A stretch of DNA of 39,465 nt, from positions 1-39,465 of the forward strand of contig JAFRXH010000083.1 of NCBI GenBank assembly GCA_017437785.1, read 5' to 3'. A model generated the notes under the pieces. It had not been told where the DNA came from and did no database searches. It saw only the letters and a list, made by a program, of their open reading frames with translations. Each line of letters begins with the position of its first letter. Position 1 is the stretch's first letter. A program made the translations under genes and the position numbers. Below are positions 1 through 39,465 of the stretch, piece by piece. This DNA comes from Lachnospiraceae bacterium. Its GTDB lineage: Bacteria; Bacillota; Clostridia; Lachnospirales; Lachnospiraceae.

Positions 1-683
1 CGATCGTAGCTTTCCCCGGTACTGTCCGAAACATCAATATTCTTTGACTGCTTTTGTACCAGCGAAGCTTCATCACTTTCCGTCATATCCAATACAGCTG
101 TCTTCGCATGCCCGTAATACACTGTTTTCGGATCTAAAGCCAACAGCTTCTCCCAGCTTCTTCCAATCTCAGTCCCCTTATGCAGTTCCAGTTCATACAG
201 CGGATTCAGATCACCGACAAACAAGCTGCCTTCATCGAGCCATAAGGAAATACTGTCATCGGAATGTCCCGGCGTATGTAATAATTCTCCGTCAATCCCA
301 AGATCTGCAAGTACACTGCGGCTTTCCGCAAGTGATATCAGCTTCACCTTATCATCACGGATCGGATAAAAATGCATCCTTTTATCTTTTTCAAAGACCG
401 CATCAGAAGCATGCATATACTCTTTCTGTACATCGCAGACTAAAACCACCGGTCCTTTGTCAGCGATCTCCTGCGCGATACCGTAATGATCAGGATGGAA
501 GTGGGATATCAAAAGATAATCGATATCATTCAATTTCTTCCCCTGCCTTCCAAGCTCCGCACAGAACATTGGAAACGTTCCGGCCCAGCCGGTATCAAAA
601 AGGATAGCTCCTCTTTCTCCTTCGATAAGATATGTATTGGTATTTGAATATTTTATTAAGGTGATATCTTCTTTCATCTTCAT
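1..683 (-). CDS. MBL-fold metallohydrolase (3' end outside window)
   Basis: This is the N-terminal 227 codons of a metallo-beta-lactamase-fold hydrolase; the gene runs off the left edge without a stop. The zinc-site motif HFHPDHYG is at residues 61-68 (H61, H63, D65, H66), followed by HTPGHS (H138 as a likely further ligand) and GDL (D156), the order expected of glyoxalase II-like hydrolases. The start at 683 overlaps the stop of the upstream dehydrogenase gene as ATGA, so the two are probably translationally coupled. A second in-frame ATG lies two codons in. The substrate cannot be told from sequence; hydrolase activity on a thioester, lactone or similar bond is inferred from the fold only. 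Confidence 0.85.
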   Translation of the reverse strand, partial: MKMKEDITLIKYSNTNTYLIEGERGAILFDTGWAGTFPMFCAELGRQGKKLNDIDYLLISHFHPDHYGIAQEIADKGPVVLVCDVQKEYMHASDAVFEKDKRMHFYPIRDDKVKLISLAESRSVLADLGIDGELLHTPGHSDDSISLWLDEGSLFVGDLNPLYELELHKGTEIGRSWEKLLALDPKTVYYGHAKTAVLDMTESDEASLVQKQSKNIDVSDSTGESYD

Positions 684-1528
684 TTCTTCATCACAAGTTT
701 TTTACTTAGGACAAACAGTTTCCGTGCCAGGCGCATATCCTTCGATCGTTTGGAAGACTTCGCTATCTTACAGTTGTAGAAATACTCTCCGCTCACATTT
801 TTTACAGAATCATCCATGGCAAGGAATATCGCTGTACGCGCGCCTTCCTCAGGCGTCTGAAAGAACGGCTTTAACATGCCTGTTACCGTCTTTCCAAAGC
901 CCGTATCACGGTCAATTCCGATGTTTGTCGCTACCGCTCCGGGATGACAGCAGTTTACCGTGATCCCGCGTTTTGCAACTCTCCGTGCCAGTTCCCGCGT
1001 AAACAAAACATTAGCCAGTTTACTCTGCGAATATGCCGTGATCACATTAAAGTGCTTTCTCAGATTGATATCATCAAAGTGGATCCTTCCCACCTTATGT
1101 GCGCCGGAAGCAACATTCACGATACGTGTTCCTTCACCCATGTTATTAAGCAGTAGCATGGTTAGAAGAAAATGGCCGATATGATTGATCCCAAACTGCC
1201 GTTCCAGCCCTTCCTTCGTTTCCTGCCGGTCCAGTGATATAAACCCGGCATTATTCACAAGAATGTCGATCCTTGCATACTTAGCCTTTACCGTTCGCGC
1301 AACCCCCCTGATAGAATCGTAATCTCCCAGATCACAGATGATCAGTTCCAATTGCCTTTCTTCTTTTTCCTTAAGCTTTCCCAGCGCTTCTCTTCCCCGC
1401 TCCTCATTTCTACAGAGCATGATGACCTTAGCCCCTGCATCACAAAGCGCCGCAGTCGTGGCAAGTCCCATCCCGGAATTAGCCCCTGTCACTATCGCTA
1501 CTTTTCCATCCAGACATTTTTCACTCAT
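680..1528 (-). CDS. Short-chain dehydrogenase/reductase (retinol dehydrogenase-like SDR)
   Basis: A 282-residue classical SDR, predicted to be an NAD(P)H-dependent oxidoreductase. TGANSGMG (residues 14-21) is the Rossmann dinucleotide-binding motif, NNAG is at 92-95, the catalytic Ser is at 141 in VASGAHK, and the catalytic YSQSK gives Tyr166/Lys170. The pattern is closest to the RDH11-14-like group common in bacteria; the substrate is unknown. The start at 1528 is chosen because GGGAGG lies just upstream. The open frame extends further upstream to 1618 only because two palindromic repeats (1546-1617) happen to be open and to begin with ATGAGGAC; that extension is not homologous to SDRs. It is coupled to the MBL-fold gene by an ATGA overlap. 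Confidence 0.9.
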   Translation of the reverse strand: MSEKCLDGKVAIVTGANSGMGLATTAALCDAGAKVIMLCRNEERGREALGKLKEKEERQLELIICDLGDYDSIRGVARTVKAKYARIDILVNNAGFISLDRQETKEGLERQFGINHIGHFLLTMLLLNNMGEGTRIVNVASGAHKVGRIHFDDINLRKHFNVITAYSQSKLANVLFTRELARRVAKRGITVNCCHPGAVATNIGIDRDTGFGKTVTGMLKPFFQTPEEGARTAIFLAMDDSVKNVSGEYFYNCKIAKSSKRSKDMRLARKLFVLSKKLVMKK

Positions 1529-1545
1529 TATTACCCTCCCATTTT

Positions 1546-1617
1546 GAGGACACGGGGACGGTCCTTCTGTCCTCATTTTCATCCTTTGAGGACACGGGGA
1601 CGGTCCTTCCGTCCTCA
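1546..1617 (+). repeat. Two REP-like palindromes in direct orientation
   Basis: Two 30-bp copies (1546-1575 and 1588-1617) share GAGGACACGGGGACGGTCC in the 5' part and end GTCCTCA. They are separated by 12 nt. Each folds as a 6-bp stem GAGGAC/GTCCTC, a 2-nt mismatch (AC/CC), a G-rich inner stem and a short loop, like REP elements. They sit between the divergent SDR and RAYT genes and are in the opposite orientation to the copy after the RAYT gene. Confidence 0.9.
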
Positions 1618-1642
1618 TTCAGTCCAAATCCCCAAAAAACTG

Positions 1643-1671
1643 TTGACATTTTAAGCATATAGATTTATCCT
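1643..1671 (+). promoter_or_regulatory. Putative sigma-A promoter of the RAYT gene
   Basis: TTGACA (1643-1648), 17-nt spacer, TATCCT (1666-1671). It points towards the transposase gene and lies just after the REP pair. A 17-bp palindrome, CCATTTATTATAAATGG (1747-1763), lies between this promoter and the gene and might act as an operator or hairpin. Confidence 0.45.
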
Positions 1672-1819
1672 CTTTTTACTGCGAACTACGACATTCGATT
1701 GTCTTTAAGAAGTAATCGCATCTTCGGGTATTTTCACCCGTTAATTCCATTTATTATAAATGGCACCTTACATACACATACAAAGGCTTTATTATTTCAC
1801 AAAGAAAGGACTTTTGCCA

Positions 1820-2554
1820 ATGGGACGAAAAGCAAGGATCATCAGTAGCACTAACATTTATCACGTCATGATGCGCGGCATCAACAAACAGCAGATTTTT
1901 CATGAGCCAAGGGATTATGAACGCCTGATCACTACGCTGGGACGCTACAAGGAAATATCGCAATTCGAATTATATGCATATTGTCTGATGGGAAATCATA
2001 TTCATTTACTTATCCGGTCAGACCACGAACCGATAGGCCTGGCAATAAAACGAATCGGGGATTCCTACGTGTTTTGGTACAACAAAAAGTATAATCGCTG
2101 TGGCCACTTATTTCAAGACAGATTTAAAAGTATACCGGTAGAAGACGATGTTTATTTTCTGACAGTTCTCCGCTATATCATTCAGAATCCCGTAATTGCA
2201 GGTATCTGCAAACATGTAGAGGATTATGCATTTAGCAGTGCCGCAGATTACTGTATTTCCGAATCCGGCTTATCTTATACTGCTATGGCCAAAGAACTGT
2301 TGCGTGGCCAAAATATCAAAAAGTATCTCAATCATATAGAACCATTCGATATTCCGGATACGGATAACCGTCACGTAATCTCTGACAACGAAGCCCTAAC
2401 CATTATCTCCGTCGGGAAAAAGAGCTATCATCTCGACAACAAAAAGGAGCTGGCTATTTTTGTGCGCAACATGCATGACTGCGGGATATCCATCCGTCAA
2501 CTTTCCCGACTAACGAATATCCCGAAAATCACGATTGAACGTATACTGAAATGA
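1820..2554 (+). CDS. REP-associated tyrosine transposase (RAYT, Y1_Tnp/IS200-like family)
   Basis: A 244-residue protein of the single-strand-specific HUH endonuclease family. NHIHLL gives the HUH pair His60/His62, and RYIIQNP gives the catalytic Tyr119 in the typical RAYT context. RAYTs are domesticated single-domain relatives of IS200/IS605 TnpA thought to process and spread REP palindromes. The C-terminus (about residues 220-244, GISIRQLSRLTNIPKITIER) looks like a helix-turn-helix. The start at 1820 has AAAGGA about 9 nt upstream; an upstream in-frame ATG at 1760 lacks a good site. Its TGA stop overlaps the first bases of a REP copy. REP copies flank the gene in inverted orientation, the arrangement described for RAYT loci. 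It is one of few plus-strand genes here. Confidence 0.92.
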   Translation: MGRKARIISSTNIYHVMMRGINKQQIFHEPRDYERLITTLGRYKEISQFELYAYCLMGNHIHLLIRSDHEPIGLAIKRIGDSYVFWYNKKYNRCGHLFQDRFKSIPVEDDVYFLTVLRYIIQNPVIAGICKHVEDYAFSSAADYCISESGLSYTAMAKELLRGQNIKKYLNHIEPFDIPDTDNRHVISDNEALTIISVGKKSYHLDNKKELAIFVRNMHDCGISIRQLSRLTNIPKITIERILK

Positions 2555-2582
2555 GGACAACAGGACCGTCCCCGTGTCCTCA
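2553..2582 (-). repeat. REP-like palindrome, inverted relative to the upstream pair
   Basis: A 30-bp copy beginning GAGGACAACAGGACCGTCC and ending GTCCTCA; read on the minus strand it matches the 1546/1588 copies. Its first two bases are part of the RAYT stop codon and it lies only 6 nt from the end of the methyltransferase gene, so it fills the whole convergent gap. Confidence 0.9.
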
Positions 2583-2588
2583 CTGTTC

Positions 2589-3524
2589 TCATTCCACTTC
2601 TCCTTTTGCAAACAGGTTATCCTTTCCCATCCCGCAAACATACGGATTACTGTCAAACATATGGCAAAAATCCAAAAAAGCTTCCCTCTGTGACGGATCA
2701 TTCATGATCTTAACAAGTATATCATTCGGAATGGTCCTTGCATATGCACCCGGCCCCGCCATTTTTATCTCCTTCACTCCGTACTTTTTAAGTATTCTTT
2801 CAAGTTCATCCGGCATAAAGTGATAAGAGATACTCCACGGAATCTCTCCGCGGTCATATGCCTGTTTTGCTTCTTCCACATCACACAAAAGGCCACTCTC
2901 ATACGCCCCAAGCAGCTTATCCTTTGTAAATGTAAAACTCTCTACCATCCGGTCACGACTGCTTATACACCACTGTACCCAGAGATCTTTGCTGTCTTTA
3001 TCCAGGATGAATTGATTTTTCTGTATGGGATTAGCCAGATAAGGCAGCGCCCCCAGCCTGCTGGACACACTGATCAGGATACGCTTGTTCGCGATCCTGA
3101 TCAGTTCTCCTATTACTTTTTCCTGATCCGGATAAGTATATGAGATCGGTGAATCAAAAGACATCACCAGATCAAAGGAACGATCAGCGTATGCCGACAG
3201 ATCCTCCAATGCGCCTTTTACAAACGTTATCCGCTCACCTACACCTTCCATGGCCGCGATCTCTTTTGCCTTGTTGATCATAGGCTGTGAGATATCAAAA
3301 TGCGTTACTTTGATCCCCTTCTTTGCGAGCAGTATGGAAAATCTTCCGCATCCCGCTCCTCCGTCAAATGCCGTCTTTATCCCATCCAGAGATTGCAGCA
3401 ATTCCTTTTCGATATGCGCCTTTTGCACAATATCATCTATAAATGTATTTTCTCTTTCTGCCTCCAATTCTCCCTTATCCGGCTGATTCCACATCCGCTC
3501 GGAGATTATTTCACTGTATTTCAT
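2589..3524 (-). CDS. Class I SAM-dependent methyltransferase
   Basis: A 311-residue Rossmann-fold methyltransferase. Motif I is FDGGAGCGRFS (about residues 53-63), followed by the acidic strand end THFDIS, FVKGALEDLS and the motif IV-like FDLVMSFDSPISY. The C-terminal 120 residues carry family-specific sequence, so the substrate is not assignable; small molecules are commonest for this group. The start at 3524 has AAGAGGA upstream with 9-nt spacing; a longer frame to 3554 is ignored. It is last in a minus-strand operon (exporter, kinase/GNAT, GNAT, methyltransferase) with a 22-nt gap to the GNAT gene. Confidence 0.88.
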   Translation of the reverse strand: MKYSEIISERMWNQPDKGELEAERENTFIDDIVQKAHIEKELLQSLDGIKTAFDGGAGCGRFSILLAKKGIKVTHFDISQPMINKAKEIAAMEGVGERITFVKGALEDLSAYADRSFDLVMSFDSPISYTYPDQEKVIGELIRIANKRILISVSSRLGALPYLANPIQKNQFILDKDSKDLWVQWCISSRDRMVESFTFTKDKLLGAYESGLLCDVEEAKQAYDRGEIPWSISYHFMPDELERILKKYGVKEIKMAGPGAYARTIPNDILVKIMNDPSQREAFLDFCHMFDSNPYVCGMGKDNLFAKGEVE

Positions 3525-3546
3525 TTTTCTTATTCCTCTTTTACTA

Positions 3547-4140
3547 TTACACACAGATATAACAGTTTTGTCTGTCGCCCGTATTATTTTGAGGACAACA
3601 GAACCGTCCCCCTGTCCTCATTCGCTGTATCGTGTAAAAACAGTATAAGCGTTCTTCCTCATCATAAATATCTCTATACATCCTTCTGTCATTTAGTATA
3701 AATCCCAAATTCTCTGCTGTCTTCTGTGACGCCTTGTTCGATCCAAGAATTACAGCCGCGATCTCATCCTCGTTATAATGCTCAAAGAAATACGGAAGAT
3801 AAGCTTTTACCGCTTCAGATGCATAACCTCTGTTTCTGTATTCCGCTCCTATAAAATAACATATCCCGATCTTTGCCGCATCTTCATAATAGGTAGTCCC
3901 TACCGATCCGATCACTCTTCCGTCTTCCTTTAAACATACCGTGCTTGCGATGTAGTCAAGCCTCGGATCATCTTTTTCATCAAGCATTTTTGCTTCATTT
4001 ATCCAGTCAGCGATCCATTCGGAACATGTATCATCAAAACCTACTTCTGTAAGACTTCCATCTTTTGCCATTTCAGAAAATGCTTTTTCGTCCCCTTTCT
4101 CTATCGAACGGATAATTAGTCTTTCACTTTCTATTTTCAT
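3547..4140 (-). CDS. GNAT N-acetyltransferase with REP-encoded C-terminus
   Basis: A 197-residue GNAT of the RimJ/RimL type. It starts MKIESERLIIRSI, has the acetyl-CoA pyrophosphate-binding stretch EYRNRGYASEAV, and a later SNKASQKTAENLGF motif typical of RimJ/RimL-like proteins. The start at 4140 has AGGGG about 8 nt upstream. Natural homology appears to end near CFYTIQRM; the remaining roughly 25 residues (RTGGRFCCPQNN and onwards) are translated from a REP copy at 3591-3620 plus flanking bases. The repeat therefore seems to have entered the 3' end of the gene and replaced the original stop. Substrate unknown. Confidence 0.88.
   Translation of the reverse strand: MKIESERLIIRSIEKGDEKAFSEMAKDGSLTEVGFDDTCSEWIADWINEAKMLDEKDDPRLDYIASTVCLKEDGRVIGSVGTTYYEDAAKIGICYFIGAEYRNRGYASEAVKAYLPYFFEHYNEDEIAAVILGSNKASQKTAENLGFILNDRRMYRDIYDEEERLYCFYTIQRMRTGGRFCCPQNNTGDRQNCYICV
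3591..3620 (-). repeat. REP-like palindrome inside a gene's 3' end
   Basis: A 30-bp copy beginning GAGGACAACAGAACCGTCC and ending GTCCTCA, in the same orientation as the copy at 2553. It lies in frame within the last codons of the GNAT gene and supplies its C-terminal residues. Confidence 0.9.
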
Positions 4141-4153
4141 TTTATCATCCCCT

Positions 4154-5509
4154 CTATACAAATCCTTTTCCGTTCCACCGCAGCACTGTTCTGTATCCAA
4201 GTTTTGCATACCAGGCAGTCTCATAAGTGTAATGAATATAACTGTAGTCAAACTTTTCATCCCGTAGGATCCTTGTTACATTCCGTACCATGCTAAGACC
4301 TATACCGCGGTCCCGGTATTCCGGTACTGTACCGACACAGCCCGGTCCCCCGATTCTGCATTTTCTTCCGCTTATGATATGTTCTCCAAAGTCCTCGATC
4401 ATACAGAAACTTGCGATCCTTCCATCTGCAAAGCCGCAATATATCCTTGATCTGTCGGAAAACAGCGGTACCCAGTGCGGAATGACTTTTTCCACTGCGG
4501 CCTTCAGTTCTTCCATGTCGCCTTCATAATATCCGAATGTGATATCTGCCGGGAAGCTCTTTTCATAGCTGCATGCATTTATATTATCGAGTCCCATAAA
4601 CATCTCTGAAGCCGGCTCATCATCCGCTACTCTTTTTACATAATCCCTGTCAAAAAATCCCGGATGTATCTCATCAAATATTGCGGCCCACTGTTCTGCG
4701 CTCAATAACTCTACCGATAGATCATAAGACTTCGACTTAAGTATCACCGCATATTCCGGAAAAACTTCCTTAAGTATCCGAAGTTCCAAAGTCCTGCGAT
4801 GCTCAAGATGCGATACCAGATCTTCAAAATCCTTCCAGCCATTACGTTGTCCGTAAGGACTCTGTTTCAGGTATTCCATCATCAACGGATACCACATCTC
4901 ATTGCCGTTTGCATCAACCCGCTCCCTGCGGATGATATTTATGCTCTCAGCAATATCATCGACTTCCAGATAGAGTATCCTGTATTTTCGGTCTCCCAGT
5001 ACCTCCTTTAGGCGCCTGTAAAAAGCGATGATCTCTTCATCATTCATCTCATAATACAGGATCTGACTCTCAATGATATTCTGAAAGATCGAGCATTCAA
5101 ATATCTGATCATCACCTCTCCATTCAGCATAACGTGACATGATGATCTGCTCAAAATCCTTGCGCGTAACCCTGCCGTTGTAGATCTCATACTGCTCCAT
5201 ATCCTTATGAAAACCCGGGATATCTGTGATGATACGGGTATATGTCAGAACATAGCGCCTTTCATCATTTCCATTCTCCTTGATAGGCTCTGCCTCCATA
5301 AGTGTATTCGCTTTTATCTCCTCTGCGATCGCAACATATTTCAGCAGGATCTTTTCGTACTGTTCCTTTGTCATATATGCACACCAGGCCAGCTCCACCG
5401 GGTTATGATCTCCTTCGTGGAAAACCTGATACTCCGGAAAAAGCTCTGCCAGCCGCCCTGTCAGAGTACTCTTTCCCGCTCCCTGTATTCCTTCAACAAA
5501 ATAGTTCAT
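4154..5509 (-). CDS. P-loop kinase-like domain fused to a GNAT acetyltransferase domain
   Basis: A 451-residue two-domain protein. The N-terminal part (about 1-290) has the P-loop GIQGAGKST at residues 7-15 and a nucleoside/small-molecule kinase-like layout (HEGDHNP, ECSIFQNIIESQI, YLEVDD). The C-terminal part (about 310-451) is a GNAT domain with the acetyl-CoA motif VPEYRDRGIGLSM and a terminal WYAKLGYRTV strand. The start at 5509 is set by GGAGGA 5 nt upstream. It lies 17 nt after the exporter gene and 13 nt before the next GNAT gene. The fusion suggests sequential phosphorylation and acetylation of one small substrate, perhaps for detoxification; that is inference. No frameshift separates the domains. 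Confidence 0.85.
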   Translation of the reverse strand: MNYFVEGIQGAGKSTLTGRLAELFPEYQVFHEGDHNPVELAWCAYMTKEQYEKILLKYVAIAEEIKANTLMEAEPIKENGNDERRYVLTYTRIITDIPGFHKDMEQYEIYNGRVTRKDFEQIIMSRYAEWRGDDQIFECSIFQNIIESQILYYEMNDEEIIAFYRRLKEVLGDRKYRILYLEVDDIAESINIIRRERVDANGNEMWYPLMMEYLKQSPYGQRNGWKDFEDLVSHLEHRRTLELRILKEVFPEYAVILKSKSYDLSVELLSAEQWAAIFDEIHPGFFDRDYVKRVADDEPASEMFMGLDNINACSYEKSFPADITFGYYEGDMEELKAAVEKVIPHWVPLFSDRSRIYCGFADGRIASFCMIEDFGEHIISGRKCRIGGPGCVGTVPEYRDRGIGLSMVRNVTRILRDEKFDYSYIHYTYETAWYAKLGYRTVLRWNGKGFV

Positions 5510-5526
5510 ATAATTCCTCCTTTTGA

Positions 5527-7374
5527 TCAATGGTATTGTTTGTCATCATTCTGATAATACTTAGCCTGCGCATTCCACAGTTCATGATACTTTCCTCCGA
5601 TTTCTTTACAAAGCTCCTCATGTGTTCCTTTTTGAACTATCGATCCGTTTTCAAACACCATGATCTCATCACAGAATCTGCATGATGATAATCTGTGGCT
5701 TACATATATAGCTGTCTTGTCCGCTATGATACGGTCAAAATCCGAATACACCTGTGCCTCGGCTATTGGATCAAGAGCCGCAGTAGGCTCATCAAAGATC
5801 ATCACAGGTGCATCCTTATAAAGAGCTCTTGCCAGTGCGATCTTCTGTGCTTCTCCACCTGATATCATAACTCCATCCTCTGCGATATCCTTATACAGAT
5901 AGGTTTCCGCTCCTTGTGGCATCGTGCTGAAGCGCTCTTTAAAATAGGCTCTTAAGATACATTCTTCCAATTTCTCCGGATCATATTCCGCGCTTACCGC
6001 AATATTTTCCCCAAGACTTAAGGAGAACAGTTTAAAATCCTGAAATACATATGCAAATAGTTTTAAGTATTCTTCCAGATCATATTCCCTGATATCCTTT
6101 CCGTCTAAGAGTATCACGCCTTCATCCGGATCATACAGCCTGCATAAGAGTTTTACGAATGTAGTCTTACCCGCACCGTTTTCACCTACCAGCGCCTGTT
6201 TTTTCCCTGAAGTGACCGTGGCAGTTACATTCTGTAATGCATATCTGTCACTGCCGGGATAACGAAAAGATACATTCTTAAACTCTATCTTATGTTCTGC
6301 TTTGCATTCCATATCCGGGACAAGTTCTCCTCCTGTCACGTTGCTTTGTATATCCAAATATTCAAAAAGTTTTTCAAGATGACCGGTATATATGACATTC
6401 TCGTAATTTGCATCTACAAGCTCTCCTATACTTTGCACCAGTTTGATCAAAGCGCCGGCATACTGTACGATACTTCCTATTGCAAAAGCCCCCATAGCTG
6501 CCTTTGCAACAACAAAGCCGTAGCACAGTGCGTTACAGATCCCCTGCATGAAAACTATCATTGCCGGATAGCAGCTCATCTTTCTTATATTTGTCCCGTC
6601 ATCTTTATTATGTGCATTCAGTTTTTGCATTTCACGATCTGCTATCCTGTCCTGATGATATATCCTTACGTCCTTTGCTCTGGACAGGTCATCATAAAGC
6701 TCGTGGCCATAGAACATAAACGCACGGTTGTACCATACAGTTCCGGCTGTCCAGTCATCAAATGCTTTACCGGCCAACTGCCGCAGCTTTCCGGTGCTTA
6801 TGCCTGATATGATCACGACCAGCATCCCCACCGGCAGCCATATCCACGAATCCAGTAGCGCATTGCCGCTGCGTGATATGAATAAAGATACCGATAAAGA
6901 CAGGGACGCTATAATCCCCACAATGACCTGCACCAATCCTGCGGTATCCCACACCAGCTGCCCCAGGCCATTTCCGAACATGAACAGATTTTCCTGCGCT
7001 TTCTGTTTTTTCTTTTGTATTTCCTGATCCTCAAGATCCGTATATGCCAGACTCATCTGCTTATCGGCAAATATCTTAGGGAAATAATTCCACATACCGG
7101 ATTCTTTTTCATCAACCACTTTGTCCAGCGCATTTTTCAACATGGATAAAGCAAAATTGATTATCACTGTCATGAGGACATAACTCCCCAGCCTGCTCAG
7201 ATTTCTTTCTCCTGCGATCTCGTTAATAATACGTGCGGAAAACCATATCGTAACAAAAGGTGTAAGTGCATCAGCTGCAGAAGCCCATACTTTTGCTGCT
7301 ATCAATCCGGGACAATATCTCTTTAATAGACCGTATCCGCGCTGCGTCAGTTTAATGCGTTTATCTAACTTCAT
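5527..7374 (-). CDS. ABC exporter half-transporter (ABC_membrane + ATPase), subunit 2
   Basis: A 615-residue half-transporter: an N-terminal six-helix exporter domain (about 1-330) and a C-terminal ATPase with Walker A GENGAGKTT starting near residue 397, signature ISGGEAQK, Walker B VMIFDEPTAALDP and a switch His in YVSHRL. The start at 7374 has AAGGAGG upstream and overlaps the previous gene by 14 nt. The two adjacent half-transporters differ in sequence and probably form a heterodimeric exporter. The substrate is not evident; the neighbouring acetyltransferase, kinase and methyltransferase genes make a drug- or metabolite-export role plausible. Confidence 0.92.
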   Translation of the reverse strand: MKLDKRIKLTQRGYGLLKRYCPGLIAAKVWASAADALTPFVTIWFSARIINEIAGERNLSRLGSYVLMTVIINFALSMLKNALDKVVDEKESGMWNYFPKIFADKQMSLAYTDLEDQEIQKKKQKAQENLFMFGNGLGQLVWDTAGLVQVIVGIIASLSLSVSLFISRSGNALLDSWIWLPVGMLVVIISGISTGKLRQLAGKAFDDWTAGTVWYNRAFMFYGHELYDDLSRAKDVRIYHQDRIADREMQKLNAHNKDDGTNIRKMSCYPAMIVFMQGICNALCYGFVVAKAAMGAFAIGSIVQYAGALIKLVQSIGELVDANYENVIYTGHLEKLFEYLDIQSNVTGGELVPDMECKAEHKIEFKNVSFRYPGSDRYALQNVTATVTSGKKQALVGENGAGKTTFVKLLCRLYDPDEGVILLDGKDIREYDLEEYLKLFAYVFQDFKLFSLSLGENIAVSAEYDPEKLEECILRAYFKERFSTMPQGAETYLYKDIAEDGVMISGGEAQKIALARALYKDAPVMIFDEPTAALDPIAEAQVYSDFDRIIADKTAIYVSHRLSSCRFCDEIMVFENGSIVQKGTHEELCKEIGGKYHELWNAQAKYYQNDDKQYH

Positions 7375-9193
7375 CGGCTTCCTCCTTTCCTTTATCATTC
7401 TCACGATAATACTTCGCCTGGGTCTCAAACAGCTCGTAGTATTTTCCCCTAAGCTTCAGCAATTCCTCGTGTGTTCCCTCTTCTGCTATCTTTCCGTCTT
7501 CCATAAGAATTATACGGCTGCAAAATCTGGTAGAAGCCAGCCTGTGCGAGATAAAGACCGTGGTCTTATCCTTCATCATCTCATCATATGTTTCATACAG
7601 ACAGTTTTCGGATATGGGATCCAGCGCCGCAGTCGGCTCATCAAGAATGATAAGCGGTGATCTGCGATACAAAGCTCTGGCTAGCATGAGTTTCTGTTTC
7701 TCTCCGCCGGAAAGATTTATGCCTTCGTCCCAGAAAGCTTTGTCATACTTACTGTGTATACCGTCTTTCAGTTCTGCTATCCTGCCCCATAAACCGGCCT
7801 GTTTTAAACAGATCTCTACCCTTTTTTCATCAATATTTTCAATAAGGTCTTCAGCAACGATCTCTGCAAGCGTGACCGGCATTATCGAATCATCCTGAAA
7901 TACAGCTCCGAACAGATCATAATAATCATCACGGTTGTATTCCCTTATATCTGTGCCGTTATAAAGCACAGTTCCGGAATCTGCTTCGGTAAGCCCGCAG
8001 ATCAGCTTTACAAGAGTAGTCTTGCCTGCTCCGTTGAGCCCGACGATCGCAAGGTGTTCTCCCGGCTTTATCATCAGATCTATATTACTGAGTATATCCT
8101 TATCGTCTTCCTTATATCTGAAACTCACATGATCAAGTCTTATCTCACGGGGTTCATCAGCCCCGGGGATTTCTTTTCCGCCTTCTCTTCTGTAGTTTTC
8201 GGGATAATCCAGAAACTCCCTTATACGGTTGACAGACAGATTAAGCCGCTCTATATTGCTAAGCTGCCCCAGCATGCTGCCCAGCCAGTTTGAAAAACCT
8301 GCGACCACATTGAAATACAGTACAAAATCCGCAACGCTTATCTCTTCCTTTATCACCAGATACAACAGATACAGGTATGTAATGCCCTCCCTGATAAGCG
8401 TTACCGCGCTGTCCGCAGAGGCTATCCCAAAGAGTTTTGCAGTATACTTCTTATACCAGCCAAGCACTCCTTTAAGATTCTTATCATAAACATCGTTCAG
8501 CCACTTTGCCATGTTATACAGGCGTATATCCTTTGCTGCAGCAGTATCATCTGAAGCGCTTATCACATACTGCATGCGCTGTTCATATCCGGCTTTTTCA
8601 TCTGTATTAAGTGATACCCATTTGTTGATCCTGCGGTTTAAGAAAAATCCTATCAATGTCGTTAACGCCAAAAACACAATGATCAAAGGGTTCAACATGG
8701 CAAGTATTCCGAAAAACGCCGCAAATCCCAGCAGATTTGAAAAAAACTGCACCGATGCATCCATGATCTGATTGAAATATGAAAAGTTTCCGTTGCAGCT
8801 TGCAAAGCTTTCGTTCTGAAGCTTTCTGAAATGCTCATCCTCCTGATTCTTATAATCTGTGGTCAGCCCCTTTTTTGTAACCTTGCGCAGAAAGAATGCA
8901 TTGAGCTTAAACTTATGCCAGTAAATAAGCCTTTCCAGATATTTCTGAACAGTGCCTGCCAGCGCCAGGCCAAGCGTCATGCCCCCCGTAACAGCGAGCA
9001 CATGCTTAAGTTCTGCCCCGCCTGTTATCTCATCGATCAGCACCTTGGGCAGATAAGCGGTGATCAGAGGTACAACGCAGTTGACCGCGATCATACCCGC
9101 AGCATAGGCACAAAGCCACGGATATACTTGCCACGCAGCAGACAGACAGTATCCCAGGTTCTGAAATATATTGTATTTTTTATCTTTATCCAT
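7361..9193 (-). CDS. ABC exporter half-transporter (ABC_membrane + ATPase), subunit 1
   Basis: A 610-residue half-transporter with an N-terminal transmembrane domain (about 1-320) and an ATPase with Walker A GLNGAGKTT near residue 385, signature LSGGEKQK, Walker B LIILDEPTAALDP and FISHRLA. It is first of the tight five-gene minus-strand run that continues through subunit 2, the kinase/GNAT fusion, the GNAT and the methyltransferase. The start at 9193 has GGAAGG just upstream, and a four-copy REP array lies immediately before that (9210-9350). No promoter is visible between the array and the gene, so transcription probably comes from further upstream and crosses the array. Confidence 0.92.
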   Translation of the reverse strand: MDKDKKYNIFQNLGYCLSAAWQVYPWLCAYAAGMIAVNCVVPLITAYLPKVLIDEITGGAELKHVLAVTGGMTLGLALAGTVQKYLERLIYWHKFKLNAFFLRKVTKKGLTTDYKNQEDEHFRKLQNESFASCNGNFSYFNQIMDASVQFFSNLLGFAAFFGILAMLNPLIIVFLALTTLIGFFLNRRINKWVSLNTDEKAGYEQRMQYVISASDDTAAAKDIRLYNMAKWLNDVYDKNLKGVLGWYKKYTAKLFGIASADSAVTLIREGITYLYLLYLVIKEEISVADFVLYFNVVAGFSNWLGSMLGQLSNIERLNLSVNRIREFLDYPENYRREGGKEIPGADEPREIRLDHVSFRYKEDDKDILSNIDLMIKPGEHLAIVGLNGAGKTTLVKLICGLTEADSGTVLYNGTDIREYNRDDYYDLFGAVFQDDSIMPVTLAEIVAEDLIENIDEKRVEICLKQAGLWGRIAELKDGIHSKYDKAFWDEGINLSGGEKQKLMLARALYRRSPLIILDEPTAALDPISENCLYETYDEMMKDKTTVFISHRLASTRFCSRIILMEDGKIAEEGTHEELLKLRGKYYELFETQAKYYRENDKGKEEADEVR

Positions 9194-9209
9194 CTTTCCT
9201 TCCTTTCAT

Positions 9210-9350
9210 GAGGACATGGGGACGGTCCTTCCGTCCTCATTTTCCTGAGGACACGGGGACGGTCCTTCCGTCCTCATTTTCTTGAGGACACGGGGACGGT
9301 CCTTCCGTCCTCATTTTCTTGAGGACATAGGGTCTGTCTCCCCGTCCTCA
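9210..9350 (+). repeat. REP array: four palindromes at an exact 37-bp period
   Basis: Copies at 9210-9239, 9247-9276, 9284-9313 and 9321-9350, separated by 7-nt T-rich spacers (TTTTCCT, TTTTCTT twice). The first three match the 1546 copy closely. The fourth has the same outer stem but an altered centre (AGGGTCTGTCTCCCC) that still pairs, so structure is kept. A half copy (CTGTCCTCA) follows at 9351 and supplies the stop codon of the next gene. The array fills the gap between the GNAT gene and the exporter gene. Confidence 0.92.
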
Positions 9351-9356
9351 CTGTCC

Positions 9357-10220
9357 TCAGGCATGCGTTATCGACTGGAACATGAATTCATCCGCATCAT
9401 GTTCATCAAAGAATCTGCCTTTCACGAATAATGTGGTATCTTCTTCATGCAATTCCTGCCGGATAAACCCATCCGCATCCTTTGGTGTAAAACACAGTAT
9501 TACTTTTTTCACGCCATCTCCAAATGCCGCGATCACAGTATCTATATCAGCTTCTCCGATAATGGCATAGAGTATCAACGTGCCTCCCTCTTCTTCAGCT
9601 ATAACATATGTATCCGCCTCCGGCAGATGATATACGCTCTCCCGCATAAACTGTGAAAGATAAAACATATACAGTCCGCTGTTTCCGACCATATACATAG
9701 TGCTGTTCTGCTCTCTTTCATTTAGTATCTGTACCATCTTAAGCCAGTCATTTTGATCCTGCATCGGTACGGATACAGCGCTCCTCTCTGACAAAACGGA
9801 TACTTCTTTACTGTACTGATATTCCCTGCCTTCCCGAAATCCGAATCTCGGATAAAACTGCTTTACGGAATCGTTCGCGAAAAGATATATCCCATCAACC
9901 TTATCTTCATAATCTTCCATGATCTTTTCCATGATCATCCGTGAATACCCGTTTCCTCTGTGATCCGGATCTGTCATAACTGTTCCCAGCTGCAAGAGCC
10001 TGATCACCCTTCCCTTATAATTCATGTCACAAATATTAACAGACACATTGGAAACCACTTCCCCGTCGATCACGACCGAGTATGGATTATAATTATCCTT
10101 CCAGAAACCGTTCTGATACCAGCCTTCAAAATCAATGCCGAATATATTTTTCGCCAGCGCATTAAAAGATGATCTAAGCTGTTCATTATCTCTGTAATTA
10201 CTCTTTATACTTGTACTCAT
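9357..10220 (-). CDS. GNAT family N-acetyltransferase, Eis-like two-part protein
   Basis: A 287-residue protein with an N-terminal GNAT domain (about 1-140). The acetyl-CoA motif is DHRGNGYSRMIM, preceded by VIRLLQLGTVMT, and the Y-containing end is FYPRFGFREG. A C-terminal extension of about 130 residues is also seen in larger GNATs of Firmicutes. The start at 10220 is fixed by AAAGGAG 6 nt upstream. The stop codon lies in a truncated REP copy. REP copies also sit just upstream (10249), so the gene is boxed in by repeats. Substrate unknown. Confidence 0.87.
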   Translation of the reverse strand: MSTSIKSNYRDNEQLRSSFNALAKNIFGIDFEGWYQNGFWKDNYNPYSVVIDGEVVSNVSVNICDMNYKGRVIRLLQLGTVMTDPDHRGNGYSRMIMEKIMEDYEDKVDGIYLFANDSVKQFYPRFGFREGREYQYSKEVSVLSERSAVSVPMQDQNDWLKMVQILNEREQNSTMYMVGNSGLYMFYLSQFMRESVYHLPEADTYVIAEEEGGTLILYAIIGEADIDTVIAAFGDGVKKVILCFTPKDADGFIRQELHEEDTTLFVKGRFFDEHDADEFMFQSITHA

Positions 10221-10248
10221 TTCTAACTCCTTTAAATATTTGCCTCTT

Positions 10249-10278
10249 GAGGACGCGGGGTCTGTCCCCATGTCCTCC
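10249..10278 (+). repeat. Variant REP-like palindrome
   Basis: A 30-bp copy with outer stem GAGGAC/GTCCTC, mismatch GC/AT, a perfect GGGG/CCCC inner stem and loop TCTGT. Its centre differs from the main type but pairs better, which supports conservation of the fold over sequence. It lies 28 nt upstream of the GNAT start codon. Confidence 0.85.
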
Positions 10279-10304
10279 ATGATTGTTTATCGCAGCATCA
10301 TTTT

Positions 10305-10431
10305 GAGGACAAAAGGACCGTCCAAGTCACAAGAAGGGGCCCGCCTTTTGCATCAGGAGGGACCCGCATCGTGGGAGGTACCTGATGCCGCTTAAAAGGC
10401 GGGAAGATCGTCTTGTGCCCCCCTGTCCTCA
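10305..10431 (-). repeat. REP-like palindrome split by a 97-nt insertion
   Basis: The left part GAGGACAAAAGGACCGTCC (10305-10323) and the right part CCCTGTCCTCA (10421-10431) join to give one standard 30-bp copy in the same orientation as those at 2553 and 3591. The intervening 97 nt (10324-10420) carry a separate hairpin element. A further partial unit (TACGTCCTCA) follows near 10434. Confidence 0.8.
10328..10417. mobile_element. Small hairpin element inserted in a REP copy
   Basis: A 90-nt imperfect palindrome. Terminal arms CACAAGA/TCTTGTG, then CCCGCCTTTT/AAAAGGCGGG, then GCATCAGG/CCTGATGC close on a 21-nt centre. It has no coding capacity of its own, but the last codons and stop of the ABC-F gene fall in its right half. 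A non-autonomous, MITE-like or second REP-type element is the likely explanation. No other copy of it is visible in the window. Confidence 0.65.
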
Positions 10432-11975
10432 CCTACGTCCTCATGCAAGCCTTCCGGGGTCAGGCGGTATACCTTATCGCACACTTCATCAAGATACTTT
10501 CTGTCATGCGATACGCTGATGACAGCCCCCGGAAATTCCTTAAGCATTTTGCGTATCACCGGTCCGGACAGCGGTGAAAAATTTCGCGTAGGCTCATCAA
10601 GTATCAGCACATTTGCTCCCGACATGCTCAGCTTAAGCAGCAATACTTTCGCCTTCTGGCCGCCGGACAGTTCACGGATCGGATGCTCCATCTCATCCGC
10701 TGTATATTTAAGCGATCCCAGATATGTCCGTATACGTGTGCGTTCTTCCTTATCACCTGAGTTATCCAGATAGTCCACAGGTGTCTCATCCATATCCAGC
10801 AGTTTTTCATAATCCTGCGGCATGTATGCTGCTCTGATGTCCTCACGCGATAACAGTTCTTTTGCCAGTATGTTTAAAAGCGTAGTCTTACCACATCCGT
10901 TAGTACCAATGATAGCAATCTTTTCCGAACCGCGTATCTTAAGATCGATATCAGCAGAAAGCTCCCTGCTGCCATCTGCGCTTATAAGCTTATCCGCATG
11001 ATACTGAAGTACCCATTTAACGGAGGGGATAGCGCTGTCCTTATCGCCCAGCTTAAAGAAGATAGCTTCCTCCTGTTCAGGCATTTCAGTCATATTCTCG
11101 TCTTCATGCTCAAAGCGTTTCTCCATGGCCTTTACATTCTTCATCTTCTTTTTCAGAAGCCTGCCGATCATATCCCTGTCAGCATGTGAGATATTATCAA
11201 GCCTGGCACCCACGCTCTGCTCCATTTTCCGCAGCTTTTCATCACGGATCTTTTTCTCCCTGCGCTCCCCAAGAGCCAGCATCTCCTGCTTTTCAAAGTT
11301 ATGAAGCCTCTCTTCCACATACTGACGGTATGGCATATTTGCCACGCTGTGACGGCATTTGGTTTTACGGCGGATCTGCTCAAAATGCACCACGCGGTTT
11401 GCGGTATGCTCGATAAGCGTTTCATCATGCGATATAAACAGTACCGCTCCCTTCCATCCGTTGATCAGCTTCTCCATGAGTTCCAGCGTTTCGATGTCGA
11501 TATCATTTGACGGCTCATCCAAAAGCAGTATTGTCGGTCTCTCAATAAGGATACGCATCATCTGCGCCTTTACGCGCTCTCCGCCGGAAAGTGTCTGCAT
11601 CTTCTGATCACGATAAACAAACTGTTTCTCAACACCAAAGTCATTTGCAAGCTCTGCCAGTTCCTTCGGTGTCTGCTCTGCAAAAAAACTGCTTTCACAG
11701 AAATACTCATAAACGCTTTTTTGTTTATCGGCCTCGGGCAGTTCCTGTGGCAGATAGCCCAATGTTTCACCGCCGTCGGGTTTTTCACCTTCCGCCTCGA
11801 TGTAATCCTCAACCATTTCAGGATCAACGATCCATTTCATCAGCGTAGATTTGCCGTTGCCTTCTTCTCCGATCATAACCACACGATCACCATCGTTAAG
11901 TACCAGAGAAAAATCTTCCAATATGGTTCTTAAATCTTTTCTATGTACAAGTGTCACATTCTTTATCTGAAACAT
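10392..11975 (-). CDS. ABC-F family ATPase (possible ribosome protection factor)
   Basis: A 527-residue soluble protein with two ABC domains and no membrane segment. Domain 1 has Walker A GEEGNGKST (36-44), signature LSGGERVK and LLLDEPSNDIDIETL. Domain 2 has GTNGCGKTT, LSGGQKAK and [14 protein letters not shown], with a charged linker between them. ABC-F proteins act on the ribosome; some give resistance to macrolides, lincosamides, streptogramins or pleuromutilins. The NFSPLS Walker B variant occurs in several Firmicutes ABC-Fs. The start at 11975 is preferred to the ATG two codons earlier because of spacing from GGAAGGTG. The last roughly 16 residues come from REP and hairpin-element DNA. 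A long leader with a terminator suggests attenuation. Confidence 0.9.
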   Translation of the reverse strand: MFQIKNVTLVHRKDLRTILEDFSLVLNDGDRVVMIGEEGNGKSTLMKWIVDPEMVEDYIEAEGEKPDGGETLGYLPQELPEADKQKSVYEYFCESSFFAEQTPKELAELANDFGVEKQFVYRDQKMQTLSGGERVKAQMMRILIERPTILLLDEPSNDIDIETLELMEKLINGWKGAVLFISHDETLIEHTANRVVHFEQIRRKTKCRHSVANMPYRQYVEERLHNFEKQEMLALGERREKKIRDEKLRKMEQSVGARLDNISHADRDMIGRLLKKKMKNVKAMEKRFEHEDENMTEMPEQEEAIFFKLGDKDSAIPSVKWVLQYHADKLISADGSRELSADIDLKIRGSEKIAIIGTNGCGKTTLLNILAKELLSREDIRAAYMPQDYEKLLDMDETPVDYLDNSGDKEERTRIRTYLGSLKYTADEMEHPIRELSGGQKAKVLLLKLSMSGANVLILDEPTRNFSPLSGPVIRKMLKEFPGAVISVSHDRKYLDEVCDKVYRLTPEGLHEDVGEDRGAQDDLPAF

Positions 11976-11998
11976 ATGCATCACCTTCCTTCCGGGAT

Positions 11999-12151
11999 GA
12001 GGACAAGAGAACCGTCCCCGCGTCCTCACCCCATCCTTTGAGGACAAGAGAACCGTCCCCGCGTCCTCACCCCATCCTTTGAGGACAAGAGAACCGTCCC
12101 CGCGTCCTCACCCCATCCTTTGAGGACAGGAGGACCGTCCCCGCGTCCTCA
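11999..12151 (-). repeat. REP array: four palindromes at an exact 41-bp period
   Basis: Copies at 11999-12028, 12040-12069, 12081-12110 and 12122-12151. The first three are identical, as are the 11-nt spacers (CCCCATCCTTT). Orientation is opposite to the 9210 array. A degenerate piece (GCGTCCTCC) follows. The array occupies the leader of the ABC-F gene, ending 23 nt before its start codon. Confidence 0.92.
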
Positions 12152-12191
12152 TCCCTGCGTCCTCCGCGCCACCTTCCCCGCCGGAGGAAGG

Positions 12192-12231
12192 CAAACAAAA
12201 AGAGTCTGATTTGCATACGCAAAACAGACTC
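12192..12231 (-). terminator. Intrinsic terminator / putative attenuator before ABC-F
   Basis: Read on the minus strand: GAGTCTG stem, inner TTTGC/GCAAA pairing around ATAC, CAGACTC, then TTTTTGTTTG. It lies 266 nt beyond the GGDEF gene and about 230 nt upstream of the ABC-F start. Between it and ABC-F only REP DNA is present and no promoter is visible, so ABC-F transcripts probably have to read through it. Confidence 0.75.
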
Positions 12232-12414
12232 ACACAATAAAACACCCTATATTCAAACAGGTGATAAGAGCATGATAATCCGGAAAAGCGTACACAAACA
12301 AGCTGCAGAAGTCCGCAACCCTTTAATAAATCGTGTATACTCAAACCAAATTATCTAATACGCATCTATCTCACACCTGCGCGCTACAGCGCCCTTTCTC
12401 TTTATTCAATCGGC

Positions 12415-12443
12415 ATCATAACATATACAAAATAAATTTTCAA
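12415..12443 (-). promoter_or_regulatory. Putative promoter of the ABC-F transcript
   Basis: On the minus strand: TTGAAA (12443-12438), 17-nt spacer, TATGAT (12420-12415). Transcription would start near 12408 and give a leader of about 430 nt carrying the terminator hairpin and the four-copy REP array. Confidence 0.6.
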
Positions 12444-12496
12444 GTATCTGTTATGAACATACATGCCGACAACAGAAATCAAGGCATTCTGCCGTT

Positions 12497-14389
12497 TTAT
12501 CTTCTCCTGCCGGGCTTCGTCATCTTCTGTTCATACATGCGCGCATCGCTTATCTTAAGAAATTCCTCGATACGCCCGCTGGAATCAGTTTCGGTTATAT
12601 AAGCTCCATAGCTGAAATCGAGCTTGTAATCCCTTTTGTTCTTCTGATTATACTCATCAACACATACCTTCATGCGCTCAACAAAACGATCAAGGCTCGT
12701 CTTCGAATAATCCGGAGCAAAGATATAAAATTCATCACCGCCTGCTCTGCCGGCGATCTCCCCATGATCACAGCATTTTTGGATCATCCCGGCCAGAGCC
12801 TTTATTGCGCGGTCACCCTCATAATGCCCGAATTCATCATTGATACGCTTGAGTCCGTCCATATCGATGACCATGGTACATACAGTCTTGGTATAAGATA
12901 TGCCTACGATCGCATTCCTGCTCCTGTCATCAAAGCCGCGCCGGTTCAGCATACCGGTGAGACCGTCGGTAACACTTAATCCCTCTAATTTGCTAATGAG
13001 CTTATTGATCTTGTCTTCCTTTTCAAGCGCATTTAGCGTAAGGCCCAGATTATGTATCCAGACATTATGAAACTCGGTAAAGATATCTTTACCGCTCATC
13101 TCTACTACTGAATAACCAAAGAGCTTTTCTGCACAATGGACACTCATTATATAATGAACATGACATCTATCCGTATCAGGCTTTGGTATAAAAGCCGATC
13201 TGTTGAATTTATGAGGACTCCTGCTGTATTCTTTATTCTTATCGACCCAGATCACCGGTATAAAACTCCCCGAAGGTCCGGTAAAGCTGCTGTCATAAGC
13301 CGGTCTTCCTTCAGAGTCAACATGTACCATCATAAAGAATGAAGAGTAATCTCCGAAGTTTACCGAATCCTCTGCAAACACCGCTTCCATCCTGCGCACG
13401 CTGTCTACCCTGTTAAGCTTTACCATGGCTGTTTCAGCTTCGTAAACGTCGGTACTCATCATACGCTTTTCTTCATATATACGCGCCACAATATCGTATA
13501 CATGCTGGAAATCCAGCGGTTCACAGCCGCACGACTGTGACAGGATCGGCTTTGGTGAAACTTTTATCTTTTCATATTCTTTCCCCGGATTCTCTGACAT
13601 ATCCACAAGGAGACCTAATACCTTTTGCGCAATCTCCATACGCTCCCGCGTCACGGTAGTAAGATGGGGCAGATGCTCCTTTCCTTCAATGGTACCGTCA
13701 AAACCTGATATCGCCATATCATCCGGCACCTTGACACCAAGCTTTCTTAAAGAATCAATAAGAGATATCGCCATATAATCATTTGCGCACACTATGGCTT
13801 CCGGCCGGTCCGGTAGCGAAAGAAAATAATGCGCAGCTTCCATTCCCTTATTGTACCAGAAATCACCTTCAAAGATCCCGGCCCCATCCGGGTTCATACC
13901 GTGTTCTTTCATGACGCTGCGGAATTCTTCCAGACGTGACCTTGCATCCGGATGATCAAGCGGTCCCGAAAGATATCCTATACGAGTAAAATGATGATGG
14001 TCGATAAAATGTTCAACCATCATCCTAAGTCCGCCATTATCATCAAAATCCACGTTATAAAAGCCGTCTACATGACTGCTTATGGACACAACAGGACACT
14101 TAACGCTTCTGAGTTTCCGGATTATGCTTTCAGACATTCCGTCAACACTATATCCATCGCCGTCAAATACGATCCCGTCAAACTGGTCCAGATCAAAATA
14201 ATCCAGTATCTCTGTTTCATAATCTTCGGTAAAACCGTTTCTGGTCCCCAGCTTGCCATAAGTATTAAAGATCACCAGATCAAGATTAAGTTCCTCAGCC
14301 GCGATGCTGAAAACCCTGCACAGACTGCGTTTGTATCTGTTGGTAAGGCTGCTTCCGAATATCGCGATCTTTTTTCTTTGATTGCTCAT
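12497..14389 (-). CDS. LacI-type ligand-binding sensor fused to a GGDEF diguanylate cyclase
   Basis: A 630-residue protein. Residues about 6-300 form a periplasmic-binding-protein/LacI-type sugar-binding fold (KIAIFGSSL, FDGIVFDGDG, CPVVSISSHVD, IGYLSGPLDHPDARSR, PEAIVCANDYMA, ISGFDGT). The LacI helix-turn-helix is missing and there is no signal peptide, so it is cytosolic and not a DNA binder of that type. A middle region of about 160 residues precedes a C-terminal GGDEF domain: DGLTGMLNRRGF and an intact GGDEF at 550-554. The usual RxxD inhibitory site before GGDEF is absent. It probably makes c-di-GMP in response to a small ligand such as a sugar. The start at 14389 has AGAGGA upstream, and a strong promoter lies at 14478-14506. 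Confidence 0.9.
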   Translation of the reverse strand: MSNQRKKIAIFGSSLTNRYKRSLCRVFSIAAEELNLDLVIFNTYGKLGTRNGFTEDYETEILDYFDLDQFDGIVFDGDGYSVDGMSESIIRKLRSVKCPVVSISSHVDGFYNVDFDDNGGLRMMVEHFIDHHHFTRIGYLSGPLDHPDARSRLEEFRSVMKEHGMNPDGAGIFEGDFWYNKGMEAAHYFLSLPDRPEAIVCANDYMAISLIDSLRKLGVKVPDDMAISGFDGTIEGKEHLPHLTTVTRERMEIAQKVLGLLVDMSENPGKEYEKIKVSPKPILSQSCGCEPLDFQHVYDIVARIYEEKRMMSTDVYEAETAMVKLNRVDSVRRMEAVFAEDSVNFGDYSSFFMMVHVDSEGRPAYDSSFTGPSGSFIPVIWVDKNKEYSRSPHKFNRSAFIPKPDTDRCHVHYIMSVHCAEKLFGYSVVEMSGKDIFTEFHNVWIHNLGLTLNALEKEDKINKLISKLEGLSVTDGLTGMLNRRGFDDRSRNAIVGISYTKTVCTMVIDMDGLKRINDEFGHYEGDRAIKALAGMIQKCCDHGEIAGRAGGDEFYIFAPDYSKTSLDRFVERMKVCVDEYNQKNKRDYKLDFSYGAYITETDSSGRIEEFLKISDARMYEQKMTKPGRRR

Positions 14390-14477
14390 AAGATTCCTCT
14401 CTATTCAATGTTGCACATCCTCCGGCAAATACTTTATCAGTCACGCAACACCCGATGAATATGATCATACAAATGGT

Positions 14478-14506
14478 ATTATATATTATCCATATGTAAA
14501 TATCAA
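14478..14506 (-). promoter_or_regulatory. Strong sigma-A-type promoter of the sensor-GGDEF gene
   Basis: On the minus strand: TTGATA (14506-14501), 17-nt spacer, TATAAT (14483-14478), about 90 nt before the start codon. A small palindrome GGGGTCTGACCCC lies just upstream near 14511-14523. Confidence 0.75.
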
Positions 14507-14536
14507 TCCGGGGGTCTGACCCCATTTATGTCAACT

Positions 14537-14574
14537 AAAAAGAGCCTGTTTTATATAACAAAAACAGGCTCTTT
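14537..14574 (-). terminator. Intrinsic terminator after the ABC-2 permease gene
   Basis: On the minus strand: AGAGCCTGTTTT pairs with AAAACAGGCTCT around a short A/T loop, followed by TTTT. It starts 10 nt after the permease stop codon and separates it from the sensor-GGDEF promoter. The A-run on the other side might let it work in both directions. Confidence 0.85.
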
Positions 14575-14584
14575 CTTCCGTTGT

Positions 14585-16177
14585 TTAAGCCGCAAGAGAG
14601 CTAAGCTTCTTATAACTTAAGGCAGCAAGAAATGTAACGGCCAATATGAGTATCCCCAGGATGATATCCCTGTTTATCTTCGTCCCGAGGAATACCGTCA
14701 GAACAATAAGGCCTGTAGTAACAAACATATTGGGAAGAATATAAATGCTGACTGCAGCACCCTGTTTGACCACTTCTATCTCATTCTCCCAGTCCAGCCT
14801 CATATGCTTAACGCCGCACACGCAGCCCCACACCGTTGAAAAAGCGCACAGGCAGAAACTCAGTATCACAGATAATAGCGATGTAAGCAAAGGTGTATGC
14901 GCTGCGATGCACATGCATATAGTCGCAAAAAGTGCAAAGGGCACAGTCAGATACATATTAAAGAGCATCTTTCCCTGATAAAGCGTTTTTTTAGAAATGG
15001 GAAGGCTCTGAACGATCCAGTAATTTTTCCCTTCAAGAGAAGGCGTGATCGCCGTAGTTGCAACCATGCCGATACAGAAATATACTATCAGCGGGATAGC
15101 CGGATACAGCATCTCTTTGGTTACGGGAGCTCCCCGGGTTAGAGTGCTCACTGCCTTATCAACATCCACAAAAAGTATGACTACGCCCAAAAGCAGTGCC
15201 ATCAGCTCCCCTATCGCAGCGTTAGTCATATAGATAGTCGAACCCAGCATCCTCCTGAATTCTTTAAAAGCTATAGCATTATAAATACTGCGGCTTTTCT
15301 GCTCTTTCATTGAAAACTTTCCGGCTGCAGCATGCGACTTAAGCTTCGAATTGATGCTGCGGTAAGCCTTTCCTACCGGAATGAATACCAGCTCAAAAAG
15401 CAGCAGTGTCACGCCGGTCATAAGTAAAATATCCCCCGGTTTAAGATGCATTACCGCATTTACGAACCACCCTGCAGGAGGATATATTTTGCCGGCCTTG
15501 CTTAAATAAACCGAAATATCCGTAAGCGTCTCCTCTATCCGGCCGTTCTTTGCAAGTGATTCTATTACAAAGCGCAGGCAGAAGCATGCGATCACTATCA
15601 CAAATGTAAGCAGTGTCTGGATCAGATTGTTCTTTTTAAATCCCGCGCTGATCCGTGCGATGATATAGCCGATAAAGGCTGCTGCCAGCATGGGAATAAC
15701 AGGCAGAAAGAACGATAAGAGCAGCCACAGGCACATAGCGGACAAACCGGGCTTTGCATATACTGCGTATCCGATAAGCATAGCAAGTGAGATGCTCAGA
15801 TTCCAGGGCAGACTCTTTATATACATATACAGGAATTTGCAGCCAGCTACCGTCTTTGCTTCGAAAGGCAGGGACATGAGCATATCGTATTCCTTAAAGT
15901 TGAACAGATATCCGTTGGTCTTAAAGAGTGTAAGAAAAAAAGCCATAAGTGATATCGTAAGCGCGCACAGCATCGGTATCACCTCTGCAAGCCCCATCTT
16001 TCCATATCCGATGCATGAAAAGACACCGTAGGCCATCAGCATCAGATACAGGAACGCATATCCTATAAAGTTACCGATGATCCTTCCTTTTTTCTTCTTA
16101 TCCCTGCATAACCTGTATATATTCCACTGGCTGGTGGACAGGAGCAGGTTTTTGATCAATACCATGCTACTTTTCAT
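14585..16177 (-). CDS. ABC-2-type exporter permease
   Basis: A 530-residue polytopic membrane protein with roughly twelve hydrophobic segments arranged in two halves around a hydrophilic centre (SKLKSHAAAGKFSMKEQKSR then FKEFRRML). It pairs with the ATPase gene just upstream, overlapping it by 11 nt. The start at 16177 is set by GGAGG 6 nt upstream; the longer frame to 16204 lies inside the ATPase gene. The large size and N-terminal RDKKKKGRIIG resemble Firmicutes permeases of unknown substrate encoded near YtrA-type regulators. No substrate can be named. Confidence 0.85.
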   Translation of the reverse strand: MKSSMVLIKNLLLSTSQWNIYRLCRDKKKKGRIIGNFIGYAFLYLMLMAYGVFSCIGYGKMGLAEVIPMLCALTISLMAFFLTLFKTNGYLFNFKEYDMLMSLPFEAKTVAGCKFLYMYIKSLPWNLSISLAMLIGYAVYAKPGLSAMCLWLLLSFFLPVIPMLAAAFIGYIIARISAGFKKNNLIQTLLTFVIVIACFCLRFVIESLAKNGRIEETLTDISVYLSKAGKIYPPAGWFVNAVMHLKPGDILLMTGVTLLLFELVFIPVGKAYRSINSKLKSHAAAGKFSMKEQKSRSIYNAIAFKEFRRMLGSTIYMTNAAIGELMALLLGVVILFVDVDKAVSTLTRGAPVTKEMLYPAIPLIVYFCIGMVATTAITPSLEGKNYWIVQSLPISKKTLYQGKMLFNMYLTVPFALFATICMCIAAHTPLLTSLLSVILSFCLCAFSTVWGCVCGVKHMRLDWENEIEVVKQGAAVSIYILPNMFVTTGLIVLTVFLGTKINRDIILGILILAVTFLAALSYKKLSSLAA

Positions 16178-16889
16178 CCTGCACCTCCAGAAATACTTCT
16201 TCAAGCGACTTCTTGCCTACCAGTTCTTCCATTGTCCCGGAATCTATGATCTTTCCGCCTTTTATGATAGCTACCTTGTTACACAGTTTTTCTGCCACAT
16301 CCAGCACATGGGTTGAGAAAAATATCGCTGTCCCCTTCTCACACAGCTCATGCATGATCTGCTTTAAAGTAAAGGCCGCCTTGGGATCCAGTCCCACAAA
16401 AGGCTCATCCATAACGATCAGTTTAGGCTCATGTATCAGGGCCGAAATGATCGCCAGCTTCTGCTTCATACCGTGAGAGTATGAGCTGATAAGGTCTCCA
16501 AGTGAATCCGTGATCTCAAATGCATCTGCGTATTTCTTAATGACTTCCTCACGTTTTTTTCCATCGATACGGAATACGTCCGCGATAAAATCCAGATACT
16601 GTATCCCGCTTAAGTTTTCATACAGATCCGGATTGTCCGGAATATATGACGTGATCTTTTTACATTCCACAGATTCGCTCTTTACGGAATGACCGTCGAT
16701 CAGGATCTCACCTTCCGTAAAATCAAGCACTCCCACCACAGCGCGTATCGTAGTGGATTTCCCTGCGCCGTTGTGCCCTATAAAGCCGTAGATATCACCT
16801 GCCTCAACCGTAAGGCATACATTATCCGCTGCCTTCTTAGCTTCTCCGTATATTTTTGTATAATTCTTGATCTCCAATACCGGTTTCAT
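16167..16889 (-). CDS. ABC transporter ATP-binding protein (partner of the ABC-2 permease)
   Basis: A 240-residue ATPase of the CcmA/NatA/bacitracin-export type: Walker A GHNGAGKST (about 38-46), Q-loop region ITSYIPDNPDLY, signature SSYSHGMKQK, Walker B LIVMDEPFVGLDP and switch His in FSTHVLD. The signature motif is the YSHGMKQK variant common in ABC-2 systems. The start at 16889 follows GGGAGG. It forms a two-gene operon with the permease, with its own promoter carrying repeated TGATATCA boxes and a terminator behind the permease. Confidence 0.92.
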   Translation of the reverse strand: MKPVLEIKNYTKIYGEAKKAADNVCLTVEAGDIYGFIGHNGAGKSTTIRAVVGVLDFTEGEILIDGHSVKSESVECKKITSYIPDNPDLYENLSGIQYLDFIADVFRIDGKKREEVIKKYADAFEITDSLGDLISSYSHGMKQKLAIISALIHEPKLIVMDEPFVGLDPKAAFTLKQIMHELCEKGTAIFFSTHVLDVAEKLCNKVAIIKGGKIIDSGTMEELVGKKSLEEVFLEVQDEK

Positions 16890-16920
16890 ATACCATCCTC
16901 CCGAGATGCTTGCTATGTTT

Positions 16921-16959
16921 TGATATCATTATGATATCATATTGAATTGCGCTTGTCAA
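16921..16959 (-). promoter_or_regulatory. Promoter with tandem TGATATCA boxes (putative operator)
   Basis: On the minus strand: TTGACA (16959-16954), 17-nt spacer, TATCAT (16936-16931). Two 8-bp palindromes TGATATCA at 16921-16928 and 16932-16939 lie 11 bp apart, one helical turn, covering the -10 box and start site. This fits a repressor operator; the regulator is not identified. The box differs from the GntR-operon repeat at 20083. Confidence 0.65.
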
Positions 16960-16962
16960 ATT

Positions 16963-17016
16963 AAAAAAATGGGGTGGGGACGATGGGTACAGGGGACCCA
17001 CCAGCCCCATTTTTTT
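16963..17016 (-). terminator. Terminator hairpin after the DUF1648-like gene
   Basis: ATGGGG/CCCCAT outer stem flanked by A7 and T7, with an inner TGGGT/ACCCA stem and CCCCTGT loop. It begins 2 nt after the stop codon at 17019. On the minus strand the T-run is followed within a few bases by the TTGACA of the next promoter. The near-symmetric flanks would permit bidirectional termination; the G-rich style also resembles REP-type hairpins. Confidence 0.75.
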
Positions 17017-17018
17017 GA

Positions 17019-18431
17019 TCAGCGGTGTTCGATCATGCCCATGGCCCTGAATGTTTCAGAGACGCTGCCGCCGCCGATATAATAGGTTTTGCCGCTTTTG
17101 GTGATTATTTTGATGAATTCCTTCTCCTGAGGGTTAAGGAATAATGTACAACCGCCGGTACCATCTACGGAAAAGTTCCCCTTAAGCAATGTATCCATAC
17201 CCACGCCGGCTACACGGATCACTGTATGGCTTGTTATATCATCTCCGTATTCCGCACTTGCGATATCATCAAAGGGTATCACATATTCATCCCTCAGCTG
17301 ATGGCAGATGACCTTCGAATCTTCAACTCTTAAACTGATGGGCGTGCTCTGCAGCAGTCCTATCCAGACAAGTGACAGCAAAGCCATCAACAATCCGCCG
17401 ATCCCGATAAGTCCTACGATCTTTCCTCCGGGATGCGCAAAATTAACCGTTACTCCGACACCTGCGCGTTTGTCTACATTCATGCGCTTGTCTTTAGGGT
17501 TGTAGTAAAACATCCCGGCTATCCAGTATTCATCGTCATCCGTAACCACTTCTGTCTCTTTAAGATAACGTGCCTCTATCTTTTTACTGAAATGTATGAA
17601 TACAAACACATCCACAAACATAAGGAGCATATATACCAGCAGGCCGCCGACCATCAAAAGCTCGCTGTAGCGGAAGAAAAAGCCTCCTGCCATGATAACC
17701 GTATATATCACATTGATCCAGATAAAGCCTACGTTCAGATCAGCGGCATTTTTCTTTTTTGCCCTGTTGTAGTTTGCATTCACATCGCTGTCAGACGAGA
17801 TCACTTCATTTTTCATGTTGTCCATAACAATTGAAAACAAGCCTATCAGAACGCCCATAGACCAGAATGTAGCGATGATGATCGTAGTGATAAAACTCCC
17901 GGCTATCCTGTTATCCTCAAGTCTTATGATCTTTAGATCCAGAAGCAGCGCCATGACCACCGGCACAAAGCCAAGTAAATTAGGTATGATCACGCTGATA
18001 GGTTTAAGCGCATGAACCTTTCCACTCAGCTTAAGGTCCACCAGATTAACACCATCCGTTCCCTTTATCCCAAGGGATTTTTTAAGGCTCATTAACGCCG
18101 AATGTCCCGATATGTACGGTACCATATCCACAAAGATTGCGATAAACATAAACAGCATCCAGAAAAACATCTGCATCATCATGCCTCTGACAAGCAGCAG
18201 AAGAAGCGATATCGCAAAGCATATAACTGTTATTATCACAGCCTGTTTATGAGTTCTGCCCACTATCTCATCGATCTTTTCCGAAGCCCCCGCCTCTTTA
18301 AACTCTTTGCGGCTTGTAACTCCCAGGATGATCTTTCTGTCCTTCCATTTAAGCGGATACACATAAAAGAGATTGAACAAAAGCACTGATGCTATGCACA
18401 AAAACATGATCCAACCAAATACTGCATACAT
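17019..18431 (-). CDS. DUF1648/DUF5808-like multi-pass membrane protein
   Basis: A 470-residue membrane protein with about eight hydrophobic segments. The stretch EYWIAGMFYYNPKDKRMNVD followed by RAGVGVTVNFAHPGG matches the DUF5808-type motif (W-x-G-x-x-Y-x-N-P, then G-x-G-x-T-x-N). The C-terminal roughly 110 residues after the last membrane segment look like a PH-like beta-domain (IPFDDIASAEYGDD). Such proteins are often encoded next to YtrA-type GntR regulators, as here (5-nt gap). Function unknown; a role in envelope stress or antimicrobial-peptide response is only suggested by context. The start at 18431 has GGAGG upstream. Confidence 0.8.
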   Translation of the reverse strand: MYAVFGWIMFLCIASVLLFNLFYVYPLKWKDRKIILGVTSRKEFKEAGASEKIDEIVGRTHKQAVIITVICFAISLLLLLVRGMMMQMFFWMLFMFIAIFVDMVPYISGHSALMSLKKSLGIKGTDGVNLVDLKLSGKVHALKPISVIIPNLLGFVPVVMALLLDLKIIRLEDNRIAGSFITTIIIATFWSMGVLIGLFSIVMDNMKNEVISSDSDVNANYNRAKKKNAADLNVGFIWINVIYTVIMAGGFFFRYSELLMVGGLLVYMLLMFVDVFVFIHFSKKIEARYLKETEVVTDDDEYWIAGMFYYNPKDKRMNVDKRAGVGVTVNFAHPGGKIVGLIGIGGLLMALLSLVWIGLLQSTPISLRVEDSKVICHQLRDEYVIPFDDIASAEYGDDITSHTVIRVAGVGMDTLLKGNFSVDGTGGCTLFLNPQEKEFIKIITKSGKTYYIGGGSVSETFRAMGMIEHR

Positions 18432-18436
18432 TTCTT

Positions 18437-18802
18437 TTATCCTCCATAATACTCGTTTACGAGTTTGACAAGCTCATCCTTCGGTACTCCCGAAAGCCTT
18501 GCCTCCGATACGATACGCTTAAGCTCTGAGCGGTTTCCCGGACTTATCCTGCCCTGCTTTTCGATCTCACTCCGTATCCTGGCTCCGTTTTTTCTGTCTG
18601 TCATGATATACCCCTCCGTTTTTAACAGCTGATAAGCCTTGCTCACCGTCATCGTGTTGATCCCCATCTCCATGGCCAGGGCACGCACCGTCGGCAGCTG
18701 CTCTCCTGCTTCCAACTCTCCGGATGATATCCCCATCACGATCTGGTTTCTTATCTGCTGATATATAGGCACATCGGACAATTCATCGATCCTTATTATC
18801 AT
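18437..18802 (-). CDS. GntR-family transcriptional regulator, YtrA subfamily
   Basis: A 121-residue repressor. The N-terminal winged helix-turn-helix (about residues 10-75: VPIYQQIRNQIVMGI, GEQLPTVRALAMEMGINTMT, VSKAYQLLKTEGYI) is followed by a short C-terminal helical tail with no effector-binding domain, which defines the YtrA group. YtrA-type regulators usually repress their own operon of membrane or ABC transporter genes. The start overlaps the stop of the preceding gene (ATGA). A 16-bp perfect inverted repeat in the promoter of this operon (20083-20123) is the obvious operator candidate. Confidence 0.92.
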   Translation of the reverse strand: MIIRIDELSDVPIYQQIRNQIVMGISSGELEAGEQLPTVRALAMEMGINTMTVSKAYQLLKTEGYIMTDRKNGARIRSEIEKQGRISPGNRSELKRIVSEARLSGVPKDELVKLVNEYYGG

Positions 18803-19149
18803 TGTGTCACATCCTTGCTATTCTTGTATTTTTTATAGATCCTGTTATATATGAACGGGAGCATCGGGATCCCTATCACAAAAGATATCCCCATGGCGAT
18901 AGCCCCCGGGCCGCCTCCCAGGACGGCTCCCAGTATCGCATCTATCCATAATAAAACCCCGAATGCGATCCATAAGATACCCAGCTCCTTATTATAGGCC
19001 TTCACATCCCTTATCTCATCCGGCCGCACTGTCTGCCCGGTCCAGAAATGCCCCGGTTCCTTTTTCCTTATCACCCATATTCCCAGGATCGTGAAAACCG
19101 CTGCGCACCCTCCGACGATCACCGCGAAAAAGATATTTCCCGTCATCAT
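18799..19149 (-). CDS. Small membrane protein of unknown function
   Basis: A 116-residue protein with three predicted membrane segments (about 5-27, 55-75, 80-100) and a hydrophilic loop HFWTGQTVRPDEIRDVKAYN that I have seen in small Firmicutes membrane proteins near GntR regulators. No enzyme motif is visible. It lies between the YhfC-type protease gene (36-nt gap) and the GntR gene (ATGA overlap), so it is part of that operon. GGGAGG precedes the start; two adjacent ATG codons are possible. Confidence 0.75.
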   Translation of the reverse strand: MMTGNIFFAVIVGGCAAVFTILGIWVIRKKEPGHFWTGQTVRPDEIRDVKAYNKELGILWIAFGVLLWIDAILGAVLGGGPGAIAMGISFVIGIPMLPFIYNRIYKKYKNSKDVTQ

Positions 19150-19185
19150 ACACCTCCCTTTCCGCAGATAAGCCTTTATACGGGC

Positions 19186-20034
19186 TCATACCTGCTCTTT
19201 ACCTGCATCCTTCTTATACAGAAGAAAATATGCTCCGAAAAATACAGCGCTGCCAAAGACCGCAACGACAACTTCCAGCATCACCGGCGATAATGCGATC
19301 ACTCCTGCCATCTGCAAACCTGCCACACTATCCATTACCGTATGCAGCAGAATAGCCAGCGGATAGAGCCAGAACTTCTTTTTATCTCTGCATGCATAAA
19401 AAACCAGGATCGAAGCACCGGTATGAAACATGAATGCAAATATACGTTCCACAACGTTGATAGCCAGATCTCCTGCCGAAAAGGCTGCCAGCTGCGCAGC
19501 TATCGCATATCCTTGAGCTGTCTGTTCCGGCGCCTGTGCCGCCACCTGAGCGATCATATCTCCGAAGGTTCCGGCGTTGATCATCGAAGCATAAGAGATA
19601 TACTGGATATAAGCTATCCCGAGCACAAACATCACCTCAAAGCCGCCGTGTCCGATACCGTGTGATATTCCGGTCTCACGGTTCTTCCTGTTTTTTAGCA
19701 CCGTCTTAAATGCCACCAGTCGTCCGGTCTCTTCAAACACTCCCGGGAAAAGTCCAACTATCAGCGCCCATAAAACAGGCCTTGCATTGATGAATTTAGC
19801 TGCCGCATGCTCGCTAAGCCCCATCATAGTCGGAAAGACCAGGATATTCTGCAACGGCTTTTCCAGTATAAGGGCAAACAGCAGAAAAGTTGCTGCTCCC
19901 GCAAGTACGCTTGTGAACTTCTCCTTTTTCTTTATGGTCCAGACGATCGCTATGATAAGCGGCACTACCGTGAACAGGATCGCTCCGCTCACCAGCAGTC
20001 CCATCCGGCTGTTTTCTATTTTTGAGAATTCCAT
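19186..20034 (-). CDS. YhfC-family intramembrane metalloprotease
   Basis: A 282-residue protein with about eight membrane segments. The motifs FEETGR, GIGHGGFE and the later LLHTVMDS supply Glu and His residues expected of the YhfC family, a glutamic/metallo-type membrane protease group related to PrsW and CPBP proteins. Substrate unknown. It is the first gene of the GntR operon and has AAGGAGG 7 nt before the start. Co-transcription with a YtrA regulator and a DUF1648-like protein suggests a regulated envelope function. Confidence 0.85.
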   Translation of the reverse strand: MEFSKIENSRMGLLVSGAILFTVVPLIIAIVWTIKKKEKFTSVLAGAATFLLFALILEKPLQNILVFPTMMGLSEHAAAKFINARPVLWALIVGLFPGVFEETGRLVAFKTVLKNRKNRETGISHGIGHGGFEVMFVLGIAYIQYISYASMINAGTFGDMIAQVAAQAPEQTAQGYAIAAQLAAFSAGDLAINVVERIFAFMFHTGASILVFYACRDKKKFWLYPLAILLHTVMDSVAGLQMAGVIALSPVMLEVVVAVFGSAVFFGAYFLLYKKDAGKEQV

Positions 20035-20082
20035 ATCCTTTACCTCCTTGACATTAAGCCATAAGTGATACTTATGTATTGT

Positions 20083-20143
20083 TTGTATTCTTTGTATTGC
20101 TCAATGTAATACAAAGAATACAACCTTAATAGCCCTTTGTCAA
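20083..20143 (-). promoter_or_regulatory. Promoter and GntR operator of the YhfC-GntR operon
   Basis: On the minus strand: TTGACA (20143-20138), 17-nt spacer, TATTCT (20120-20115). A perfect 16-bp inverted repeat, TTGTATTCTTTGTATT (20083-20098) and its complement (20108-20123), is separated by 9 nt and covers the -10 box and start region. Another TGTATT half-site lies at 20075-20080. Position and symmetry fit autorepression by the YtrA-type regulator of this operon. Confidence 0.8.
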
Positions 20144-20157
20144 GACCTCAATTCAAC

Positions 20158-22620
20158 TTATCCGCAAACAAACTCTGCCTTAGCTTCCGCAAAGCCCTCC
20201 GCATTTATGCAAAGAACGCATTTTCCTTTCTCGTAGCCCGATCTTAATACCAGCATGGCACGCCCGCGGTATGTACGCGCTTTATCGTCCGTATAATCTT
20301 CTTCGGTTACAGGCGCTGCAGAGCCAAAGCCTGCTGCCAGGCCCACTCCGCTTACTGCGGCATTCAGCTCCGTATCTGCATCAGGCACGATATTCCCGTC
20401 GGCATCGACTATCTCAATATTTACAAATATCAGATCATGGCCATCGGCACGCATCTTATCCTTTTCTGCAGCTATGCGTATCTTTTCTGCTTTCCCGGTA
20501 GTATGCAGACTGTCCCTGCTTATCTCCTTACCGCCGCTGTAGCTTACGGCAGTCACTTCGCCGCTCTCATATACGGTCTCAAAACGCACGCTGCAGGGCA
20601 TGGGACGATCTGTGCATACAGCCCTGCGTCCTAAGCTGCGTCCGTTTATAAGTATCTCCACCTCTTCTGCCGCAGAAAATACCACCAGTTCCACAGGCCT
20701 TCCTTCATATCCCGCGTAGTTCCAGTCAGCGCGTACATAAGGAAAGCCCCACATGCTGACCACCTCGCGCTTGCCAAAGGTATCGGGATGCATGGAATAA
20801 AGCTTTGTTTTCCCGTTCCCCCAGACAATGCTCCTGTATTCTCCCTGCGGGCACTTATGACCTGTGATATCAAAATCCGCATCATTTGCCAGACGCCAGG
20901 GATACGGTGAGGTATCCTGAGGCATAAGATTCCATGGATTCTTGGGAGCATCAGGATCATCCGGATCAACATAGGCCGCTTTGCCCAGTCCCGCTTCACC
21001 GATATAATCCCAGGCTGTCCATGTAAAATCACCGATAACATAAGGCAGTTTTTCCACCATGGGCCAGCGGAAGCCTATTTCCTTGGGGAAATTCTCCGAT
21101 CCCAATATGACCCTTCCGGGGAACATCTCATGATCCCTCTCATAGATCTCTTCCATGTAGTTGTATCCCACTACATCCAGACCGTTGGTAAAAGGCTCCG
21201 TGCCGTTCTCCCACAAAAGCGATCTGAAGCCGTCTCCGGCATTCTGGGCCTGATTCTGCCCTACAGCCAGTTTATCATCCAGACCGCTCCAGAAGGAGCA
21301 TATACCGTTACTGATGGGGCGTGAGCCGTCCAGCGCCCGCACTGTCTCTGCCAGCATCGTGGCACGTCTGTATCCATTGGCAAGCCCGCCGCGCTCGGGT
21401 ATCTCATTTCCTGTCGACCAGAGTATCACGCAGGGATGCACCCTGTCTCTTTTCACAAATGCAGTAAGGTCCTTCTCCCAGTCAGCCAGGAAGAACTGAT
21501 TATAATCACCGCCGCGTTTGCCGATAAACCAGGCGTCAAACGCCTCGTCAAAAACATACATGCCTATCCTGTCACAGGCTTCTATCAGAGCCGCAGAAGG
21601 CGGATTATGTGCTGTTCTGATCGCATTAAATCCGGCTTCCTTAAGCCTCCTTACCTTTCTTTCCTCTATCTCCCTAAAGCTCACAGCGCCTAAAAGGCCG
21701 TTGTCATGATGCAGGCATCCGCCTTTAAGCTTAACGCTCTTACCGTTGATAAGAAGTCCGCGGATAGGGTCTGCTGATATGGTCCTTATCCCAAACAGCG
21801 CCGCAGCTTCATCTGTACTCACTTCATCACCCGGCTCAAAATGGGTGCGGTATTCTCCCAGGTTGCGTACCCGCGCCTTTACACAATACAGATCAGGCTG
21901 ATCGGCATCCCATAAAAGCGGATCCTTGACGCAGAGCGTCATCCGCGCGTTTTCGTGCATGCGCCGCCCTATATATATCACGCGTTTCGTTTCCGCCGCA
22001 GCTTCCTCACTCCCTTCCGGATAAAGGCTAAGTGTCACCTCGGCCATGCGATTTGAATCACAGTCGTTTTCAATCTCGATCAGCGCCTCCAAAAATGCAT
22101 ATCCGTCAGCCACTTCTTTTGTATATACATAAATGCCGTCAGCCGCTACATGCAGACGCGGTGCATGACATAGCTGCACGCAGCGGTATAAGCCCGATCC
22201 CGTATACCAGCGCGATGCAGGCTGCATGGAGGTATTGACATTGACACTTATGCGGTTTTCTTCCCCGAAAGTCACATGATCGCTCAGATCCACATAGAAC
22301 GGGGCATAGCCGTTATGACACATTGCCACGCGGCTGCCGTTTACGTCAACGCTCGCATTCATCATGGCTCCGTCAAACTTAAGTCCCACCGAATCATTTT
22401 CCCATTCCTTCGGGAAAAAGACATATTTGGTGTAACTAAAAAGCCCTCCGCAAAAATATCCCGAATCAACTCCCGCAGGAGCATCCGGTGAAACGCTCGT
22501 TCCTATCATGCCGTCATGCGGCAGATCAACCTCTGTTCCCGGATCGGCCTCCAGCATAGTGATAGAATCCAGATAGCCTCTCCTGAATGTCCATTTCTCA
22601 TCAAGCGCTGTGATCTTCAT
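20158..22620 (-). CDS. Glycoside hydrolase family 2 (beta-galactosidase-like)
   Basis: An 820-residue GH2 enzyme without signal peptide, so probably cytosolic. An N-terminal jelly-roll sugar-binding domain (about 1-170) and an Ig-like domain precede the TIM barrel (about 280-600). The acid/base Glu406 is in WSTGNEIPERGG and the nucleophile is probably Glu509 in LGSENF. The C-terminal part is a further Ig/DUF4982-like region. Members hydrolyse beta-galactosides, beta-glucuronides or related linkages; the specificity is not readable here. The start at 22620 follows AAGGAGG. It lies 18 nt after the GNAT gene, probably in one operon with it. No terminator is visible before the next promoter. Confidence 0.9.
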   Translation of the reverse strand: MKITALDEKWTFRRGYLDSITMLEADPGTEVDLPHDGMIGTSVSPDAPAGVDSGYFCGGLFSYTKYVFFPKEWENDSVGLKFDGAMMNASVDVNGSRVAMCHNGYAPFYVDLSDHVTFGEENRISVNVNTSMQPASRWYTGSGLYRCVQLCHAPRLHVAADGIYVYTKEVADGYAFLEALIEIENDCDSNRMAEVTLSLYPEGSEEAAAETKRVIYIGRRMHENARMTLCVKDPLLWDADQPDLYCVKARVRNLGEYRTHFEPGDEVSTDEAAALFGIRTISADPIRGLLINGKSVKLKGGCLHHDNGLLGAVSFREIEERKVRRLKEAGFNAIRTAHNPPSAALIEACDRIGMYVFDEAFDAWFIGKRGGDYNQFFLADWEKDLTAFVKRDRVHPCVILWSTGNEIPERGGLANGYRRATMLAETVRALDGSRPISNGICSFWSGLDDKLAVGQNQAQNAGDGFRSLLWENGTEPFTNGLDVVGYNYMEEIYERDHEMFPGRVILGSENFPKEIGFRWPMVEKLPYVIGDFTWTAWDYIGEAGLGKAAYVDPDDPDAPKNPWNLMPQDTSPYPWRLANDADFDITGHKCPQGEYRSIVWGNGKTKLYSMHPDTFGKREVVSMWGFPYVRADWNYAGYEGRPVELVVFSAAEEVEILINGRSLGRRAVCTDRPMPCSVRFETVYESGEVTAVSYSGGKEISRDSLHTTGKAEKIRIAAEKDKMRADGHDLIFVNIEIVDADGNIVPDADTELNAAVSGVGLAAGFGSAAPVTEEDYTDDKARTYRGRAMLVLRSGYEKGKCVLCINAEGFAEAKAEFVCG

Positions 22621-22638
22621 ACACTCCTCCTTTATACT

Positions 22639-23121
22639 TTACAGATCTTTTAAATAGAATCTGTTCATCGTACTGTGTACTACTTCCGCAGGTCTCTCTA
22701 TCAGGGTATAAGCGCTCTTTTCGTATATATGAATGGCAGCTTTTAAATTATCATGCGTTTCAAGATAAGAGCGTTTAAATCCGGCTTTGCGCATCTTGGT
22801 CTCAATGAAGTCAAGCATCTCGTATCCAAGCCCCGCTCCCTGCATGCTCTCATCAAGGTATAATTTCTGCAGCTCGGCGGTATCCTTCATAAAAGAAAGC
22901 CGCGCAAATCCCACACCGCCGATAAGCTTCCCGTTCTTATCATCAATAACGTAATAAGCGCAGTCTTTTCCGCTGTATACATCACTCAGATGATCCAGCC
23001 CTTCATCAAAATACGCCGTTCCCGGGATATCCAGGGCATAGGCCTTAAGCGTCTTTCTGATAAGCGCTGCTATCGCTTCATTATCGCTCTCCGTTATTGG
23101 TCTTATATTGAAATCTTCCAT
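22639..23121 (-). CDS. GNAT N-acetyltransferase
   Basis: A 160-residue single-domain GNAT. FNIRPITESDNEAIAALI opens the fold, AELQKLYLDESMQGAGLGYEM is the beta4/acetyl-CoA-binding segment with the Q/R-x-x-G-x-G/A-type loop (QGAGLG), and LETHDNLKAAIHIYEKSAY is the motif B end. Substrate unknown. It precedes the GH2 gene by 18 nt. The ribosome-binding site is not close (GGGAGA about 12 nt upstream), but the next ATG would remove part of the fold. The promoter lies in the shared intergenic region with the divergent cassette. Confidence 0.88.
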   Translation of the reverse strand: MEDFNIRPITESDNEAIAALIRKTLKAYALDIPGTAYFDEGLDHLSDVYSGKDCAYYVIDDKNGKLIGGVGFARLSFMKDTAELQKLYLDESMQGAGLGYEMLDFIETKMRKAGFKRSYLETHDNLKAAIHIYEKSAYTLIERPAEVVHSTMNRFYLKDL

Positions 23122-23181
23122 GATCCATGTGTTCTCCCGATAACATTTTTACATACATTACAGATAAAAGATAGTTCTTAA

Positions 23182-23210
23182 AATGTACTTCACTTTTAAT
23201 CCCCTGTCAA
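23182..23210 (-). promoter_or_regulatory. Putative promoter of the GNAT-GH2 operon
   Basis: On the minus strand: TTGACA (23210-23205), 17-nt spacer, TACATT (23187-23182). The -35 box overlaps the left arm of an inverted repeat GTCAAGC(12 nt)GCTTGAC at 23206-23231, so one bound protein could control both this promoter and the divergent cassette. Confidence 0.55.
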
Positions 23211-23256
23211 GCGAACGTAAGCATGCTTGACGACTTATAAACGGCTGAAGTATTAT
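23206..23256 (+). promoter_or_regulatory. Inverted repeat and possible promoter of the plus-strand cassette
   Basis: The inverted repeat GTCAAGC/GCTTGAC spans 23206-23231. Its right arm begins a plus-strand promoter-like pair: TTGACG (23227-23232), 18-nt spacer, TATTAT (23251-23256). If real, transcription starts near 23263, inside the longest reading frame of the first cassette gene, which would move its start codon downstream. Confidence 0.4.
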
Positions 23257-24381
23257 TATTATCATGAATCAAAGATACGGAGTAAAGCTGATTTGACTGA
23301 AAACAGTATCCTTAATCAAATAGCGTCTGTTAACGATCTGCACATGATCCGTTTCTACCGGCTCTTTAGCGAAAACGGCCCCATATGCGGAATCTTAGCA
23401 TACTATCAGGATAAGACCATCAATCTTTGTACGGCTGATGCGCATTTTTATGAACTGTTTGACCGCATCGTCAAGGTATATGAACGTGAATCTTCCCAAA
23501 AGACGATAATAACGGACGACGAAACACTCAGGGTATTATCCGGTGCCGGCCCCTTTTCCGAAGACATTTATCAAAAAATGCTGTCCGGATATAAAAAGAC
23601 CTTCACGCCGGTTATCGCCCCGAAAGCTTTTACTTACATTTATACACTTCCGATCATAAAGTATATCATACAAACGCTGTATGAATCCCCCGAATCCGGT
23701 ATAAGTTTCGATATCGTCAGAAAGCAATGCTTCAGCCGGGGTATACTTGATGCATATAAAAACGGACAAAGCCTGCATTTTCCTTACCAGATAAAAACGC
23801 CATCCGACCACCGCACCGAAGTAAGTGTTCTTAACGTGCTTTCAGCCGGTAATTCCTTAAGTATCATTATCACATTCGGAATGGATGGTCTGAATGTTTC
23901 ATATTCCGACCGGTATTACCGTTATCACGGGGATATGGTTTATCATCCCGCAAACAACCTTGCCCTTATGCAGCACAGCTTATGGAAGGATGAAACACAG
24001 GTTTTCTGCAGGGAAAGCGAATATCCCGCCGATCCCGGTATCTCCCCCTCCGGTCGTATCTGTGCCATCACAGGCATAGAACGCGATAGCTTTTGCGCCA
24101 CTGCTCTGCCCTGGGGTGGCAGTATGTTCAGCGCAAAAAAAGCCGGTAAGGATTACCGGATCTATTATTCGCAGGAAGATGAAATGGGCATCAGTCTGTG
24201 TCTGTGCTGTCAGAACTTAAGCGCAGATGATGAGCCCCCTATCCCTTTCATGCATTACGCCCTGCGCCTGTACGAGCGCTCCGATATATGCGAACTGCAT
24301 ATGCTTGATGCAAAAGCTCCCGGCTCCGGGTCATATCAGGATAATTACGCAGGAAATTACTATACCATAGCGGCAGGCTGA
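23227..24381 (+). CDS. Unrecognised protein, first gene of AAA+/VWA-like cassette
   Basis: A 384-residue protein from the TTG at 23227. I do not recognise a family. It has no signal peptide or clear membrane segment, is rich in Tyr, and alternates alpha and beta stretches; the C-terminal half is beta-rich with many Cys and Tyr residues. The start is uncertain: TTG 23227 has no ribosome-binding site and overlaps a promoter-like sequence, while the in-frame TTG at 23293 has GGAG 10 nt upstream, giving about 362 residues. An ATG at 23344 is also possible. It sits 50 nt before the ATPase gene on the same strand and is probably co-transcribed. It may be the cassette's cargo, sensor or effector; this is inference. 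Confidence 0.7.
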   Translation: MTTYKRLKYYYYHESKIRSKADLTENSILNQIASVNDLHMIRFYRLFSENGPICGILAYYQDKTINLCTADAHFYELFDRIVKVYERESSQKTIITDDETLRVLSGAGPFSEDIYQKMLSGYKKTFTPVIAPKAFTYIYTLPIIKYIIQTLYESPESGISFDIVRKQCFSRGILDAYKNGQSLHFPYQIKTPSDHRTEVSVLNVLSAGNSLSIIITFGMDGLNVSYSDRYYRYHGDMVYHPANNLALMQHSLWKDETQVFCRESEYPADPGISPSGRICAITGIERDSFCATALPWGGSMFSAKKAGKDYRIYYSQEDEMGISLCLCCQNLSADDEPPIPFMHYALRLYERSDICELHMLDAKAPGSGSYQDNYAGNYYTIAAG

Positions 24382-24431
24382 TCTTTTACAGGATCCGCAT
24401 TAGCCTGACTTTCCTTAAGGAGAAAAACGAA

Positions 24432-26618
24432 ATGGAAAACCAGTACTCAAATGTCAGTAAGATATCCACAGGTATAAAGCTCAGTAAGCTCCTTGATGAT
24501 CTTAAGGATGATCTGTCAAAACCCTTTTTAAAATCGGAGGCACTAAAGGATCTGATCGACAAGCTTGACCGTATCAGACGCGGTGATGAGGAACCTCCCG
24601 TAAAGCCTCTCGCCCTTTATATAGATATCATGGAAACGCTGCGTAAACAGGCTACACTAAAGAGCACCTTTCCGGCTCTTGTCTCAAATGCAGAAGAAAT
24701 ATACGCCACTCTCTTCCTTTACGGAGAGAATACTCCGGAATTCGATAAAACGGTAGAGATCTTTAAAATGCTTACCTGCGATAACGGACTGATCATGAAG
24801 GGATTCTATGACGCTTTTTTGTTTGCTTCCTTTAGGGATAAATCCGATTATCTTACACTGGTACAGCTCATATCCATGCAGAACAACGCCATAAAGATCT
24901 TTGAATGCATAAAAACCCATGCCCTCGATGCCAGAGCATTCTTTATCGATGATACGGCATACATGTCATATCTTTTGACGCTGGTTAACAGGATGACTTC
25001 GCTAAGCCCCGACATGTATGAAAATTTTCTGAAAGATGAACTATGGAAGATCGCGCGCAGCAACGGCATCTATGATATAGATCCGGTACGTCTGGCTCAG
25101 GTCGAAAAAAACGTGCACAGCGCAGAGATCACAATAGAGAACGGCAAAAACATCTTAACGGCATTGGAGCACAGGGGCCGTGAGATCGAGCAGCTGGCAG
25201 ATGAAGCGGATAAAAAAGCAAAAGAGTCCGCACGCAGTGCCGAACTGTATCTCGATACAAAGGTAAAGAACGCTACCGCCGGCCTTGACAGCATATTAAC
25301 CGAATATACCGCCCGCCAGAAAGAAAGCATACATCTTGAAAAAGAAGCATTCTTAAAAGAACTGTTTGCCGAAGCCCAAAGCGAACTTGATAAATACACC
25401 GCTCTCGCCAACAGTCTTACCGGTACCACAGCAGCTAAGATAAATTCGCTGAGCCATGATGCCGACGATGTGATACGCCGGCTTAACGCTGCCGCACATA
25501 CCAATGAGGAGATAAGCGCGCGCACAGAACAGATGCGTGCGGACCGCGAGCTGCTCGACAAGATAGCCAGGCTTTCCATCCTGAATGAAGGAATGATCGA
25601 TCATCTGTGTACTGAAGCAGCATCCGGATCCGAAAAAGCTCCCGCAGACGTCGCAAAAGATTCTGCGCCCGTCAAGAGCTCCCGTGTGATCAAAGAAGCC
25701 AATCCGCTGCTCGACCGCCGTGTTCCGTTCAGGGAAAGATTTGCCCTCGCCATGAAAGAAAAAGAGCGCCGTATAAAAGAAGGCGAGCTTTTTCATGAGA
25801 TGTTCGATGATGTTCTCACTGCGGTAATGGAAGAGGTTAACCCTTATCTTATCGGTCCCTCCGGCTGCGGCAAGACATATATGGTAAAACAGATAGGCGA
25901 TATCCTTAATGCAGACATGACAGATATAGGCTATATCAATGAGGAATACGATATCTTAGGATATGTTACCGCTATGGGAGAATACAGCGAATCAAACTTC
26001 TACAGGCTTTATAAGTATGGCGGCATCGCCTTCTGTGATGAGCTTGATAACGGTAACAGCAAAGCTACGGTAAAGCTTAATTCCTTCCTCTCCAACCAGC
26101 TGCGTGCCGGTTATTGTTTCCCGGGAGGAGAATATGTTGAAAAGCACCCTGATTTCCGCATAGTTGCTGCGGGAAATACCGACGGAAGCGGCGCGGATCT
26201 GAACTATAATACCAGAGAACGTATAGAAGAATCCGTTCAGCAGCGTATGATCCCTATCTACATCAGCTATGATAACCGTGTGGAACAGGCTATCCTTAAA
26301 GACTACCCTGACTGGTTTGAATTCTCCTGCGCTTTCCGTGCTGCCACCGATCGCTGGGGAGACGTGAGCAATATCCCTGCGCAGGGTATCTTTACCACCA
26401 GGGATGCCTACCGCATAAAGCAGTATCTTGATAACGGCAGTTTTACGCCTGATAAAATAATGAACTATGAATTCGTCCAGACAAAGGATATGGAATACCT
26501 TGCCTTTTTAAAAGACGAGATCTCCAAGCGCCTGAAAAAAGACTCGGCTGCATACGGCATCTGGAACTTATTTGCATCCGAAACGGACCGCATCCGTAAA
26601 TGCGGTAAACGAAGCTAA
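24432..26618 (+). CDS. Coiled-coil MoxR/CbbQ-like AAA+ ATPase
   Basis: A 728-residue protein. The first roughly 210 residues are helical and not assignable; about 215-390 is a long Ala/Glu/Lys-rich coiled coil; about 440-728 is an AAA_5-type AAA+ domain. Walker A is GPSGCGKT (475-482), Walker B is AFCDELD (533-539), sensor 1 is AAGNT with Asn582, and RERIEESVQQRM is a likely arginine-finger region. The spacing and the PDFRIVAAGNT and CFPGG stretches resemble CbbQ/GvpN-like and phage-encoded MoxR ATPases. Such ATPases remodel partners together with a VWA protein, which is what the next gene seems to encode. The start at 24432 has AAGGAG 9 nt upstream, and the stop overlaps the next start (TAATG). 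Confidence 0.88.
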   Translation: MENQYSNVSKISTGIKLSKLLDDLKDDLSKPFLKSEALKDLIDKLDRIRRGDEEPPVKPLALYIDIMETLRKQATLKSTFPALVSNAEEIYATLFLYGENTPEFDKTVEIFKMLTCDNGLIMKGFYDAFLFASFRDKSDYLTLVQLISMQNNAIKIFECIKTHALDARAFFIDDTAYMSYLLTLVNRMTSLSPDMYENFLKDELWKIARSNGIYDIDPVRLAQVEKNVHSAEITIENGKNILTALEHRGREIEQLADEADKKAKESARSAELYLDTKVKNATAGLDSILTEYTARQKESIHLEKEAFLKELFAEAQSELDKYTALANSLTGTTAAKINSLSHDADDVIRRLNAAAHTNEEISARTEQMRADRELLDKIARLSILNEGMIDHLCTEAASGSEKAPADVAKDSAPVKSSRVIKEANPLLDRRVPFRERFALAMKEKERRIKEGELFHEMFDDVLTAVMEEVNPYLIGPSGCGKTYMVKQIGDILNADMTDIGYINEEYDILGYVTAMGEYSESNFYRLYKYGGIAFCDELDNGNSKATVKLNSFLSNQLRAGYCFPGGEYVEKHPDFRIVAAGNTDGSGADLNYNTRERIEESVQQRMIPIYISYDNRVEQAILKDYPDWFEFSCAFRAATDRWGDVSNIPAQGIFTTRDAYRIKQYLDNGSFTPDKIMNYEFVQTKDMEYLAFLKDEISKRLKKDSAAYGIWNLFASETDRIRKCGKRS

Positions 26619-27529
26619 TGAAACTGAAACCCGTCAAATTTGAATACGACAGCAAAATATACAACACCTACCGCATAGCATTTAATTCCCTTACTCAGCT
26701 GGAACTGTTTTTAGCGTCCTCTCCGGCGGTAAATAAGGAGATCTTCCCCACCCAGAAGAGCATCGTAATGCCTGAAGATTTTGCGGGAGCTCCGCTGCCT
26801 GAAGCGATAGCTTACTGCCACGGCGGCTACGAAAAGGGGTTTAAGCTGTTTCTGAAACTGAAAAAAGATCTGGAGAATGTAAACCCCAGAGCCACCAAAG
26901 TGCGGCGCAGCAGGCCTTCCGTAGTAGGTTCACGTCCTCATGTCCCGAACTTTGTGGCCGGCACACCCAAAACCATGTGGCGCCTTGAAAGTGTCGAAGA
27001 GAAAAACTTTACGGATGTATATATCAATCTTGTATACAGCGGTGATACTTCTGAAGAACAGATCAGGAACAGAGGGATACTCGTCCTTAATATGATAAAT
27101 CTGTTCGAGCAGAACAATATTGCGGTAAATCTGTGTGCTTTCGAAGCCAGCATGCATAAAAATGAGATATTCATCGCCGATGTACGGCTTAAAAAACCCG
27201 GTGAAGTCCTTAATGTAGGCAAATGCTACTACCCTCTGTGCGGCAGGGAATTCGTAAGGCGGCTGCTTCTTCGGGTCAAGGAATCCATACCCTTTAAAGA
27301 AAAATGGGGAATAGGCTATGGCGTGGGGCTTCCGCCCGATATGCTCAAAAGCCTTATGGGTATCGGTGAAAACAAGATACTGATACGTTCTCCGGGTGAA
27401 ATGGGTATAAAGGGTAACGATATTTTTGAAGATGCGGATACATTCTTTAAAAAGCTGGGATTATCCGACAATATACAAATTCCGCAGTATGGTGACTACA
27501 AAGAGGGAAACATCAATGAACAGAGATGA
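26618..27529 (+). CDS. VWA-like protein with degenerate MIDAS, partner of the AAA+ ATPase
   Basis: A 303-residue soluble protein. After an N-terminal region (1-95) comes SVVGSRPHVPNFVAGTPKTM (101-120), a motif I associate with VWA-like proteins encoded beside MoxR-type ATPases, notably in phages. Next is VYINLVYSGDTSEEQIRNRG, ILVLNMINLFEQN and IAVNLCAFEA (about 134-177), matching beta1-alpha1-beta2 of a VWA fold, but the metal-ion site DxSxS is not conserved (NLVYS). So a structural adaptor that has lost metal binding is likely. The gene overlaps the ATPase stop by one base (TAATG) and the next gene by 14 nt, indicating tight translational coupling. Family assignment is by pattern only. Confidence 0.72.
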   Translation: MKLKPVKFEYDSKIYNTYRIAFNSLTQLELFLASSPAVNKEIFPTQKSIVMPEDFAGAPLPEAIAYCHGGYEKGFKLFLKLKKDLENVNPRATKVRRSRPSVVGSRPHVPNFVAGTPKTMWRLESVEEKNFTDVYINLVYSGDTSEEQIRNRGILVLNMINLFEQNNIAVNLCAFEASMHKNEIFIADVRLKKPGEVLNVGKCYYPLCGREFVRRLLLRVKESIPFKEKWGIGYGVGLPPDMLKSLMGIGENKILIRSPGEMGIKGNDIFEDADTFFKKLGLSDNIQIPQYGDYKEGNINEQR

Positions 27530-28133
27530 GTATACATCACCCGTATCGGTATTAAGCCACGGACTGGATAAGCAGAACAGACTGGCATCCCTTAACGCAC
27601 TGCTCTCCGAACGGATCAACAATTCCGATCAATCATCAATACATCGGATGTTTGATGAACTGCTGTCAATAGCCGAGGATGCCGGCAGTTCCGGACTGGC
27701 CGAAAAGGAAGAGCGTCTGGATACACTAAGCGGTAAACTTTCCCGCAGCCGTATCGAACTGTTAAAAGAAGCCGAGCTTTTAGACGCGATGCGTATGACA
27801 AACGACAGTTATATATCCGCTCTTGAAGATGATATAACAAAGGCGCAGGAATACCTTAAAGCAGGAATAGAGGATGGTAATCCCGATGCGCGCGTCATAT
27901 ACGATACAATGGAGAAACGTTTACAGGAATTAAGTGTTACGAGAAGCGTCGGCATCAGCTTCTCCGAACAGATCAAGTACTCAAGATCAAACCTTTTATC
28001 ACTGTCCGAACGCATACGTGATGTTCAGATGAACCTTATCCCACTGCTTCGCGGAAGGATGTCCGCTGAAGCATCAAAGGTCACCTGTGACGCTCTGCGC
28101 ACGATGATAGTAAATATATTCCGGGGCGCTTAA
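27516..28133 (+). CDS. Helical coiled-coil protein with TelA-like C-terminus
   Basis: A 205-residue, nearly all-helical protein. The C-terminal stretch RSVGISFSEQIKYSRSNLL (about 143-161) and what follows (SLSERIRDV, MNLIPLLRGRM) resemble the last part of the toxic-anion-resistance protein TelA, where a conserved R-T/S-hydrophobic-Q-x-x-x-Q-I-x-x-x-x-x-N-N segment precedes I-P-x-W/L. It is about half the length of TelA (roughly 360-400 residues). The start at 27516 has AGAGGG 7 nt upstream; a longer frame to 27426 lies inside the previous gene. Its stop overlaps the convergent transporter gene by 4 nt. TelA homology is tentative; a coiled-coil scaffold or membrane-stress component is the inferred role. 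Confidence 0.75.
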   Translation: MNRDEYTSPVSVLSHGLDKQNRLASLNALLSERINNSDQSSIHRMFDELLSIAEDAGSSGLAEKEERLDTLSGKLSRSRIELLKEAELLDAMRMTNDSYISALEDDITKAQEYLKAGIEDGNPDARVIYDTMEKRLQELSVTRSVGISFSEQIKYSRSNLLSLSERIRDVQMNLIPLLRGRMSAEASKVTCDALRTMIVNIFRGA

Positions 28134-30160
28134 GCCGCCACGCTTTCTTTCTTTTTTGCATGCATCAGTAATAATCCCGCACCCAGCAGTACCACACCCG
28201 CAAATAAGAATATCAGTACTCCGGTAACATCAAGCTCACCTTCCAGAAAAGGCAGCTTCTTTGTGAGCTCTTCCTGATACTGTTCAAGCAGCAGCGAAGT
28301 AAGGTTATTAAGGAAATGGAGCAGCATCGTAATAAATATGCTCCTCTCCTTCCACACAATATAGGATAAAAGTATGCCAAGCGGGGCAATGGTTATAAAC
28401 TGTAAAAGGCTCATATGAAAAGCTGCAAAGAAAAGGCCGGTCAGGATAACCGCCACTGCAGGTTTAAACTTAAACTCAAAGCTGCCCAGCATAAAGCCCC
28501 TGAATGCAAACTCCTCGCATACCGCCGGCATCAGCGCACTTGATAATACCATAAGCCACATGGGTGAATCCTCCCACAGGGAAGTCAGCACCTGTGCATT
28601 TTCCTGTGAAAGATCCGGGAATAATCCGACCACCAGATTAGCCAGGAGCTGCACCAGAAGATACATCCCCGCCCACGCGAGTATTCCGGCGATCATCGCC
28701 GTGATACGTGGTCTATGCAGATGAAATACCACCTTCATATCTGTCTTGATATACCAGGCATAGGCTGCCGTAACCGCAAATATCAGAAGCTGCTCCGCAA
28801 CCAGTCCCCATAGTCCGAAACGTAAAACCAGCAGTCCGCCACCGAAGAGTACGATTATTATAAGCGCCGCAAATACCAGTACCAGATCTCCCATTCCCGG
28901 TATCTGCTTCTCCTTCATGTGACTCCTGTTTTCCAAAAGCCTTAAGCTGACCGTAGCATCCCCGAAGAGGATATTCTCCGACGAGAAGAGCCTGCCCATG
29001 ATGACAACTGCAACCGCTGTGTATGCCAGGTTTGACAAAAGTACCACGGCTATCTGCGACAGTTCAAAATGGAATTTAAATATCTCGGTGATAAGCATTG
29101 CTATATTAACAACGGGTATCATAGCCGTAACAGGATCAAGCGAAAGCTGAGGAAGCATACCTGCCATTCCGCCCACCATAAATACCAGCATTACAGGCGT
29201 TGTGAAATTCTGTGCCTCCTTAAAGCTGCGGGCAAATATGCATGCCGAAAGACACACTGCCGAAGCAAACATAGCAAATGTAAACACGCAAAGCAGTGTC
29301 ACTATCAGCGCCGGTATAAACGAAGCCAGATCAATGCCGGAAGAAGAACCCATATTACCTGCACTCACCATGTAAAATCCCATGAGCGCCATGGATATAA
29401 GGTTTAAGAAAGCAGCTCCCACAGCCACGGTGGATGTAGCCATGAACTTTGCCACTATAAGCTCAAGATTTTTAACCGGCAGTGTAAGCAGGGTTTCGAG
29501 CGTACCGCGCTCCTTCTCTCCCGCAGTTGCATCTATAGCCGGATACAATGCTCCCATAAGGATACTGGTTATAAGCAGAAAAGGCACTATCATCCCAACC
29601 ACATACCCTGCATTTTCTTCCTTTGATGACAGATCCCTGTATGTATAATCGATAGGCTTTAATACCGCTTCCGGTTCAAGCCCCAGCTCCTTTATTTTTT
29701 CCTTAGTGGCATCTTTCTGTATATCCTGCAGTATATCCTTTATCATCCCCGATGCTGTCTGCGAATCGGTCTCCGATGCCAGATAAGCGATCTCGTAATA
29801 GGGCTTGTTATCCGATACGCTTTCGATAAGATACGCATCTATATTGCCCTGTTTTAACTGTTCCTCCTCATCGTCTTTTCCCGATTCCGGCCTGTAATAG
29901 ATAAAGCTGTAATCATGTTCATCTTTAAAACGGTTAAACGCATCCACCATTGCCTGCTCATCCGCAAGATTTTCAAATCCTATCATATAGGATTTGCTGG
30001 TTGAAGCCTTGAGCATGGATGAGGCCAAAAACATCGAGCCTGCAAATATCAGCGGATACAGGATCAGAGGGATAACGATCATCATAAGGATGGTCTTCTT
30101 ATCCCTTAAGATATCCAGCATTTCTTTTTTATACAGCGAAAAGATGACTTTCTTACGCAT
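28130..30160 (-). CDS. NatB-type ABC-2 permease fused to a CPBP intramembrane protease
   Basis: A 676-residue membrane protein. The first part (about 1-400) is an ABC-2/NatB-type permease: KKEMLDILRDKKTILMMIVIP start, a large extracytoplasmic domain, then five membrane segments including GEKERGTLETLLTLPV. The second part (about 430-676) is a CPBP/Rce1-like domain with CEEFAFRG, FAAFHMSLLQF and LLHFLNNL, the Glu/His motifs of the family. This fused architecture is known in Firmicutes Nat-like exporters. The start at 30160 overlaps the ATPase gene by 8 nt. The 3' end overlaps the convergent TelA-like gene by 4 nt. The substrate could be Na+ or a peptide. Confidence 0.9.
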   Translation of the reverse strand: MRKKVIFSLYKKEMLDILRDKKTILMMIVIPLILYPLIFAGSMFLASSMLKASTSKSYMIGFENLADEQAMVDAFNRFKDEHDYSFIYYRPESGKDDEEEQLKQGNIDAYLIESVSDNKPYYEIAYLASETDSQTASGMIKDILQDIQKDATKEKIKELGLEPEAVLKPIDYTYRDLSSKEENAGYVVGMIVPFLLITSILMGALYPAIDATAGEKERGTLETLLTLPVKNLELIVAKFMATSTVAVGAAFLNLISMALMGFYMVSAGNMGSSSGIDLASFIPALIVTLLCVFTFAMFASAVCLSACIFARSFKEAQNFTTPVMLVFMVGGMAGMLPQLSLDPVTAMIPVVNIAMLITEIFKFHFELSQIAVVLLSNLAYTAVAVVIMGRLFSSENILFGDATVSLRLLENRSHMKEKQIPGMGDLVLVFAALIIIVLFGGGLLVLRFGLWGLVAEQLLIFAVTAAYAWYIKTDMKVVFHLHRPRITAMIAGILAWAGMYLLVQLLANLVVGLFPDLSQENAQVLTSLWEDSPMWLMVLSSALMPAVCEEFAFRGFMLGSFEFKFKPAVAVILTGLFFAAFHMSLLQFITIAPLGILLSYIVWKERSIFITMLLHFLNNLTSLLLEQYQEELTKKLPFLEGELDVTGVLIFLFAGVVLLGAGLLLMHAKKKESVAA

Positions 30161-30953
30161 CCTCACCCTCACTTTCCGCGCTCTTTGCCCCACTGTCGAT
30201 TATAGCCCTGAAGGTCTCACGCAGATTGTCGGTCTTAGTCTGCTCCATAAGCTCATCCGGTGATGCATTGGCTATGATACGTCCTTTATACATCATGATA
30301 ACACGGTCGCACAGATACTGTGCCTCTTCCATGTAATGGGTAGAATACAGAACAGTCCTGCCTGCATCCTTCTCGCTCTTCATAAAATTTACTATTGATT
30401 CGCTGCTTAAGATATCAAGCCCCAGCGTAGGCTCATCAAAGATATATATACCGGGAGAATGGACCAGACACCTGGCGATATTGGCTCTCTGCGTCTGTCC
30501 TGTGGAAAGCCTCTCGATACGGTTATCCACGAAATCCTGCATCTTTAAAACTTCAACTATCTGATCTATACGCGCAGCAGCACTTTCCTCATCCATACCG
30601 TATATCTCACTGATAGTACGCATCATCTCTCTGGCCGAAAGCCTTCCGTAGAGTCTGGTATTCCCGGACAGATAGCCTATACAGCTCTTTATACGTATGG
30701 GATCGGTGATACGTTCTCCCTTATCGTCTATTATATGCACGAAGCCCTCACCGGGCTCCAGCAGATTTCCCAGCATACGAAGCAGCGTGGTCTTTCCGGC
30801 CCCGTTGGGTCCCAGTACTCCCAGTATCTCACCTTCATGGGCATCTATGTCCACATGATCCACCGCAAAAAACTCTTCTTTACGGCTTTTTTTATCCTTG
30901 TCATTTACAAGGCGTGTGAAACTCTTGCATAAGGCTCTGGCTTCTATTCTCAA
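30153..30953 (-). CDS. NatA-type ABC transporter ATPase
   Basis: A 266-residue ATPase with Walker A GPNGAGKTT (about 49-57), signature LSTGQTQR, Walker B IYIFDEPTLGLD and switch His in STHYMEE. It pairs with the permease/CPBP gene that overlaps it. The start is a TTG at 30953 preceded by GGGGAT about 8 nt upstream; no in-frame ATG precedes the first beta-strand. It lies about 70 nt after trmD, in the place where rplS is often found in Firmicutes. Confidence 0.9.
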   Translation of the reverse strand: MRIEARALCKSFTRLVNDKDKKSRKEEFFAVDHVDIDAHEGEILGVLGPNGAGKTTLLRMLGNLLEPGEGFVHIIDDKGERITDPIRIKSCIGYLSGNTRLYGRLSAREMMRTISEIYGMDEESAAARIDQIVEVLKMQDFVDNRIERLSTGQTQRANIARCLVHSPGIYIFDEPTLGLDILSSESIVNFMKSEKDAGRTVLYSTHYMEEAQYLCDRVIMMYKGRIIANASPDELMEQTKTDNLRETFRAIIDSGAKSAESEGEDA

Positions 30954-31022
30954 GATCTTATCCCCGCGTATAAAAGATTTTTGCTTCGCTTAGATGAGTG
31001 CAGCATTTTTGAAACGTATTTT

Positions 31023-31823
31023 TTAACCGTTCTGCTGCTGCCTCTCAAGTTTCTTTCTTTCTTTTTCAAGCTTCTTTCTTAAAGCCGCAAGTTCTTCAGC
31101 ATGCGTCCTTTCGTATTCCTCATACAGATCGGGACGCCTGTCTTTAGTGCGTTCCAGCGACTGCAGCAGGCGCCAGCGGTCAACTTTTGCATGATCCCCG
31201 GATAAAAGTATCTCCGGCACCTTTTTCCCCATCCACTCTTCAGGCCTTGTATACTGTGGATACTCTAACAGCCCTTCGTTAAAGCTCTCAGTGGTAGCGG
31301 ATTCATCATTATTGAGCACACCGGGTATCAGACGTGAGATACTGTCCATCATCACCAGCGCGGGCAATTCCCCTCCCGTCAGTACATAATCCCCGATGGA
31401 TACGTTATCGGTCACTATCTCCTCAAGCACACGCTCATCTATCCCTTCATAATGACCGCATAGAAATATCAGATCATCCTCTTTTGCGAGTTCCTCTGCC
31501 AGTGCCTGGTCAAACACCCTGCCCTGCGGAGTCAGATAGATGACACGCTTTTTACCTGCGCTTTTTCCTTCCTGCGCAGCTCTCTTTGCTATGGTGTCCA
31601 TGACCGCCCTGTAGCAGTCATAAACCGGCTGGCACTGGATCAGCATACCCGCGCCGCCGCCATAGGTATAATCATCTACCCTTTTATGCCTGCTTTCAGT
31701 ATATTCTCTGATATGGAAACAATCAAGAGAAAGAATCCCCTCTTCCATGGCCCGGTATAATACACCCGTATGCATTCCCTTGTCTATCAGCTCGGGAAAG
31801 AGCGTCATCACATAATATCTCAT
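31023..31823 (-). CDS. trmD: tRNA (guanine-N1)-methyltransferase TrmD
   Basis: A 266-residue SPOUT methyltransferase that makes m1G37 in tRNA. It starts MRYYVMTLFPELID, has the conserved DDYTYGGGAGM, FLCGHYEGIDERV and ISIGDYVLTGGELPAL-type knot motifs, followed by the EYPQYTRP segment. The final roughly 25 residues are a Lys/Glu/Arg-rich helical tail. Its ATG overlaps the stop of rimM (ATGA), so translation is coupled. Length is close to the family norm plus the tail. Confidence 0.98.
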   Translation of the reverse strand: MRYYVMTLFPELIDKGMHTGVLYRAMEEGILSLDCFHIREYTESRHKRVDDYTYGGGAGMLIQCQPVYDCYRAVMDTIAKRAAQEGKSAGKKRVIYLTPQGRVFDQALAEELAKEDDLIFLCGHYEGIDERVLEEIVTDNVSIGDYVLTGGELPALVMMDSISRLIPGVLNNDESATTESFNEGLLEYPQYTRPEEWMGKKVPEILLSGDHAKVDRWRLLQSLERTKDRRPDLYEEYERTHAEELAALRKKLEKERKKLERQQQNG

Positions 31824-32323
31824 AAACCTTCCATTACCGAAACATCTATCCGGCCTTCCTTTATATCTACATTAAGTATGCATTGCTTTATCGCCGGAAG
31901 CAGCACTTCGCTCCCGTCCGTTCTCTCTATACGATATACGTCATTGGCTCCGGTCCTTAAGACTTCTGCCAGTGTACCTATCTTTTCATCATTCTCATAT
32001 ACATCCAGTCCTTCCAGATCGGAGATATAATATTCATCCTCATTAAGCGGCACGGCATGCGCGCGGTCGACAAACAGTTCTTTTTTCCGCAGCTTCTCTG
32101 CCATATCCCTGTCAGTTATCTCTTTAAACTTTAAGATGATACGGTCATTTTGCAGCTTCATGCCCTGAAGATGAAAAAGCTCCATCCCCTCCGAAGTATT
32201 CATGTAATACTCTTTAACTTTTTTCAGATGTGCTGCATCATCCGTTGTAGGATAAACCTTCAACTCACCGTGTACGCCATGCGGTTCGGTTATGACACCT
32301 ATCCTGAAGTATTCTTCTGACAT
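31820..32323 (-). CDS. rimM: 16S rRNA processing protein RimM
   Basis: A 167-residue RimM. FRIGVITEPHGVHGELKVYPTTDD is the N-terminal RimM domain signature. The C-terminal PRC-barrel half shows YYISDLEGLDVY, GTLAEVLRTGANDVY and LLPAIKQCILNVDI. RimM binds S19 and helps mature the 30S head. The start at 32323 has AGAGGG 8 nt upstream. A 191-nt gap with a terminator and structured repeats separates it from khpA, which is unusual for this operon. Confidence 0.97.
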   Translation of the reverse strand: MSEEYFRIGVITEPHGVHGELKVYPTTDDAAHLKKVKEYYMNTSEGMELFHLQGMKLQNDRIILKFKEITDRDMAEKLRKKELFVDRAHAVPLNEDEYYISDLEGLDVYENDEKIGTLAEVLRTGANDVYRIERTDGSEVLLPAIKQCILNVDIKEGRIDVSVMEGL

Positions 32324-32338
32324 ATATTATCCCTCTTT

Positions 32339-32465
32339 AAGATTCTTCGCTTCGCTCAGAATGACATTGTTTAACCTGTGCAATCGAGTAGGGAAGACGA
32401 AGTCACACCCTACTCGCGCGCGGGTCGCCGGTTGCCGTCAGGCAACGTTTTCCTTTCGGCGACCC
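32339..32465 (-). repeat. Structured repeats in the khpA-rimM gap
   Basis: Three palindromic units follow the khpA terminator. These are GGGTCGCCG/CGGCGACCC (32422-32465) enclosing GTTGCC/GGCAAC, CGAGTAGGG/CCCTACTCG (32385-32416) around a 14-nt loop, and a GATTCTTCGCTTCGCTCAGA-type unit (32341-32360). I recall the last as a dispersed repeat in unrelated bacterial genomes. They form part of the 5' leader of any rimM-trmD transcript. Confidence 0.65.
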
Positions 32466-32470
32466 TGTGC

Positions 32471-32503
32471 ATATAAAATGCCCGGAAAAAGACTTCCGGG
32501 CAT
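32471..32503 (-). terminator. Intrinsic terminator after khpA
   Basis: On the minus strand: ATGCCCGGAA, short loop, TTCCGGGCAT, then TTTTATAT. It begins 11 nt after the khpA stop. It separates ylxM-ffh-rpsP-khpA from rimM-trmD, so either rimM-trmD has its own promoter or read-through is partial. Confidence 0.85.
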
Positions 32504-32514
32504 CCTGGTTGATC

Positions 32515-32745
32515 TTACTCGATTATGTCCACATCCACGTAGGTATCATCCCTGGTGGAAGCTGCTTTAACAACGGCGCGGATCGCCTTGGCTATCCTGC
32601 CCTGCTTTCCGATGACCTTTCCCATGTCTGAAGGGTCAACCTTAAGCTTGACGGTAATATGCTTACCATCAACCTCCTCGGTGACCTGCACAGCCTCCGG
32701 TTTATCAACCAGAGCCTTGGCCATCACCTCAACTAATTCTTTCAT
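32515..32745 (-). CDS. khpA: KH-domain RNA-binding protein KhpA (YlqC)
   Basis: A 76-residue single KH domain protein. VDPSDMGKVIGKQGRIAKAIRAVVKA carries the GxxG loop (GKQG) that binds single-stranded RNA. KhpA usually works with KhpB in RNA metabolism and cell-wall control. Its position directly after rpsP (20-nt gap) is the standard Firmicutes order. GGGGG precedes the start. Confidence 0.97.
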   Translation of the reverse strand: MKELVEVMAKALVDKPEAVQVTEEVDGKHITVKLKVDPSDMGKVIGKQGRIAKAIRAVVKAASTRDDTYVDVDIIE

Positions 32746-32765
32746 TCAGATACCCCCGGCTCAGA

Positions 32766-33011
32766 TTATTTTTCGATATTAGCCAGCTTAAGGAGCTTTC
32801 CTACGGTCTCGGTAGGCTGAGCACCGTTAGCAAGCCACTTCTTAGCCTTCTCCTCATCAAACTTGAAAGTAGAGGGGTTAGTATTGGGATCGTAGGTTCC
32901 TACCTCGTCGATCACCTTACCGTCACGTGCGTTACGGGAATCAGCCACAACGATACGATACTGGGGCTTTTTCTTCTTTCCCATTCTTGTTAATCTCATC
33001 TTTACTGCCAT
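32766..33011 (-). CDS. rpsP: 30S ribosomal protein S16
   Basis: An 81-residue S16: [21 protein letters not shown] and [21 protein letters not shown] are diagnostic. Length is normal. GGGAGG lies 8 nt before the start. It sits between ffh and khpA, 40 nt after ffh. Confidence 0.99.
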
Positions 33012-33051
33012 TTTTAATTTCCTCCCTTTTTTTGGATATAATAATGATTAT

Positions 33052-34407
33052 TTAAAACGGAAAGCGAAAGCCTCCACGTCCTTTCTTACCCATGCCCCCC
33101 ATCATACCGGGCATCTGCTTCATCATCTTCTGTGACTGCTCAAACTGCTTGATGAAGCGGTTCACTATAGCGATATCAACACCTGCACCCTTTGCTATCC
33201 TGTACTTACGCTGGGGATTTAAGAGCTTCGGATTGGCCCTCTCCTGCGGTGTCATGGACAGCACTATGGCCTCTGTCTGCTTAAGCTGTTTATCGTCTAT
33301 CATTGAGCTGATATCGCCCATCTTCGAACCCACACCGGGCAGCATTGAAAGTATGCTTCCTATGCCTCCCATCTTCTGCATCTGCTTCATGGATTCAAGG
33401 AAATCGTTAAAATCGAACTTGCCTTTCTTAAGGCGTCCGGCCATGTCCTTCTCGGTTTCGGGATCGATATCTATGCTCTGCTCGACCTTTTCGATAAGTG
33501 AGAGCACATCGCCCATTCCCAGGATACGTCCCGCCATTCTGTCGGGATAAAACTGCTCAAGGTCGGAGAGCTTCTCTCCCATACCTACGTATAATATAGG
33601 CTTACCGGTTACAGCCTTAACGGAAAGTGCGGCACCGCCCCTGGTATCACCATCCATCTTTGATAGGATGATGCCCGTCACTCCGATCTTGTCATCGAAC
33701 TCTTTAGCAACGTTAACTGCGTCCTGACCGGTCATAGCATCAACTACCAGAAGCGTCTGGTGTACTTCGATCTGCTCCTTGATGTTGATGAGCTCCTGCA
33801 TCATGTCCTCATCAATATGGAGACGGCCGGCTGTATCTATGATGACCACGTTATGGCCGTTCTTTTCGGCATAGGCCATAGCTTCTTTAGCAATATCAAC
33901 AGGCTTATGATCGGTCCCCATTGAGAAGACATCCACTTCCTGCTTCTTACCGTTTATCTCGAGCTGCTCTATAGCAGCCGGTCTGTACACGTCGCAGGCA
34001 ACCAGCAGGGGTTTCTTGCCTTTTAACTTAAGCTTGCCTGCGATCTTTGCCGTAGTAGTCGTCTTACCTGCACCCTGAAGACCGCACATCATGATGACCG
34101 TTGTAGCCTTACCGGGCTGCAGCTTAAGCTCAGTGGTCTCGCTTCCCATAAGAGAGGTCATCTCTTCATTTACGATCTTGATGACCATCTGGCCGGGGTT
34201 AAGACCGTTCATCACGTCCTCACCTACTGCCCGCTCTTCTACAGACTTAACAAACTGCTTTACCACACGGAAGTTAACGTCTGCTTCGAGCAGTGCCATC
34301 TTGACTTCCTTCATGGCCCCGCGTACATCTGCTTCGGTCAGCTTGCCTTTGCCTTTAAGCCCCTTGAAGATATTCTGTAATTTATCACTTAAGCTCTCAA
34401 ATGCCAT
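33052..34407 (-). CDS. ffh: Signal recognition particle protein Ffh
   Basis: A 451-residue SRP54 GTPase that binds 4.5S/6S RNA and signal peptides for co-translational targeting. An N-domain (1-90) precedes the G-domain: GLQGAGKTTT (109-118), ACDVYRPAAIEQL, IIDTAGR, TKMD-equivalent SKMDGDTRGGAALS. The Met-rich M-domain follows (about 300-451) with the tail MMKQMPGMMGGMG. Length is typical. The start at 34407 lies 2 nt after the ylxM stop. Confidence 0.99.
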   Translation of the reverse strand: MAFESLSDKLQNIFKGLKGKGKLTEADVRGAMKEVKMALLEADVNFRVVKQFVKSVEERAVGEDVMNGLNPGQMVIKIVNEEMTSLMGSETTELKLQPGKATTVIMMCGLQGAGKTTTTAKIAGKLKLKGKKPLLVACDVYRPAAIEQLEINGKKQEVDVFSMGTDHKPVDIAKEAMAYAEKNGHNVVIIDTAGRLHIDEDMMQELINIKEQIEVHQTLLVVDAMTGQDAVNVAKEFDDKIGVTGIILSKMDGDTRGGAALSVKAVTGKPILYVGMGEKLSDLEQFYPDRMAGRILGMGDVLSLIEKVEQSIDIDPETEKDMAGRLKKGKFDFNDFLESMKQMQKMGGIGSILSMLPGVGSKMGDISSMIDDKQLKQTEAIVLSMTPQERANPKLLNPQRKYRIAKGAGVDIAIVNRFIKQFEQSQKMMKQMPGMMGGMGKKGRGGFRFPF

Positions 34408-34409
34408 AT

Positions 34410-34769
34410 CTATATCTCATCCAATAAATGATCTATCGCCTGCAGCAGGCCGTTTGTTTCCGCCGCGGAAAGCTGTCGTGTCCCGTCGCTCTCCCTGCCC
34501 CCGGAGATAAGCTTTCTCATACTCTCCAAGCTGTCCCTGTTCTCACGGAAGCGTTCTATCAGTCCCAGACGCGTTTCGTATTCCTTAAGGCTTTTATCGC
34601 AGCGCTTTATCAGGTCATGTATATTCTGCCTGCTCACCTCAAAGCGCTCCGCTGCCTCCGCAAGGCTGAGATCCTCGAACACACAGGCTTCGTATACCTC
34701 CTGCTGGTGCTGTGTTAACAGCGGTCCGTAAAAATCATATAATATGCCCTGCTCGACTATTTTTTCCAT
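34410..34769 (-). CDS. ylxM: YlxM/p13-like helix-turn-helix protein
   Basis: A 119-residue sigma-70 region 4-like HTH protein (LLTQHQQEVYEACVFEDLSL, then AAERFEVSRQNIHDLIKRCD), found upstream of ffh in Firmicutes and thought to modulate SRP. The start at 34769 has no clear ribosome-binding site. The promoter at 34808-34780 predicts a transcript start only about 4 nt before it, so the mRNA may be leaderless. The C-terminal RQLSAAETNGLL stretch is less conserved. Confidence 0.95.
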   Translation of the reverse strand: MEKIVEQGILYDFYGPLLTQHQQEVYEACVFEDLSLAEAAERFEVSRQNIHDLIKRCDKSLKEYETRLGLIERFRENRDSLESMRKLISGGRESDGTRQLSAAETNGLLQAIDHLLDEI

Positions 34770-34779
34770 AACAAATGGT

Positions 34780-34808
34780 ATTATGCCAAAACAAAAACGT
34801 CCTGTCAA
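34780..34808 (-). promoter_or_regulatory. Promoter of ylxM-ffh embedded in a terminator
   Basis: On the minus strand: TTGACA (34808-34803), 17-nt spacer, CATAAT (34785-34780). The -35 box is within the 3' arm of the upstream gene's terminator and the spacer is its T-run. Confidence 0.7.
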
Positions 34809-34829
34809 GTATTTTTTCTTGACAGGACG
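34788..34829 (-). terminator. Intrinsic terminator after the sugar permease
   Basis: Perfect 12-bp stem CGTCCTGTCAAG/CTTGACAGGACG with an 8-nt loop (34798-34829), followed on the minus strand by TTTTTGTTTT. It ends the sugar transporter operon. Confidence 0.92.
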
Positions 34830-34850
34830 CTGACTGTCTTTTTGCTCTGC

Positions 34851-36020
34851 TTATTTGCTTGAGCTCTTTTTAGCTGCCATGATATCGAATACCACCGCAC
34901 CAAGGAGCACTGCACCCTTTACTATCTTCTGCCAGTCGGCATCCACACCGGTAAGCTGCATGCCCAGGTTGATGACACCGATCAGGGTAGCACCGACCAC
35001 CATACCGAATACGGATCCGGAACCGCCGTATGCCGATACACCGCCTACAACGCAGGCTGCTATGGCATCCATCTCGTAATAGGTACCTGCAGTAGAGTTA
35101 GCCGCCTGGAAACGTGCCACTACGATGTAGGATGTGATAACCGTCAGCACAGCCATGTTAAGGTAAGCAAAGAACATGATCTTCTTGGTATCCACACCCG
35201 AAAGCCTTGTCGCTTCCTTGTTACCGCCTATGGTATAGAAGTATCTGCCCAGAGTGGTCTTTGATGTGATGAAGCTGTAGATAAGGACTATAGCTACCAC
35301 CCATACCAGTACTGTAGGGATACCGCCTGCCATCGCAAGCTTATAAGCGAAGAGTATGATAACTCCTGCGGACAGTACGGATCTTACTATCACCGATATG
35401 AGAGATTCTGCTTCGTAACCCTTTTTTAACTTATTTGCCCTGCCGATAAAATTAACCGCTATCACGATCACGCTTGCTATGATACCTACGGTCAGACAGA
35501 CCATATTAAGCTCGTTGATCTTGGTTTCAAAAAGCTTGCCCGAAAAGATCTGAAGAAAGCTCTTGGGGAAGGGTCCTATACTTCCGGTGTCACTGTTTTC
35601 CGAAAGCAGTGCCGTACCCCAGCCTCTGAATGCCAGATAACCGGCCAGTGTGGCGATCCAGGGCGGAATGTTTACGTAAGCTACCAGGAATCCCAGTACA
35701 CAGCCGTATACTATTCCTATTATCAGCATGAGGAAGATCGATGCGCCTGCGCCCATACCCTTTGTTACCGCTACGATACCGCCTACAGCTCCCAGAAAAC
35801 ATACAAAGGATCCGCAGGAAAGATCGATATTACCGCCGGTGAGCATACACATCAGCATACCTGTCGCCAGTATGAATACATATGCATTCTGCGTGATCAG
35901 GGCGTTAAAGTTCAGCGGAGAGAACATCAAGCCATTTGTCCTTACCGTAAAGAAGATATATACCAGGACAAGAACGATCAGCATTGCATGCTTTTTTAAT
36001 GTTTCAAGAAATTTTGCCAT
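34851..36020 (-). CDS. mmsB: Multiple-monosaccharide ABC transporter permease, paralogue 2
   Basis: A 389-residue permease of the RbsC/XylH/GguB class with about ten membrane segments. MLTGGNIDLSCGSFVCFLG and IPPWIATLAGYLAFRG are the conserved family stretches, and TTLGRYFYTIGGNKEATRLSG is the cytoplasmic EAA-like loop. AAGGAG precedes the start. It is 12 nt after a clear paralogue and ends the operon. Confidence 0.9.
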   Translation of the reverse strand: MAKFLETLKKHAMLIVLVLVYIFFTVRTNGLMFSPLNFNALITQNAYVFILATGMLMCMLTGGNIDLSCGSFVCFLGAVGGIVAVTKGMGAGASIFLMLIIGIVYGCVLGFLVAYVNIPPWIATLAGYLAFRGWGTALLSENSDTGSIGPFPKSFLQIFSGKLFETKINELNMVCLTVGIIASVIVIAVNFIGRANKLKKGYEAESLISVIVRSVLSAGVIILFAYKLAMAGGIPTVLVWVVAIVLIYSFITSKTTLGRYFYTIGGNKEATRLSGVDTKKIMFFAYLNMAVLTVITSYIVVARFQAANSTAGTYYEMDAIAACVVGGVSAYGGSGSVFGMVVGATLIGVINLGMQLTGVDADWQKIVKGAVLLGAVVFDIMAAKKSSSK

Positions 36021-36032
36021 GATTCACTCTCC

Positions 36033-37199
36033 TTACTTTTTCTTCTTATTTGAGAGCACATCGAAGAGGATCGCTACAAGAACCACGATACCTTTGACAA
36101 CGCTCTGATAATTAGCCGACATACCCATGATACTCATGCCCTGGTTTATGACACCCATGAGCACCGCACCGATGATGACACCGAATATCCCGCCTTCACC
36201 GCCGTTTGCTGATGCACCGCCGATAAAGCAGGCTGCGATGGCATCCATCTCATAGCCGTTACCGAAGGTAGGCTGTGCACCTGATGCACGCGCTATCGTA
36301 AGTATACCTGCCAGACCGGCCATAAGTCCCATGTTGATATAAGCGAAGAAGTATACCTTACGTGAATCGATACCCGAAAGCCTGGTAGCCTTTTCGTTAC
36401 CGCCTACTGCATAAAGGTAACGGCCTATCGTAGTCTTTGTAGTGATATATCCATATGCTATCAGCACTACCGCTATCCAGATAAGGCCTGCGGGAATACC
36501 CTTGTAATTAGCCAGTTTAAAGAATACCCACAAAACAGCCGCACAAATGACCACCATCCTGGGTATCACCTGATACAGAGGCTGCAGCTCATAACCTTTT
36601 GCCTTGGCACTCAGTCTCTTCTTTACAACAAATGCCGTGTATACCAAAGCTACTGCAACACCTGCTGCCATACATGTAATGTTAAAGCCGTCACCGCCTA
36701 AAACATCGGGGATATAGCAGTCTGCGCCTCCGCCGAATACATTAAGGAAAGTCTCGTTACGCACACCTACCGCAAAACCTTTCATGACCACATTTGCCAG
36801 TCCGCGGAAGGCATACATACCGGCCAGAGTCGCTATGAACGGAGGCACCTTTACGTAGGCAATCCAGAAGCCCTGCCATACACCTACCAGTATACCGCCG
36901 ATGAGCATTACTGCTACCGCTACCCATACATTGATGCTCTTATCCATCATCACGGCACCGATACCGCCCACAAAACATACCACCGAGCCGACTGCAAGGT
37001 CTATGTTACCGCCGGTAAGTATACACAGCAGCATACCTGCCGCCAGAACGAACACATATGCATTCTGGGAGATAAGGTTATTGATGTTCTGGGGAAGAAG
37101 GATCTTCCCTCCGGTACTTGCGTAAAAGAATATGATCACTGCGATCAGGGCAAATACCATCGTATATTTTTTTAATACATCAAGTAATTTAAGATTCAT
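36033..37199 (-). CDS. mmsB: Multiple-monosaccharide ABC transporter permease, paralogue 1
   Basis: A 388-residue permease, paralogous throughout to the next gene: ILTGGNIDLAVGSVVCFVGG, PPFIATLAGMYAFRG and TTIGRYLYAVGGNEKATRLSG. It has about ten membrane segments and imports sugar with the adjacent ATPase and binding protein. The start at 37199 follows GAGGGG and lies one base after the ATPase stop. Two permease genes suggest a heterodimeric channel, whereas the usual GguAB/ChvE system has one. Confidence 0.92.
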   Translation of the reverse strand: MNLKLLDVLKKYTMVFALIAVIIFFYASTGGKILLPQNINNLISQNAYVFVLAAGMLLCILTGGNIDLAVGSVVCFVGGIGAVMMDKSINVWVAVAVMLIGGILVGVWQGFWIAYVKVPPFIATLAGMYAFRGLANVVMKGFAVGVRNETFLNVFGGGADCYIPDVLGGDGFNITCMAAGVAVALVYTAFVVKKRLSAKAKGYELQPLYQVIPRMVVICAAVLWVFFKLANYKGIPAGLIWIAVVLIAYGYITTKTTIGRYLYAVGGNEKATRLSGIDSRKVYFFAYINMGLMAGLAGILTIARASGAQPTFGNGYEMDAIAACFIGGASANGGEGGIFGVIIGAVLMGVINQGMSIMGMSANYQSVVKGIVVLVAILFDVLSNKKKK

Positions 37200-37200
37200 A

Positions 37201-38745
37201 CTATTCGCCCCTCCCCGCCTGTAAGATGCAGGCCATGATATTCTCCTGTGTGGCTTCGCTTGCTTTCATCTCTCCCACAAAGCGGCCCTCATTCATTATA
37301 TAGATACGGTCGCTCATGCCTATAACCTCGGGAAGCTCGGATGATATCATGACTACCGATTTTCCTGCCTTTACCAGATCGTTGATGATACAGTAGATCT
37401 CATACTTGGCACCTACGTCTATACCTCTGGTAGGCTCATCCAGTATAAGTATATCCGGATCCGTAAACATCCACTTTGCCAAAAGCACCTTCTGCTGGTT
37501 ACCTCCGGAAAGATTACCGACGTTCTGTTCAACGGATGGTGTCTTAGTCCTGAGTTTATCCTTGTACTCAACAGCCACCTGGTATTCCTTATCCATATCG
37601 ATGATGCCGTGATTGCTTACGCCCTTCATGTTGGCAAGTGAGGTATTCACACGTATGGGATTCGAAAGAACCAGTCCGTTACCCTTACGATCCTCTGTAA
37701 CATATGCAAGCTTTGCATTAATGGCTTCGCGCGGATTCTTAAGCACCACTTCCTTACCGTTTATCATAAGGGTACCTGTGATATCCGAACCGTAGGAACG
37801 TCCGAAGATACTCATTGCAAGTTCTGTACGTCCGGCACCCATAAGTCCGTAGATACCTACCACTTCACCTTTCTTGACATTCATGTTTACATTGTCGACA
37901 ACCTTACGTTCCGCATAGACCGGATGATATACCGTCCAGTTCTTTACTTCCATGTTCACGCTGCCGATCTCCCTGACAATATCATTGCGCTTGGGAAAGC
38001 GATCCGTTATCTCGCGGCCTACCATGCCCTTGATGATCCTGTCCTCATTTATCTCCATGGTATGGCAGTCCATCGTTTCAACGGTCGAACCGTCGCGCAC
38101 TACAGTGATCTTATCCGCAACATACACAACCTCATTAAGCTTGTGCGTTATGATGATCATTGTCATGCCCTTTTTCTTAAATTCGAGCATCAGATCAAGG
38201 AGTGCTCTTGAATCGGTTTCATTAAGTGATGATGTGGGCTCATCCAGTATCAGCAATTTAGCATTTTTCGCCAGTGCTTTTGCTATCTCCACCAGCTGCT
38301 GTTTACCTGTTCCTATATCCTTTATAAGTACACGCGATGATTCCGAAAGCCCCACCATCTTAAGATACTTATCAGCCTCGCCGTACGTTTCATCCCAGTT
38401 GATCGCATTCTTGCTCCCGCGCTCGTTGCCCAGGAACATATTCTCACCTATTGTCATCTGAGGAACCAGCGCCAATTCCTGATGAATGATAACGATACCT
38501 TTCTTCTCCGAATCCGTTATCTTCTGGAACTGGCATACCTCACCATTATATATTATATCTCCTTCGTAACTTCCGAAGGGATATATACCGCTGAGCACAT
38601 TCATCAGCGTGGACTTACCCGCCCCGTTCTCTCCTACCAGCGCATGTATCTCTCCTTCTTCAACCTTCAGGTTCACATTATCGAGAGCCTTAACGCCCGG
38701 GAAAGTCTTGGTAATATCCTTCATTTCAAGTAATATCTTGCCCAA
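37201..38745 (-). CDS. mmsA: Multiple-monosaccharide ABC transporter ATPase (GguA/MmsA-like)
   Basis: A 514-residue double ABC ATPase of the RbsA/XylG/GguA class. Domain 1 has GENGAGKST, a diverged signature ([14 protein letters not shown]) and [11 protein letters not shown]. Domain 2 has a degenerate Walker A (GLMGAGRTE), signature LSGGNQQKV and [16 protein letters not shown]. This asymmetry is normal in the family. The start is a TTG at 38745 with GGAGGGG 7 nt upstream; the next ATG lacks such a site. It couples to the two permeases. Confidence 0.93.
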
Positions 38746-38794
38746 AATGCCCCTCCAATCTGTACTGAGTGCCTATATCTTCCCTGTTATACAA

Positions 38795-38816
38795 CAGGCG
38801 GGGTTTTCCCCGCCTG
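38795..38816 (-). terminator. GC-rich hairpin between binding-protein and ATPase genes
   Basis: A perfect 9-bp stem CAGGCGGGG/CCCCGCCTG with a 4-nt loop and no T-run on the minus-strand side (TTGTATAAC follows). Such hairpins after sugar-binding-protein genes usually protect the 3' end and lower downstream expression, so more binding protein is made than ATPase. Confidence 0.7.
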
Positions 38817-38847
38817 CCGTATAATGATTTACTGCTATCTCTTTTTC

Positions 38848-39465
38848 TTATTTTAACTGATCTTCGGTGTAGTAACCGGAATCGATCAGGATAGCCTTGT
38901 AGTTGTTAGCATCTGCAAATACAGGCTCGCAAAGGAATGAAGGAACAGTGATAACACCGTTGTTGTATGTAGAAGTATCGTTAACATCTACAGTTTCTCC
39001 CTTTAAGATCTGGCCTGTCATCTTAACAACCTGTGATGCAAGAGTACGGGTATCCTTGAATACTGACATGCTCTGCTTGCCTGCGATCATGTTCTTGGTA
39101 TTCTCAATATCGCAGTCCTGACCGGTGATGATGGGATAAGATCCATTGTAGTTAGCTGCCAGAGCGTTCTCAACACCAAGTGCGGTAGAGTCGTTAGAGC
39201 ACAGCCATACGTCTACGTTGGTTCCGTCTGCATAGAAGGATGATAAGATGTTCTCTGCTCTGGACTGAGCCTTATCGGTTGCCCAGGTAGGAGTTGCAAC
39301 TTCATCAAAGGTCTTCTGTCCGGATACTACGTTGAGCTTGCCCTGATCGATGTAAGGCTTAAGTACATCGTAAGCACCGTTGAAGAAGTAACCTGCATTG
39401 TTGTCACCGGGATCACCTGCAGTGAACTCAATATTGAAAGGTCCTGCTGCATTGTCCAGATCAAG
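38848..39465 (-). CDS. chvE: ChvE-like sugar-binding protein, 5' part outside window
   Basis: The C-terminal 205 codons of a periplasmic-binding-protein-type lipoprotein; the signal peptide lies beyond the right edge. FTAGDPGDNNAGYFFNGAYD, VWLCSNDSTALGVENAL, ITGQDCDIENTKNMIAGKQ and MSVFKDTRTLA are typical of ChvE/multiple-sugar-binding proteins; the last stretch and the D/N residues contact sugar in this family. It would deliver monosaccharides to the permease/ATPase genes downstream. Ends ...YYTEDQLK. Confidence 0.92.
   Translation of the reverse strand, partial: LDLDNAAGPFNIEFTAGDPGDNNAGYFFNGAYDVLKPYIDQGKLNVVSGQKTFDEVATPTWATDKAQSRAENILSSFYADGTNVDVWLCSNDSTALGVENALAANYNGSYPIITGQDCDIENTKNMIAGKQSMSVFKDTRTLASQVVKMTGQILKGETVDVNDTSTYNNGVITVPSFLCEPVFADANNYKAILIDSGYYTEDQLK

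Follow-up and report, generated by a model that had tools for sequence, protein, structure and literature searches.

Four genes on the plus strand of a Lachnospiraceae contig (JAFRXH010000083.1), analysed here over its full 39,465 nt (hereafter, the window), raise the question of whether an AAA+ ATPase, a vWA-like protein, a TelA paralogue and a further protein form one functional unit and, if so, what that unit does. To our knowledge the four-gene combination has no name, and a search of the open-licence literature found, among the papers listed, none on a combination of TelA, a MoxR/vWA pair and gene 1. The genes are as follows.

23227..24381, plus strand: gene 1, 384 aa, bounds as in the ORF list
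24432..26618, plus strand: gene 2, 728 aa, probable MoxR-type AAA+ ATPase carrying an extended N-terminal region
26618..27529, plus strand: gene 3, 303 aa, DUF7192 vWA-like partner
27516..28133, plus strand: gene 4, 205 aa, C-terminally shortened TelA paralogue

The four genes and their products

The original prediction described four plus-strand genes on the strand opposite to their neighbours, and the ORF coordinates agreed with it. The spacings were 50, -1 and -14 nt, taking ATG 27516 as the start of gene 4 in preference to TTG 27426 of the ORF list, which suggests a single operon, and the flanking genes (22639-23121 and 28130-30193) were both on the minus strand, the convergent downstream gene overlapping gene 4 by 4 nt. 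For gene 1, TTG 23293, with GGAG at 23279-23282, looks likelier as the start than TTG 23227, which is simply the first start codon downstream of a stop. A GNAT acetyltransferase and a family 2 glycoside hydrolase were encoded upstream of the cassette, and an ABC-2/Rce1-like membrane protein and an ABC ATPase downstream; the host genome comprised 3.2 Mb in 107 contigs. Elsewhere in the window, an intergenic repeat of ~110 nt (approximately 32375-32481) contained two strong predicted hairpins (fold z -4.3), gave 22 more full or partial matches in its own genome and 10 in a genus relative, and had no Rfam match.

The identifications made at the outset (an AAA_5/MoxR-like ATPase, a vWA-like partner without a metal site, a TelA homologue and an unknown protein) all held, and the following features were located in genes 2 and 3.

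25089..25631, plus strand: gene 2 residues 220-400, stretch without proline that resembles an amphipathic helix or coiled coil
25854..25877, plus strand: Walker A GPSGCGKT, residues 475-482, invariant in 42/42 rows
26025..26048, plus strand: Walker B IAFCDELD, residues 532-539, with D536 and E537 invariant in 42/42 rows
26175..26177, plus strand: sensor 1 Asn582 in AAGNT, invariant in 42/42 rows
26909..26986, plus strand: gene 3 residues 98-123, candidate pore finger, two predicted strands around a conserved segment
27005..27478, plus strand: gene 3 residues 130-287, predicted vWA-like domain without the two metal-site aspartates

Gene 2 matched AAA_5 (3.3e-10) and phrog_249 (1.2e-33), AAA_5 also being matched by 42/42 of its relatives, and its Walker A, Walker B and sensor 1 motifs were intact, as had been claimed; several arginines were likewise invariant (42/42 rows). 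Among PDB sequences the window protein was nearest to CbbQ/NorQ (3e-4 to 0.009), a profile of 42 relatives instead matched ClpX and a helicase entry (~5e-4), and the bpMoxR model was weakly matched by 9/42 of the ATPases (best 1.4e-4). In view of these mixed matches, "MoxR-type" is the best label for gene 2, though short of proven. The N-terminal 430 residues gave no reliable family match. Residues 220-400, one of the seven stretches examined, had a periodicity of 3.45-3.6 residues (shuffle p = 0.007), as would be seen in either a coiled coil or some other amphipathic helix, between which the test does not distinguish.

Gene 3 matched PF23822 (1.4e-20, 74.2 bits, cut-off 27) and phrog_1909 (2e-21); for DUF7192, no paper was found in the open-licence literature. 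Lack of a vWA-like fold in gene 3 had been named as grounds for abandoning the idea, and structure prediction returned a vWA alpha/beta fold that aligned best with the NorD vWA domain. In the predicted structure the metal-site aspartates are missing, as originally proposed: at the corresponding columns, which were picked from the ends of strands 1 and 4 of the predicted model, D occurred in 0/60 sequences at each of 138-140 and in 1, 0 and 0 of 60 at 257-259. Beyond these columns, D272 was invariant. The segment G-x-x-P-x-V-P...G-x-P-x-x-M contained six invariant residues within 104-120 (60 rows), and the same pattern was found in 8/8 aligned viral DUF7192 proteins, taken from 8/9 viral loci (L115 was omitted as near-identical to L114). 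A finger of NorD has been proposed to enter the NorQ pore (PMC9976466), and by likeness to it residues 98-123 of gene 3 may form a pore finger.

Gene 4 was a TelA homologue (PF05816, 33.0 bits, cut-off 30), as predicted, although its resemblance was not to the end of TelA: it spanned profile positions 96-233 of 332, keeping the middle and losing the C-terminal part. A TelA match at 0.01 was obtained for 53/54 cassette gene 4 proteins (best 1.4e-94), whose length was about 200-250 aa in the window's group and ~350 aa in many remote groups. The host encodes a full TelA (407 bits) on a different contig, 25 nt (by ORF calls) from an XpaC-type gene, so that the cassette gene is its second TelA. This standard TelA and the adjoining XpaC-type (Halogen_Hydrol) gene lie at L138:6232-8989. 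TelA proteins were also detected in 3/14 control genomes, that is, well beyond this group. In the available text of PMC12791056, TelA is linked to nisin and tellurite tolerance by a mechanism stated as not known, and in that of PMC7824862 sub-membrane structures formed by TelA are proposed.

Gene 1 is a beta-rich, cassette-specific protein: every relative detected came from a cassette. In its AlphaFold model (pLDDT 90.9, pTM 0.85) a helix and a small alpha/beta part accompany a large domain of antiparallel beta strands, and the structural matches of the model were generic beta meanders and barrels. For the window protein, Pfam, NCBIfam and PADLOC returned no family at E 1 or below, and the best PHROG match was at 0.018. 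Outside cassettes no convincing sequence relative was found in Pfam, PHROGs, phages (searched with one relative) or plasmids (searched with the window protein).

Conservation, distribution and surroundings

When 84,980 species genomes were scanned with gene 2, 79 loci were recovered, all labelled as Clostridia, mostly Lachnospiraceae and some Oscillospiraceae; the scan relies on exact peptide words, so that this number is a minimum, biased towards close relatives. By profile search all 79 loci had gene 2, 74 had gene 1, 75 had gene 3 and 73 had gene 4, and all four genes were present in one order and on one strand in 68/79, as counted with profiles built from these same loci. In 10 of the 11 incomplete loci the contig stops within or short of the missing gene, and in the remaining one (L072) a transposase-like sequence interrupts the ATPase. 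A first phmmer pass with window-only queries (E 1e-4, window included) had collected 63 gene 1, 81 gene 2, 75 gene 3 and 60 gene 4 proteins. Among 35 genomes of the host genus, genes 1, 2 and 3 occurred in the same 12, most of which are also among the 79 loci, so that the two counts are not independent. Chance neighbours were ruled out by the fixed order (68/79 loci) and the identical presence sets (12/35), and the four-gene unit is nearly certainly conserved and genuine. The possibility raised against it, that ATPase homologues would mostly lie without the other genes, was not borne out for close homologues by these same counts; distant viral homologues do occur outside the four-gene set.

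The ATPase gene appeared disrupted in two loci: in L072 (10050-10817) gene 2 is broken close to a contig end by the transposase-like sequence, which we take to be an IS200/IS605-type transposase, and in L014 (8001-10236) the gene runs over two frames that overlap, the result of either a frameshift or a misassembly.

Pairwise distances of the four genes among 62 cassettes correlated at 0.71 to 0.96, with a shuffled maximum of 0.16, and the genes have thus been inherited together. This comparison covered 61 loci and the window; L013, L041 and L014 were excluded, as were L011, L018, L045 and L062 on account of ORF picking, and the remaining absentees lacked a gene at a contig end. The alignments (A1-A4) held 55, 60, 54 and 42 selected sequences, a subset. 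Mean identity across cassettes was lowest for gene 1 (25%), compared with 31% for gene 4, 43% for gene 2 and 49% for gene 3. Four Oscillospiraceae cassettes grouped as one supported clade, and the nearest cassette to that of the window was L006, from a sheep-rumen Lachnospiraceae MAG.

The cassette is found in some gut Clostridia, and is rare and patchy in distribution, as follows from its presence in 12/35 genomes of the genus, 3/250 of the family (genes 3 and 1 in the same 3) and few at higher ranks. In 392 order genomes, with two candidates scored per genome, the ATPase profile matched in 4 at 1e-30, the fourth match (G926) being a 356-aa ATPase with no gene 1, 3 or 4 match within the 8 kb taken. 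Gene 3 matches were obtained in 2 of 391 class genomes (up to five candidates per genome), one of them weak (8e-12), and the DUF7192 model matched in 1 of 398 phylum genomes, the host's own.

When window positions 20001-32000 were compared with the 79 loci, DNA similarity was confined to 23291-28083. Related cassettes shared flanks within groups, other groups were located elsewhere, and the 12 genus genomes alone had at least 8 different cassette surroundings. The neighbour set comprised 117 of 122, with the long L035, L037 and L055 and the short L073 and L079 excluded, and L013 and L041 skipped as near copies of L012. At most 7/117 cassette neighbours matched PADLOC at 1e-15, a raw count without a background rate (mad3 in 3; mad2, dGTPase, LmuB and AriA in 1 each). 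Among the best 25 of 125 neighbour Pfam families, all of them ordinary, the commonest were GGDEF (7) and shikimate kinase (4), and integrase, transposase and phage structural families did not appear. The largest neighbour cluster (single linkage, anywhere in the flanks) spanned 11 of the loci. The confined similarity, the group-wise flanks and the ordinary neighbours together speak for a chromosomal module passed down within clades, with gains and losses from one clade to another; the defence or prophage setting considered in the original prediction drew no support from the neighbours.

Relation to known MoxR-vWA, TelA and viral systems

Like the cassette, NorQ-NorD, CbbQ-CbbO and RavA-ViaA place an AAA+ protein beside a vWA-like partner, and the matches of gene 3 to the NorD vWA domain and of window gene 2 to CbbQ and NorQ point in the same direction. 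The cassette differs from all three in the absent metal-site aspartates, the long N-terminal region of the ATPase and the linked TelA and gene 1. RavA-ViaA provides, in the available text of PMC9489729, a precedent for a MoxR/vWA pair working at membrane lipids. MoxR-vWA ternary conflict systems with VMAP, iSTAND, FtsH or beta-propeller components are described in the accessible part of PMC7159879; they share with the cassette an AAA/vWA core joined by further conserved partners, and a subset of their vWA domains, according to the same text, lacks one or both aspartates, as does gene 3. In the cassette, Pfam revealed no such third component or fused effector, and searches with general family models, by which divergent VMAP and iSTAND may be missed, listed no VMAP, iSTAND, FtsH or beta-propeller for genes 1 and 4. 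TelA is absent from the main text of the ternary-system paper (PMC7159879). The XpaC-TelA operon (YaaN / Lmo1967 type) has a TelA homologue in common with gene 4, but the cassette contains no XpaC-type (Halogen_Hydrol) partner, gene 1 having no Pfam family, and its TelA is shortened, while the host has an XpaC-TelA pair elsewhere.

The closest viral counterpart is the phage AAA (phrog_249) and DUF7192 (phrog_1909) pair, whose adjacent genes are homologous to genes 2 and 3. Such pairs were found in Kayvirus Stab20, an Enterococcus phage and 7 viral contigs, in the order of the cassette in 8/9 loci, and the nine loci gave no profile match to gene 1 or TelA; their ATPases were also shorter (387-521 aa, against about 700-770 aa in cassettes). 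In the Enterococcus phage vB_CECAV_04 (L087:5698-8147), DUF7192 precedes the ATPase, reversing the usual order. In single-gene tblastn searches, gene 2 hit 427 phage records and gene 3 hit 25. A scan of viral_contigs with gene 2 gave no relative, and profile scans gave at least 25 loci for gene 2 and seven for gene 3, all seven being AAA + DUF7192. AAA - DUF3150 - VWA modules on Vibrio and Shewanella plasmids resemble the cassette in clustering an AAA, a VWA and a third gene, and differ in their weak ATPase match (1.6e-9, 5.7e-6) and in giving no match to genes 1, 3 and 4.

Possible functions of the cassette

The reading we favour, at close to an even chance, is that the cassette encodes a MoxR/vWA machine which remodels a TelA paralogue of its own, probably at the membrane, for envelope stress. 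Gene 2 would assemble as a MoxR-type AAA+ ring, on which gene 3 would dock as a vWA-like adaptor without a metal site, and the G-x-x-P-x-V-P segment of gene 3 may enter the ring pore, as proposed for the NorD finger in NorQ. Via gene 3 the ring would act on the dedicated TelA paralogue (gene 4), either as a built-in client or as a membrane arm, with gene 1 as a specificity, sensor or structural partner. The site of action would probably be the inner membrane face, where TelA-containing structures may be built or taken apart upon envelope stress. Somewhat doubtful, if possible, is the further proposal that the cassette represents a separate MoxR-vWA class, in which a phage-type AAA/DUF7192 pair has taken on a TelA paralogue and a new beta-rich protein as partners to give an ATP-driven membrane TelA remodeller.

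A machine for maturation or assembly on the model of NorQD or CbbQO, with gene 1 or an unlinked enzyme complex as its client and TelA as a scaffold, is rather unlikely. The nearest matches to NorQ/CbbQ by sequence and to NorD by fold would suit it, as would a large, beta-rich gene 1 that stands first in 68/68 complete cassettes, but most cassettes have no additional neighbour in common (the cluster of 11 loci being the largest) and the metal-dependent docking site of NorD is missing from gene 3. We also consider it unlikely that the cassette is an anti-phage or inter-bacterial conflict system, in which the AAA/vWA pair would set a threshold, gene 1 would be a fast-evolving sensor or effector and TelA would alter the membrane and so block entry. 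The window's four proteins had best PADLOC matches of only 0.004 and 0.065 and contained no nuclease, NADase, peptidase or pore-forming domain over the Pfam cut-off, and the few PADLOC neighbours (at most 7/117, without a background rate), the ordinary families among the best 25 of 125 and the flanks common to related cassettes likewise argue against it; on its side are the ternary conflict systems on record in the accessible part of PMC7159879, the weak bpMoxR matches (9/42), the low conservation of gene 1 (mean identity 25%) and the patchy distribution (12/35 in the genus).

Capture of a phage AAA + DUF7192 pair that has been kept for a phage-like job, whether virion assembly or a cobaltochelatase-like function, appears very improbable, even though the nine viral loci, the 25 and 427 phage records and the viral CobS/CobT pairs described in the available text of PMC8651126 would agree with such an origin. 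Gene 1 and TelA profiles matched in 0/9 viral loci, phage structural genes did not occur among the best 25 of 125 neighbour families, and the cassette ATPases are longer than the viral ones.

The cassette extends the range of MoxR-vWA systems to an adaptor that, in its predicted structure, lacks the metal site, and to a gene 1 family without a detected relative. The joining of a TelA paralogue to a MoxR/vWA remodeller offers a concrete and testable partner set for TelA function and, if the favoured reading is true, a dedicated TelA remodeller would bear directly on the control of TelA proteins.
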